From Chthonomonadaceae bacterium (lineage in GTDB: Bacteria; Armatimonadota; Fimbriimonadia; Fimbriimonadales; Fimbriimonadaceae), in assembly GCA_016788345.1 (NCBI GenBank), contig JAEURO010000002.1, forward strand, positions 1 to 45,919: a DNA stretch of 45,919 bases. The letters run 5' to 3'. Shown one piece after another: positions 1-45,919 of the stretch (within the stretch, counting starts at the first letter, position 1; the number at the start of each line of letters is the position of its first letter). Below the pieces are notes generated by a model. That model saw nothing but the letters and a program-made list of their open reading frames with translations, had not been told where the DNA came from and did not search any database. A program made the translations under genes and the position numbers.

Positions 1-255
1 CTGCTCCAGGAGTATAACAACAGGGTCCAAAACACGAGGTCGTTACGTGGCGAATGGGGTGGCGACTTTCAGTCGGAACTGAACGACAAGCAGACAGACA
101 TGATCAATGAAGCGATTCGCCGAGCTGACGTAGCGGTCAAAGAAGTCAGTAAGCGTGACGGATACACTGTGGTGTTCACGGTGCCAGGTGCATCGGCCTA
201 CGGGGCCAACGATGTCACCGAGGCTGTCACCAAGTCCCTCAATTCGGCGAAGTAG
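1..255 (+). CDS. OmpH/Skp-like periplasmic chaperone, C-terminal part
   Basis: The window opens inside this gene. Reading from base 1, frame 1 gives 84 residues and a TAG stop. The segment is charged and helical (LLQEYNNRVQNTR..., SELNDKQTDMINEAIRRAD), followed by a hydrophobic beta-like stretch (YTVVFTV) and an end resembling the OmpH family close, Tyr-Gly-x-Asn-Asp-Val-Thr-x-x-Val-x-x-x-Leu-Asn. In that family the long helical arms hold unfolded outer-membrane proteins in the periplasm. The signal peptide and N-terminal core lie outside the window. Its last 17 bases overlap the end of the convergent hldA gene. The family is assigned from the C-terminal pattern only. Confidence 0.62.
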   Translation: MLQEYNNRVQNTRSLRGEWGGDFQSELNDKQTDMINEAIRRADVAVKEVSKRDGYTVVFTVPGASAYGANDVTEAVTKSLNSAK

Positions 256-1216
256 AGGCTAGGGCTCGTTCCAAGTCGTGGGTCGTGACGGGTGCGACTC
301 CGACCTTGCCCACCACGACAGAAGCCGCGATGTTGGCCAGTTCTAGGGCGCCTGCGAGGCTCGCCCCTGCTACAATCGAAAGGCAGAGTGTGGCGATGAC
401 AGTATCGCCGGCACCAGCAACGTCGAAAACTTCGACTTGGCGCGCAGGAACAGACTCGATCGAAGATTCTGTCCAAGCCATGACCCCTTGCCTACCTCTG
501 GTGACGACCAGGGTACCAACGTCTAGGCGCCGTCTGAGGTCGGCGCCTGCATCACGGATGTCATCGGTCTCGAACCGCGGATCTCCGCTAGCCGCAAGGG
601 CTTCTGACAAGTTGAAAGACAGGACATCGGCACCAAGGAAGCATGCCGCATTTGCAGGTTTGCCGTTAGCAACGATAGGAATCCCAGACTTTTTGGCGCC
701 TTGTATGACAGCGGGAACAATCTCGGGGCAAACGACCCCCTTGGCATAGTCAGAAATGAGGATTGCGTCCCACCGGCCCAATCCGTCGCGAAAATGCCCT
801 GCCAAGCGGTCTGCGACATCTAGAGGCAGACTTCGGGAGCTTTCTCGATCAATTCGCAGGACCTGTTGGTTCTGGGCGATGACGCGGGCCTTGCTTGTCG
901 TCGGCCTATCGGTGGTCGTGACGACGCCGTCGGTGCCCGCGCCTTGCCTTGCCAAGGCTTCGATCAGCTCCATTCCCTTGGCGTCGTCACCGACAACGCC
1001 AAAAACGTGGGCCTTTCCACCAAGAGAAATGACATTTGACGCGACGTTGGCTGCACCTCCGGGGACGCTCGTGTCACGGTCGACAGTCACAACGAGGACG
1101 GGTGACTCGGGTGACACCCGTTTAGCATCGCCCCAAACGTACTCGTCCATCATGAGGTCGCCGAGAACAGCGATACGCAGCCCAGGCAGGGATCGGACCA
1201 TTTCCAAATGCGTCAT
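239..1216 (-). CDS. hldA: D-glycero-beta-D-manno-heptose-7-phosphate kinase (RfaE1/HldA-type PfkB sugar kinase)
   Basis: This 325-residue protein is a PfkB/ribokinase-fold kinase of the RfaE domain I type. It phosphorylates heptose 7-phosphate at C1 on the way to ADP-heptose for LPS core. The N-terminus contains VLGDLMMDEYVWG, then the substrate-site PGGAANVASN motif, and near the C-terminus the catalytic DVAGAGDT motif. The fused cytidylyltransferase-like domain of HldE is absent, so activation to ADP-heptose must be encoded elsewhere. The open frame extends 37 codons upstream, but the ATG at 1216 gives the family N-terminus and an ATGA overlap with the stop of the glycosyltransferase gene before it. 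It is the third gene of a leftward heptose cluster. Confidence 0.88.
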   Translation of the reverse strand: MTHLEMVRSLPGLRIAVLGDLMMDEYVWGDAKRVSPESPVLVVTVDRDTSVPGGAANVASNVISLGGKAHVFGVVGDDAKGMELIEALARQGAGTDGVVTTTDRPTTSKARVIAQNQQVLRIDRESSRSLPLDVADRLAGHFRDGLGRWDAILISDYAKGVVCPEIVPAVIQGAKKSGIPIVANGKPANAACFLGADVLSFNLSEALAASGDPRFETDDIRDAGADLRRRLDVGTLVVTRGRQGVMAWTESSIESVPARQVEVFDVAGAGDTVIATLCLSIVAGASLAGALELANIAASVVVGKVGVAPVTTHDLERALASTSPN

Positions 1217-2286
1217 GGCGATTGATCCAAGAGCCTCATACTCGCATTGAAAACTTCTTCGACTGTGAGTCCGACCATGCAAGGGTGCCCTGGCACCGGG
1301 CATACGGGCACCCGGCACCCACCGCACCCGACCCTGTGGGTCAGAACGATGTGTCCGTCACCGAGAGGAGACCACTCGTTTGGCTGCATGTGGTCAGCCG
1401 TTATGGCAATGACCCTAGTGCCAAAGGCTGCGGCCAGATGTGTCGTGCCGGTATCAAGCCCAATAAAGTGATGGCATCGCGAAAGTAAGTGGCCCATCGC
1501 ATTCACTCCAAACTGGCCTGAAGCATTAAGTCCGTCGCCCCAAGAAGCCACCATGGCTTCGGACACATCCTTGTCCATCGGGCCGCCTGTGAGGATAAGT
1601 TCGACTTTGCCCGTCGCGATAAGTCGTCTCCCTAAGTCTTCAAAGTGCTCCATTGGCCATCGGGTCGCAGCTTTGGCAGATATCAGCCCGACGCCCACCA
1701 GCTGGAGCCCGGAATGCTTCCGATTTTCCGAGAGCCATGCGTCCACCGCTTCGCATTCCTCGTTTGACGCGGATAGCAAGGGCGTCAACCAATCGCCAGG
1801 TCCAGAGGAGACTCCGTCCTTTTCCAGTCGGTCCAGCCGAATCTGAGTCTGGTGTAAAGACGGTGGCAGGTTCCCTTCTTTGTCCCGGGTTTGGATTTGG
1901 GACAGATCATAGGCGTGGAATCCAATGAGGTCTTTCGCGCCACAGAGTCGAAAGAAGGATTTGTCCCGAGCAACGTCTTTTGGCGTACGCTCGCCAGGCC
2001 CAATGTAGACGACCGTTTTTGGTCGCTCCCTTGCGACAGAGCGCCACAATTGAAACTTCGATAAGAGCGGGTTAGTAGCGGTGTTATGAGGGTAATTCGT
2101 AACACCGTCGATAAGCCCTTCCCTGAGCAGCATATCGGACGGCATGACTCTTCCATCCGTCATTCTTGCTTCAAGCAAGGTGATTGACTTGCCTGAAAAG
2201 TGGCGTCTCACGGCCCGGTAAGCGGGTATCGAAACAATCGTGTCTCCAAGGGATCCGATCTGATAGACCAGAACCTTGTCAGCCAC
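1213..2286 (-). CDS. Glycosyltransferase family 9 (ADP-heptose:LPS heptosyltransferase-like)
   Basis: The 357-residue protein begins MADKVLVYQIGSLGDTI, the N-terminal nucleotide-sugar transferase pattern of GT9 heptosyltransferases (x-GxLGDxxxxxP). The C-terminal half carries the donor-site region FIGLDTGTTHLAAAFGTRVIAI, corresponding to the family's DSGxxHxAAAxxxP motif. A cysteine-rich tail (GCGGCRVPVCPVPGHPCM) recalls the Cys cluster seen at the same place in many GT9 members. It should transfer heptose from ADP-heptose to a lipid A-core acceptor on the cytoplasmic face. The start ATG overlaps the end of gmhA by 8 bases and the stop overlaps hldA, so the three genes look translationally coupled. 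The exact acceptor cannot be told from sequence. Confidence 0.85.
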   Translation of the reverse strand: MADKVLVYQIGSLGDTIVSIPAYRAVRRHFSGKSITLLEARMTDGRVMPSDMLLREGLIDGVTNYPHNTATNPLLSKFQLWRSVARERPKTVVYIGPGERTPKDVARDKSFFRLCGAKDLIGFHAYDLSQIQTRDKEGNLPPSLHQTQIRLDRLEKDGVSSGPGDWLTPLLSASNEECEAVDAWLSENRKHSGLQLVGVGLISAKAATRWPMEHFEDLGRRLIATGKVELILTGGPMDKDVSEAMVASWGDGLNASGQFGVNAMGHLLSRCHHFIGLDTGTTHLAAAFGTRVIAITADHMQPNEWSPLGDGHIVLTHRVGCGGCRVPVCPVPGHPCMVGLTVEEVFNASMRLLDQSP

Positions 2287-2809
2287 ACAAAACCTCTTCA
2301 GTAACTTGGATCAAGGCGTGCAGGGCCAGCATGTGTAACTCTTGGATCCGGTCTGCCGTCTTACCCGGAGCCACCCACACCCAGTCGCACTCTGCGGCTA
2401 AGTTGCCGCCGCCCCGTCCCAAAAATCCGACAACTTGGGCTCGGTTCGAGTGCGCCGCTTGGGCCGCAAGGATCAAGTTTTGCGAATTTCCCGATGTCGA
2501 GAGCACGAAGAGGAGATCGTTCTCTCTCGCAAACGCAGAAACTGTTCGCGCGAAGATTTGATCGAACCCATAGTCGTTAGCGGTACACGTGATATGGGCC
2601 CCGTCATTGATGGCCATGACAGGATAAGGATGTCTGTCTTTATGAAATCGTCCAGTCCATTCTTCGGCAAAATGGGTCGCATCCGCGCAACTACCCCCGT
2701 TTCCACACACGAGGACTTGCCCTCCAGACCGAAAGGTCTTGGCCAAAAGGCTGGCCAGGCTTCCAAGACGTTCGTGCAAGTCAGTGTCGGCCACAATCTC
2801 CGCGACCAA
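2279..2809 (-). CDS. gmhA: Phosphoheptose isomerase (SIS domain)
   Basis: This is a sedoheptulose-7-phosphate isomerase, the first step of ADP-heptose synthesis. The SIS-fold signature is clear: GGQVLVCGNGGSCADATHFAEEWTGRF, then the phosphate-binding STSGNS, and a C-terminal ADRIQELHMLALHALIQ carrying the catalytic Glu/His region. Homology to GmhA N-terminal helices begins about base 2842, but no ATG, GTG or TTG occurs in frame there. The nearest downstream candidate is TTG at 2809, used here, which trims about 11 residues. The nearest upstream candidate is GTG at 2971, about 120 bases inside the preceding gene. The start is therefore unsettled, while the function is secure. Confidence 0.85.
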   Translation of the reverse strand: MVAEIVADTDLHERLGSLASLLAKTFRSGGQVLVCGNGGSCADATHFAEEWTGRFHKDRHPYPVMAINDGAHITCTANDYGFDQIFARTVSAFARENDLLFVLSTSGNSQNLILAAQAAHSNRAQVVGFLGRGGGNLAAECDWVWVAPGKTADRIQELHMLALHALIQVTEEVLCG

Positions 2810-2849
2810 TTGTTGTGCGTCGGCGAACGACTCACGAAACGTGCTTGCC

Positions 2850-3773
2850 CTAGTCGTTTTTTGCCCCTGCCTTGATCCAGTCGAAGATGGCCTGGGTTTG
2901 CGCTTTTGTGAGGCGGGGCCTGTCCTTTGGCATTGAGGGGCGTGGGCCGCCAGTCGTGGTGTAGATTCCACTATGGTCAGGCTCGCCTGCGACGACAGAC
3001 CGGGAGTTGCCAATGATGGCTTCATAGCTGCCCAGGTCAATTCCGTCCTTCTGGTTCTGGCTGTTGTGACACGGCATGCAGCTCTTGTTCAAAATCGCCT
3101 GCACGGATGCAAATGTAGGCTTTGGAGCCTCATTGACCTCGACCTTTTTGGCTCCGCTGGGAATCGCGAACGTAAACTCGCTTGAATCGAGCGGCTTGTC
3201 TTCCAGCTGGATGGATTCAACCAAAACTACGGCTTCGGCATCTTTGATACGAATGTTCGCTCCCTTGAGATAGCCGTCTGGCCGGAAAAACAGGGTCGCG
3301 TTACCGACTTCGGGTTTGTCCCAAGCGGCTGTGACTTCAGTGACGGTTTCACCTTTCATGGTTCTTTCTTTGCCGAGTTTGGACGTGCTGCCCCTATAGG
3401 CTTCGGCGTTGAAGAAGTCTCTCCAAGCCCACGTATCCATGGCAGACACCTTGTTCTTCATTAGGGCCTCTGCGAAGGGTTCAACCGTGTAAGAGTTGTC
3501 GCCTTTGGAATAAGAATAAATGTCCTTGCCGTCACAGAACACGGAGGAGTCATCCGACTCAATTTTGAATAGGTTTGGCTTTGAAAACTTGAACTTTACT
3601 GTCCTCAAAGTGCCTGGTAACGGCTGGACACTCACAGATCCGGACATCGATTGTGCTTCCAGAAGCAGCTTGCGGTGCCCTTCCAAGAGCTTAGGGAGCG
3701 AATCCTGGGTCGCGCTGACTAAGAGGAAAAGCCCAACCGACGGGGCAAGGGCCAGAAAACGTTGGATCTTCAT
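2850..3773 (-). CDS. Exported LolA-like domain fused to a c-type cytochrome domain
   Basis: About 307 residues. A signal peptide (MKIQRFLALAPSVGLFLLVSA) is followed by a roughly 190-residue beta-rich domain resembling outer-membrane lipoprotein-sorting (LolA/DUF2092-like) proteins, including KFKFSKPNLFKIESDD and FFRPDGYLKGANI. The last ~85 residues form a haem c module with CMPCH at 232-236, a likely axial Met at 281 in RPSMPKDRPRL, and a closing helix IFDWIKAGAKND typical of planctomycete-type cytochrome c domains. It should be periplasmic and bind one haem. I chose ATG 3773 over the ATG at 3782 because it starts the signal peptide cleanly. The substrate or redox partner is unknown. It lies upstream of gmhA on the same strand. 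Confidence 0.72.
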   Translation of the reverse strand: MKIQRFLALAPSVGLFLLVSATQDSLPKLLEGHRKLLLEAQSMSGSVSVQPLPGTLRTVKFKFSKPNLFKIESDDSSVFCDGKDIYSYSKGDNSYTVEPFAEALMKNKVSAMDTWAWRDFFNAEAYRGSTSKLGKERTMKGETVTEVTAAWDKPEVGNATLFFRPDGYLKGANIRIKDAEAVVLVESIQLEDKPLDSSEFTFAIPSGAKKVEVNEAPKPTFASVQAILNKSCMPCHNSQNQKDGIDLGSYEAIIGNSRSVVAGEPDHSGIYTTTGGPRPSMPKDRPRLTKAQTQAIFDWIKAGAKND

Positions 3774-3851
3774 GTTGAACACGTTATTATGGCATTGACA
3801 GTCATCGCGGTCGCGTAAGTTGAACCAAAAGCGTCACAATCAAGGTGTCCG

Positions 3852-4379
3852 ATGAAAACGATCCGAGGCAAGACGCCAGTGCGGCAGCTCTACAAGGATT
3901 TTCAAAGCCTACACCCCCCTCAGATCGAGATCGCTTTCCTCATGCAGGACTGGGATGACGCATACAACGTCGGAGGCATGTTCAGGGTGGCTGACGCGGT
4001 CGGGGCTACCGAGCTACTGATGACTGGACATACGCCATTGCCGCCCGACCCAATGGTTTCGGTCACGAGCCTCGGACATCATCGCCGAGTATCGTACAGA
4101 CACGTTCGAAACCACGAAGAAGGTGCCCTGGCCATGGTTGAAGAAGGATGGACTCTTGTGGCCGTTGAGATCGCTGACGGCGCCGTGGCCTACTTTGACT
4201 ACGACTTTCCAAAAAGGACCTGCCTGGTCTTGGGTAACGAGGCTCGCGGTATCTATTCGAGCGTCATAAAGCATTGCGCTTCGGCGGTTTATATACCGAT
4301 GTTAGGAAAGGGCCGCTCATTGAATGTCCATGTCGCTGCTGCGGTGGTTGCTTTTGACGCCGTTATGAAGCCGCGATGA
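3852..4379 (+). CDS. TrmH/SpoU-family RNA 2'-O-methyltransferase
   Basis: A compact 175-residue SPOUT methyltransferase. The three family motifs are present in order: motif 1 NVGGMFRVADAVGA at about 39-52, motif 2 LVLGNEARGI at 125-134, and motif 3 IPMLGKGRSLNVHVAAAVVAF at 148-168, which form the trefoil-knot SAM site. Proteins of this size without an N-terminal L30-like domain methylate a ribose 2'-OH in tRNA or rRNA. Sequence alone does not fix which nucleotide. It is divergent from the cytochrome fusion gene, with a 78-base gap that must hold both promoters, and it is followed 27 bases later by a TPR gene. Confidence 0.85.
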   Translation: MKTIRGKTPVRQLYKDFQSLHPPQIEIAFLMQDWDDAYNVGGMFRVADAVGATELLMTGHTPLPPDPMVSVTSLGHHRRVSYRHVRNHEEGALAMVEEGWTLVAVEIADGAVAYFDYDFPKRTCLVLGNEARGIYSSVIKHCASAVYIPMLGKGRSLNVHVAAAVVAFDAVMKPR

Positions 4380-4406
4380 CAAGGAGCAGCGACCCAGGTT
4401 AGGGAA

Positions 4407-5321
4407 ATGGCTCATCTCGGAAAGTGGTTTGGGTTTGGTCGGGACGATAGGTTTGACGCCGGAGTCCGGGCTTACGAAAGTGGGGATTTTCAAGCGGCCG
4501 CCGACGAGTTTAGGCTCGCGGCCCATAGCCGTGCTGACTTGGCCCTGCGTCATCGAGCGAAGTCCTATCTGGCGGGAGCTTTGGGAAGACTGGGAAAGGC
4601 GGCTCTAGCTCAAAACGATCAAACCGCCGCCCTGGACCACTTGAGCGAGGCCGTGGTCTTGCGTCCGCGTTACGCAGACCTGCATATGGCCCTGGCCATG
4701 GTCCATGAGGCCCTTGGGGAGTACGGGAAAAGGAACGAAGAAGTCGAGGCTGCTCTGCGGATCAACCCCAAATACGGGGTTGCAATCCTCTACCAGGCGT
4801 CCATGATGATGATGAGTGGCGACCATGCGAACGGGCTGGCCAGGGCAGTCCAAGCCGTCGCGATGGATCGACGACTTGAGACCGCGGTGTTCCGCGAGGC
4901 CATCGCCTTGGCAGACAGCGGAGACTGGGAGACCGCGGCGCTTAAGCTTCGTCAGGTACGGCCCGAAGGACAGGACGACCCTGATTTCCTATCTATGCGA
5001 GGCGACCGGATGATGGCCGAGTCCAGGTTTCAAGATGCTGCGGAGTGCTACCGGAATGCACTCGAACTTTCGCCAGGATATGCTGACTTGCATCTTCGCT
5101 ACAGTCAAGCGCTACTTGAGCTAGATCAAGTTGAAAATGCGGTCGAGGAGCTCAATCAGGCCACCACATTGAATCCAGACTACGCAGAGGCCCATGCAGT
5201 CTTGGGGGTTGCCTTGCGTCGGTCGGGGAAGGAGCAAGAGGCCCTGGAGAGTTTCCGGAGAGCCTTGGACATTGACCCGGACCAGGTCATCGCATCGATG
5301 GAAATTCGTCGCCGACGATAA
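4407..5321 (+). CDS. Tetratricopeptide repeat protein
   Basis: A 304-residue protein made largely of TPR units with no signal peptide or membrane segment. Repeats are recognisable at FDAGVRAYESGDFQAAADEF, at LGRLGKAALAQNDQTAALDHLSEAVVLRP, at RFQDAAECYRNALELSPGYADLHLRYSQALLELDQVENAVEELNQATTLNPDYAEAH, and at GVALRRSGKEQEALESFRRALDIDP. TPR arrays are protein-binding scaffolds, and nothing here gives a partner. A poly-Met run (MMMM) lies in the middle. It is followed 22 bases later by the deacetylase gene, so the two may be co-transcribed. Confidence 0.8.
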   Translation: MAHLGKWFGFGRDDRFDAGVRAYESGDFQAAADEFRLAAHSRADLALRHRAKSYLAGALGRLGKAALAQNDQTAALDHLSEAVVLRPRYADLHMALAMVHEALGEYGKRNEEVEAALRINPKYGVAILYQASMMMMSGDHANGLARAVQAVAMDRRLETAVFREAIALADSGDWETAALKLRQVRPEGQDDPDFLSMRGDRMMAESRFQDAAECYRNALELSPGYADLHLRYSQALLELDQVENAVEELNQATTLNPDYAEAHAVLGVALRRSGKEQEALESFRRALDIDPDQVIASMEIRRRR

Positions 5322-5343
5322 TGGATCGCGCATAATTTTGGCC

Positions 5344-5988
5344 ATGCTGTCCGGACTAGCCCTTACGTTCGAACTTGTGACCCAGGGGCCAACATCACGG
5401 AGAGAGGTCGCCCTGACGTTTGATGCGTGCCAGACGCGTAGCCCTGCAGGCTTCGACAAAAAGATTGTCGATATATTGTGCAAGAAGAAAGTCAAAGCGA
5501 CGTTCTTCCTAGGCGGAGCGTGGGCCAAAGCGCATCCCAAGGAGTCCAGTGCACTCGGGACAGAACCCCTCTTTGAGATTGCCCAACATTCCTACTTCCA
5601 CCCCCATTACACGGCCCTTGACAAGCGACAGGCCCTCGCAGACATGTCCCGTGCACAAGACGCGGTCATTAAGACGACGGGACGGACGCCAAGGTACTTT
5701 CGGCCACCTTATGGTGAGTTCAACAGCGACACGCTCCAGTGTGCCAAGCAACTGGGCCTCAAGGTCGTCCTTTGGAGCATCGTGACCGGAGACCCTGATA
5801 AGAATGTCAAGGCTACTGCGATCATCAAAACCGTCCTCACCAAGGCCCGGCCAGGCAGTATCGTCGTCATGCATGTCAATGGTCGCGGATGGCACACGGC
5901 CGAGGCCCTCCCTGGACTCATAGATGGTCTCAGGGCAAAGGGGTACCGTCTAGTGACGGTCAGCGACCTCCTAAGAACCAAAACATGA
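5344..5988 (+). CDS. Polysaccharide deacetylase (NodB homology domain)
   Basis: From the ATG at 5344 the protein has 214 residues. The carbohydrate esterase 4 motifs appear in order: ALTFDACQ (catalytic base and metal Asp, residues 23-30), HSYFH at 82-86 (metal His residues), RYFRPPYGEFN at 117-127, LWSIVTGDP around 143-151, and the final VMHVNG with His177. The family removes N- or O-acetyl groups from polysaccharides such as peptidoglycan or exopolysaccharide. The TFDAC form of motif 1 marks a subgroup distinct from the usual TFDDG. The open frame extends back to 5194 inside the TPR gene, but homology supports the later start. A convincing signal peptide is not visible. The stop overlaps the next ATG as ATGA. 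Confidence 0.83.
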   Translation: MLSGLALTFELVTQGPTSRREVALTFDACQTRSPAGFDKKIVDILCKKKVKATFFLGGAWAKAHPKESSALGTEPLFEIAQHSYFHPHYTALDKRQALADMSRAQDAVIKTTGRTPRYFRPPYGEFNSDTLQCAKQLGLKVVLWSIVTGDPDKNVKATAIIKTVLTKARPGSIVVMHVNGRGWHTAEALPGLIDGLRAKGYRLVTVSDLLRTKT

Positions 5989-6455
5989 CGTTTCCCAGTC
6001 CGCTAGATGAAGCTTTGATGCCGCTGTTTGACACTTTGCCTTTAGAGAGGGCCATGCCTGACCTGCTCCCACACAGACCAGCTGACCAAACTGCGCTAAA
6101 GGTCGCCAGAGGGCTGGTGGCGACACCTGAAGTCTCGCGTTATCCGGAACTTGTCGCCGGTGTTTGGCTCTATGTCGACGATTTGGAACAGAGCCACCTC
6201 GTCAGCCAGTCGATCACTAGTCTGACAGGCAGTTTTTGGCACGCTATCATGCACCGACGCGAGGGCGATTTTGAAAATGCCCTCTATTGGTACCGGTCGG
6301 CAAGAGCCCACCCGGTCATGGACCGGATCTCTGACTACTCCCCCGATCTGATAGTGCAGCTGGCCAAAGAAGGTGACTCTCGCGCAGTCGCCCTTCAGAG
6401 GCTCGAGTGGGCGACGCTATTCGAGTGGACGGCGTCGCAGCGCTGGTCTGGTTAG
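5985..6455 (+). CDS. Uncharacterised conserved protein
   Basis: A 156-residue soluble protein with no signal or membrane segment, starting in an ATGA overlap with the deacetylase gene. I do not recognise a named family. Its middle has a distinctive stretch, SFWHAIMHRREGDFENALYWYRSARAHPVM, which looks like a helical-repeat segment, and a C-terminus rich in Trp (RLEWATLFEWTASQRWSG). I have the impression that similar HAIMHRREGD-type strings occur in other bacterial hypotheticals, but I cannot verify that here. Its stop overlaps the end of the convergent CAP-domain gene by 4 bases. Coupling to the deacetylase suggests, weakly, a related role. Confidence 0.68.
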   Translation: MTFPSPLDEALMPLFDTLPLERAMPDLLPHRPADQTALKVARGLVATPEVSRYPELVAGVWLYVDDLEQSHLVSQSITSLTGSFWHAIMHRREGDFENALYWYRSARAHPVMDRISDYSPDLIVQLAKEGDSRAVALQRLEWATLFEWTASQRWSG

Positions 6456-7294
6456 TCCAACTTGCGTTTCTTCTTGGTAGTCGTTGTGGTGGCCGGTTTT
6501 CCCGTCGTAAAAGACCACTTCGTGCTGTAGGCGCCTTGACCGCTCCACGTGACATCCAGTGTCACGGTATACCGTGTTTCACCTGAAAGGGGAGCCAGGG
6601 GAACGATGGCCACAGCGTCAGAAAAGTACGGGCTGTTGTGTGGGCCCAGCACTTTGACGTCCAGTCCCGGCTTACCCTCGGAAGCCATCGTCGCCTTGAC
6701 ATTGAGTCCGTCCACCCCCGTGATCGCAGGCAAGACGCACACGGCTGGATACCCACAAAGAAGACTGTCGGGACCGGATTGTGTGCCGGCAAAGTCTTTA
6801 GCGGAACTCCACTGAGTCTTTACGTTCGTTGAGTCCTTCGGCGGCGACACTACCGGTTGATCGAGGGGTGTCCCGCCCACGATGACGCATACGAATTCAG
6901 CTTCCGAACCTGCACCAAAACTCAGAGAGCCCGGCCTCAGGAGTTTTGCCCGGTGCACTGGCGAATCGCAAATGGAATAAAAGGCGTCGTCCACGCTTCG
7001 TGACGAGTAGCCGACGAGTTCGCCAAGGGGCCCCTCGCACTGGAACTTCTCGGCCCGGTCAGCGAGCGTCCGTCCCACAAAGTTCGGCATCGTGGGATCT
7101 TGGATGTGAGTCAAGAAGTTATTCGACGACATGAACCTGGCATGGCTCGCGGCCATCTGAGACATGGATTGCGCCAATTTCAATTCTGCCAGTCCGTGGC
7201 GACGTCTGAAGTCGTTGGCCATCCCGAGGAAATGTTGTGAATCTTCTCCTGCCACCCAAACCGTCGACAGTGCCACCAGTTGCACAAGGCCCAC
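6452..7294 (-). CDS. CAP-domain (SCP/PR1-like) exported protein
   Basis: About 280 residues, starting at a GTG. The N-terminal hydrophobic stretch (LVQLVALSTVWVAG) looks like a signal peptide. The next ~140 residues fit the CAP fold: FRRRHGLAELKLAQSMSQMAASHARFMSSNNFLTH contains the usual N-R-x-x-x-G-L-x-x-L and HA...FLTH pattern. The C-terminal half is beta-rich and Ig-like (DGLNVKATMASEGKPGLDVKVLGP, TRYTVTLDVTWSG). It ends in a threonine run then a basic tail KKKRKLD. CAP proteins are secreted, and their bacterial roles are mostly unknown. The gene sits just downstream of the PEP-CTERM gene on the same strand. Confidence 0.72.
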   Translation of the reverse strand: MGLVQLVALSTVWVAGEDSQHFLGMANDFRRRHGLAELKLAQSMSQMAASHARFMSSNNFLTHIQDPTMPNFVGRTLADRAEKFQCEGPLGELVGYSSRSVDDAFYSICDSPVHRAKLLRPGSLSFGAGSEAEFVCVIVGGTPLDQPVVSPPKDSTNVKTQWSSAKDFAGTQSGPDSLLCGYPAVCVLPAITGVDGLNVKATMASEGKPGLDVKVLGPHNSPYFSDAVAIVPLAPLSGETRYTVTLDVTWSGQGAYSTKWSFTTGKPATTTTTKKKRKLD

Positions 7295-7308
7295 GACAGC
7301 AAGTCTAC

Positions 7309-7911
7309 CTAGCCGCGGTCTTTCCGCCTTCGCTTGATAGCCAGGGGAACCGCGACCAGCATTGCGGCGAGGCTTGTGGGTTCAGGCACTGGGTTAAGGT
7401 TTGCGTTGTCGATGATCGCTCCCATGCCGTCGTTTGTGCCCATTCCGACAAATATGAGCCTGTTGACTCCTTGATTGGCGGTCACATCAAAAGTAAGATT
7501 CGACATGGTTGATGAGCCGGGTCTCAATGCCACCAACTGTTGACTGTTCCACAAGACTTGAAAGTCGCAGGTGTCAGGGTTTCTCCCTTCCAGATTCGCT
7601 CCTCGGAGCGCGTAATCGAAGGTCAAACGGTACGACCCTTGTGTCAACGCAACATCTTGGTAAACACCGACGTTTCTGTTTGAGTCGAGCTCGACGACGT
7701 TTCTGCCGGTTGCGCCTGTGACTTGATATACGGATGCAAGGCCGACTTCCATAAGGTTAGTGCTCCCAACTTTCCAGCCAGGGACTTGGCCATCGGCAAA
7801 CTGGTCAAAGGTCGTGACATACGGCTCTTCGAAGCTCCCGTTTGTCAGAAGCGAGGCGTTGCTGGCGCAAAAGGCTCCAGAAACAAGAACGAGGGCCAAG
7901 GACTTTCGCAT
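7309..7911 (-). CDS. PEP-CTERM sorting-domain exported protein
   Basis: From ATG 7911 the protein has 200 residues: a signal peptide (MRKSLALVLVSGAFCASNA), a beta-sandwich domain beginning LLTNGSFEEPYV, and a C-terminal sorting signal NPVPEPTSLAAMLVAVPLAIKRRRKDRG. The last part is the classic PEP-CTERM arrangement of Pro-Glu-Pro, a transmembrane helix and a basic tail, recognised by an exosortase that attaches the protein at the surface. The NGSFE opening and carbohydrate-binding-like sandwich recall DUF642-type proteins. No exosortase gene is in this window. An alternative ATG ten codons upstream (7941) would spoil the signal peptide. Confidence 0.8.
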   Translation of the reverse strand: MRKSLALVLVSGAFCASNASLLTNGSFEEPYVTTFDQFADGQVPGWKVGSTNLMEVGLASVYQVTGATGRNVVELDSNRNVGVYQDVALTQGSYRLTFDYALRGANLEGRNPDTCDFQVLWNSQQLVALRPGSSTMSNLTFDVTANQGVNRLIFVGMGTNDGMGAIIDNANLNPVPEPTSLAAMLVAVPLAIKRRRKDRG

Positions 7912-7984
7912 GTCCTTGGCCCTTCGCACCAGTGGTGCCAAATGCCGGTCAACCGGTCAAAACTTCGTACTAATACGTGGCCGT

Positions 7985-8467
7985 TCAGACCTTTTTGACT
8001 TCGAGGCCACCGTCTGTCACCGCGCCTTCGAAATAGAAGTCGCCCTCTGGGGACTCCCATGGGTTCCGAATGAACCGCATCCGAAGTTTGTCGCGACCAT
8101 TCGGGTTCTCAGAGTTTTTGAGATCCCATGCCGTGACACGGACAATTCCTTCCCATCGGCGGGTTTCGCCGTTACGGGTCACTGAGGCTACTGCACGGCC
8201 CTCCATCTTGCCGATCCTTCCATCCACAAGGACGACACGCGGGTTCTCAGTGAGGACAGTGACTGAGACGCCCTCTCTTGCCCAGGTCATCTGAAACCGG
8301 CCCGTTGCCGCGTTGTTATCGACTTGTCCGAGTCTAGCTGAAAACCGGGCCACGGCTCCAGCGGCATTCGTCACAGCCCCTTGGCCAGTGATCGTCCTGG
8401 TCTCAGCGTTTGTGGCGAGCGCGGCTCCGGTCGCTGACAGAACAAAAAGTAGTTTGGTGAGTCTCAT
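7985..8467 (-). CDS. Small exported protein of unknown function
   Basis: 160 residues with a clear signal peptide (MRLTKLLFVLSATGAALATNA). The mature part is beta-strand-rich (TRTITGQGAVTNAAGAVARFSARLGQ, GRFQMTWAREGVSVTVLTENPRVVLVDGRIGKMEGRAVASVTR) and contains no Cys. The start is supported by a GGAGATAAAAC ribosome-binding sequence directly before the ATG. I recognise no family. It lies between the PEP-CTERM gene and the divergent M28 peptidase gene, and may share its upstream region of about 157 bases with that peptidase. Confidence 0.66.
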   Translation of the reverse strand: MRLTKLLFVLSATGAALATNAETRTITGQGAVTNAAGAVARFSARLGQVDNNAATGRFQMTWAREGVSVTVLTENPRVVLVDGRIGKMEGRAVASVTRNGETRRWEGIVRVTAWDLKNSENPNGRDKLRMRFIRNPWESPEGDFYFEGAVTDGGLEVKKV

Positions 8468-8624
8468 GTTTTATCTCCAAAAAAAGGGATGCGTCCCTGA
8501 GAGACTTAGACGACAACAGGCAAAGAATGTTCGTACAACCAAGAAAAATACCGTGGCTCAGGTTCAAGTTTTGGATTTTCCGGAACTCATCACGGTTTGG
8601 AAGCAGTACACTTTTGAGCCTCCC

Positions 8625-9668
8625 ATGATTTGCCTCTCCCGTACTTTGCCGCTCTTGTTTCTTACCGTCCCTGCGCTTGGTCAAAAGTATCCCAATGACC
8701 AAGCCATCACCCCGGATCGCTTACATGCCCACTTAGAGTACGTGGCTTCGGACGAAATGGGTGGACGCGACACCCCCTCGTTGGGTCTTGACCTAACATC
8801 AAAGTATCTCGCCACCCAACTCAATTTGTGGGGCGCGAAGCCAGGGGGCGACGGAGGGTCGTTTTTTCAAAAGATCAAACTTGTGAAGAACCGGCCTGCC
8901 GCGCCAGGGGACACGACGACAGAAGGCGTCACTTGGACTCAAAACGTGGTCGCTATCATCCCTGGCACAGACCCTAAGCTGGCGAAGGAGTATGTGGCGT
9001 TTGGGGCGCACAGCGACCACATCGGGACCAGAAAGTCAGGTGACGGCGACCGTATTTATAACGGAGCCGACGATGACGGGTCTGGCACAGTTGCGATTCT
9101 TGAGATCGCTCACGCTTTTTTGACAGGTAAGAGGCCCAAGAGGTCGCTCATTTTTGTCTGGCACTGCGGCGAGGAGAAAGGGCTCTGGGGTTCAAAACAT
9201 TTTGTAGACAACCCGACTGTCCCCCTGAAGGACATAGTGGCTCAGCTGAACATAGATATGATCGGCCGGAGCAAGAAATCTGATGACACGAACCCTGCTA
9301 ACAAGGTGCTGACGGGGCCGCACGAAATCTATGTTGTAGGTTCGACAAAAATGAGCACTGACCTCCAGAGGGTCAGTGAGGCTGTCAACAAATCTTTTCT
9401 TAAGTTAGCCTTCAACTATAAGTACGACGATCCAAAAGACACTGAGAATATTTTCTATCGTTCGGACCACTACAATTACGCCGCCAAAGGGATACCAATT
9501 ATTTTCTACTTTGATGGCGTCCATGAGGACTATCATCGGCCGGGCGACGAAGTCTCAAAGATCGACTTCGAGAAGATGGCGAAAGTGACACGGACGGTTT
9601 ATGCCACAGGTTGGACCATTGCGAACTTGGACAAGCGTCCCGTGGTGGACAAACCGCTGGGACAATAG
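8625..9668 (+). CDS. Secreted M28-family zinc peptidase
   Basis: From ATG 8625 the product is 347 residues with a signal peptide (MICLSRTLPLLFLTVPALGQ). The co-catalytic zinc site of M28 aminopeptidases is complete: His129 in GAHSDHIG, the bridging Asp in NGADDDGSGT (149-150), the catalytic/ligand pair Glu183-Glu184 in CGEEKGLWGS, Asp211 in LNIDMIGR, and a C-terminal His in RSDHYNYAAKGIP. The enzyme should remove N-terminal residues from peptides outside the cytoplasm. The open frame extends to 8313, but that stretch is antisense to the preceding gene and lacks homology. No PA domain is obvious, so this is the short form. Confidence 0.86.
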   Translation: MICLSRTLPLLFLTVPALGQKYPNDQAITPDRLHAHLEYVASDEMGGRDTPSLGLDLTSKYLATQLNLWGAKPGGDGGSFFQKIKLVKNRPAAPGDTTTEGVTWTQNVVAIIPGTDPKLAKEYVAFGAHSDHIGTRKSGDGDRIYNGADDDGSGTVAILEIAHAFLTGKRPKRSLIFVWHCGEEKGLWGSKHFVDNPTVPLKDIVAQLNIDMIGRSKKSDDTNPANKVLTGPHEIYVVGSTKMSTDLQRVSEAVNKSFLKLAFNYKYDDPKDTENIFYRSDHYNYAAKGIPIIFYFDGVHEDYHRPGDEVSKIDFEKMAKVTRTVYATGWTIANLDKRPVVDKPLGQ

Positions 9669-9810
9669 CTCAGATAATGGTCCCAATCGGCCATGCTCCA
9701 TCTTTCGGGCCTGGCCTGGGCGTCCAAGAATTCTTTGAAGGGACCCTAGGACTGGAAACCTGACCGACTTAGAGCCGGTAGTGGGGTTACGTGTTGCTTG
9801 AGAAACTTCA

Positions 9811-10014
9811 ATGAAAATCCACGATTATGAATCCGGTAAGGCACTTAAAGACGTGAACGTCGAACTGACATCAGCAGAAGCGGCCGAACTCTTGGTTTAC
9901 TTAAAGCGTATGCTCCAGAGGGACGATCTGAAAACTGTCCACATAACAGATTTTCAACAAGGGCTTATCGAGCGTGAGCTGTCAGTCAGTTTGATTTCGA
10001 CATCTGTCGTTTAG
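9811..10014 (+). CDS. Small uncharacterised protein
   Basis: A 67-residue acidic soluble protein (MKIHDYESGKALKDVNVELTSAEAAELLVYLKRML...) that I do not recognise. The pattern of a short strand, a helix opening LTSAEAAELLVYL, then a strand VHITDF and a final strand ELSVSLIS suggests a compact alpha/beta fold. It follows the M28 gene after a 142-base gap in which I see no other feature, and it ends 8 bases before the convergent fabH. Coding is supported by the ATG and sensible composition only. Confidence 0.55.
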   Translation: MKIHDYESGKALKDVNVELTSAEAAELLVYLKRMLQRDDLKTVHITDFQQGLIERELSVSLISTSVV

Positions 10015-10022
10015 TTTGTCTT

Positions 10023-11006
10023 TTACCACCGGATCAAGTTTGCTCCCCATACAAGCCCGGCTCCGAACCCCACAGTCAATACTAAGTCACCTTTCTTAAG
10101 TCGTCCTTGTTTTTGCGCTTCATAGAGTCCTAACGGAATGGATCCTCCGCTGGTGTTACCGTAGTGTTGGACATTGATAAAGACTCTTTCATCGTCCAGG
10201 CCTAGCCTCTTTTGGGCAGATTGAATGATCCGCAGGTTGGCCTGGTGTGGCACAAACAAATCGACATCGCCAGGCTCCATCCCGGCGGCCTCTAACACTT
10301 TGCAACAGGCGTCGCCCATGGCGTTGACGGCAAACCTGTACACCTCAGACCCGTTCATGTAAACGCGTCTTGCATCACCTTCTGCCTCTTTTGAACCCGC
10401 GGGGAACATTGACCCGCCCATTTGGCAGTGAATGTGCTTTGCACCCGAGCCGTCAGAGAGCAGGAGAGACTTCACCAGCCCTCGGTCGGTGCCGGTCTGA
10501 CCTTTGAGTACGACCGCGCCCGCGCCGTCACCAAACAGCACACATGTCGCCCGGTCTTTCCAGTCGACAAACTTCGTTAACACATCCACGCCGATGACGA
10601 GGACTGTTTCGTAGCGGCCAGACTCTACCATGCTTCCCGCCACGTCTAGGGCATAGATAAACCCTGCGCAAGCGGCCCCTACATCAAACGCGCCTGCCTT
10701 TTTGGCCCCGATGGCCTCCTGGATCAGGCACGAAGTGGACGGAAATTGATAGTCGCCAGTGACTGTTCCGCAGATGACCAGTTGAATGTCTTCTGGTTTA
10801 GTCCCCGATTCCTCTAGGGCTTCTTGGGCAGCAACAATTCCCAGGGTGCTCGCGGCCTCACCTGGGGAGGTGATCCGTCTCTCCTTGATCCCAGTCCTCT
10901 GGACGATCCACTCGTCACTTGTGTCGACTAGCCGCTCGAGATCCTCGTTGGTAAGTTTTTTTTCGGGGACACTGTGCCCGATTCCTTCAATCACCGCGCG
11001 TATCAT
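10023..11006 (-). CDS. fabH: Beta-ketoacyl-ACP synthase III
   Basis: 327 residues, the normal length for FabH, which condenses acetyl-CoA (or another acyl-CoA) with malonyl-ACP to start fatty acid synthesis. The catalytic triad is complete: Cys113 in VGAACAGF, His254 in FVPHQAN, and Asn284 in HYGNTSGGS. The N-terminus (SDEWIVQRTGIKERRI) matches the family's CoA-binding region. The ATG overlaps the stop of plsX by 4 bases, so fabH is the last gene of a DUF177-plsX-fabH unit. Primer preference (acetyl or branched) cannot be read reliably here. Confidence 0.95.
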   Translation of the reverse strand: MIRAVIEGIGHSVPEKKLTNEDLERLVDTSDEWIVQRTGIKERRITSPGEAASTLGIVAAQEALEESGTKPEDIQLVICGTVTGDYQFPSTSCLIQEAIGAKKAGAFDVGAACAGFIYALDVAGSMVESGRYETVLVIGVDVLTKFVDWKDRATCVLFGDGAGAVVLKGQTGTDRGLVKSLLLSDGSGAKHIHCQMGGSMFPAGSKEAEGDARRVYMNGSEVYRFAVNAMGDACCKVLEAAGMEPGDVDLFVPHQANLRIIQSAQKRLGLDDERVFINVQHYGNTSGGSIPLGLYEAQKQGRLKKGDLVLTVGFGAGLVWGANLIRW

Positions 11007-11998
11007 GCTTCCTCCGCCGTTCTTGGAGCAGAGAATGAATCGCGTATCGATTCGACGAGGCCGCTCTCAACAGCTTTGGCCGCCAAGAGCACGGCGTTCT
11101 TAATCGCCTTTGCATTGCTTCTGCCGTGAGCGATGATCATGGTCCCGTTCAAACCTAAGAGGGGCGACCCGCCGTACTCAGCGTAGTCCATCTTCTTCTT
11201 GAGAGGGGCCATGGCACGTTTTAGCGGCAAATAGAGAAACTTTGCCGGGCCGGTAGGGACTCTCGATCTGATTTCGTCGACGATGAATTCACCAACTCCT
11301 TCTGCTGTCTTGAGGACGATGTTGCCGACAAATGCGTCGCACACAACAACGTCACATGGCTCATGGAACATGTCTTTGCCTTCAATATTGCCTGCAAACC
11401 AGTCGTGTTTTGCTAGCAGGTCGTGGGCTTCCTTGGCAAAGGCGTTGCCCTTTCCAGGCTCTTCGCCAATGTTGAGGAGGTGGATTTTTGGCGAGCTCTT
11501 ACCCAAAACACGGCTCGCATAGGCCCTGCCCATGAGGGCGAATTCGACCAAATGGGCCGGGTCGACGTCCGGCGAGGCCCCTGCGTCCAAAAGGATGAAC
11601 TGTCCACCTTTACAGGGGAAGATGCTGGCAATTGCGGGCCGGTGGACTCCTGGCACCTGTCGCCAGGCGAGCAGGGACGCGGCCGTCGCCGCACCCGTGT
11701 TACCAGCTGAAACCACCGCCTGGCCTTGTCCCTGTTTGACCAGATTGACGGCTACGACCAGCGACGAGTCTTTCTTTTGCTTGATTGCGTCGATAGGCTT
11801 GTCGTCCATTTCTACAACTTGGCTCGCCGGGTGCACGTTGACGTTTGGAGGCATGACCCCGGCGCAAGCCTGCGTAATGCGAGCTGGGTCGCCGACGAGG
11901 GTCAGGGATCCTCGGACAAGGGGTGCCGCTAAAAGAGTGCCGTTGACGATCTCGCTGGGGGCGTGGTCGCCTCCCATAGCATCAATCACGATCGTCAT
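11003..11998 (-). CDS. plsX: Phosphate acyltransferase PlsX
   Basis: 331 residues from the ATG at 11998, beginning MTIVIDAMGGDHAP, the invariant PlsX N-terminus. Further signature segments include VVSAGNTGAATAASL, HRPAIASIFP, the central CDVVVCDAFVGNIVLKTAEG, and AEYGGSPLLGLNGTMIIAHGRS. PlsX converts acyl-ACP to acyl-phosphate, the acyl donor for PlsY in phosphatidic acid synthesis at the membrane. The frame runs upstream to 12112 without homology. It overlaps both its neighbours by 4 bases, an organisation widespread in bacteria. Confidence 0.95.
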   Translation of the reverse strand: MTIVIDAMGGDHAPSEIVNGTLLAAPLVRGSLTLVGDPARITQACAGVMPPNVNVHPASQVVEMDDKPIDAIKQKKDSSLVVAVNLVKQGQGQAVVSAGNTGAATAASLLAWRQVPGVHRPAIASIFPCKGGQFILLDAGASPDVDPAHLVEFALMGRAYASRVLGKSSPKIHLLNIGEEPGKGNAFAKEAHDLLAKHDWFAGNIEGKDMFHEPCDVVVCDAFVGNIVLKTAEGVGEFIVDEIRSRVPTGPAKFLYLPLKRAMAPLKKKMDYAEYGGSPLLGLNGTMIIAHGRSNAKAIKNAVLLAAKAVESGLVESIRDSFSAPRTAEEA

Positions 11999-12519
11999 AG
12001 ATTGTCTTCTATCAGACTTCGGAGCGACTCGAATGCGGAGTGGCCATGGGAGACCGGGGTGCCAGAGTCTGTGACGTATCCTTGGCAAGGCCCTTCGCTC
12101 GTGCCAGGACAAATCGGTTGCGTGGGAAAACTGAGCAGCAATCCTTGGCGGACAAAGTGATCGATGATGAGGGAGTTGTCTTGAAAGAGTGGCTCCGGCT
12201 CGTCGGTCACGACCTTGGCATAGCTATCGTGCGAGAACGACGACGGGATTCCCTCTACCTGGAACTCTTCCTTCATCTTGAATGAAAGATTTGTCGAAAA
12301 AGGTGCGGCGCAGCGAGCGCACTCTAGCACGGCCTCAGTCTCGAGATCCGCTTCTACCAAGAGGAGGTTTCCAGTGCTGACAACCCGTAATATACCGATG
12401 ACTGGAGTCGTCAGGTCGATGTCTTCTTCACTTTGAAGCGAGGTCTCGATTCTGAACTCTAATTTTCGGCCTGGGTGCTGCACGGCTTCATTGAGGTCGA
12501 CAAGACCTTTTCGTGCCAT
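11995..12519 (-). CDS. DUF177 (YceD-like) protein
   Basis: 174 residues from ATG 12519 (MARKGLVDLNEAVQHPG). DUF177/YceD proteins, linked to 23S rRNA or ribosome large-subunit accumulation, sit beside rpmF-plsX in many genomes. The diagnostic LECARCAAPFSTNLSFKMKEEF is present around the middle, followed by an acidic segment and FVRQGLLLSFPTQPICPGTSEGPCQG in place of the more usual C-terminal Cys cluster. Unlike the common order, no rpmF (ribosomal protein L32) lies between it and plsX; the two genes overlap by 4 bases. The upstream extension to 12609 overlaps the divergent gene and lacks homology. Confidence 0.8.
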   Translation of the reverse strand: MARKGLVDLNEAVQHPGRKLEFRIETSLQSEEDIDLTTPVIGILRVVSTGNLLLVEADLETEAVLECARCAAPFSTNLSFKMKEEFQVEGIPSSFSHDSYAKVVTDEPEPLFQDNSLIIDHFVRQGLLLSFPTQPICPGTSEGPCQGYVTDSGTPVSHGHSAFESLRSLIEDNL

Positions 12520-12578
12520 TTTTTCATGACTAGTGTACCTGCCAGTTATCAGCCGAACTAAGCAATGGTCGCATACAA

Positions 12579-13430
12579 ATGGCTCTTCAACGATCTCATT
12601 CCGGGGCACGGTCCCTGCTCCCGCTTGTCGTTTCGACTGTAAAAGACAACCTAGGAGCGGTCGCAGTGCTGAGACGAATGTCTCACCTGTCTGATCGAGA
12701 CAAATGCAACCCGGCTCTCGTTGAACGGCTGTTCACTCAAGACAGGCCCGCTTTGGCACGGTTGCTCCGGTCGTTCGACCGGGGAGACTTCTTCTGCCCA
12801 GACGTGCAACTGACTGGTGTTTCTTCGTCGATATCGGTGCTTGGGTTCGAGACTTTCTTGGGTTTTTCATTGGCGGTCGACCTCAGGAGGCTCATTTGGG
12901 AGTTCCACCGCACGAGTCCGATCGACCAAGTTCTTCTGTGGCGGCACAGTTGGATCACAGCGGTCGCGGCCCGAGATCTGGCCGTACGGCTCGGACTGGA
13001 TCCATTCCTAGTCCAGAACTTGGGCCTGTTCGACAAACTTGGTGATTTGTTCATTTCTGCGGCCTATGGGCGGGAATATGAGCAACTTGTGGCCGTTGGC
13101 CGTGGATCAGTAGGAGAGCTTCGAGATGGGTACCAAGATGTGTTAGGCTTCGACAACGACGAGGTTCACAGGGCCATCCTAGGATCACTTGAGTTCCCAG
13201 CGACGCTCGCTGTCAGACGAGGCAGGGCAGACTCTATCGAAGAGACTTGCGTCAAGGCTGCCTCAAACATTGCGATCGAGCTCGGTTGTCTTCCGTTCCT
13301 AGGTGCAGTCTCAGAAAGCTGGGATCTTAGTGGCTCTGCATTGACAGAAGGTGCATTGGCAGAAGTGGCGCTCGCCACGGCCGACGCGGTCAGCCGGACC
13401 TCAAGAATTTCTGACCAGACTCCGAACTGA
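12579..13430 (+). CDS. HDOD-domain-like protein
   Basis: 283 residues, soluble. The N-terminus (SLLPLVVSTVKDNLGAVAVLRR...ALVERLFTQDRPALARLLRSFDRGDFF) resembles the start of HDOD domains, where a Leu-Pro turn is followed by helices and an ARLLR motif. The middle has ISVLGFETFLGFSLAVDLRRL and LLWRHSWITAVAARDLAVRLGLDPFLVQNLGLFDKLGDLF, matching the HDOD core helices (W-x-H-S ... A-x-x-L-A ... GLLHDIG). Catalytic HD metal residues are mostly lost (FDKLGD replaces HDIG), as is normal for HDOD. Such proteins are regulatory or signalling scaffolds. It lies upstream of, and on the same strand as, the UBact operon, with a 136-base gap. Confidence 0.6.
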   Translation: MALQRSHSGARSLLPLVVSTVKDNLGAVAVLRRMSHLSDRDKCNPALVERLFTQDRPALARLLRSFDRGDFFCPDVQLTGVSSSISVLGFETFLGFSLAVDLRRLIWEFHRTSPIDQVLLWRHSWITAVAARDLAVRLGLDPFLVQNLGLFDKLGDLFISAAYGREYEQLVAVGRGSVGELRDGYQDVLGFDNDEVHRAILGSLEFPATLAVRRGRADSIEETCVKAASNIAIELGCLPFLGAVSESWDLSGSALTEGALAEVALATADAVSRTSRISDQTPN

Positions 13431-13521
13431 GCGGCGTTTTCAGCCGTCCAATGACTGGAAAGGCCTGGACCATGTCCAATACCGCTTGATTTGCACAGGA
13501 GAAGACTGCTATCCTGTAGCG

Positions 13522-13563
13522 ACAGTGGTGACGGCATGACGCCTGGTCACTGTTGGGGTTTTT
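13522..13563 (+). terminator. Imperfect hairpin plus T-run, possible terminator or attenuator
   Basis: An ACAGTG...CACTGT stem (outer six pairs, 13522-13527 with 13548-13553), extended inward with wobble pairs, a mismatch and a GGC/GCC helix. It is followed by TGGGG and five T residues (13559-13563). It lies after the HDOD gene and ends only about 3 bases before the TTG start of the lipoprotein gene. It could terminate HDOD transcription or attenuate read-through into the dop-UBact-prcB unit. The pairing was drawn by eye and the helix is not perfect. Confidence 0.35.
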
Positions 13564-13566
13564 GCC

Positions 13567-14853
13567 TTGAAGAAATGGTTGATCGCGTTTGCGGCTAGCG
13601 CCGCGCTTATTGGATGTGGCGGCGGCGGTGGTGTCGGTGGGGGCACCTCGGGTAGCGGTGGTGGCGGTGGCGGAGGCGGCGGAAGAGGACTTCCGACTCC
13701 GAACCTTGGGAGCACTGCGCAAGCCCAGATACTCTTTTTGTCCGGACAGGGCCGGCGCGGCATCGTGTCGCAGATTGCGGTCCTTGAAAATATCCGACTC
13801 TTTAATTCTGTCACTGACTTTGCTCCTAGGGAACAGAATGTCGGGTCGCCCATCCGGGTCAAGCTTGACGCTTACACCTTGAACCAATTCGTGTTCGATG
13901 TGCCGTTGGTGGCAGGCGGACCTTCAAAACTGTTCAGCAAGTACCCGTTTGAAGTCGCAAAAATCGATCAAGAAGAAGACGGCGTCGTGTCGACAGTCTT
14001 CGGGGGCCCCCCGGTACTTATCAACCCATTCTTTGATCTTGATTTCAAGCTGTTCCCTGGCCGTCAGACCACTCTTCAGGTCGTTTTGAACGACGCAACC
14101 TTGGGCTTCAACGGTACAGATGGAGTCGTGTTCGACCGTGACCAATTCGAGCGTGAGAACTATGCGCCGTTCAACAACAAAATGAACGCGTTTCTGAGCG
14201 ACATGTTCATGTTCGATGTGTCGCAGCTCCCTGCGAACCAGCGACCGCCGGTCTCGTCGGGCGGCAAGGCGAGCATGGTGCTGTTCTCCGGAGACAGTAT
14301 TGGCGTTGCGAGCGCATTTAAGAACGACAAGAACGGTGTCCCCGCCGCTACGTTCGATTATCTGAGCCCGGTCGCTATCGATTCCGGCATTATGCGCCAG
14401 CCACAGATCGTGGGCGGGCGTCAGGCGCCTGGGATATATACAGTCCTAGAGCCAAATCCGACAGATCCGTTCGGGAACTCTAAAATCCTCGCGTTGAAAG
14501 GAACGTACCGGGCTTATACGGAAGTCCTCAGCAACCTGAGCGATTTTGCAATGGTCGCGATTCCGACAACGAGATCGTTGAAGACAAACCAGGTCGTGGT
14601 TGTTAATCGGAATTCATCGGGCGTCATCACTGCCATGTGGCAAGGGGTCGTCGACTACACGACGAATGCGACAGGCGATATCAGACTGTACAGCCTTGAT
14701 CAACTGCCAGATGCCTCGGCGACGCCGCGGGCTACCGGCAAGATCTCGATGACAAGGCAGAACGGTCAAGTGAAGCAAGGGACGTTCACGATCACGTCTT
14801 CGCCGGCCGACTTTCCGTTCCCCAAAACGGGCGGTTTCGTCGTCCTGCGCTAG
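13567..14853 (+). CDS. Lipoprotein with poly-glycine linker, upstream of dop
   Basis: 428 residues from a TTG start. The N-terminus MKKWLIAFAASAALIGC is a lipoprotein signal peptide with lipobox L-I-G-C, so Cys17 should be lipidated. A 25-residue Gly/Ser stretch follows, a flexible tether, then a large beta-rich region with no motif I recognise (e.g. IRVKLDAYTLNQFVFDVPLVAGG, GIYTVLEPNPTDPFGNSKILALKGTYRAYTE). No ATG is available in frame near the signal peptide, and the nearest other candidate is CTG 13543. Its stop is 3 bases before dop, so it is very likely co-transcribed with the UBact genes. The function is unknown, and the coupling may be coincidental. Confidence 0.72.
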   Translation: MKKWLIAFAASAALIGCGGGGGVGGGTSGSGGGGGGGGGRGLPTPNLGSTAQAQILFLSGQGRRGIVSQIAVLENIRLFNSVTDFAPREQNVGSPIRVKLDAYTLNQFVFDVPLVAGGPSKLFSKYPFEVAKIDQEEDGVVSTVFGGPPVLINPFFDLDFKLFPGRQTTLQVVLNDATLGFNGTDGVVFDRDQFERENYAPFNNKMNAFLSDMFMFDVSQLPANQRPPVSSGGKASMVLFSGDSIGVASAFKNDKNGVPAATFDYLSPVAIDSGIMRQPQIVGGRQAPGIYTVLEPNPTDPFGNSKILALKGTYRAYTEVLSNLSDFAMVAIPTTRSLKTNQVVVVNRNSSGVITAMWQGVVDYTTNATGDIRLYSLDQLPDASATPRATGKISMTRQNGQVKQGTFTITSSPADFPFPKTGGFVVLR

Positions 14854-14856
14854 CCA

Positions 14857-16320
14857 ATGTCTCGGGTCCTCTTCGGGCTGGAAACCGAATATGGGTTCAC
14901 CGTCGAGGGCCATGGGCCTGCTGAGCAGATCGAAGACGCCGTAGCCTTCGTCCGCTGTGCAGACCAAGATTGCTGGGTCGGTTGGGACTACAGTCACGAG
15001 ACACCTAGGGCAGACCTTCGTGGTTTCTCTGTCAACCGGCTTCAACAGGATCCATTGGACGCAAAGTTCGATGCGGGCCGAGGGGCCTGGTCAGACCAAG
15101 ATATCCGCTCTGACAGGGTTTTGTGGAACGGTGCCAGGTTCTATAACGACCATGGCCATCCCGAATACTCGACCCCAGAATGTTGGTCCCTCGACACCCT
15201 GGCCGCTGCAGAAGCCGAGGGTGACGGCTTTGTTTTGGCAACGGCCCGAAAGTTTGAGTCACATATTGGCAGGCGCGTCAAGGTCTACAAGAACAACTCC
15301 GACGGCCATGGAGCATCGTTCGGAACTCACGAAAACTACCTTGTCCCTAGGTCGATTGGGTTCGACCTGCTCTATTCCGCCCTTGTGCCGATTTTAGTTG
15401 CGCGGACGGTCGTCTGCGGAGCAGGTAAGTGTGGAAGCGAGGCCGGTGCCCCTTGCAATTATCAATTGTCCCAAAGGGCAGATTTTATGGTTTCGAGGGC
15501 GTCGGTGGACACACTGTTTAGCCGGCCCGTCTTCAACACTCGGGACGAGTCGCATTCAGACCCTCGGTCGTGGATACGGTTGCACGTGATTTGTGGTGAT
15601 GCGAACAGAATTCCCGTCGCAACTTTGCGAAAGTTTGCATTTGTAAGGCTAGGCATATGGCTGGCACTCGCCGGAGAATGCCCAAAATGGCCCTTGTCAG
15701 ACCCACCGGCATCCATGAAGGCGGTCAGCCGTGATCTCTCCGCCAAGGGTGAGATCGGGTTAGAAGGTCACAAATGGACGACCACTTTCGAGATTCTATC
15801 CTCATATGTCGAACACGGAGAAAGGATTCTAGATCCGTCTCTACCAGACATGTGTGAGACCCTTGCGGTGTGCCGGACTGCGCTTGAGGATCTCGAAGCC
15901 GTCGTTGTTTGCAAGCCCGGCGCAGGACGTACGATCGATTGGATGGTGAAGAAGACCATGCTAGAAGGGGTCATGCAGCAGGCAGGGTTGACTTGGGACA
16001 GCCCAGAGATCGCCTCCTATGCACTGGCTTACCACGACCTGGATCCAAACGAAAGCCTTTACACAGGCCTTGTCGACACAGGGTTTGTCGATAGGATCGA
16101 GCCGCCGTTGCCCGAATCCTCGACCGCTAGGACGCGTTCGATGGCCAGGGAGGTCGCGGTCAGAAAGTTTCCACACGAGCTGACTGGGGTGTCTTGGGGT
16201 CGGTTGGCGTTTGGAGACCGGGGATCGGTGGACTTGAGGCCCGAGATCGTGTATCCTGATGAACTCTCTGAGTGCCAGAGCGTAGAAGAGTTTATCAACA
16301 TGATCGAGGCCCTGAAATGA
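14857..16320 (+). CDS. dop: Dop-type deamidase/deconjugase for a Pup-like modifier
   Basis: 487 residues of the Pup ligase/deamidase (glutamine-synthetase-like) fold. The nucleotide-binding start FGLETEYGFT (6-15) is present, then the Dop-specific stretch WDYSHETPRADLRGF (43-57) that PafA lacks. NGARFYNDHGHPEYSTPEC (91-109) includes Asp98, equivalent to the Dop catalytic Asp. KNNSDGHGASFGTHENYLV (145-163) and SQRADF...FNTRDESHSDP follow. In Pup systems Dop deamidates the C-terminal Gln of the modifier and removes it from conjugates. The Gln-ending modifier gene next door fits this. It overlaps that gene by ATGA. Assignment to Dop over PafA rests on the Dop-loop segment and the DHxHPEY form. 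Confidence 0.9.
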   Translation: MSRVLFGLETEYGFTVEGHGPAEQIEDAVAFVRCADQDCWVGWDYSHETPRADLRGFSVNRLQQDPLDAKFDAGRGAWSDQDIRSDRVLWNGARFYNDHGHPEYSTPECWSLDTLAAAEAEGDGFVLATARKFESHIGRRVKVYKNNSDGHGASFGTHENYLVPRSIGFDLLYSALVPILVARTVVCGAGKCGSEAGAPCNYQLSQRADFMVSRASVDTLFSRPVFNTRDESHSDPRSWIRLHVICGDANRIPVATLRKFAFVRLGIWLALAGECPKWPLSDPPASMKAVSRDLSAKGEIGLEGHKWTTTFEILSSYVEHGERILDPSLPDMCETLAVCRTALEDLEAVVVCKPGAGRTIDWMVKKTMLEGVMQQAGLTWDSPEIASYALAYHDLDPNESLYTGLVDTGFVDRIEPPLPESSTARTRSMAREVAVRKFPHELTGVSWGRLAFGDRGSVDLRPEIVYPDELSECQSVEEFINMIEALK

Positions 16321-16502
16321 TTTTGCAGAGCGACCGACAGTTGCGGAGGGACACTGGAGAACCCCGCCACAGTTCTCCTGGCGACGATGGGCCGTCGAAG
16401 CCGGACGTCACAAGACCGGGCCTGCCAGATGAACTCTTGAAGAGGATGAAGAAAGTCGACCCTGACCAAGCCAAGAAGTATCGACAGCGGTCTGGGCAAT
16501 GA
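16317..16502 (+). CDS. UBact, Pup-like ubiquitin-like protein modifier
   Basis: A 61-residue, highly charged, Pro/Gly-rich protein predicted to be largely disordered. It has no Cys or Trp. The first half (DTGEPRHSSPGDDGPSKPD) is spacer-like. The C-terminal third is a helix, LPDELLKRMKKVDPDQ, followed by the modifier tail KKYRQRSGQ. Ending in (Y)RQRSG plus Glu/Gln, instead of Pup's Gly-Gly-Glu/Gln, is the mark of UBact. The terminal Gln61 would need deamidation to Glu by Dop before ligation to lysines. The ATG overlaps the dop stop and the TGA overlaps the prcB ATG, which strongly supports translation of this short frame. The role as a proteasome-targeting tag is inferred from Pup. Confidence 0.9.
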   Translation: MILQSDRQLRRDTGEPRHSSPGDDGPSKPDVTRPGLPDELLKRMKKVDPDQAKKYRQRSGQ

Positions 16503-17227
16503 AGGTGCCTCTCTCGCAAGATTTTTCTCGGCTGGTCGAGTTTTCACCTGTTTCTTCGCCGGAGCAGACAGTCCACGGCACAACAGTTTTGGCGACTAGG
16601 TTTGACAAGGGCGTTGCGGTCATTGCCGACCGGCGAGCGACGATGGGCAATCTCATTATGTATGAGCATGCGGAAAAGATCTTACCGCTCGACAAAACTA
16701 CGCTTGTGGCGGTGAGCGGCGCATATGCCAAATCTATAGAGACCGGGCGCTATTTGCGTCACGCGTTTAAGTACTACGAAAGGCTGAACTTGGTGGAGAT
16801 TTCGACTGAGGGCAAACTAACAGAAATTTCCCGCGCACTCCAGGCCAATATGGCGGTGAGCGCTGATGGAAACGGAGTGTTCCTTCCAATTGCCGCGTCG
16901 TACGATCCACGCTCAAAGGCGTTTGGCGTATATTTCTTTGATTTGGCCGGAGCTCGGTTCCAGAGCTCTGGATATGCCTGCGCCGGGTCTGGTTCCGAAA
17001 GGATCAGGGGTGTCTTTGAATACTTGATTCGGATCAAAGGCCCATTTGAGAGCCGGCCTTTGGACGATGTGTTGTCTGACGACCTGGTCATGCTCGACAT
17101 CGCGTCTGAGCTTGATTCGGCCACAGGTGGATGGCGCAAAACCCTCCCATCGGTCTTTGTCCTAACTGAAAGCGGGTACACCGAGTACGAACAGAAGGAA
17201 CTGAGTCGTCTTGTCGCAAAACTGTGA
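16499..17227 (+). CDS. prcB: 20S proteasome beta subunit
   Basis: 242 residues, an Ntn-hydrolase of the bacterial 20S core. A 27-residue propeptide ends HG, and Thr28 of HGTTVLATRFDKGVAVIADRRATMGN is the predicted nucleophile (Thr1). The catalytic partners are in register: Asp44 (Asp17), Arg46 (Arg19) and Lys60 (Lys33, in HAEKI). The C-terminal SGYACAGSGSERI and DSATGG match actinobacterial PrcB. It should degrade proteins fed by an ATPase ring, here probably those tagged with UBact. The start overlaps the UBact stop by 4 bases. The gene for the alpha subunit is not adjacent, since the next gene is an HD protein, so PrcA must be elsewhere or absent. Confidence 0.93.
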   Translation: MKVPLSQDFSRLVEFSPVSSPEQTVHGTTVLATRFDKGVAVIADRRATMGNLIMYEHAEKILPLDKTTLVAVSGAYAKSIETGRYLRHAFKYYERLNLVEISTEGKLTEISRALQANMAVSADGNGVFLPIAASYDPRSKAFGVYFFDLAGARFQSSGYACAGSGSERIRGVFEYLIRIKGPFESRPLDDVLSDDLVMLDIASELDSATGGWRKTLPSVFVLTESGYTEYEQKELSRLVAKL

Positions 17228-17248
17228 CGGTCGAAGTAAGATCAAACT

Positions 17249-17938
17249 ATGTCAGTCACAAGTGGTCGATCGCCGCGCCCAGTTGTCTTAAGGGACATCA
17301 AGGGCAGCCCCAAGGTCAGATCGTTGATCGATGGTGCCAACGACATGATGAAGGCGATGGGTTATACCGAGCACGGCCATCGGCACGTAGAGGTTGTTGC
17401 AGGGATAACCCGGTACATCTTGGAGAAACTGGAGTCTCCAGACCGGTACGTGGAACTGTCTATGATCGCGGCCCACTTGCACGACATTGGCAATGTCATC
17501 AACAGGATCGACCACCCTTTGACGGGGGCGAACTTGGCCTACCAACTCCTTAACGAGCTTGGAATGCCAGTGCCTGAGATTTCACTAATTCTGGGTGCGA
17601 TCGGCAACCATGAGGAGCTTGCAGGAGCGCCGATCAGTTTAATGGGGGCGGCCGTCATCATTGCAGACAAGAGCGACGTCCATCGAACTAGGGTACAGAA
17701 CCCGATCCTGGAAACTTTCGACATCCATGACCGGGTGAATTACGCTGTCACAAAGAGCCGGGTCGACATGGACACAACGACAAAGACGATCGCTTTGAAG
17801 CTTGATATCGACCAGACGTTCGCCACGGTGATGGAGTACTTCGAAATCTTTCTGTCGCGAATGGTGATGTGCAGAAAGGCAGCTCAGTTTTTTGGCTACA
17901 GATTCACCCTAGAAGCCAATGGAACGCACCTGGAGTGA
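17249..17938 (+). CDS. HD-domain phosphohydrolase-like protein
   Basis: 229 residues with the HD metal-site pattern: HGHRHV (His46), HLHDIGN (His78-Asp79), a middle His in GAIGNHEEL, and a late Asp140 in IIADKSDVHRTRV. HD proteins hydrolyse phosphomonoesters, phosphodiesters or nucleotides; the substrate is unknown. The C-terminal ~75 residues (KTIALKLDIDQTFATVMEYFEIFLSRMVMCRKAAQFFGYRFTLEANG) form an additional beta-alpha domain. The ATG is 21 bases after prcB on the same strand, so it is probably the last gene of the UBact operon. Convergent with the nucleotidyltransferase gene, 9 bases apart. Confidence 0.78.
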   Translation: MSVTSGRSPRPVVLRDIKGSPKVRSLIDGANDMMKAMGYTEHGHRHVEVVAGITRYILEKLESPDRYVELSMIAAHLHDIGNVINRIDHPLTGANLAYQLLNELGMPVPEISLILGAIGNHEELAGAPISLMGAAVIIADKSDVHRTRVQNPILETFDIHDRVNYAVTKSRVDMDTTTKTIALKLDIDQTFATVMEYFEIFLSRMVMCRKAAQFFGYRFTLEANGTHLE

Positions 17939-17947
17939 CTTCCCTCC

Positions 17948-18664
17948 TCAATTTGGCAGCGACCTGTACTGTTCAGCAGTATCAATGTCTGCCGCTATGT
18001 CTGGGCAAGGCGTGACGATTGCAGACACGTTGAGCCCAATGATCCGGCCAACAGCCTTTTCCAGGTATGTCAGATTAAGCGTACTTGGAATAAGTCGAGA
18101 CATGAGAAACCTCCCTAAGACACCTGGGCCGACTAGCTTGGCCAGTTTGGTTGGACTTTTGCGCTTTTGATAGGCATCTTCAAGCAAGGGTAGGGCGCGC
18201 CTCATTGCTTCAGTGTCCAAGAGGGCGATGTTCCCTCCTGTGAACTTACCTTCGCGAAGTGTGATTGAGGTCCTCTTCATGCCAGGGTAGCTTGCCTCAC
18301 AAAGTCGCGTTTCGACTATCGGGTAGTTGACCGCGGCGCCGGGCTTACAAAGCGATAAGAACTTCTGGATGCTCTCTTGGTCCAGGAAGGGCAGGTCGGC
18401 TGTCACTTGAAGGTAGGTCGGGGCTGTGACTGCTCCGAGCCCGTTCCTCAGACTGTCTATGAATTTTTCACCAGCCGGTACTTGGTTGAGACCTTCGAGT
18501 TTGGGGCCGCCGACTAACACGGCGCGTCCCATACCAGCGACAGCATCCAGAGCGATTTGGACCATGGATTTCCCCCGGAACTCCAACTCAGACCTGAAAT
18601 CTTTTCCAGACATTTCCCTCAACTCTTCGCTGCAGCGCCCTCCGGCTAGAATCACGATGTCCAT
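17948..18664 (-). CDS. MobA-like nucleotidyltransferase-fold protein
   Basis: From ATG 18664 (MDIVILAGGRC...) the protein has 238 residues with an NTP-transferase fold: LAGG at the nucleotide site, RGKSMVQIALDAV, and VTADLPFLDQESI as the metal-binding D-x-P motif typical of MobA/IspD-like enzymes. The usual LAGGxSxRMGxxK loop is altered (GGRCSEELREMSGKDFRSEL), so activity is uncertain. The C-terminal third is a helical extension ending DIDTAEQYRSL, as in many NTP-transferase proteins of the MobA type. It overlaps the end of ispE by 13 bases. Its substrate is not evident. Confidence 0.7.
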   Translation of the reverse strand: MDIVILAGGRCSEELREMSGKDFRSELEFRGKSMVQIALDAVAGMGRAVLVGGPKLEGLNQVPAGEKFIDSLRNGLGAVTAPTYLQVTADLPFLDQESIQKFLSLCKPGAAVNYPIVETRLCEASYPGMKRTSITLREGKFTGGNIALLDTEAMRRALPLLEDAYQKRKSPTKLAKLVGPGVLGRFLMSRLIPSTLNLTYLEKAVGRIIGLNVSAIVTPCPDIAADIDTAEQYRSLPN

Positions 18665-19473
18665 AGAGATTGCTCCCGAGTGATGGTCATGCACTTGATC
18701 AGTTTGTACGGTCCATTCAACCCTTCAAGTTCTTCTGTTTCTGCATGGCCTTGGGTGGCGGCGTCTGGTGGCATGACTCCGAAAGCCGCGGACCCTGAGC
18801 CAGAGAGAGACGCGAAAGTCGCCCCATTCTTGTAGAGCCAATCGACGGCCCAAGCTGATTCGGGTGGAGCTACAGTGAGAAAATCGTTCGGGCCATGAAA
18901 GGGATTTGGTGGAATCTCGAAAAGGGCGCGGGGGCTAGAATCGAGTGCCCTATAGGCTACAGCGGTCGACACGCCAACGGGCGGGACTAGGATCCAAATG
19001 GACTGTCGCGGTTCGTCTGGGATTGGTTGCAAGGCCTCACCATAGCCCTCTGCCAAGGCAAGTCCTCCTGTCAAGAAGAAAGGAACATCTGCACCGATGG
19101 CACAGGCAATTTCGTGCGCTTCTCTGTCTCCCAATTGGCCGCGCGAAAGCTTCATGGCCGCCCGGAGCATCCCTGCCGCGTCGGAGCTTCCACCACCAAG
19201 CCCGGCTTGAGAGGGAATGGCTTTTGACAGCGTGACGGCGAGCTTTGGTAGGGACACATGTTCCAAGACGAGCCTCCAAGCTTTGGTCACGGTGTTATCT
19301 TTTGGGACAGAGGGGTCGTTGCACGTGAACTCGTCCTGCTCACTGGGCTCGACTATAAGCGTGTCGCAAAGGCTGACAGCTTGAAACGCCGTCCGGATTG
19401 GATGGTAGCCTCGTCCATCTTGTTGGCCGACAGAAAGAAAGAGGTTGATCTTGGCGGGACAGGTCAGTGTCAA
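18652..19473 (-). CDS. ispE: 4-diphosphocytidyl-2-C-methyl-D-erythritol kinase
   Basis: 273 residues of the GHMP kinase family, catalysing the ATP-dependent 2-phosphorylation of CDP-methylerythritol in the non-mevalonate isoprenoid pathway. The start (MTLTCPAKINLFLSVGQQDGRGYHPIRT) is the IspE N-terminus with the catalytic Lys in PAKINL. The GHMP phosphate loop IPSQAGLGGGSSDAA lies at 86-100. The third motif ASLSGSGSAAFGV is near the C-terminus. It overlaps the upstream gene by 4 bases and the downstream nucleotidyltransferase by 13. The rest of the pathway is not in the window. Confidence 0.93.
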   Translation of the reverse strand: MTLTCPAKINLFLSVGQQDGRGYHPIRTAFQAVSLCDTLIVEPSEQDEFTCNDPSVPKDNTVTKAWRLVLEHVSLPKLAVTLSKAIPSQAGLGGGSSDAAGMLRAAMKLSRGQLGDREAHEIACAIGADVPFFLTGGLALAEGYGEALQPIPDEPRQSIWILVPPVGVSTAVAYRALDSSPRALFEIPPNPFHGPNDFLTVAPPESAWAVDWLYKNGATFASLSGSGSAAFGVMPPDAATQGHAETEELEGLNGPYKLIKCMTITREQSLWTS

Positions 19474-20303
19474 ACTGTGTCGTCCTTTCCCCTGACCAGC
19501 TCCTGCACGTGGTCCGGCAGGGGAGGCGGGCCTGCCTGGAGACCAGGGATTGTAGAGTATGTGCGCGGAAAGGGAGTGAGTTCAAGTTCGTCTAGGGCCT
19601 TATCGATGCTATCGAGTTGCATCCGGGCTTCAGTCAACGCTGCTAAGAACTCTTGGGTCGGTGACTCTGTGTCTTTTCCGACCAGCCTATAGCCCAGCAT
19701 TTTCATGCGCAGAGTGTCCAATGTGGTGGTGTAAACAGCAATTTGTGCTTCTGTCCGTTCTACACCGGCCATTACGCTCTGATAGTGCTGGCGATATTCA
19801 GCTATGTTTTTGTCCGCTAACTTATAAAGTTCTTGTGCTTGTCTATCTGGACTCATGGCTTGTCCTGTCGGCGGCTGAGCAATGAGCCATCCCTCACTGG
19901 CCACAACTTCCGTGGCAACGTTATCTGCCCGCCTCAAAGCACAATAGAGGTCGACACCTATGGCATCGATAGTCTGGGGGAGTTCCTGAAGTTCGGCAAT
20001 TCCTCGCTTAGACACTGCGCGCAATCCTTGGTGGAACCTCTTCTGCCTCTCTTGGCATGCTCGCCAAATCAATCTGAATCTTTCAGATTTGAACCTTTTT
20101 TCCTTACTACGGTCCCAGGCCGTCATGGTGCTGGCCGCGAGCAACACTGCTGACGTGACACAAAGGGGCACAATTGAAGTCCCCGATCCGCGAATCCAGG
20201 GTATTCCGATCACAGTGAGGATGGCACCGTACAAGACAATACGCCAAAACGTGAACAATTCTCTTGTGAACAAGAGTCGGTCGCGCTTCGTGATGTCGTC
20301 CAT
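19470..20303 (-). CDS. Membrane-anchored coiled-coil protein of unknown function
   Basis: 277 residues from ATG 20303, just 4 bases after gatA. Two adjacent hydrophobic segments near the N-terminus (WRIVLYGAILTVIGIPWI and SIVPLCVTSAVLLAASTMTAW) should form a membrane hairpin. The remainder is long and helical (KRFHQGLRAVSKRGIAELQELPQTIDAIG, ELYKLADKNIAEYRQHYQSVMAGVERTEAQIAVYTTTLDTLRMKMLG) and likely cytoplasmic coiled coil. It closes with a Pro-rich stretch. No family recognised. It sits between gatA and ispE in a compact operon. Confidence 0.7.
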   Translation of the reverse strand: MDDITKRDRLLFTRELFTFWRIVLYGAILTVIGIPWIRGSGTSIVPLCVTSAVLLAASTMTAWDRSKEKRFKSERFRLIWRACQERQKRFHQGLRAVSKRGIAELQELPQTIDAIGVDLYCALRRADNVATEVVASEGWLIAQPPTGQAMSPDRQAQELYKLADKNIAEYRQHYQSVMAGVERTEAQIAVYTTTLDTLRMKMLGYRLVGKDTESPTQEFLAALTEARMQLDSIDKALDELELTPFPRTYSTIPGLQAGPPPLPDHVQELVRGKDDTV

Positions 20304-20307
20304 TGAT

Positions 20308-21759
20308 TCAAATCTCCGGGGGACGTTGGCCAAGAAAATCTGCAGTCTGTTCAGCAGCATATGCAGCTTTCAACAACTTTTCGTCTGTTCCCACTGGGCC
20401 TGTCAGGCACAATCCGACCGGTAGCCCATCAGACAGTCCGCATGGCAACGAGATGCTGGGGAAACCTCCTAAGTTCGCAGGGATGGTGCAAAGATCCAGA
20501 AGCTTCAGTGCCAAGCTGTCGTGTGTATCAGAGCCTAATGGGAACGCGACAGACGGCGACGTCGGAGAGAGTACAAAGTCAAAGTCTTGGAAGACTTTCT
20601 CGAACTCTGCTACAAGGTTTGCCCTGTGCCGTTGAGCATTGACGTAGTAGTCGTCGTAATATCCTGCTGACAGCACATATGTGCCCACCATGATCCGCAG
20701 TTTGACCTCATGTCCAAACAACTGTCCACGGGTCATGGCTGTCTGGCCGACATGCCCTGGAGCTTTGACTTGTGGTCCATACCGGATACCGTCGAACCGG
20801 GCTAAATTGCTGCTGGCCTCGGCTGGCGCGATCACATAATAGGTCGAGACCCCGAACTGCAGGCTCGGCATGTCTATCGATTCAATATGGGCCCCCTCTT
20901 TTTCGAAGTCCTGGATGGACTTCTGAAACAGGCTCAGGATCCCTGGCTCCACGGCATCGCCTGTCAGCTCTCGAGGCACAGCGATCCGCAATCCAGCCAA
21001 GCTACCAGACTTCAATCCCGAGTGTTCGATTGGAGGATCGGGCCGTGAGGTCGAGTCCCTTGGGTCGTGGCCAGAGATCGCGGCCGCGATCAGCGAAGCG
21101 TCTTCTACCGACCTGGTCAGGGGCCCGATCTGGTCGAGGCTGGATCCATAGGCGACAAGTCCATACCGAGACACCCTCCCATATGTCGGTTTGAAGCCAA
21201 CGAGCCCACATAGGGCGGCAGGCATCCGAACCGATCCGCCCGTGTCTGACCCTAGTGCCACTGGAACCATTTCTGCAGAAACTGCCACGGCCGACCCGCC
21301 AGAACTGCCACCAGGCACACGCGCTGGATCCCACGGATTTCGAGAGGGGAAGAAAGCGGAGTTCTCACAAGTTGTGCCCATGGCAAATTCGTCGAGGTTA
21401 GCCTTGCCGACGATAATGGCCCCCATGGACTCGATCCGTTCGACCACGGTGGCGTCGTAGGGTGGCTGGTAGCCTTTGAGAATCCTTGACCCGCAGGTCA
21501 TGGGAAAGCCGACCGCGGAGATGTTGTCCTTGATTGCCACAGGGACTCCAGCCAAAGGCAAGTCTTCTCCCAAGTCGATCTTTCTCTGAACTTCCTCAGC
21601 TCGCTTCAGGGCAAGGTCAGGGTCGATCGACAAAAAGGCGCGGTACTGAGGATCGACAGTCAATGTGCGCTCAATGTGAGCTATAACGATTTCGGGGACT
21701 GACGCCGATTTTTTTTTGACCAGGGAGACGAGGTCGGCTGCGCTTAGCCGGGTCAGCAC
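20308..21759 (-). CDS. gatA: Glutamyl-tRNA(Gln) amidotransferase subunit A
   Basis: 483 residues from the GTG at 21759, chosen because the protein then starts VLTRLSAADLV, the family N-terminus, and the gene lies 4 bases after gatC. The amidase Ser-cisSer-Lys triad is complete: Lys77 in VAIKDN, Ser152 in PGGSSGGSA, and Ser176 in SDTGGSVRMPA. GatA releases ammonia from Gln for GatB to convert Glu-tRNA(Gln) (or Asp-tRNA(Asn)) to the amide form. Other landmarks are GKANLDEFAMGTT and GFKPTYGRVSRYGLVAY. GatB is not in this window. Confidence 0.96.
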   Translation of the reverse strand: MLTRLSAADLVSLVKKKSASVPEIVIAHIERTLTVDPQYRAFLSIDPDLALKRAEEVQRKIDLGEDLPLAGVPVAIKDNISAVGFPMTCGSRILKGYQPPYDATVVERIESMGAIIVGKANLDEFAMGTTCENSAFFPSRNPWDPARVPGGSSGGSAVAVSAEMVPVALGSDTGGSVRMPAALCGLVGFKPTYGRVSRYGLVAYGSSLDQIGPLTRSVEDASLIAAAISGHDPRDSTSRPDPPIEHSGLKSGSLAGLRIAVPRELTGDAVEPGILSLFQKSIQDFEKEGAHIESIDMPSLQFGVSTYYVIAPAEASSNLARFDGIRYGPQVKAPGHVGQTAMTRGQLFGHEVKLRIMVGTYVLSAGYYDDYYVNAQRHRANLVAEFEKVFQDFDFVLSPTSPSVAFPLGSDTHDSLALKLLDLCTIPANLGGFPSISLPCGLSDGLPVGLCLTGPVGTDEKLLKAAYAAEQTADFLGQRPPEI

Positions 21760-21763
21760 GGAT

Positions 21764-22054
21764 TTAATCCTCGATGATCGTTGGTGCGATGAAGAGGCCG
21801 GCTTTCGTGACGGCCGCGTTTCGAAGGCTCGCGGTTGGGCTGAACCCGCTCTTAGGGGCATCCACGGCCCACACATTGAACAGGTCGATCAAGTGTGGCT
21901 GGTTGGCCAACCCTTCAAGTGAGTGGGCCTGCAAGTCGTGGAAATAACCCAACAAGGCATTTAGCTCGCCTTGAAAAGCCGCTAACTCCACATCGTCCAG
22001 CTCGAGTCGCGCAAGTTGGGCGACGTGCCGGACCTCGTCCATTGAAATCGACAT
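21764..22054 (-). CDS. gatC: Glutamyl-tRNA(Gln) amidotransferase subunit C
   Basis: 96 residues from ATG 22054: MSISMDEVRHVAQLARLELDDVELAAF matches the conserved GatC opening (V-x-x-x-A-x-L-A-R-L-x-L-x-x-x-E). It closes around GatA and stabilises the GatCAB complex. The gene is first in a leftward operon gatC-gatA-unknown-ispE-nucleotidyltransferase. The region 22055-22127 between it and the divergent DUF255 gene must hold its promoter. A second ATG four codons in (MDEV) is also possible. Confidence 0.93.
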   Translation of the reverse strand: MSISMDEVRHVAQLARLELDDVELAAFQGELNALLGYFHDLQAHSLEGLANQPHLIDLFNVWAVDAPKSGFSPTASLRNAAVTKAGLFIAPTIIED

Positions 22055-22127
22055 GTGAGGTTCATTATGGGAGGTCCATGGCGACCGAAGGGGGGCCCGC
22101 TGGCAAAACACGGGCATAATCACGGGC

Positions 22128-24134
22128 ATGCCCTCGCGGAGGATTCGGCGAAGCTACCCAGGAGTCGTAGGGACGGTCGTCAGTCTTGCGGCAATTTTTG
22201 GTTTCGCCTCGGCTGTCCGCCCCTACATTCCCCCCGCAGAGCCCAACGCAGTCAGCTTAGACCGAGGCGACTTCATGAAGGCAGCGGCACGGCAAAGCGT
22301 CAAATGGCGCACGCTTGGAGACGACCCGTTTGCCGAAGCAAAGCGCGAAGACAAGCTGCTGTTCCTCACCGTTGGCCTGGGATGGAACTGGAACGCCAGG
22401 CAAATCGACAAGAATGTTTTTACTGACCCAGAGATCGCCGAGCGTCTCAATAGGGAATTCATCCCAGTCCGTATTGACGCTTCTTTGAATCCAGAATGGC
22501 TCCAAGGCCCATTTCCACTGTCAACCGCCACGAGCGGAGTGGATCCGGGTTTTTACATTCTCGTGACGTCGCCAGACGGCACACTACTTGGCTGGCTAGG
22601 CCGATCAGGTGCGTTTCAACGGCTCGATTCTCCAGCAATTTTGGGATTGCTCTATGCCTCCCGGCGGGAAAGTTTAGCCGGGGCAGGAGAGCGAAAATCT
22701 GACATGGAGCTTCAGACAAACTTGGAGCAAGACTTTCTCTTAGGATCGTCTATCCCGGGGCCAACGAGTCTCGAATCCTATGTTGCCAGGGTCGTAACGC
22801 GGTCGAAACAGCCAGAACCTTTTGAGGCCAACGGGTGGACCGCGTGGCGGGTTTGGGATTGGAGGGCACTGGTCCACTCAGGACACCTCGAAGAAGCGGC
22901 AAGCGGACTCAAGAAGCTGTTTGAGTCTGGAATGGTCGATTGGCTGCACGGTAGCGTTTCACGGGTGGCTAGTGAGCCGAAGCGACGTGCGGTCAAGTTT
23001 GAATCGACGATCCAAGAAAATGCGGAACTATGCGCCGTTTTGGCCCTAATTTCTAGGCATCCTGGACATGAAGACTGGGCCAAACTCGCCCGGTTCCTTC
23101 TCGTTTCGACCCTCTCCCGTTTGTTGCTGCCTGGCCCATATTGGTCCGCCGCATACAGTGAGACATCAGAAACAGGCCGGGCCATTGGACTGACTGTCCG
23201 CCCCAACACGCTCCGCAAGGAAGTGACCGGTCCTGATCAAACTTGGATGGTTTTGAATCTGGGGCTCGACCCCGCAAAAAACCCTGCAATGACCCCGATT
23301 GTGACAGACCTCGACTCCGCACTAAAACGGTGGGGCGATTACGAAAACGCATGGTCGAAACTCCGGAAACTTGCTGGTAACTGGAACCCAGAATTGGGCG
23401 GGAACGACCTCTTGGAGCCGGCCGCCTTTGCTCTGGCAAGGTTGACCGAAGCCGCTCGAATGCTCAACGACGCAGGGTCTGTGGAACGGTGTAGGGCAGT
23501 GTACGCTTCCTTGGCCACTTATGTCTCCGGCGGGTCTGTTGTTAGGTCGCTCGACAACTCTCCAGGCGTCACTACGACGTTTGGTGACTATATGTCCTAT
23601 TGCGATGCTTCTCTACAAATCTACCTTTCGACCGGAGACCTTGGTGCGTTTCAATCTGGTTTGAGTGTGCTGCAGCGCGCCCAAACGCTGTTCCTAGATA
23701 AGAAGACCGGGATCATCAGAATTGTCTCTGAGGGCCGGGGACTTACGGAAACTCCCTGGACAAGCATGCCGAATGTAACAGATGTTGCGGGCCGGTCCTC
23801 GGTCGCGACATACATCGACGTCACGACTGCCTATGGGACTCTTATGGCTGACAAGGACTTAGGGCGAGGCCTGCTCAGCGACGCCAAGCAAGCCTCGACA
23901 AAATTTGGCGCGCTCTCGACCGACATGACGTTTAGCTTGGGCTCTCTGACATGTTCGATCCTAAGGGCTAACGGTGGTCGTGCCACGATTGTCACCGGGC
24001 CCGATGCTGTGCGCAGGGCAGCTGACATAGAAATCTTCCAGACAGCTTATCCGGCCGTGGGATCGCTGCGAAAAGACTTGCAGGCCATAGGGAATGGACT
24101 CCATTTGACGGTGAATGGGGCCATTTCTCGATAA
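22128..24134 (+). CDS. DUF255/YyaL-like protein lacking the thioredoxin cysteines
   Basis: 668 residues. A single N-terminal hydrophobic segment (VVGTVVSLAAIFGFASA) implies membrane anchoring or export. Residues 60-118 match the N-terminal thioredoxin-like part of the DUF255 (YyaL/SPATA20) family: KWRTLGDDPFAEAKREDKLLFLTVG then FTDPEIAERLNREFIPVRIDA. Where relatives have the CHWCH motif, this protein has GLGWNWNAR (84-91), so the redox pair is gone. The rest is a helical-barrel-like region similar to six-hairpin glycosidase folds (AAFALARLTEAARMLNDAGSVERCRAVYASLATYV). Function unknown in the family. It is divergent from gatC and upstream of recA. Confidence 0.66.
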   Translation: MPSRRIRRSYPGVVGTVVSLAAIFGFASAVRPYIPPAEPNAVSLDRGDFMKAAARQSVKWRTLGDDPFAEAKREDKLLFLTVGLGWNWNARQIDKNVFTDPEIAERLNREFIPVRIDASLNPEWLQGPFPLSTATSGVDPGFYILVTSPDGTLLGWLGRSGAFQRLDSPAILGLLYASRRESLAGAGERKSDMELQTNLEQDFLLGSSIPGPTSLESYVARVVTRSKQPEPFEANGWTAWRVWDWRALVHSGHLEEAASGLKKLFESGMVDWLHGSVSRVASEPKRRAVKFESTIQENAELCAVLALISRHPGHEDWAKLARFLLVSTLSRLLLPGPYWSAAYSETSETGRAIGLTVRPNTLRKEVTGPDQTWMVLNLGLDPAKNPAMTPIVTDLDSALKRWGDYENAWSKLRKLAGNWNPELGGNDLLEPAAFALARLTEAARMLNDAGSVERCRAVYASLATYVSGGSVVRSLDNSPGVTTTFGDYMSYCDASLQIYLSTGDLGAFQSGLSVLQRAQTLFLDKKTGIIRIVSEGRGLTETPWTSMPNVTDVAGRSSVATYIDVTTAYGTLMADKDLGRGLLSDAKQASTKFGALSTDMTFSLGSLTCSILRANGGRATIVTGPDAVRRAADIEIFQTAYPAVGSLRKDLQAIGNGLHLTVNGAISR

Positions 24135-24148
24135 TCTTTCACCGGGCC

Positions 24149-24175
24149 TTGCTTTTTGTGTCTATCGTGTAGTAT
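24149..24175 (+). promoter_or_regulatory. Candidate recA promoter
   Basis: TTGCTT at 24149-24154 and TAGTAT at 24170-24175, 15 bases apart, resemble sigma-70 -35 and -10 elements in the 76-base gap before recA. A Shine-Dalgarno-like GAGGAG follows at 24193-24198, 12 bases before the ATG. I do not see a GAAC-N4-GTTC or CTG-N10-CAG type LexA box here, but the LexA site of this lineage is not known to me. Confidence 0.35.
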
Positions 24176-24210
24176 CTTTATGTCTACCTTTCGAGGAGAT
24201 GACGTAAACT

Positions 24211-25260
24211 ATGCCTGTTGTGGAGAAGAATGGAATGACGGACCGAGACCGCGCCTTGGATCTGGCGCTACAGCAAATTGAAAAAAGCTTTGGCAAAGGT
24301 ACGATCATGCGTCTGGGTGAGGGTACCAGCGAGCAGATCGAAACGATTCCGACAGGTTCACTGTCGCTCGACATAGCCTTGGGTGCTGGTGGAATCCCCA
24401 AGGGGCGCATCACAGAGATCTATGGCTCAGAGTCGAGCGGCAAAACGACATTAGCCCTGCACATCGTAGCAGAGGCGCAGAAGAACGGCGGAATGGCCCT
24501 CTATGTCGACGCAGAACATGCGCTGGATACCGAATATGCCAAGACGCTAGGGGTCGATGTCGACAGGCTTTACGTCGCCCAACCAACGACAGGCGAGGAA
24601 GCCTTAGAGATTATGGACGCCATGATCAGGTCTGGTGCCATGGACGTAGTCGTCCTGGACTCAGTCGCGGCACTGGTTCCGAAAAACGAAATTGAAGGAG
24701 ACATGGGTGACAGTCACGTGGGATTGCAAGCACGCATGATGTCTCAGGCACTTAGAAAGCTGGGCGGTTCACTCAACAAGACCAAAACTGCGGCGATCTT
24801 CATCAACCAGATCAGGGAAAAGATCGGAGTTATGTTTGGCAACCCAGAAACGACGCCAGGCGGACGGGCCCTCAAGTTCTGGGCGTCGGTCAGGCTAGAA
24901 GTTCGACGGGGAGAAATGATCAAAAACGGTCCGGACGCTGTCGGAGCCAGGACAAAAGTCAAGGTCGTCAAGAATAAAGTCGCCCCACCCTTCAAAAATG
25001 CGGAGTTTGACGTCATCTTCGGAAGAGGGATATCGAAGGCTGGCGACGTTCTAGATTTGGCCGTCGAGCACAGCATCGTTGGAAAGGCGGGCACTTATTA
25101 CAATTATCAAGAGACTCGACTTGGCCAGGGCCGCGACAATGCCAGAGAGTTTCTTGAGACGAATCCAGAAGTTTTGGCAGACGTTGAAAAGCTCCTTCGA
25201 GAAAAGCTTGCTCCGCCTAAGGTCGATACGGGAGTTATTGCTGTATCGCTCGAGCAGTGA
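24211..25260 (+). CDS. recA: Recombinase RecA
   Basis: 349 residues, the usual length. RecA forms filaments on single-stranded DNA, drives strand exchange and promotes LexA-type cleavage. Landmarks: [27 protein letters not shown] at the N-terminus, Walker [10 protein letters not shown] (72-80), Walker [11 protein letters not shown], the L2-region [44 protein letters not shown]. The last ~25 residues are shortened and only mildly acidic. The start is ATG 24211 after a GAGGAG site; ATG 24235 is a weaker alternative. The stop TGA overlaps the GTG start of recX. Confidence 0.98.
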
Positions 25261-25691
25261 ACTTCGCAGGATTAGAATTCACGACCAGGTTTCTCAAGGC
25301 CAAAGAGCGGTCCGAAGCGGAGCTTCGGGCCCATCTGACTGAGTTGGGCGTTTCAGAGGATGATACGGAAGAGCTTGTCGTATGGGCCAAATCTAAGCGC
25401 TTCGTCGATGATCAAAGAATCATCGAGCGAGAGGTTGAAATAGCTTCAACGAGTGTGCTAAGGGGTGACGCCCTTGTTGCAGAACGTCTGGCTCGTCGAG
25501 GCATAGTCGTTGAATTGGAGCTTCCGTTCGAGGTGCCGGAGTTCGACAGGGCGCACCACTTGGCACGGTCAAGGCGGGATGAGGACTTGCCTAAGCTATC
25601 GAGGTTTCTAACGGGCCGAGGGTTCTCGCCAGATACGGTCGAGAGAGTTATCGATGCGGTTCAGGCCGATTTGACCGAGCCGCGAAGATAA
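25257..25691 (+). CDS. recX: Regulatory protein RecX
   Basis: 144 residues starting at a GTG that overlaps the recA stop (GTGA). RecX caps or disassembles RecA filaments. The sequence shows the repeated three-helix pattern of the family: [54 protein letters not shown], then [14 protein letters not shown], and a closing [25 protein letters not shown]. Position directly behind recA supports the call. The final 31 bases overlap the end of the convergent mnmG gene. Confidence 0.88.
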
Positions 25692-27580
25692 CCGATCAAA
25701 AGGGCGACGTCTGCCGGCCTTACCCCTGGGATTCGAGAGGCTTGGCCGATTGTCGATGGCCGCAAGCGATCCAGTTTCTCCCTGCTCTCATGACTGATAC
25801 CGGTCATTGACCAGTAATCCAGTTCAACAGGAAGGGACATGAATTCAAGCTTTTCTGCGAGTTTCGCTTCTTGACATTGCTTGGCTAGATAGCCGTCGTA
25901 GATAGCTTCGATTTCGATCTGCCTTCTTGCAGCTGCCGCCGTCGACCCGTATCTGCCTGGGCCCGGCCGTTCGGGAGTTTGAGCCGTGAAACCAAGACGA
26001 ATGGCAAGAGTCTCAACGTCGACGAGGTTGATTTCTGGCCGCTTGAGGAGCTCATACAGCGATGCCCGACCTCGCACAACTGGCGCGTCTTTAAGTGGGG
26101 CCAAATCGGACTCGAACACAAAGGTTGTCGACAACCATTCTTTGGTCGACTGTATTGTGCGGAGCTTCTTCTCCAGTCTGAAGGCGCGCTCTGTGGTCGC
26201 TAGACCCAGTTCGATTGCAAGGGGCGTCAAGCGCTGGTCGGCATTGTCATGCCGCAAAAGGAGCCTGTGTTCCGCCCTGGCCGTAAGCATTCTGTAGGGG
26301 TCGTCGACGCCCTTGGTGACCAAGTCGTCGATCATCACGCCAATGAAACTCTGGGTTCTTGGAAACACAACTTCGGGAAGCCCGAGTGCAAAGTGCGCCG
26401 CATTGATTCCGGCGACGATCCCTTGCCCAGCGGCCTCTTCATAGCCGCTTGTCCCATTGATTTGCCCGGCAAGGAACAGGCCCGGAAGCAGCTTGGACAT
26501 CAACGAAGGTCGCAATTGTAAGGGGTCTGCCATGTCGTACTCGACCGCATAGCCGGGCAGTAACATTTCGACGGACTCCATGCCCGGCACCGTTTTCAAG
26601 GCTTCCAACTGGACCTCGGCAGGCATTGAGCTTGAGAACCCCTGCACATAAACTGAATCACTGTCCCATTCCTCTATCTCCCAAAAAATTGGATGTGAGT
26701 CTTTGCCTGCAAATCGCACCACCTTGTCTTCGACACTCGGACAGTATCTCGGCCCGACTCCTTCGATGTCCCCAGAAAACATCGCACTCTTGTCGAGGTT
26801 TTCTCGAAGAACTTCATGCGTTGATGGTGTTGTCCGGGTTTGCCAAGTCGGCAAGAGTTCCCTTTTCTCGAACGTCCTGTCATGCAAAAAGCTCAGGGGG
26901 CCCGCTTCTGATTCGCTTGGCATGACTTGAGCCAGAGACAGATCGAGGCTGCCGAGTTTGACCCGGGGGGTCGTGCCAGTCTTGAATCGCTTGGTCCTGA
27001 TTCCGAGATCCTTGATGAACGCCGCCAGCGACTGAACCGAGTCGTCACCATGTCTGGCCGCCACGGTCTTCTTTGATCCTTCATGACAAAGGCCGTTGAG
27101 AAATGTGCCGGTCGTCAGGACGACAGCCCGACAATCGAGGTCATAAACCTCTGAGCCTTCAGAAACTCGCACTGCACGGATAGCGCCGGAGGCGTCTAAG
27201 ACAAGGCTCTCCACAGTCCCTTGATAGAGATCAAGACTGTCTTGAGTTTCAAGTACCCCCCTCATAAAAAGTGGATACGTGGACTTGCACACTTGGGCGC
27301 GGATGGTCTGAACAGCCGGGCCCTTGCTCGTCCCGACGGTTCGAGTATGGGTCAGCGAGTGGTCGGTCGTGACACCCATCTGGCCGCCAAGCGCGTCAAC
27401 TTCTCTTGCGATATGCCCTTTTGCCGGGCCGCCAATACTGCAGTTACAAGGCAGGTAGCCTATTCGATCTAGCCGAAGGGTGACGCAGGCGGTTCTGACA
27501 CCCATTCGTGCGCAGGCGAGGGCGGCTTCTATCCCCGCCTGGCCAGCTCCGACCACAACGACGTCGACGGCTCTACGCAC
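25661..27580 (-). CDS. mnmG: tRNA uridine-5-carboxymethylaminomethyl modification enzyme
   Basis: 639 residues of the GidA/MnmG family. With MnmE it installs the (carboxymethyl)aminomethyl group on the wobble uridine of tRNAs, using FAD, NADH and methylene-THF. The FAD motif VVVGAGQAGIEAALACARMG is at the N-terminus. PCNCSIGGPAKGHIAREVDALGG and CHEGSKKT-type segments carry the conserved Cys residues. LFLAGQINGTSGYEEAAGQGIVAGINAA and MLTARAEHRLLLRHDNADQRLTP are family hallmarks, and the helical C-terminal MnmE-binding domain is complete. mnmE is not in the window. An MFS gene ends 23 bases upstream of it in the same direction. Confidence 0.96.
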   Translation of the reverse strand: MRRAVDVVVVGAGQAGIEAALACARMGVRTACVTLRLDRIGYLPCNCSIGGPAKGHIAREVDALGGQMGVTTDHSLTHTRTVGTSKGPAVQTIRAQVCKSTYPLFMRGVLETQDSLDLYQGTVESLVLDASGAIRAVRVSEGSEVYDLDCRAVVLTTGTFLNGLCHEGSKKTVAARHGDDSVQSLAAFIKDLGIRTKRFKTGTTPRVKLGSLDLSLAQVMPSESEAGPLSFLHDRTFEKRELLPTWQTRTTPSTHEVLRENLDKSAMFSGDIEGVGPRYCPSVEDKVVRFAGKDSHPIFWEIEEWDSDSVYVQGFSSSMPAEVQLEALKTVPGMESVEMLLPGYAVEYDMADPLQLRPSLMSKLLPGLFLAGQINGTSGYEEAAGQGIVAGINAAHFALGLPEVVFPRTQSFIGVMIDDLVTKGVDDPYRMLTARAEHRLLLRHDNADQRLTPLAIELGLATTERAFRLEKKLRTIQSTKEWLSTTFVFESDLAPLKDAPVVRGRASLYELLKRPEINLVDVETLAIRLGFTAQTPERPGPGRYGSTAAAARRQIEIEAIYDGYLAKQCQEAKLAEKLEFMSLPVELDYWSMTGISHESREKLDRLRPSTIGQASRIPGVRPADVALLIGYLRGSVKSA

Positions 27581-27603
27581 GATCTCAGTGTACTGCTTTG
27601 AGC

Positions 27604-28779
27604 CTACGCCGGTTCGGGCTCTGCACTCTCGTTGATCTTTTCGAACAGAGTCTGGCCAGGGACGGCAATCATGGCTGCCAGACAGATGAGGGCCGCACCC
27701 ACGTAGGGCGACGAGACATGCCTATCGAAAAGCCATCCTCCAATACCGGGTCCGACAAGGAAACCAAACGACCTTGCACTCTGCAGGAGCCCGAAAAGCT
27801 CGCCTTGCCGCTCCTTAGACACAAGCGAACTGCACAAAGCGTTGGCGGTCGGATTGGCCACTGCGCTACCAAAGGCATAGATCGTCGAACCCAAGAAAAT
27901 GACGCCAAGGTTCGGAGAGAACGGAAAAACAACGAGGCCGAGCCCCATGCACAAGTATGCCAAGCGCATAGCCAGGGTTGGATGAACCTTAGACTCGATC
28001 CATTTCAAAACGAATGCCTGAACGATCAAGCCTAAGACGGATTCGTAGGAGAAGACCCATCCGAACTCCATGGCACCCATTCCCAAATTATTTTTCAAGA
28101 GTCGCCCAAATGTTCCCTCGAGGGTGGCTAAGGAGAGCCAACCCACAGCAATGACTCCGAAGACTCTCGGTAGGTATTTGATCTCTCTCAATAAAGAGAG
28201 CGTCCCTCGCGGCTTGGTGGACTGTTTGGTCGGACGCACCGAAGGAAGCAACACCCAGGCCGTAAGGGCTCCAACTAGAGAGCATCCTCCCGCCACGAGC
28301 CCAAGAAGATGGTTGCCACCTTTCGATGAGAGCAGGCCGCCAAGGGCCGGGCCGGCGATCAGGCCTGTCGACACAGCAGCACCGATCCGGCCCATTGCCG
28401 AAACGAGTTTGGTCGCATTGAGGTCGGCGATATAGGCTTGTGCGACCGCGATGTTCGCTGCCCCTAGACCTGCGATGATTCTGCTGGCCAATATCCAGGC
28501 TGGATTCTCGGCTTTGGCGTAAATGAACATGGCCGTGGCAGACAGAAGGGTACAGATAACGACAACCGGCTTTCGACCGACACGGTCACTGAGCCGTCCC
28601 CAAGCCGAACTCACAAGGACTTGGACAAGGAACATACTGCTAAGGATCGCACCGATCGCCCAGCCCTTGGATCCCATGCTCTCAAGGCGTATCTGGGCAT
28701 CCGGAATGAGCATTCCGAATCCGAGCAGATCTAGGAACGCCAAAGACCAAAGCGCGGCTTCAACCTTTGTGTTTTTCAT
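27604..28779 (-). CDS. Major facilitator superfamily transporter (TetA-like)
   Basis: 391 residues with about 12 hydrophobic segments. The first loop carries MFS motif A, WGRLSDRVGRKPVVV, and TM4-5 show RIIAGLGAANIAVAQAYIADL and AAVSTGLIAGPALGGLL, the pattern of drug:H+ antiporters of the 12- or 14-TM TetA/multidrug type. A short central loop (PSVRPTKQSTKPRGTLSLLRE) separates the halves. It should export small molecules from the cytoplasm, but the substrate is not predictable. It is probably co-transcribed with mnmG downstream, and it is divergent from the CocE-like gene across 73 bases. Confidence 0.85.
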   Translation of the reverse strand: MKNTKVEAALWSLAFLDLLGFGMLIPDAQIRLESMGSKGWAIGAILSSMFLVQVLVSSAWGRLSDRVGRKPVVVICTLLSATAMFIYAKAENPAWILASRIIAGLGAANIAVAQAYIADLNATKLVSAMGRIGAAVSTGLIAGPALGGLLSSKGGNHLLGLVAGGCSLVGALTAWVLLPSVRPTKQSTKPRGTLSLLREIKYLPRVFGVIAVGWLSLATLEGTFGRLLKNNLGMGAMEFGWVFSYESVLGLIVQAFVLKWIESKVHPTLAMRLAYLCMGLGLVVFPFSPNLGVIFLGSTIYAFGSAVANPTANALCSSLVSKERQGELFGLLQSARSFGFLVGPGIGGWLFDRHVSSPYVGAALICLAAMIAVPGQTLFEKINESAEPEPA

Positions 28780-28852
28780 GGGTCCAGTTTAATGCAGACT
28801 TTCGTTTAAGTCTCTGCTGCGAGTCCCATATTGCCGAGCGTATACTTCTCGC

Positions 28853-31123
28853 ATGTTTCGAAAGCTCTTGGCACTGACTGTATTTTGGCCGACGTTGTCG
28901 CAGGCTCAATCACAGACTTTTGATGTCTATTATTCGGGCTCAAAGTGTGGCGAGTCGACGGGCAGTATGAGGCCTGACGGAACGATTGTTTCCCACTTAG
29001 AAATTAAGATAGGACCCGTGACTGTCACGAGCGATCTCACCGGGCGGGTGACAGGAGGGGCGCTAAGTGAACTCGACATGACCACGACTCAAAGTGGGCA
29101 AACAGTGAAGGTGACCTGGAAAAACGGCAAGTACACGATCGTGTCTGGCGGTAAAGAGACGGCAAAGGACAAAGCCTATTCACCTGGAGTCAAGCCAGCG
29201 CTAGCGGTCTTCCATCCTGTAATAAACAGCTTACTTTGGAAAGGAACAGGTGGCAACGCCAAGAAGACAAAACTAATTTTTGTCGATAACCTTGCTGAGC
29301 TTGAGGCAACGATCACAGCTAATGTTCAATCCGTCAAAGGAGCAACTGTAAACATTTGGTCACTCGACCTGGGCCCCACGCAAATCGAGCTGGCGTTTGA
29401 CCCGGACGGGACGCCCCTCGGCGTGAACGTTCCTAGCCAGAAAATCAATTGGGTGCTCCGGGGACGTGATGGCCTTTTCGTCGACTCCTTGGCCAAGTAT
29501 CCGGAGCTGAGCCAGCCTACATATCCGGTGGTTCAAGAGACCCGTGTGCGCATGAAGACGAGAGATGGGGTCTCATTGATGGCCGACATTGCGCGTCCCA
29601 ACCAGCCGGGCAAATATCCGACAATCTTGATCCGGACCCCCTATGGCCGGGCGGCGTCGATTATCCAAGAATCATGGTACGCGAAACGGGGCTATGTGGT
29701 CGTGTCGCAAGACGTCCGGGGCCGTGGAGGAAGCGACGGTGAATGGGATCCTCTTGTGAACGAGAGGCGAGACGGAAAAGACACGCTTGACTGGATCGTC
29801 AGCCAACCATGGAGCGACGGAAAAGTCGGGATGATCGGTGGCTCCTACCTCGGATATGTGCAATGGGCCGCGGCCACAACCGGCCACCCTGCCCTCAAGT
29901 GCATCGTGCCTCAAGTCAGCCCACCGCAGCCTGACAAAAACTTTCCTTGGGAGAACGGCAGCTTCATGCTGATGGCAAATCTTTGGTGGTGCCGTGTCGT
30001 CAAGGACAGGTCTGCTACAGTCGCGGGCGCGTTTGCTGAGATGACGAACTTGATGTCTCTCAACACGTTGCCTCTCACCCAGGCTGATAACAAGTTTTTT
30101 GGAAGCAATGTAGATTTCTTTGACAGATGGTTGCGCAGGCCCAACCTTGCTGATTGGGGCGACGTTTTCACAACGAGTGAGGTTGCAAAAGTTAAAATTC
30201 CGGCCCTGCATGTCAGCGGCATTTGGGACGGAGACGGAATTGGGACGGCCCTTCATTGGGAAGCCAGGAACAACCCGCGCGACATGTTGGTGTTCGGCCC
30301 TTGGACGCACCTTTTCAACTCTAGCCACAAGTTCGGCGACATCGAATATGGCGCAAATGGAATTCTTGAGCTTGAACCCATCTATCTCCGGTTCTTTGAC
30401 ACCTATCTGAAAGACAAGTCGGTATCGCTGGACAATCAGCCGAAGGTCAGGATGTTTGTCACAGGCAAGAACTCTTGGGCAGAGACTTCATCATGGCCGC
30501 CCACAACATCATCGAAGGTCAAATGGAACCTCTCGGCGGGCAAGTTGTTTGGCTCGTTGTCTGGCGAACCGGGGTCTGGAAAGACATCCTATGATTACAA
30601 TCCCTTGAAACCTGCTTGGAAGAGCGACAGAATGGAAATCAACGTCACAGGCGAAACGACCGTCGTCCCATTGGCTGGCCATGGCCGTACAGCCGCCATA
30701 TTCAAGACCAGTCCTTTCAAGGTGGACACAGCCCTGTCTGGCCCAACTGAGCTCACACTCTATGTATCGTCCACGGCTAAGGATGCGACATTTAGCGCGA
30801 TGGTGTTGGACGAAGGCCCTGATGGAGTCTCTAGGTTTATTGGGTTGCCCGGGATCAGCCGAACGACGTACCTAAATGGAGCATTTGTCCCGCGGAAAGC
30901 CAACCAGGTGGTGAAGCTCAGCGTCCAACCCTGGTGGTTTGCTCATGATTTTAAGGCGGGGCACAGACTCGTGTTGCACTTATCTAGCGACGCTTTCCCT
31001 CGGTTTGCGCGAAACCCAGGAACGGGTTCCCCAGACGCTAGTGCCACAAAGCTGTTAAGAGCAAAGCACACGATTTGGAGCACAGCGAAGTATCCAAGTT
31101 CCCTCAGTCTCCACAAGCTCTGA
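28853..31123 (+). CDS. Exported CocE/NonD-family alpha/beta hydrolase with extra N-terminal domain
   Basis: 756 residues with a signal peptide (MFRKLLALTVFWPTLSQAQ). Residues ~20-220 form a beta-rich domain I do not recognise (FDVYYSGSKCGESTGSMRPDGTIVSHLEIKIGPVTVTSD...). From ~230 the X-Pro dipeptidyl-peptidase/CocE fold begins: MADIARPNQPGKYPTILIRTPYG, GRGGSDGEWDPLVNERRDGKDTLDWI, the nucleophile elbow GGSYLGYVQW, an acid region HVSGIWDGDG, and a His in FGPWTHLF. The C-terminal jelly-roll (LTLYVSSTAKDATFSAMVLDEGPDGVSRFI, HRLVLHLSSDAFPRFARNPGTG) is the usual domain III. Likely an exported acyl or peptidyl hydrolase. A strong hairpin follows the stop. Confidence 0.85.
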   Translation: MFRKLLALTVFWPTLSQAQSQTFDVYYSGSKCGESTGSMRPDGTIVSHLEIKIGPVTVTSDLTGRVTGGALSELDMTTTQSGQTVKVTWKNGKYTIVSGGKETAKDKAYSPGVKPALAVFHPVINSLLWKGTGGNAKKTKLIFVDNLAELEATITANVQSVKGATVNIWSLDLGPTQIELAFDPDGTPLGVNVPSQKINWVLRGRDGLFVDSLAKYPELSQPTYPVVQETRVRMKTRDGVSLMADIARPNQPGKYPTILIRTPYGRAASIIQESWYAKRGYVVVSQDVRGRGGSDGEWDPLVNERRDGKDTLDWIVSQPWSDGKVGMIGGSYLGYVQWAAATTGHPALKCIVPQVSPPQPDKNFPWENGSFMLMANLWWCRVVKDRSATVAGAFAEMTNLMSLNTLPLTQADNKFFGSNVDFFDRWLRRPNLADWGDVFTTSEVAKVKIPALHVSGIWDGDGIGTALHWEARNNPRDMLVFGPWTHLFNSSHKFGDIEYGANGILELEPIYLRFFDTYLKDKSVSLDNQPKVRMFVTGKNSWAETSSWPPTTSSKVKWNLSAGKLFGSLSGEPGSGKTSYDYNPLKPAWKSDRMEINVTGETTVVPLAGHGRTAAIFKTSPFKVDTALSGPTELTLYVSSTAKDATFSAMVLDEGPDGVSRFIGLPGISRTTYLNGAFVPRKANQVVKLSVQPWWFAHDFKAGHRLVLHLSSDAFPRFARNPGTGSPDASATKLLRAKHTIWSTAKYPSSLSLHKL

Positions 31124-31127
31124 CACA

Positions 31128-31161
31128 CTGGGGCCCTTCTTTCGGGAAAGAAGGGCCCCAG
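31128..31161. terminator. Perfect 15-bp hairpin between convergent genes
   Basis: CTGGGGCCCTTCTTT (31128-31142) pairs perfectly with AAAGAAGGGCCCCAG (31147-31161) around a 4-base CGGG loop. It lies 4 bases after the CocE-like stop and about 20 bases before the stop of the convergent lipoprotein gene. On the minus strand, and on the plus strand within the stem, there are short T runs, so it can serve as a bidirectional terminator. No long U-tract follows on the plus side. Confidence 0.75.
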
Positions 31162-31180
31162 TAATCAAGCATAAGTGTTT

Positions 31181-31645
31181 TCAGCCTTTCATGCGAGTGG
31201 CGGTCATATCGCCCGTCGCAGACTTCATCGTGAACTCGTCGTTGCCCTTCCATTCGATAGATTGGGCGCCTTCTTTATTGATTTGATCCATCATAGATTT
31301 CTTTTGGGTGCCCATGTTCGATTCCAACATGCCTTTGACGCTGTCCGGAATACCTTTCGTCGTGTACTTGACGTCCTCAGCCTTCATGGTGATCTTGGAG
31401 CCCTCTTGCTTATATGTTCCGAGTACATGGAAGTTGATTCCAGCATCCTTGCCAGCGCCAGGAATTCCTGCAAGCGGCATGTCCATCTCCATGTCCATCT
31501 TGTCCGGAGCGGAAAATGTCATGTACATTTTCGAGTTCGGAGGAAGACTCTTCATTCCCGAAACTTGCCACTTGCCAACGAGTGTTGGTCCTGAAGCACA
31601 ACCGACAAACAGGAACGCGAGAGAAGCAACGAAGTACTTTTTCAT
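31181..31645 (-). CDS. Small Met-rich lipoprotein
   Basis: 154 residues. The N-terminus MKKYFVASLAFLFVGCASGPTLVG is a lipoprotein-type signal with Cys16 after Val-Gly; the lipobox is slightly atypical (Phe at -3). The mature part is rich in Met and Lys (YMTFSAPDKMDMEMDMPLAGIPG, KGMLESNMGTQKKSMMDQINKEG) and reads like a lipocalin-type ligand-binding domain starting LVGKWQVSG. Its job is unknown. It is divergent from lipA across 38 bases. Confidence 0.68.
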   Translation of the reverse strand: MKKYFVASLAFLFVGCASGPTLVGKWQVSGMKSLPPNSKMYMTFSAPDKMDMEMDMPLAGIPGAGKDAGINFHVLGTYKQEGSKITMKAEDVKYTTKGIPDSVKGMLESNMGTQKKSMMDQINKEGAQSIEWKGNDEFTMKSATGDMTATRMKG

Positions 31646-31683
31646 CGCGACATTATAGCCCTTTGTACAGGTTCGAGGGTCTT

Positions 31684-32616
31684 ATGGGTTGGATTGCCCA
31701 GGCAAGGCCCTCCGGTACACTGACCCTCGTGGCCCAGCGTTTGCCCGAGTGGCTGACTATCCGGCTCCCCCGGCCCGACACGATCAAAGAAGTCGAAGAC
31801 ATGATGCGGGACAAAAACCTGCACACTGTCTGCGAGAGTGCCAGGTGTCCGAACCTGCCCGAGTGTTGGAGCAAGAAGACTGCCACATTTATGATATTGG
31901 GCGACACCTGCACACGGAGTTGTGGTTTTTGTGCGATCAAGGTCGGGCGAGGTGAACAGATCGACACGTTTGAACCTGTGAACGTCGCAATGACGGCGAA
32001 AAAAATGGGGATGAAACATGTTGTCGTCACTAGCGTGGCCCGTGACGATGTGAAAGACCAGGGTGCCGGACAGTTCGCCCGTACAATCACGGCCCTGCAC
32101 CATCACATCCCTGAGATCATTGTCGAGGTTCTGACGCCAGACTTCCAGGGCCGTCGAGAGTTGATTCAGACTGTGACCGACGCGTGCCCAGAGATTTACA
32201 ACCATAACATCGAAACTGTTGAGCGCCTCCACACCATTGTCCGGCCGCAGGCCCGGTACGCAAGGACGTTGGGTGTTCTGGAAACGGTGAAGGAGCTAGA
32301 CTCGAGAATCTACACAAAGAGCGGCATCATGTTGGGGCTTGGGGAGACTCAAGACGAAGTGGTCAAGACCTTGAAGGATCTTCGCCATATTGGGGTCGAC
32401 GCAGTGACCATCGGCCAATACCTTCGTCCGACGATGAAACATTTGCCAGTCGTTGAATATATTCACCCTAACGTGTTCAAGGAGTACGAACTTATCGGAG
32501 CGGAACTTGGGTTTTCGTTCGTCGCGAGCGGGCCATTCATTAGGTCAAGCTACAACGCGATCGAATTCAGCAAGAAGGTCATGTCCGAGAGGCTGGCCCT
32601 GTTGGAGAGCCGTTGA
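31684..32616 (+). CDS. lipA: Lipoyl synthase
   Basis: 310 residues from ATG 31684. LipA inserts two sulphurs into protein-bound octanoyl groups, a radical-SAM reaction. Both iron-sulphur sites are complete: the auxiliary cluster CESARCPNLPEC (Cys50, 55, 61) and the radical SAM motif CTRSCGFC (Cys76, 80, 83). The conserved HLPVVEYIHPNVFKEYE and terminal SGPFIRSSYNA, with the Ser ligand, are also present. The frame extends upstream to 31516, but that part is antisense to the preceding lipoprotein. A GTG at residue 16 is a shorter alternative. The stop overlaps the TTG start of the flavoprotein gene. Confidence 0.96.
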   Translation: MGWIAQARPSGTLTLVAQRLPEWLTIRLPRPDTIKEVEDMMRDKNLHTVCESARCPNLPECWSKKTATFMILGDTCTRSCGFCAIKVGRGEQIDTFEPVNVAMTAKKMGMKHVVVTSVARDDVKDQGAGQFARTITALHHHIPEIIVEVLTPDFQGRRELIQTVTDACPEIYNHNIETVERLHTIVRPQARYARTLGVLETVKELDSRIYTKSGIMLGLGETQDEVVKTLKDLRHIGVDAVTIGQYLRPTMKHLPVVEYIHPNVFKEYELIGAELGFSFVASGPFIRSSYNAIEFSKKVMSERLALLESR

Positions 32617-33620
32617 CGGTCGATTTGACTGTCATTGGCGGAGGCCCAGTCGGGCTTTTCGCAGCCTTCTATGCCGGCATGAGGGGTATGTCGGTCCGAA
32701 TTATTGATAGCTTGGAAGAGTTGGGGGGGCAACTCACAGCCCTATATCCAGAGAAAGCCGTTTATGACATGCCAGGATTTCCGATCGTACAAGCGAAGGA
32801 TCTCGCGGCAGGTCTGGCCGCCCAGGGAACACAGTTCGACCCGGAGGTCATTCTCGGGGTCGTCGCAACCGAGTTAAGGCCGGGCTCAGAGGGTTATGTG
32901 TTGACTGGCTCAGATGGCATGTCTTATTTGACGAAAACAGTGCTGATCTCTGCTGGAGCCGGGGCCTTCTCTCCGACAAGGCTCGGCGTCGAACGTGAGG
33001 ACGAATTTCTGGGTCGAGGGTTGAGTTATGGCGTCAAGAGTCTTTCGGACTTCGAAAACAAGTCGGTTTTGGTCGTTGGCGGTGGCGATAGCGCTTTCGA
33101 CTGGGCATTGAACCTGGCTCCAGTCGCAAAGTCTGTAAGCATTGTCCACCGGAGGGATGGTTTTAGGGCCCATGAGGAGACCGTCAAGGCCGTCAAGGCC
33201 CAAGGGGTCGGGCTACTTGTTTGGAAGGTGATTGCAGCCTTGGACGGGAGTGCAGGATTGCGATCGGTGACCTTGGAAGACACAAAGAGCAAGGAGCGGG
33301 AACGTGTAGCTTGCGACGCTCTGGTCGTCAACATTGGGTTCAAATCCTCACTCGGTCCAATCAAATACTGGGGGCTGGACATTGAGAAGAACCAAATCGT
33401 TGTCGATCATCTCTATCAGACAAATTTGCCAGGAGTGTTCGCTGTGGGCGACGTCTGCACCTATGAAGGAAAACTGAAGTTGATCGCTACCGGAGTAGGC
33501 GAGGCTGCAACCGCGGTCTGCGTTGCTAAAGGGTTGATTGACCCGGGCGCTAAGTTTTTTCCCGGGCACAGTAGCGACATGGTGCAGTTCGCGGGTCAGC
33601 CAGCCGAGCTGGAAACATGA
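32613..33620 (+). CDS. Ferredoxin/thioredoxin reductase-like NAD(P)H flavoprotein (YumC type)
   Basis: 335 residues starting at TTG in a TTGA overlap with the lipA stop; no nearer ATG fits. The FAD motif VIGGGPVGLFAAFYAGMRG and NAD(P) motif VLVVGGGDSAFDWAL give the two-dinucleotide-binding fold of thioredoxin reductase relatives. The redox CxxC of thioredoxin reductases is absent between the two motifs, and GVFAVGDVCTYEGKLKLIATGVGEAATAV closes the FAD site. This is the pattern of YumC-type ferredoxin-NADP+ reductases, which transfer electrons between NADPH and ferredoxin. Coupling with lipA makes supply of electrons to that radical SAM enzyme a plausible, unproven role. Confidence 0.87.
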   Translation: MTVDLTVIGGGPVGLFAAFYAGMRGMSVRIIDSLEELGGQLTALYPEKAVYDMPGFPIVQAKDLAAGLAAQGTQFDPEVILGVVATELRPGSEGYVLTGSDGMSYLTKTVLISAGAGAFSPTRLGVEREDEFLGRGLSYGVKSLSDFENKSVLVVGGGDSAFDWALNLAPVAKSVSIVHRRDGFRAHEETVKAVKAQGVGLLVWKVIAALDGSAGLRSVTLEDTKSKERERVACDALVVNIGFKSSLGPIKYWGLDIEKNQIVVDHLYQTNLPGVFAVGDVCTYEGKLKLIATGVGEAATAVCVAKGLIDPGAKFFPGHSSDMVQFAGQPAELET

Positions 33621-33832
33621 GAATCTATGGAATTCTTGCGGCTTTCTAAGTCAATGTCCACCAATAGGCGTTTTGCAAGATCATGGAATTCGGCCACAAA
33701 GGACAGCCTGCATTCAATCTTGTCCAAATCGCCTTCGTTAAGATCCAGGAGTGCAAGTTCGACCTGAGTAGCAACAGAACTCAAGCAGTACCTGACCGAC
33801 CTCTTCTTGTCACTTAGGTTGTAACCTGTCAT
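33596..33832 (-). CDS. Possible small protein of unknown function
   Basis: A 78-residue frame that fills most of the 33621-33916 gap. The middle is helical and regular (VATQVELALLDLNEGDLDKIECRLSFVAEFHDLAKRLLVDIDLE), with no signal peptide. It overlaps the end of the flavoprotein gene by 25 bases. I recognise no family, and the support is only coding-like composition and the lack of a competing feature. It may not be a gene. Confidence 0.4.
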   Translation of the reverse strand: MTGYNLSDKKRSVRYCLSSVATQVELALLDLNEGDLDKIECRLSFVAEFHDLAKRLLVDIDLESRKNSIDSHVSSSAG

Positions 33833-33916
33833 CGTGTGCCACCATTAGGTCAATGCTCCAAGTTTCGGTTGATTGTATATGGACAATAGTCATGAAAAAC
33901 ATTGATCCTTACTATC

Positions 33917-34621
33917 ATGAGTCTTAGTCAGCCAGACGCGATCGGGAGTCCACGCCGGGGGATCTGGTACTCGCTGGTGTCTTGGATTGTCCGCACATTC
34001 TTCTTCGGCTTCCTAGGGAAAGTGCAAGTTTCTGGGCGAGACAGGGTCCCTAAGTCCGGCCCACTGATCGTAGCCTGTGTCCATATGAGTCATCTTGACC
34101 CTCCGCTGATGGGTTCACATTTCCCGCGTGAGCTTCGATTCATGGCCAAGGCAGAACTCTTTCGACACCCACTCTTCGGACCTCTGATCCGGAGTCTGGG
34201 GGCATTCCCAATTGAGCGAGGCTCAGGTGACATGACTGCGATTCGTCAAAGCCTCCAGTGGCTAAAAGAAGGGCGGGCAATCCTCGTGTTTCCAGAGGGC
34301 CACCGGGGAGACGGGCAGGCTATGAACCCCATACTTCCGGGCGTCGCGGTGCTTGCATCTAAATCCGGTGCGCCTGTCATTCCCGTTGGAGTCAACGGAA
34401 CTCAGCTCATGTGGCCAAGGGGGGCAAAAAAACCGAAGCGTGGCCGGATCACTGTCGTCATTGGCGAACCATTCGTGGCAGACGGTGCGAGCCGGGAGGA
34501 GTTCTGCGAGACGGTCGGTATCCGAATTGCACTAGCCTGTAGAGAGGCTGGACTAGACCTCAAAACCGATGGCTCAAACTCATCCCCAGAGACGTCCCGT
34601 CCCGCTCGAAGACCGATTTGA
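33917..34621 (+). CDS. plsC: 1-acyl-sn-glycerol-3-phosphate acyltransferase (PlsC family)
   Basis: 234 residues from ATG 33917, a better start than the upstream TTG at 33902. The membrane-associated acyltransferase motifs are present: block I VHMSHLDPPL with the HX4D catalytic pair, block II region ELRFMAKAELFRHPLFGPLIRSLGAFPIERG, block III FPEGHRGDG (EGHR for the usual EGTR), and block IV GAPVIPVGVNGTQ. An N-terminal hydrophobic segment (WYSLVSWIVRTFFFGFLG) anchors it. It makes phosphatidic acid, following the PlsX/PlsY route. Its last 62 bases overlap the end of the convergent outer-membrane protein gene. Confidence 0.88.
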   Translation: MSLSQPDAIGSPRRGIWYSLVSWIVRTFFFGFLGKVQVSGRDRVPKSGPLIVACVHMSHLDPPLMGSHFPRELRFMAKAELFRHPLFGPLIRSLGAFPIERGSGDMTAIRQSLQWLKEGRAILVFPEGHRGDGQAMNPILPGVAVLASKSGAPVIPVGVNGTQLMWPRGAKKPKRGRITVVIGEPFVADGASREEFCETVGIRIALACREAGLDLKTDGSNSSPETSRPARRPI

Positions 34622-35183
34622 GTTGAACGCCCTTTGCTACGCGAAACTCGAGACCAGCCGCGGCCTTCATGGAGTCGTGCTCGGCGACAAAAAGGAGCTT
34701 ATCTGTGAATGGAAAGCTTGCGCCAACGAAAAAGAAGCCAGTCTTTCTTGTCCAGAACCCCACCGTCAGTTCGGTCGGGGTGTTCTGGTTCAATTCACCC
34801 TCGTTGCCATAGCGATAGGTCGTCGCAATGTACACCGCCCTCCCGTTCTCGGAGACGTTCAAGGCGTCCTGTACTCCTACACTTAGGCCTGGGGCGATGT
34901 CGGTGATGGGCGGTGTGTAGTTATAAGCGATGTCAAAAGAGCTTGTCCATCTGGACTCCCTGGTTCTTTGAAACGTCCCTTCAATTTCATACCCTCCTAG
35001 GAAGCCCGTACCAAGCCAAGCCCTCCCGGATCTTTCTCCGAACACACCTAGGTACTCAGCCCTAAAGTATCCGTCTCGAATCTTCTTGCCCTTGGGGATC
35101 GTGATCTCTCGATCGGCCCAAGTCGGGGCGACCACACTGAACAAAGCAATGACTAATAACCCACGCACCATTCGCAAAAACAT
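34560..35183 (-). CDS. Outer-membrane beta-barrel-like exported protein
   Basis: 207 residues with a signal peptide (MFLRMVRGLLVIALFSVVAPTWA). The mature part alternates polar and hydrophobic residues in strand-like blocks (YFRAEYLGVFGERSGRAWLGTGFLGGYEIEGTF, SSFDIAYNYTPP, AVYIATTYRYG, TELTVGFWTRKTGFFFVGASFPF) and ends in Phe (GMSLSHRF), a common outer-membrane protein signature recognised by the BAM machinery. No named family assigned. Its final 62 bases are antisense to the plsC end. Just 13 bases separate it from the acyl-CoA dehydrogenase-like gene upstream. Confidence 0.68.
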   Translation of the reverse strand: MFLRMVRGLLVIALFSVVAPTWADREITIPKGKKIRDGYFRAEYLGVFGERSGRAWLGTGFLGGYEIEGTFQRTRESRWTSSFDIAYNYTPPITDIAPGLSVGVQDALNVSENGRAVYIATTYRYGNEGELNQNTPTELTVGFWTRKTGFFFVGASFPFTDKLLFVAEHDSMKAAAGLEFRVAKGVQLKSVFERDGTSLGMSLSHRF

Positions 35184-35196
35184 TACCGCATTGTCT

Positions 35197-36270
35197 TTAC
35201 GTGTGCAACTTGCTGAGCCGTTCCAGAGTCGCTTTCATGATCGGTTGTGTCTGGGCGCTGACTGTATAGACTAAGGCCTCTCGGTAGAGTCTCTGTGCGT
35301 CGTTCTCGACACTGTTCGCGGAACCGCCGGTAGCGGCAACGGCAGCGTGGGCGCACCTTGAAGCCAGGTCGATCGCCCAGGCCCTGACCCGCAGTTTTTC
35401 GTCTGTGGTCTGGTCTTCATTTGATTTGTCTTGCGCTGCCTCCATGGCAGCTTGACATTGTGTGACCTCTTGGCTCAGAGCTTCGTGAGCTTCTTTGATA
35501 CATGGGTCGCCCTTATGGTCAGCGGCTTTTCGCAGGACGTCGAGTCCACCCTGGGCACAACCGATGGCGAAAAACCCTTGGAGGATGATATTGATAAGGT
35601 CATTTGTGTGGATCCATCCTGCCGGCCGAGTGTTGACGACCTGTGAGTCCGGTAGGAACAAGCCACTTACTGCAGCGGAAACTGTTTGTGGCGACTCCAT
35701 GGCCGAGAGCTTCATGACATGTCCCAGTTTCATGTTTTCAGTGTCATGGAACGGCACGAGGCCGAACAATGACTCGCCGTCGGGCAATGTCGCGCCGATG
35801 AGAAACTCGTGATAGAAAGTCAATCCCGTGACCCAAGGGACTGACCCATCCAGGACATACCCGCCATTGACTTGCTGAGCCTTCAACAATGGCGGGCCCT
35901 TGCGTCTTAGCTGGCTAAAACCGATGCCGACCAGCTTTTGCCCATCGGCCATGTACGGAAGGTAGCGGTCTTTGAGGTCGGCATTGCTCGAACGGGAGAT
36001 CAGGCTCACTGCGCTTTGGTGTTGGGTTTGTAGGAACGCCAGAGAGCCCGAGACTGCAGCTACCATAGTTTGGAATTGACGAAACTCGCGCTCACTAAGG
36101 GCTGGGCCACCAAATTCTTCTGGGCGGCGGAGCGCCATCAAGTTTCTGCTACACAGACCGTCGAGGGCGGCACGCAAGGCGCCAGGATCATGGTCGATGA
36201 CGTTGGCCCTTGGTGCGACTTCTGAGTCCAAATAGCTTTGTGCGATCGTGAGCAGCTCGTTCACTCCCAC
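35197..36270 (-). CDS. Acyl-CoA dehydrogenase-like protein
   Basis: 357 residues. The family pattern is visible: N-terminal helices with LCSRNLMALRRPEEFGGPALSEREFRQFQTMVAAVSGSLAFLQTQHQSAV, then the beta-domain KLVGIGFSQLRRKGPPLLKAQQVNGGYVLDGSVPWVTGLTFYHEFLIGA with the flavin-site Trp-Val-Thr-Gly, and C-terminal helices including AHAAVAATGGSANSVENDAQRLYREALVYTVSAQTQPIMKATLERLS. It should bind FAD. I could not fix a catalytic Glu by eye, so oxidation of an acyl-CoA is not certain. It overlaps the end of glcE by 10 bases, which suggests co-transcription with glcD-glcE. Confidence 0.78.
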   Translation of the reverse strand: MGVNELLTIAQSYLDSEVAPRANVIDHDPGALRAALDGLCSRNLMALRRPEEFGGPALSEREFRQFQTMVAAVSGSLAFLQTQHQSAVSLISRSSNADLKDRYLPYMADGQKLVGIGFSQLRRKGPPLLKAQQVNGGYVLDGSVPWVTGLTFYHEFLIGATLPDGESLFGLVPFHDTENMKLGHVMKLSAMESPQTVSAAVSGLFLPDSQVVNTRPAGWIHTNDLINIILQGFFAIGCAQGGLDVLRKAADHKGDPCIKEAHEALSQEVTQCQAAMEAAQDKSNEDQTTDEKLRVRAWAIDLASRCAHAAVAATGGSANSVENDAQRLYREALVYTVSAQTQPIMKATLERLSKLHT

Positions 36271-36998
36271 TCCCCCTCAGGGTCAAATGCCCGCTTAATT
36301 TGAATCTGCATACCCTTGTCTGCCCTGTTAGACCATCGGTAGCCTGCAGGACCGATAATCCATCCTTCGCTGGGTTCTTCGGGCCTCATCTCAGACCAGA
36401 TCGTACACGAGGGTCGGTCGAACGCGTAGACGCCCTGGGCCTTGTTCAGAGCTTGATCCAGCTCAGACGCCAGAGTCCTCAAGATCCAGACCTCGCCGCC
36501 TTGAAGATCCCTAAGCGTGACGGCTTCTCCTTGGGACAATACGTTTAGGGGATAAGTGCGAAACGTGACGGTGTTGATGGGGCCAAGAACACCCCATGAA
36601 CCGACAAACAGTTTATGAACGTCATATCCCGCGACGCTTTTGACAACCTTTGCTCCCGACTGGGCTTGCTCTCCTTGGAACAAAACTTCCATGTGCAAAA
36701 CCCATTCTTTTGGGCTTCCGTACTGCGATGAGAGCGCGTGGGGCATGTTCGTCGCGACCAAACCACCAACTGTCCCTGGAAAACCGCCAAGAGGCTGCCC
36801 GAGATCGAGTCTTATGGGCAGGCACTGGCCGCAACGAGCCAAGCACTCTTGGATTTCGGCAATGGTGACTGCAGCTCCTGCCGTCACAATCTGGTCCCTC
36901 GGCGCACAGTGGAGCGACGTGTTCTTGGGACGGTGTGCTTCGAGGTTCGAGTGTTTGCAAAAAGCGGCTTTGGACCCTGACCCGACCACTCGCCTCAT
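36261..36998 (-). CDS. glcE: GlcE-like FAD-binding subunit (glycolate oxidase complex)
   Basis: 245 residues from ATG 36998, which overlaps the glcD stop as ATGA. The FAD-PCMH N-terminal half shows VTAGAAVTIAEIQECLARCGQCLPIRLDLGQPLGGFPGTVGGLVATN and GAKVVKSVAGYDVHKLFVGSWGVLGPINTVTF, the GlcE pattern. The very N-terminus is shorter than usual (MRRVVGSGSKAAFCKHSNLEAHRP), starting inside the first FAD strand. It pairs with GlcD to oxidise glycolate (or a similar 2-hydroxy acid). The expected iron-sulphur subunit GlcF is not next door, and its place is taken by an acyl-CoA dehydrogenase-like gene. The frame extends further upstream inside glcD. Confidence 0.82.
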   Translation of the reverse strand: MRRVVGSGSKAAFCKHSNLEAHRPKNTSLHCAPRDQIVTAGAAVTIAEIQECLARCGQCLPIRLDLGQPLGGFPGTVGGLVATNMPHALSSQYGSPKEWVLHMEVLFQGEQAQSGAKVVKSVAGYDVHKLFVGSWGVLGPINTVTFRTYPLNVLSQGEAVTLRDLQGGEVWILRTLASELDQALNKAQGVYAFDRPSCTIWSEMRPEEPSEGWIIGPAGYRWSNRADKGMQIQIKRAFDPEGEWE

Positions 36999-38422
36999 GT
37001 TGCTGCCCCGCTCCAGCGTCGTCTGTGCTCGACACATCCTTTTTGATTTGGGATCACTTTGCACGGGTTGCAAAGCCCACTCACGTCGAAAGCTTCGCGG
37101 ACAGTCGTTTGGAGCCGAAGGTCGTTTGCCGATAGGCTCTTGGACCACGAGTCGATCTTCTCAAGACCGATTCCATGTTCGCCAGTCACGGAACCGCCAA
37201 GCTCAACGCACTTGTCGAGCACGGCTTCGCCTGCTGCCAGAACCCTCTCGACCGTCCCTGGCTCGCGCTCGTCAAAGTAGAAACAGGGATGCAGATTGCC
37301 GTCGCCTGCATGAAAGATGTTGGCGACCCCGAGGCTATTTTCTTCTGCGATCGCATAGACGAACTCGAGCATTTCGGGGAGTCTCGACCTTGGTATGACT
37401 CCGTCATGGGTGACGATGGTGGGAGCGAGCCTACCCATGGCCCCAATCCCTTTCTTCCTGGCGGTCCAGAGTCGCTTTCTGTCTTCCTCGTTGCCGGCAG
37501 TCTCCACATTCGTCGCCCCGCAGTCAAGGCAAGCTTCAATTGCGGAGCGTATTTCAGACTCTGCCTGCTGGGAGCGACCGTCGCACTCGATAAGCAGCAA
37601 AGCCTCAGATCCTTTTGGGTAGTCGAGCCCGAAGGCTTTTTCAACAGCCGACAAGACGTGCTTGTCCATCATCTCAAGGGCGGCTGGGATGACTCCCCTG
37701 GCCATCACTTCGACAACCGCGTCCACCGCTGACCGAATGGTGGAAAATGCAATCAATGCCGTCTCTATTCGTTCAGGCATGGGCACGAGCCGGAGCCACG
37801 CCTCGGTTACAATTCCAAGGGTTCCTTCAGAACCCACTACGAGGCTAAGAGGGTCAATTCCCGGGCCCCCGCTGACCCGTGAGCCGGCCACTATGACTTG
37901 TGCCCTTGAGTCGACAAGTGTGGCCTGAAGGACATGATCGGCCGTCACTCCGTATTTGAGGGTATGTGGGCCGCCAGAATTTTCATTGATGTTCCCTCCG
38001 ATTGTGCAAACAGTCTGGCTTGAAGGGTCTGGAGCGAACATGAGCCCAAAGGGTTTGACGGCATTATTGACCTTTTGGTTGACAACGCCTGCCTGAACAA
38101 GTGTGCACCTATTGACCGGATCCACCTCCAGAATCTGGTTCATGCGCTTTGTGCTGACGATGACTCCGCCCTTTACCGCAGTCACGCCACCGCTCAATCC
38201 CGTACCGGCACCACGGGCGGTAAAAGGGACATCGATCTCGATGCAGCGCTGGACGGCCAATTGGGTTTCGTAAGTGTTTCGCGGGAAAACGACACACTCA
38301 GGCTCATGTCGTTCGATAGAGTAAGAGTCGCAGGCATAAACCCTCTCTACCGCGGTTCCATCCCGAACCTGGTCGTTGCCAAGAACGCCTCGCATATGGT
38401 CGGCCGTCGACCGGTGTCCCAT
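36995..38422 (-). CDS. glcD: GlcD-type FAD-linked 2-hydroxyacid oxidase
   Basis: 475 residues from ATG 38422; another ATG at 38395 and a GTG at 38482 are possible. The FAD-binding PCMH domain has PFTARGAGTGLSGGVTAVKGGVIVSTKRMN, CTIGGNINENSGGPHTLKYGVTADHV and PLSLVVGSEGTLGIVTEAWLRL. The C-terminal cap domain has IFHAGDGNLHPCFYFD and GSVTGEHGIGLEK, the metal and substrate region. It oxidises glycolate or D-lactate-type acids. The tail reads GLCNPCKVIP, with Cys replacing the common Gly. It is divergent from the methyltransferase gene, with about 60 bases between starts. Confidence 0.88.
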   Translation of the reverse strand: MGHRSTADHMRGVLGNDQVRDGTAVERVYACDSYSIERHEPECVVFPRNTYETQLAVQRCIEIDVPFTARGAGTGLSGGVTAVKGGVIVSTKRMNQILEVDPVNRCTLVQAGVVNQKVNNAVKPFGLMFAPDPSSQTVCTIGGNINENSGGPHTLKYGVTADHVLQATLVDSRAQVIVAGSRVSGGPGIDPLSLVVGSEGTLGIVTEAWLRLVPMPERIETALIAFSTIRSAVDAVVEVMARGVIPAALEMMDKHVLSAVEKAFGLDYPKGSEALLLIECDGRSQQAESEIRSAIEACLDCGATNVETAGNEEDRKRLWTARKKGIGAMGRLAPTIVTHDGVIPRSRLPEMLEFVYAIAEENSLGVANIFHAGDGNLHPCFYFDEREPGTVERVLAAGEAVLDKCVELGGSVTGEHGIGLEKIDSWSKSLSANDLRLQTTVREAFDVSGLCNPCKVIPNQKGCVEHRRRWSGAAT

Positions 38423-38482
38423 CTTTGGCCAGTTTGCCCGAATAGCGATCTGTCCCGCTGGCCATGGGATAACCTGGCACAC

Positions 38483-39292
38483 ATGAGTGATGAATATGTG
38501 TTGGGGACGACGGACGAAGAAATCGAGAGACTTGCCTTACAGCATCGAGTCTGGCGGCCCTGGGCGAGCAGGGCCTGGGAGAAAGCCCAAGTGTCGACCG
38601 GGCAACGGATTCTGGACGTCGGAGCTGGCCCCGGCATGGCAACTGTCGACTTAGCGCAAATTGTAGGGCCGATGGGAAGGGTCACTGCTTTAGAGTTGTC
38701 TGCAAAATTTGTTGAGTTTGGCCGGGTCCGGTGTAGCCACTTTGGCCTGGACAATGTTGACTTTTTGCAGCACGATTTGTCTAGCGACACAGAACTCCCG
38801 TTGCACCAGGACTTGGCCTGGTGCCGTTGGGTGTTGAGCTTTGTGGCAGACCCTGAACTTGTGGTCGCCAAGTTGGCGGGTTCCTTGCGCACCGGAGGAA
38901 GGTTGGTCATTCACGAGTACCTTGTCTATTCGACTTGGAGGTTCATGCCGCCCTTGCCTCACCAAGACCGGTTTATGCGGATGACAGAAGAAAACTGGAA
39001 GAGCGCAGGCGGCGATCCGGACGTTGGACTACGACTTCCGGCAATGTTGAGCAAAGCAGGCCTGCGTGTGAAGTCTATCGAGCCGATCTTGTTCGCCATT
39101 TGTCCCAAGGATTACGCATGGAACTGGCCTGTCAAGTGGGTGGAGAGCAGTGGCAAACGCTTGGTCGAAGACGGTGCCCTCAGTTCTGCAGAGCTTGAGT
39201 CCACTTTGTCGGAGTTCACTCAGATCGCAGCAGACCCAAACTTCCGAATGCTTTCGCCGTCGGTCGTGGAGATTATTGCCGAAAAGTCATGA
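38483..39292 (+). CDS. SAM-dependent methyltransferase
   Basis: 269 residues from ATG 38483. The Rossmann-type SAM domain starts with RILDVGAGPGMATVDLAQIVGPMGRVTALELSAKFVEFGR (motif I plus the acidic residue of strand 2), followed by VDFLQHDLSS, LAWCRWVLSFVADPELVVAKLAGSLRTGGRLVIHEYL (motifs II-III). The N-terminus (DEEIERLALQHRVWRPWASRAWEKA) and the C-terminal half fit ubiquinone/menaquinone-like class I methyltransferases. The substrate is unknown. The open frame extends back to 38075 on the opposite strand of glcD, which is not coding. Convergent with hutU, about 46 bases apart. Confidence 0.82.
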   Translation: MSDEYVLGTTDEEIERLALQHRVWRPWASRAWEKAQVSTGQRILDVGAGPGMATVDLAQIVGPMGRVTALELSAKFVEFGRVRCSHFGLDNVDFLQHDLSSDTELPLHQDLAWCRWVLSFVADPELVVAKLAGSLRTGGRLVIHEYLVYSTWRFMPPLPHQDRFMRMTEENWKSAGGDPDVGLRLPAMLSKAGLRVKSIEPILFAICPKDYAWNWPVKWVESSGKRLVEDGALSSAELESTLSEFTQIAADPNFRMLSPSVVEIIAEKS

Positions 39293-39338
39293 CCCTAGGT
39301 TCGGTATCCAAGTATTGACCATTTGGTCAGAACGTTGA

Positions 39339-40979
39339 TCACGGCATTGGAATTTGGACCTGTTTCTCTTTTGCGCAGGCCTTAGCTTCGACATATCCAG
39401 CGTCGACGTGGCGGGCGACCCCCATTCCAGGGTCGGAAGTAAGAACGCGCTCAAGTCGAAACTCAGAGTTTGCAGTCCCGTCTGCCACCACGACCATTCC
39501 TGCGTGCTGCGAATATCCAATTCCGACCCCTCCTCCATTATGGATGGACACCCACGACGCTCCAGCAGAACAGTTGACCATGGCGTTGAGGAAAGCCCAA
39601 TCACTCACAGCGTCCGAGCCGTCTAGCATTGCCTCCGTCTCGCGGTTCGGAGATGCGACAGAGCCGCAGTCAAGATGATCCCGGCCAATAACGACTGGGG
39701 CCGAGATTTCTCCCGAGTTAACCATATGGTTGAACCGAAGCCCAGCTTCTGCGCGTTCACCGTAGCCAAGCCAACAAATCCTCGCTGGCAATCCTTGGAC
39801 CTGAATTTTTTGCGAAGCTTCTTTCATCCATCTGTGCAATTTGTCGTTGTCAGGAAACAGAGACAAGACAGCCTTGTCTGTGGCATCGATGTCAGAAGGC
39901 TCACCCGAGAGTGCTGCCCACCGAAACGGTCCCTTGCCCTTGCAGAACAGTGGGCGGATATACTCGGGGACGAAGCCTTTGAAATCAAATGCGTCCATTA
40001 CGCCCGCTTGAAGCGCAAACTGGCGGATGTTGTTTCCGTAGTCGAATGTGACGGCACCCATTTTCTTGAGGTCAAGCATCGCTTGGACATGGACGCCCAT
40101 CGACTCGATCGACCGGCGTTGCGACTCTTCAGGGTTTGAGCGTCGAAGGTCTGACCATTCGGTTAAGGAAACACCGGCTGGGACATATCCGTTCAAAGGG
40201 TCGTGGGCAGAGGTCTGGTCAGTCAATACGTCAGGCACGATGCCTCTGCGAACCATTTCAGGTAAGACTTCAGCGCAGTTTCCGACTAATCCAACCGAAA
40301 GGTTAGGCCGGTCCTTTAGCATGTCCATGGCTTCGTCCAGGGACAGGGCGATTTTGTCGCAGTAGCCGGTTCTCAACCTCTTTTCGATGCGGGCAGGGTC
40401 AACGTCTATTCCTAAATAGGCTGCACCGTTCATTGTGGCGGCCAAGGGTTGAGCCCCGCCCATCCCTCCCATTCCACCACTGACGACAAGTTTGCCGGAA
40501 AGGGATCCTCCGAAGTGTCTGTCTGCACAAGCGGCAAACGTTTCAAACGTTCCCTGAACAATTCCTTGAGATCCAATGTAGATCCAAGAGCCGGCCGTCA
40601 TTTGACCATACATCATCAGGCCTCGGCCTTCTAGCTCGTTAAAATGCGACCAGTTTGACCAATGGCCGACTAGGTTAGAGTTCGCGATCAGGACGCGAGG
40701 CGCCAAGTCATGAGTCCTGAACACCGCGACTGGCTTTCCAGATTGCACCAGCAAGGTCTCGTCATTTTCTAGCTCGCGCAGGCTCCTGACGATGGCATGA
40801 AAGCAGTCCCAATTTCTTGCAGCCTTTCCTGTTCCGCCATAAACGACTAGGTCGTCTGGCCTCTCTGCAACTTCGGGGTCGAGATTGTTCATCAACATGC
40901 GGAGCGCGGCTTCTTGATGCCACCCTTTGCACGTCATCTCGTTACCACGAGGTGCGCGGACCGGAGTCGAAGTCGTCAT
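39339..40979 (-). CDS. hutU: Urocanate hydratase
   Basis: 546 residues from ATG 40979. Urocanase converts urocanate to imidazolone propionate in histidine breakdown, with tightly bound NAD+. Hallmarks: [23 protein letters not shown] at the start, [25 protein letters not shown], the dinucleotide segment [27 protein letters not shown], the active-site Cys402 in [12 protein letters not shown], and [28 protein letters not shown]. hutH, hutI and hutG are not in the window, so this gene stands alone. It is divergent from the beta-propeller gene across 40 bases. The upstream 31-codon extension has no homology. Confidence 0.95.
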
Positions 40980-41019
40980 ACGACCAATTTTATCTCCGGT
41001 CCAGGTAAAAGCGAGGTCT

Positions 41020-42186
41020 ATGACGAAAGTTCGAGTTCTGGTTGGTACAAAAAAAGGTGCCTTCATTTGCACGTCCGACGAGGCGAGGCAAAAGTGGACA
41101 ATCGATGGCCCGCACTTTATGGGGTGGGAGATTTATCACATGAAGGCTTCACCTGTGGTACCAGACAGGATTTTTTGCTCTCAAACAAGTAGCTGGTTCG
41201 GGCAGGTCATCCAGCGGTCAGATGACGGAGGCAAAACCTGGGACACACCAGGCAGCGCAGCTGGCGAACGAGAAGTGATGTTCGGCATGGAAGCTGGTGA
41301 GAGCAACAAGTTTGTATATGACGGCGTCCCTGGAACGCACAAGTTCTATGACGGTAGCGACGTCCCCTGGGCGTTCAAACGGGTCTGGCACCTGGAACCG
41401 TCGCTCAGCGATCCAGAAACCGTCTACGCTGGAGTAGAGGACGCCGCACTCTTTAAGTCCACGAACGGTGGAAAGTCTTGGAGCGAACTGAGCGGCCTCA
41501 GACAGCACACGACAGGAAAGGACTGGCAGCCCGGCGCCGGAGGGATGTGCCTTCACACCGTACTGATCGACCCGACAAATGAAGATCGGATGTGGGTTGC
41601 AATTTCGGCGGCCGGCGTCTTCCGGACTGACGATGGCGGTAAAAGTTGGAAACCGGTCAACCGGGGTCTAAAGTCGAATTTCATGCCAGAAGAAGAGGCC
41701 GAGGTCGGACATTGCGTCCACCGGATCGCGTTCCATCCGTCTAAGCCATCGACCCTCTTTATGCAAAAGCACTGGGACATCATGCGCTCGGACGACTCTG
41801 CAGACACATGGAGCGAGGTCAGCGGAAACCTACCGAGCGACTTCGGATTTCCTATCGACGTCCACTCCCACGAGCCAGAAACCATATACGTGGTGCCAAT
41901 CTTGAGCGACAGCGAACATGTCCCAGTAGACGGCAAGCTGCGTGTGTACCGAAGCCGGACAGGTGGAAACGAGTGGGAAGCTCTGACCCGCGGCCTTCCG
42001 CAAGAGCATTGCTATGTCAACGTGCTCCGCGAGGCTATGGCAGTCGACTCCTGCGACTCGTGCGGCATATATTTCGGCACGACTGGTGGTCAAGTCTATG
42101 TTTCGGCCGACAGTGGCGACAATTGGACGGCGATCAACGAGCACTTTCCTCCAGTCTTGTCGGTAGAAGTCCAGACTCTTAAGTGA
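41020..42186 (+). CDS. Cytoplasmic BNR/sialidase-like beta-propeller protein
   Basis: 388 residues from ATG 41020, with no signal peptide. Asp-box (BNR) repeats are visible: [79 protein letters not shown]. These make a seven-bladed beta-propeller related to sialidases and VPS10 domains. The catalytic sialidase residues are not evident and the protein appears intracellular, so glycosidase action is unlikely. The start [17 protein letters not shown] is typical of the WD40/YVTN/BNR-type proteins. Its stop overlaps the start of a MoaD/ThiS-like gene. Confidence 0.82.
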
Positions 42187-42488
42187 TGCCACAGGTTCGG
42201 GTCATTCTTCCATACCACTTGCGCAACTTGGCCAGGGTCACTGGCGAAGTCGTGGTCGAGGTCGGAGAGGATGTCACAGTCGATAGCGTGTTGACCTCAA
42301 TAGAGGAGGCTTACCCTAACCTGTCGGGGACAATCCGTGATCATGTGACGAAAATCCGCAGGCCGTTCGTCCGTTTTTTCGCGTGTGGCGAGGATATTTC
42401 CAACGAGCCAACTGACCTCCAATTGCCATTGGGCATCCAAGACGGGACAGCTCCGTTCATGGTTGTCGGGGCGATAGCTGGCGGCTAA
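42186..42488 (+). CDS. MoaD/ThiS-like ubiquitin-fold protein ending in Gly-Gly
   Basis: 100 residues, starting at ATG 42186 in a TGATG overlap with the propeller stop (a GTG one codon earlier is also possible). The pattern is that of a beta-grasp sulphur carrier: [44 protein letters not shown], a helix then strands, and a C-terminal VVGAIAGG. Gly-Gly is the site for adenylation and thiocarboxylation in MoaD/ThiS. It is longer than MoaD (~81), with a basic central segment (IRDHVTKIRRPFVRFFACGEDI). No moaE, moeB or thiF partner is in this window. Its last 4 bases overlap the convergent kinase gene. Confidence 0.8.
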   Translation: MPQVRVILPYHLRNLARVTGEVVVEVGEDVTVDSVLTSIEEAYPNLSGTIRDHVTKIRRPFVRFFACGEDISNEPTDLQLPLGIQDGTAPFMVVGAIAGG

Positions 42489-43825
42489 CTAGCTGTTGCT
42501 GGGTCTCGAAACTCGACGACAAATGTCGTACCTTCGCCCAGCCTAGACTGGATGTTGACTTGGGCGCCAAGTGCAGAAGAGAGCTCCAGGACAACCTTTG
42601 TGCCAAGCCCACTTCCGCCTGCCCGGGCCCACGACGAGTCTGCATTGCCCGAAAGGATGGCCCTGATGGTTGCGGGAGACATGCCTGGCCCTTGGTCTTC
42701 AATCTCCAAGGTGTGTCTTCCCTCACTGTAGCGATAGCGCAGGGTGATTGTGCTGAAGTAAGAGTCTGGATCCTCCGCGTTTGCTTCCAACCAATCATCA
42801 GTGAGCATCTCTGCTGCGGCTTTAATGGCGTTTCCGACCAAGTTCTCTACAATTCGTATGACGTAGAGGTCGTCAAATTCAAAGTCCGGTGTCCCTCTCT
42901 GAATGTCGTACTCGATTTTTATGTGGGCTTTGCGGGCCATCGACTCCAAGTACTGAGCGGCTAGCTCGGCTGTGTGCCCTAGTGCGCCCTTGCGAAGTTT
43001 CGGTGTCAGTTTCTTGCCTGCTGCAAGGTCATTGATCAGCCGGGCATATCGATAGACCCTTTCCGAGTAAGGGGCGAAGACATCCTCGAACGAACTTTCC
43101 AGCATCTCTGCGTGGAAGCAGGCCTCGGCGTTTGTTGGTCCCTTGCCTAACGCATCCCTCAGTCCCGATAGATTCCGTCTGAAGTCTTCGATAAAGGTCA
43201 GGAGCACGCCTGCCTTGTTGGCCAGGTCGTGGGCGGCGCGTCCCATACCTTCGAGCGAAGCGACCCTTGTTTGTTGCGAGAGCAACCTTGAGTTGAGGAT
43301 GGCCAAGGTGGACACATCCGAGATCGTGTCCAAGACTGCTTCGTCGGACTCGTTGAAGTTTCCAATCCTTTTGTTCACAAGTTGAACGACCCCGATTGGC
43401 TCCATGTCTGCAATGGCCAAGGGGAGGGTCATCATTGACCGGACAGTGATGCCGGTCTTTTCTCGGATCCGAAGGCGGCCTGGCTGGCCGTCCCTCGGGA
43501 AATTGCTGACGAGTGCCTTTCTTGCCTGGAAAACTTCCCCGGCGACGCCATAGTCTTCTGGAATGTCCAGGCGCTCGAGCCTTTCAGCGACGATTTCAGG
43601 ATAAACAATCGCGAATCGCAAGCGCTTGGTCGCCGGCTCGTGGATATAGATCGTCCCTCCTTCCGCTCCAACAGCTTGTACGCAGATTTCTAAGACGTCA
43701 CGCAACACAACACGGAGGTCGGTCGCGTTGGCCAGCTTTCGCGTAGCCAAGTGAACCGCCTCGAGCAAACGCGAAGTCTCTGCAAGGGTCAACATGTGGT
43801 TGGGTACAAAGTCCCTGAGTTTCAA
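42485..43825 (-). CDS. GAF-domain sensor histidine kinase
   Basis: 446 residues, soluble. Residues ~25-185 form a GAF domain (ILLxVSTLAILNSRLL ending, GIPVVQLVNKR-like GVVQLVNKRIGNFNESDEAVL). A helical segment follows with GMGRAAHDLANKAGVLLTF and candidate phospho-acceptor His199. The C-terminal ATPase domain is clear: N-box VENLVGNAIKAAAEML (Asn328), G1 DQGPGM (377-382) and G2 GGSGLGT (403-409), then FVVEFRD. The H-box has HD rather than HE, so autophosphorylation is likely but not certain. No response regulator gene adjoins it. The GAF ligand is unknown. Confidence 0.85.
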   Translation of the reverse strand: MKLRDFVPNHMLTLAETSRLLEAVHLATRKLANATDLRVVLRDVLEICVQAVGAEGGTIYIHEPATKRLRFAIVYPEIVAERLERLDIPEDYGVAGEVFQARKALVSNFPRDGQPGRLRIREKTGITVRSMMTLPLAIADMEPIGVVQLVNKRIGNFNESDEAVLDTISDVSTLAILNSRLLSQQTRVASLEGMGRAAHDLANKAGVLLTFIEDFRRNLSGLRDALGKGPTNAEACFHAEMLESSFEDVFAPYSERVYRYARLINDLAAGKKLTPKLRKGALGHTAELAAQYLESMARKAHIKIEYDIQRGTPDFEFDDLYVIRIVENLVGNAIKAAAEMLTDDWLEANAEDPDSYFSTITLRYRYSEGRHTLEIEDQGPGMSPATIRAILSGNADSSWARAGGSGLGTKVVLELSSALGAQVNIQSRLGEGTTFVVEFRDPATAS

Positions 43826-43963
43826 CGTCCAGTATGACCGTTAGGTTCCCTGGATTGTCCAGTTGGTCAAAGAAAATACTGGCAAAATCACCTAGTCTTC
43901 CTTACCCGGGATAGATATTTTCTAGATTGAACCCTGCCCGCGCCCGTGAATTCTAAAGATTTT

Positions 43964-43993
43964 TTAACAATTAGTTACCAGGTTTGTTAAAAT
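43964..43993 (+). promoter_or_regulatory. Candidate promoter for the subtilisin gene
   Basis: In the 254-base gap after the histidine kinase start, TTAACA at 43964-43969 and TAAAAT at 43988-43993, 18 bases apart, look like sigma-70 -35 and -10 boxes. The region around it is A/T-rich. GAGGA at 44062-44066 is a ribosome-binding candidate, 13 bases before the ATG at 44080. I see no operator repeat or second promoter in the rest of the gap. Confidence 0.42.
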
Positions 43994-44079
43994 ACAGTAC
44001 CAGCCTGACCGAAAGCGTGTCAGAATGGCACAAGCCTGGCTAAGGCTAATTTTCACCGATCGAGGACACAAATAAATCT

Positions 44080-45855
44080 ATGAAAAATCTCTCTTTGCTC
44101 GCGCTGGCAGCTCTTGCCGGAACTAGCATGGCCCAGAACTTCAAGGGCTATCAAATGGACTTCGTGCCGGCCAACAAGACTCAGTTCAAAGAAGTCAAGG
44201 GCGTCATGGAGTTCACGGGACGCATGCATGCCCGGCCGAACCAGGTCGTGACCTGGCAGCGGATGGGTCTGACCGAGTTTGGCGCACAGATGAAGCGGGA
44301 AGCCGCCGTGGCCAAAATCCAGGACATCGAAGCAGGATACATCGAACCGATCGATGTCTATATCATCAATGTCCCCAAGGGCATGAATGAGAACCAACTC
44401 GCCAAGCAGCTCATGAAAACAGGCCTTTATGAGTATGTCGAGCCGGACTACATGGTATATCCCCAGTTCACTCCGAACGATCCGTCTTTGGGTTCGCAGT
44501 GGAGCCACACAAACAATAACTCGACCAACGCTTGGGACATCTGTCGCGGCAATTCCGCCGTCAAAATCGGAATCACCGACACAGGCGTCCACTGCGGCAC
44601 CACCGGTGCGAACGGTCACGAAGACCTCAAAACCCGGCGCGTCCTCGGTGGCAACTCGGCTACCGCGACCACGCTTGCCAACGTGAAGACAGAAGCCGCT
44701 CTCGGCTCGTCGATTGTAAAGGATCTTAATGGCCACGGCACTCACTGCACTGGTATAGCCGCCGCGACTGGTAACAACGGTCTTGGTATCGCTGGCGTCA
44801 GCCTCGAAGGGATCAGCCACATGATGTGCCGAGTTTCGGACAGCTCTGGTGGCGGCTCGTCCTTTACCGCTTTGACCCTAGGCGCGCTTTACTGTGCATC
44901 CCAGGGCGCCCGCGTTGTCAGCACGAGCTACAGTGGCTTTTCGCAGTCGGTCATCGGCACAACCGGTACGACGATGAAGAACACCTACAACGCTGTGTGG
45001 TGTTACGCCGCAGGTAACGATGGTGGAACTTATGGTGCTGCTTTCGACTGGCCAGACGTAACGATTGTCGCGGCTATTGATTCTGGTAGCAACCTTGCTG
45101 GCTTCTCGGCCCGTGGCGTCGCTATCGACCTCTCAGCTCCTGGCGTTACGATCTTTTCGACTTGGTGGGCCAGCGACACCGTTGTCAATACCTATGCGAA
45201 TCTCGACGGCACAAGCATGGCGACCCCTTATGCAGCGGGCGTCGCTTCGATGATCTTAGCTGTAAACCCAGGTTATACGGCACAGAGAGTTCAAGACATC
45301 CTGTACAAGTCGTGCAACCTGCAAGCGGCTGGATCCGCATCGACCGGTTGGGGCCGGGTCAACCTATGGAACGCCATGGGACGCAAGGCCAACACGGTCA
45401 CGCTTGACACGGGCCAGGTCGTTTCGGGCGTCGTCGCCGATCTCTGGAGAATCGAAGGTAACGAACTCGTCGTCAAGCCGTTTATCGTTGCGAACTCGAG
45501 CATTCCTCCGGTTCAGGTTGTCACCGAGCACGATGCGACTGTCTATTCTGCCAACAACTATAGCGAGATCGCGATCATGACCAAGTGCCGGTTGATCGGT
45601 GCTTCCGGTGCGATGACGCAGAACCTCCAAATCTGGAACTTCACGTCGGGCGCATGGGAGAATGTCGGATCGGGCAGCGTCAGCAACACGTTCTTCGAGG
45701 CTGTCAAAACTGTCAATTCGGGCAACGTGACCAACTACATCTCTGCTGGCAAGATCCGAAGCCGAGTGCAGTTTGTCCCCGGGCCGCTGAGCAATGCTAA
45801 CTGGTCGATCGGTATCGATCAGATCAACCAGCGAGCCCTCCGCGCTACGGAATAA
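44080..45855 (+). CDS. Secreted subtilisin-like serine protease (S8) with I9-type propeptide
   Basis: 591 residues. A signal peptide (MKNLSLLALAALAGTSMAQ) and an ~110-residue inhibitor-type propeptide (DVYIINVPKGMNENQLAKQLMKTGLYEYVEPDYMVYPQ) precede the catalytic domain. The triad is complete: Asp167 in ITDTGV, His219 in NGHGTHCTG, Ser379 in GTSMATPYAAG, with the oxyanion Asn313 in AAGNDGG. Activation would remove the propeptide near residue 127. The last ~165 residues are beta-rich without a recognised domain. It is a secreted endopeptidase; its substrate is not indicated. A rho-independent terminator follows. Confidence 0.93.
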   Translation: MKNLSLLALAALAGTSMAQNFKGYQMDFVPANKTQFKEVKGVMEFTGRMHARPNQVVTWQRMGLTEFGAQMKREAAVAKIQDIEAGYIEPIDVYIINVPKGMNENQLAKQLMKTGLYEYVEPDYMVYPQFTPNDPSLGSQWSHTNNNSTNAWDICRGNSAVKIGITDTGVHCGTTGANGHEDLKTRRVLGGNSATATTLANVKTEAALGSSIVKDLNGHGTHCTGIAAATGNNGLGIAGVSLEGISHMMCRVSDSSGGGSSFTALTLGALYCASQGARVVSTSYSGFSQSVIGTTGTTMKNTYNAVWCYAAGNDGGTYGAAFDWPDVTIVAAIDSGSNLAGFSARGVAIDLSAPGVTIFSTWWASDTVVNTYANLDGTSMATPYAAGVASMILAVNPGYTAQRVQDILYKSCNLQAAGSASTGWGRVNLWNAMGRKANTVTLDTGQVVSGVVADLWRIEGNELVVKPFIVANSSIPPVQVVTEHDATVYSANNYSEIAIMTKCRLIGASGAMTQNLQIWNFTSGAWENVGSGSVSNTFFEAVKTVNSGNVTNYISAGKIRSRVQFVPGPLSNANWSIGIDQINQRALRATE

Positions 45856-45875
45856 GGGATCACACCCATTGACCC

Positions 45876-45910
45876 AAAGCCCCTCGAAACTGTCGAGGGG
45901 CTTTTTCTTT
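45876..45910 (+). terminator. Rho-independent terminator of the subtilisin gene
   Basis: AAAGCCCCTCGA (45876-45887) pairs perfectly with TCGAGGGGCTTT (45893-45904) around a short loop, and T-rich sequence continues to 45910. It starts 20 bases after the protease stop, which is a standard intrinsic terminator position. Confidence 0.88.
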
Positions 45911-45919
45911 GTCAAGCGT

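Follow-up and report, generated by a model that had tools for sequence, protein, structure and literature searches.

What is the 61-codon frame that lies between a dop gene and prcB in the window (the whole stretch of DNA analyzed here, 45,919 nucleotides of contig JAEURO010000002.1), and does it belong to a protein-tagging system? All three genes are on the forward strand: dop (14857–16320; 487 aa), predicted to encode a deamidase/depupylase-type enzyme acting here on UBact; ubact (16317–16502), encoding a 61-aa UBact modifier with the C-terminus YRQRSGQ; and prcB (16499–17227; 242 aa), encoding a proteasome beta subunit. We read the locus, with a probability of about 0.93, as the UBact operon of Fimbriimonadaceae-like Armatimonadota, which would encode a Pup-like tagging and proteasome system; the gene identities, their co-occurrence, their joint loss in some genomes and the strict Q/E ending of the modifier are all observed directly.

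Each pair of neighboring genes shares the four bases ATGA, as read from the bases. At 16317–16320, the ubact ATG (16317–16319) overlaps the dop TGA (16318–16320), and at 16499–16502, the prcB ATG (16499–16501) overlaps the ubact TGA (16500–16502), with the first A of this ATGA serving as the third base of CAA, the codon of the terminal Gln of UBact. Thus, the 4-base overlaps reported in the earlier note are exact, and its description of the three genes as fused has to be dropped: they overlap, with no fusion. Among the class members, an in-frame ATGA is found at the dop/ubact junction in 58 of 87 and at the end of ubact in 58 of 91. The overlaps probably keep the deamidase/depupylase, the tag and the beta subunit translationally coupled. 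An HD-domain gene at 17249–17938 was considered as a further operon member and rejected, no homologue of it having been found at the loci of relatives.

The 61-aa product, MILQSDRQLRRDTGEPRHSSPGDDGPSKPDVTRPGLPDELLKRMKKVDPDQAKKYRQRSGQ, matches both UBact models above their curated cut-offs, PF20513 with 77.1 bits (cut-off 27.8; E = 8.5e-22) and NF033388 with 73.9 bits (cut-off 35; E = 8.5e-21). The match extends to the last profile position, and the protein ends in YRQRSGQ, that is, with RSG followed by Q/E as the last residue. Because of these matches and the recurrence of this gene order within the class, a chance open frame is excluded; the start codon is backed by the proteins of relatives, which start at a similar position. 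A charge-hydropathy comparison places the protein on the disordered side (mean hydropathy 0.322 versus a boundary of 0.437), which agrees with the disordered 61-residue protein described previously from the letters. That description had also singled out an ending in YRQRSGQ rather than Gly-Gly-Gln, which is correct but not unusual, SGQ being the norm in this family. Among solved structures, no homologue of UBact was found. With UBact as defined by PF20513 and NF033388, the protein shares its length, the disordered N-terminus, the core LLKRMKKVDPDQAKKYRQRSG followed by Q/E, and the association with Dop and the proteasome; the differences concern context only (the upstream lipoprotein gene and the unlinked prcA and pafA) and nothing essential. 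Judged by its sequence, the 61-aa protein is a bona fide UBact and the system is of a kind already described. The first description of UBact dates from 2017 (Lehmann et al., doi 10.1016/j.bbrc.2017.01.037, according to the citation in PMC12751074), and both Pfam and NCBIfam models exist, so that the novelty assigned to the locus in the earlier note, as an under-described system, was overstated. What the present analysis adds is the spread of UBact across the class, the frequent switching between Q and E at its terminus, the lack of tyrosine in the ATPase tail, the lipoprotein gene linked to dop and, in two genomes, a diverged UBact copy in tandem.

Within the class, 100 of 113 genomes carry a single UBact (84 of 88 among those of good quality), and phylum-wide, UBact occurs in 167 of 291 genomes. 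The gene lies beside dop at almost every locus examined. The homologue in related genomes on which the UBact proposal had been made to depend is thus widespread. Relatives with named records belong to Fimbriimonadaceae, Fimbriimonadales, other Armatimonadota and some Verrucomicrobia, and the proposed presence of UBact in Armatimonadota, the phylum from which this DNA comes, holds. The occurrence of Dop/PafA in Armatimonadetes was earlier called very sporadic (PMC7947786); our survey changes this picture, the UBact system being present in most genomes of the class. The gene order is lipoprotein-dop-ubact-prcB in the family of the window (f1), where neither prcA nor pafA is linked to ubact, and dop-ubact-prcB-prcA in family f3; in f4, these last four genes come first and then a second gene of the Pup-ligase family. 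In family f2, prcB lies beside ubact in some genomes (G002, G003) and elsewhere does not (four loci). Open frames of up to 574 codons in five genomes (G063, G071 and G082–G084) were considered as Dop-UBact fusions and rejected, given that the Dop frame differs from the UBact frame, which makes them overlapping frames. In G064 and G065, some 2.4 kb separate dop from ubact; in G064, this interval contains a frame of 706 aa on the opposite strand (L081: 2774–4894, forward), which by eye resembles a repeat protein whose C-terminus is thioredoxin-like.

The system shares with actinobacterial pupylation (Pup, Dop, PafA, Mpa and PrcBA) the enzyme families, the terminal Q/E, a proteasome-linked operon and the Dop-loop. 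These common enzymes and the similar operon logic are also what a canonical actinobacterial Pup operon, recently acquired, would bring along, but we regard such an origin as extremely improbable. In the profile search, only UBact was reported for the 61-aa protein, with no match to Pup at E ≤ 1; in the class tree, the Dop encoded in the window groups within its own genus, and UBact is nearly universal in the class. Furthermore, whereas Pup ends in GG(Q/E), UBact here ends in SG(Q/E), specifically SGQ, and the predicted tryptic remnant on lysine is accordingly SGE (+273.096 Da) for UBact versus GGE (+243.086 Da) for Pup.

The genes on both sides of ubact were identified as proposed in the earlier note. 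The upstream product matches PF03136 with 372 bits, and scores higher with the Dop model TIGR03688 (E = 2.1e-92, 310.4 bits) than with the PafA model (E = 1.4e-66, 225 bits); its best match in the PDB is 4b0r, a Dop (E = 9.4e-67). The active-site segment is DHGHPEYSTPE, with NDHGHPEYSTPE aligned with YVDHAHPEYSTPE of 4b0r, and WDYSHETPRADLRGF aligns with WDFEEENPLRDARGF, the Dop-loop of that structure. The higher Dop-model score, the aligned Dop-loop and the DHxHPEYSTPE segment thus identify the gene as dop rather than pafA, and both the DHxHPEY-type active site and the Dop-loop noted earlier are borne out by the alignment with a solved Dop. The score of 310.4 bits lies below the TIGR03688 equivalog cut-off of 492.3 bits, probably because the model was set on actinobacterial sequences. 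Downstream, PrcB matches PF00227 (78.9 bits) and TIGR03690 (E = 6.9e-30) and aligns with PrcB chains in the PDB. A 27-aa propeptide precedes Thr28 (HGTT), the predicted catalytic Thr1; alignments with mature actinobacterial PrcB chains from the PDB begin at residue 28, Thr28 corresponding to residue 1, and Asp17 and Lys33 (mature numbering) are present, by count.

The last residue of UBact, after an invariant YRQRSG, is Q in 87 and E in 64 genomes and nothing else in 151 of 151 (91 from the class and 60 from the rest of the phylum, the phylum set having been found by profile, with the last residue not presupposed). When mapped onto a tree of Dop from 87 class members, the Q/E state requires 19 changes, 13 of which are forced by the well-supported branches alone, compared to 22.5 on average for shuffled labels; relative to ancestry, the state is therefore distributed almost at random. 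Of the last 26 columns of UBact, none changes as often as column −1, and columns −2 to −7 do not change at all. The switching may reflect neutral drift or adaptive regulation. In two species pairs (L036 with E and L047 with Q; L164 with Q and L165 with E), the last 55 residues are identical save for the final one. We also looked for residues of Dop that covary with the Q/E state, and found none: among 767 residue tests, the best uncorrected p was 1.3e-4, and none of the six top cases was significant across independent pairs.

This pattern bears on the possibility that the frame encodes a regulatory or spacer peptide, never conjugated, within a dop-prcB operon. The frame is indeed short, disordered by composition and placed between two overlapping genes, but a peptide of this kind is hard to reconcile with a UBact family match up to the last residue, with the invariant YRQRSG and exclusive Q/E ending across the 151 genomes, or with the persistence of ubact without an adjacent prcB at the four f2 loci, and we consider it very improbable. 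The invariant segment and two-state ending fit a conjugated UBact. In Pup, the terminal residue is the site that is deamidated and conjugated (PMC3511204, PMC12288473), and both endings are known: Gln needs deamidation by Dop, whereas Glu skips this step, with dop retained for tag removal (PMC3511204, PMC12288473, PMC2588565). Our observations fit a scheme in which the two UBact endings would be interchangeable and deamidation optional, the tag-removing activity of Dop being the part that is kept. A C-terminal Q/E is an already known signature, G[EQ]-ending Pup homologues, some of them non-actinobacterial, having been described by Iyer et al. in 2008 (PMC2588565); in comparison, the Q/E switching is counted here on the tree of one class and compared with neighboring columns. 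The Q/E species pairs offer a direct test, in a natural setting, of what deamidation by Dop is for.

The host genome (2.56 Mb in 317 contigs, 88.7% complete) encodes Dop, PafA, PrcA, PrcB and an ATPase, with PafA present as its N-terminal third (the first 157 codons, truncated by the end of contig C60; TIGR03686, E = 9e-26). PrcA is encoded on contig C294 (TIGR03691, E = 5.3e-24), and contig C111 carries the gene for a 550-aa AAA ATPase, which combines both proteasomal OB domains with the AAA module (PF17758, PF16450 and PF00004), as in Mpa/ARC, and matches TIGR03689 with 442.6 bits (cut-off 504.75). As with Dop, the scores of PrcA, PrcB and the ATPase fall short of the respective NCBIfam equivalog cut-offs. 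The predicted pathway thus appears essentially complete as far as the assembly goes, scattered over four contigs. By analogy with the homologous Pup pathway, from which every reaction step is borrowed, UBact would be made with a terminal Gln, which Dop would deamidate to Glu. PafA would then phosphorylate the gamma-carboxylate of this Glu and link UBact to lysines of substrates, and the Mpa/ARC-type ATPase would grip the disordered tag, threading the attached substrate into the core formed by PrcA and PrcB. Dop is expected to take the UBact tag off as well.

The C-terminus of this ATPase differs from that of the actinobacterial enzyme. In all 16 UBact-type ATPases read (from L005 and L141–L156), the last two residues are V/I followed by V/I/L, the ATPase of the host genome ending in ..RTTVV; the GQYL gate-opening motif is missing, and the penultimate tyrosine of GQYL/HbYX is absent in 16 of 16. 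In alignment with a solved actinobacterial PrcA, the lysine of the K-x-x-E-x-Y-D-R segment, which we take to be the pocket lysine, is kept. The aliphatic tail may fill the PrcA pocket, or another contact may serve. In Actinobacteria, the GQYL/HbYX tail functions in docking and gate opening (PMC8755798), and docking of the Mycobacterium ATPase relies on a C-terminal GQYL, in which the tyrosine is penultimate (PMC8755798, PMC12288473); in contrast to GQYL, the UBact-type tail consists of two aliphatic residues. This departure raises the question of how UBact-type proteasomes are opened.

The tyrosine-free tail in 16 of 16 genomes could also indicate that UBact conjugation chiefly regulates or stores proteins rather than marking them for degradation, with the proteasome largely separate, as Pup conjugation may do in proteasome-less corynebacteria; the unlinked prcA and pafA in the window's family point the same way. 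We consider this alternative unlikely, as prcB directly overlaps ubact, a proteasome-family subunit scores above the cut-off in every UBact-bearing genome checked, and the components disappear together. Two genomes of the window's family (G067 and G068; 1.5 Mb, 97% complete) are without UBact, both Pup-ligase-type enzymes, a proteasome-family match and an OB-type ATPase, and this joint loss of UBact, Dop/PafA, proteasome and ATPase argues that the parts are tied functionally. A proteasome-less UBact system in f2 was considered separately and rejected, given that 8 of 8 f2 genomes have proteasome-family matches above the cut-off.

Upstream of dop, and ending with a stop codon 3 nt before the dop start codon, is a lipoprotein gene (13567–14853, forward strand; 428 aa, TTG start), whose product has a lipobox (..LIGC) and a Gly-rich linker. 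The gene adjoins dop in 10 of 10 UBact-bearing f1 genomes searched and in most f1 loci read, and was found neither in the sampled f2–f5 genomes nor in the two UBact-less f1 genomes. The lipoprotein has no match in Pfam or NCBIfam, and a Pfam search across 44 members returned none that was credible. A structural model predicted from 44 sequences is confident (pLDDT 84.8) and almost all beta, and matched no PDB fold with E ≤ 0.001. Since a lipoprotein would reside outside the cytoplasm, simple direct contact with UBact is not expected, and the linkage in the operon may be regulatory or may reflect operon history.

Taken further, UBact could represent a mechanistically distinct branch of pupylation, with a gate-opening tail free of tyrosine, an optional deamidation step, many times gained or lost through single Q/E changes amid fixed neighboring residues, and, in Fimbriimonadaceae, a surface lipoprotein of the operon tied to tagging; we put this forward tentatively, and as the less probable outcome.

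Some genomes contain more than one UBact-like gene. L164 and L165 each carry a diverged tandem copy of this kind between ubact and prcB (2399–2596 on the reverse strand and 2119–2316 on the forward strand, respectively); the second copies end in YEQRSGQ and YKQRPGQ, respectively, and the first copy ends in Q in L164 and in E in L165. Three UBact matches were obtained in G135, of which two were read (L161 and L162); they lie on different contigs and both end in Q, and, as contamination of this genome is 6%, a mixture of strains is possible.
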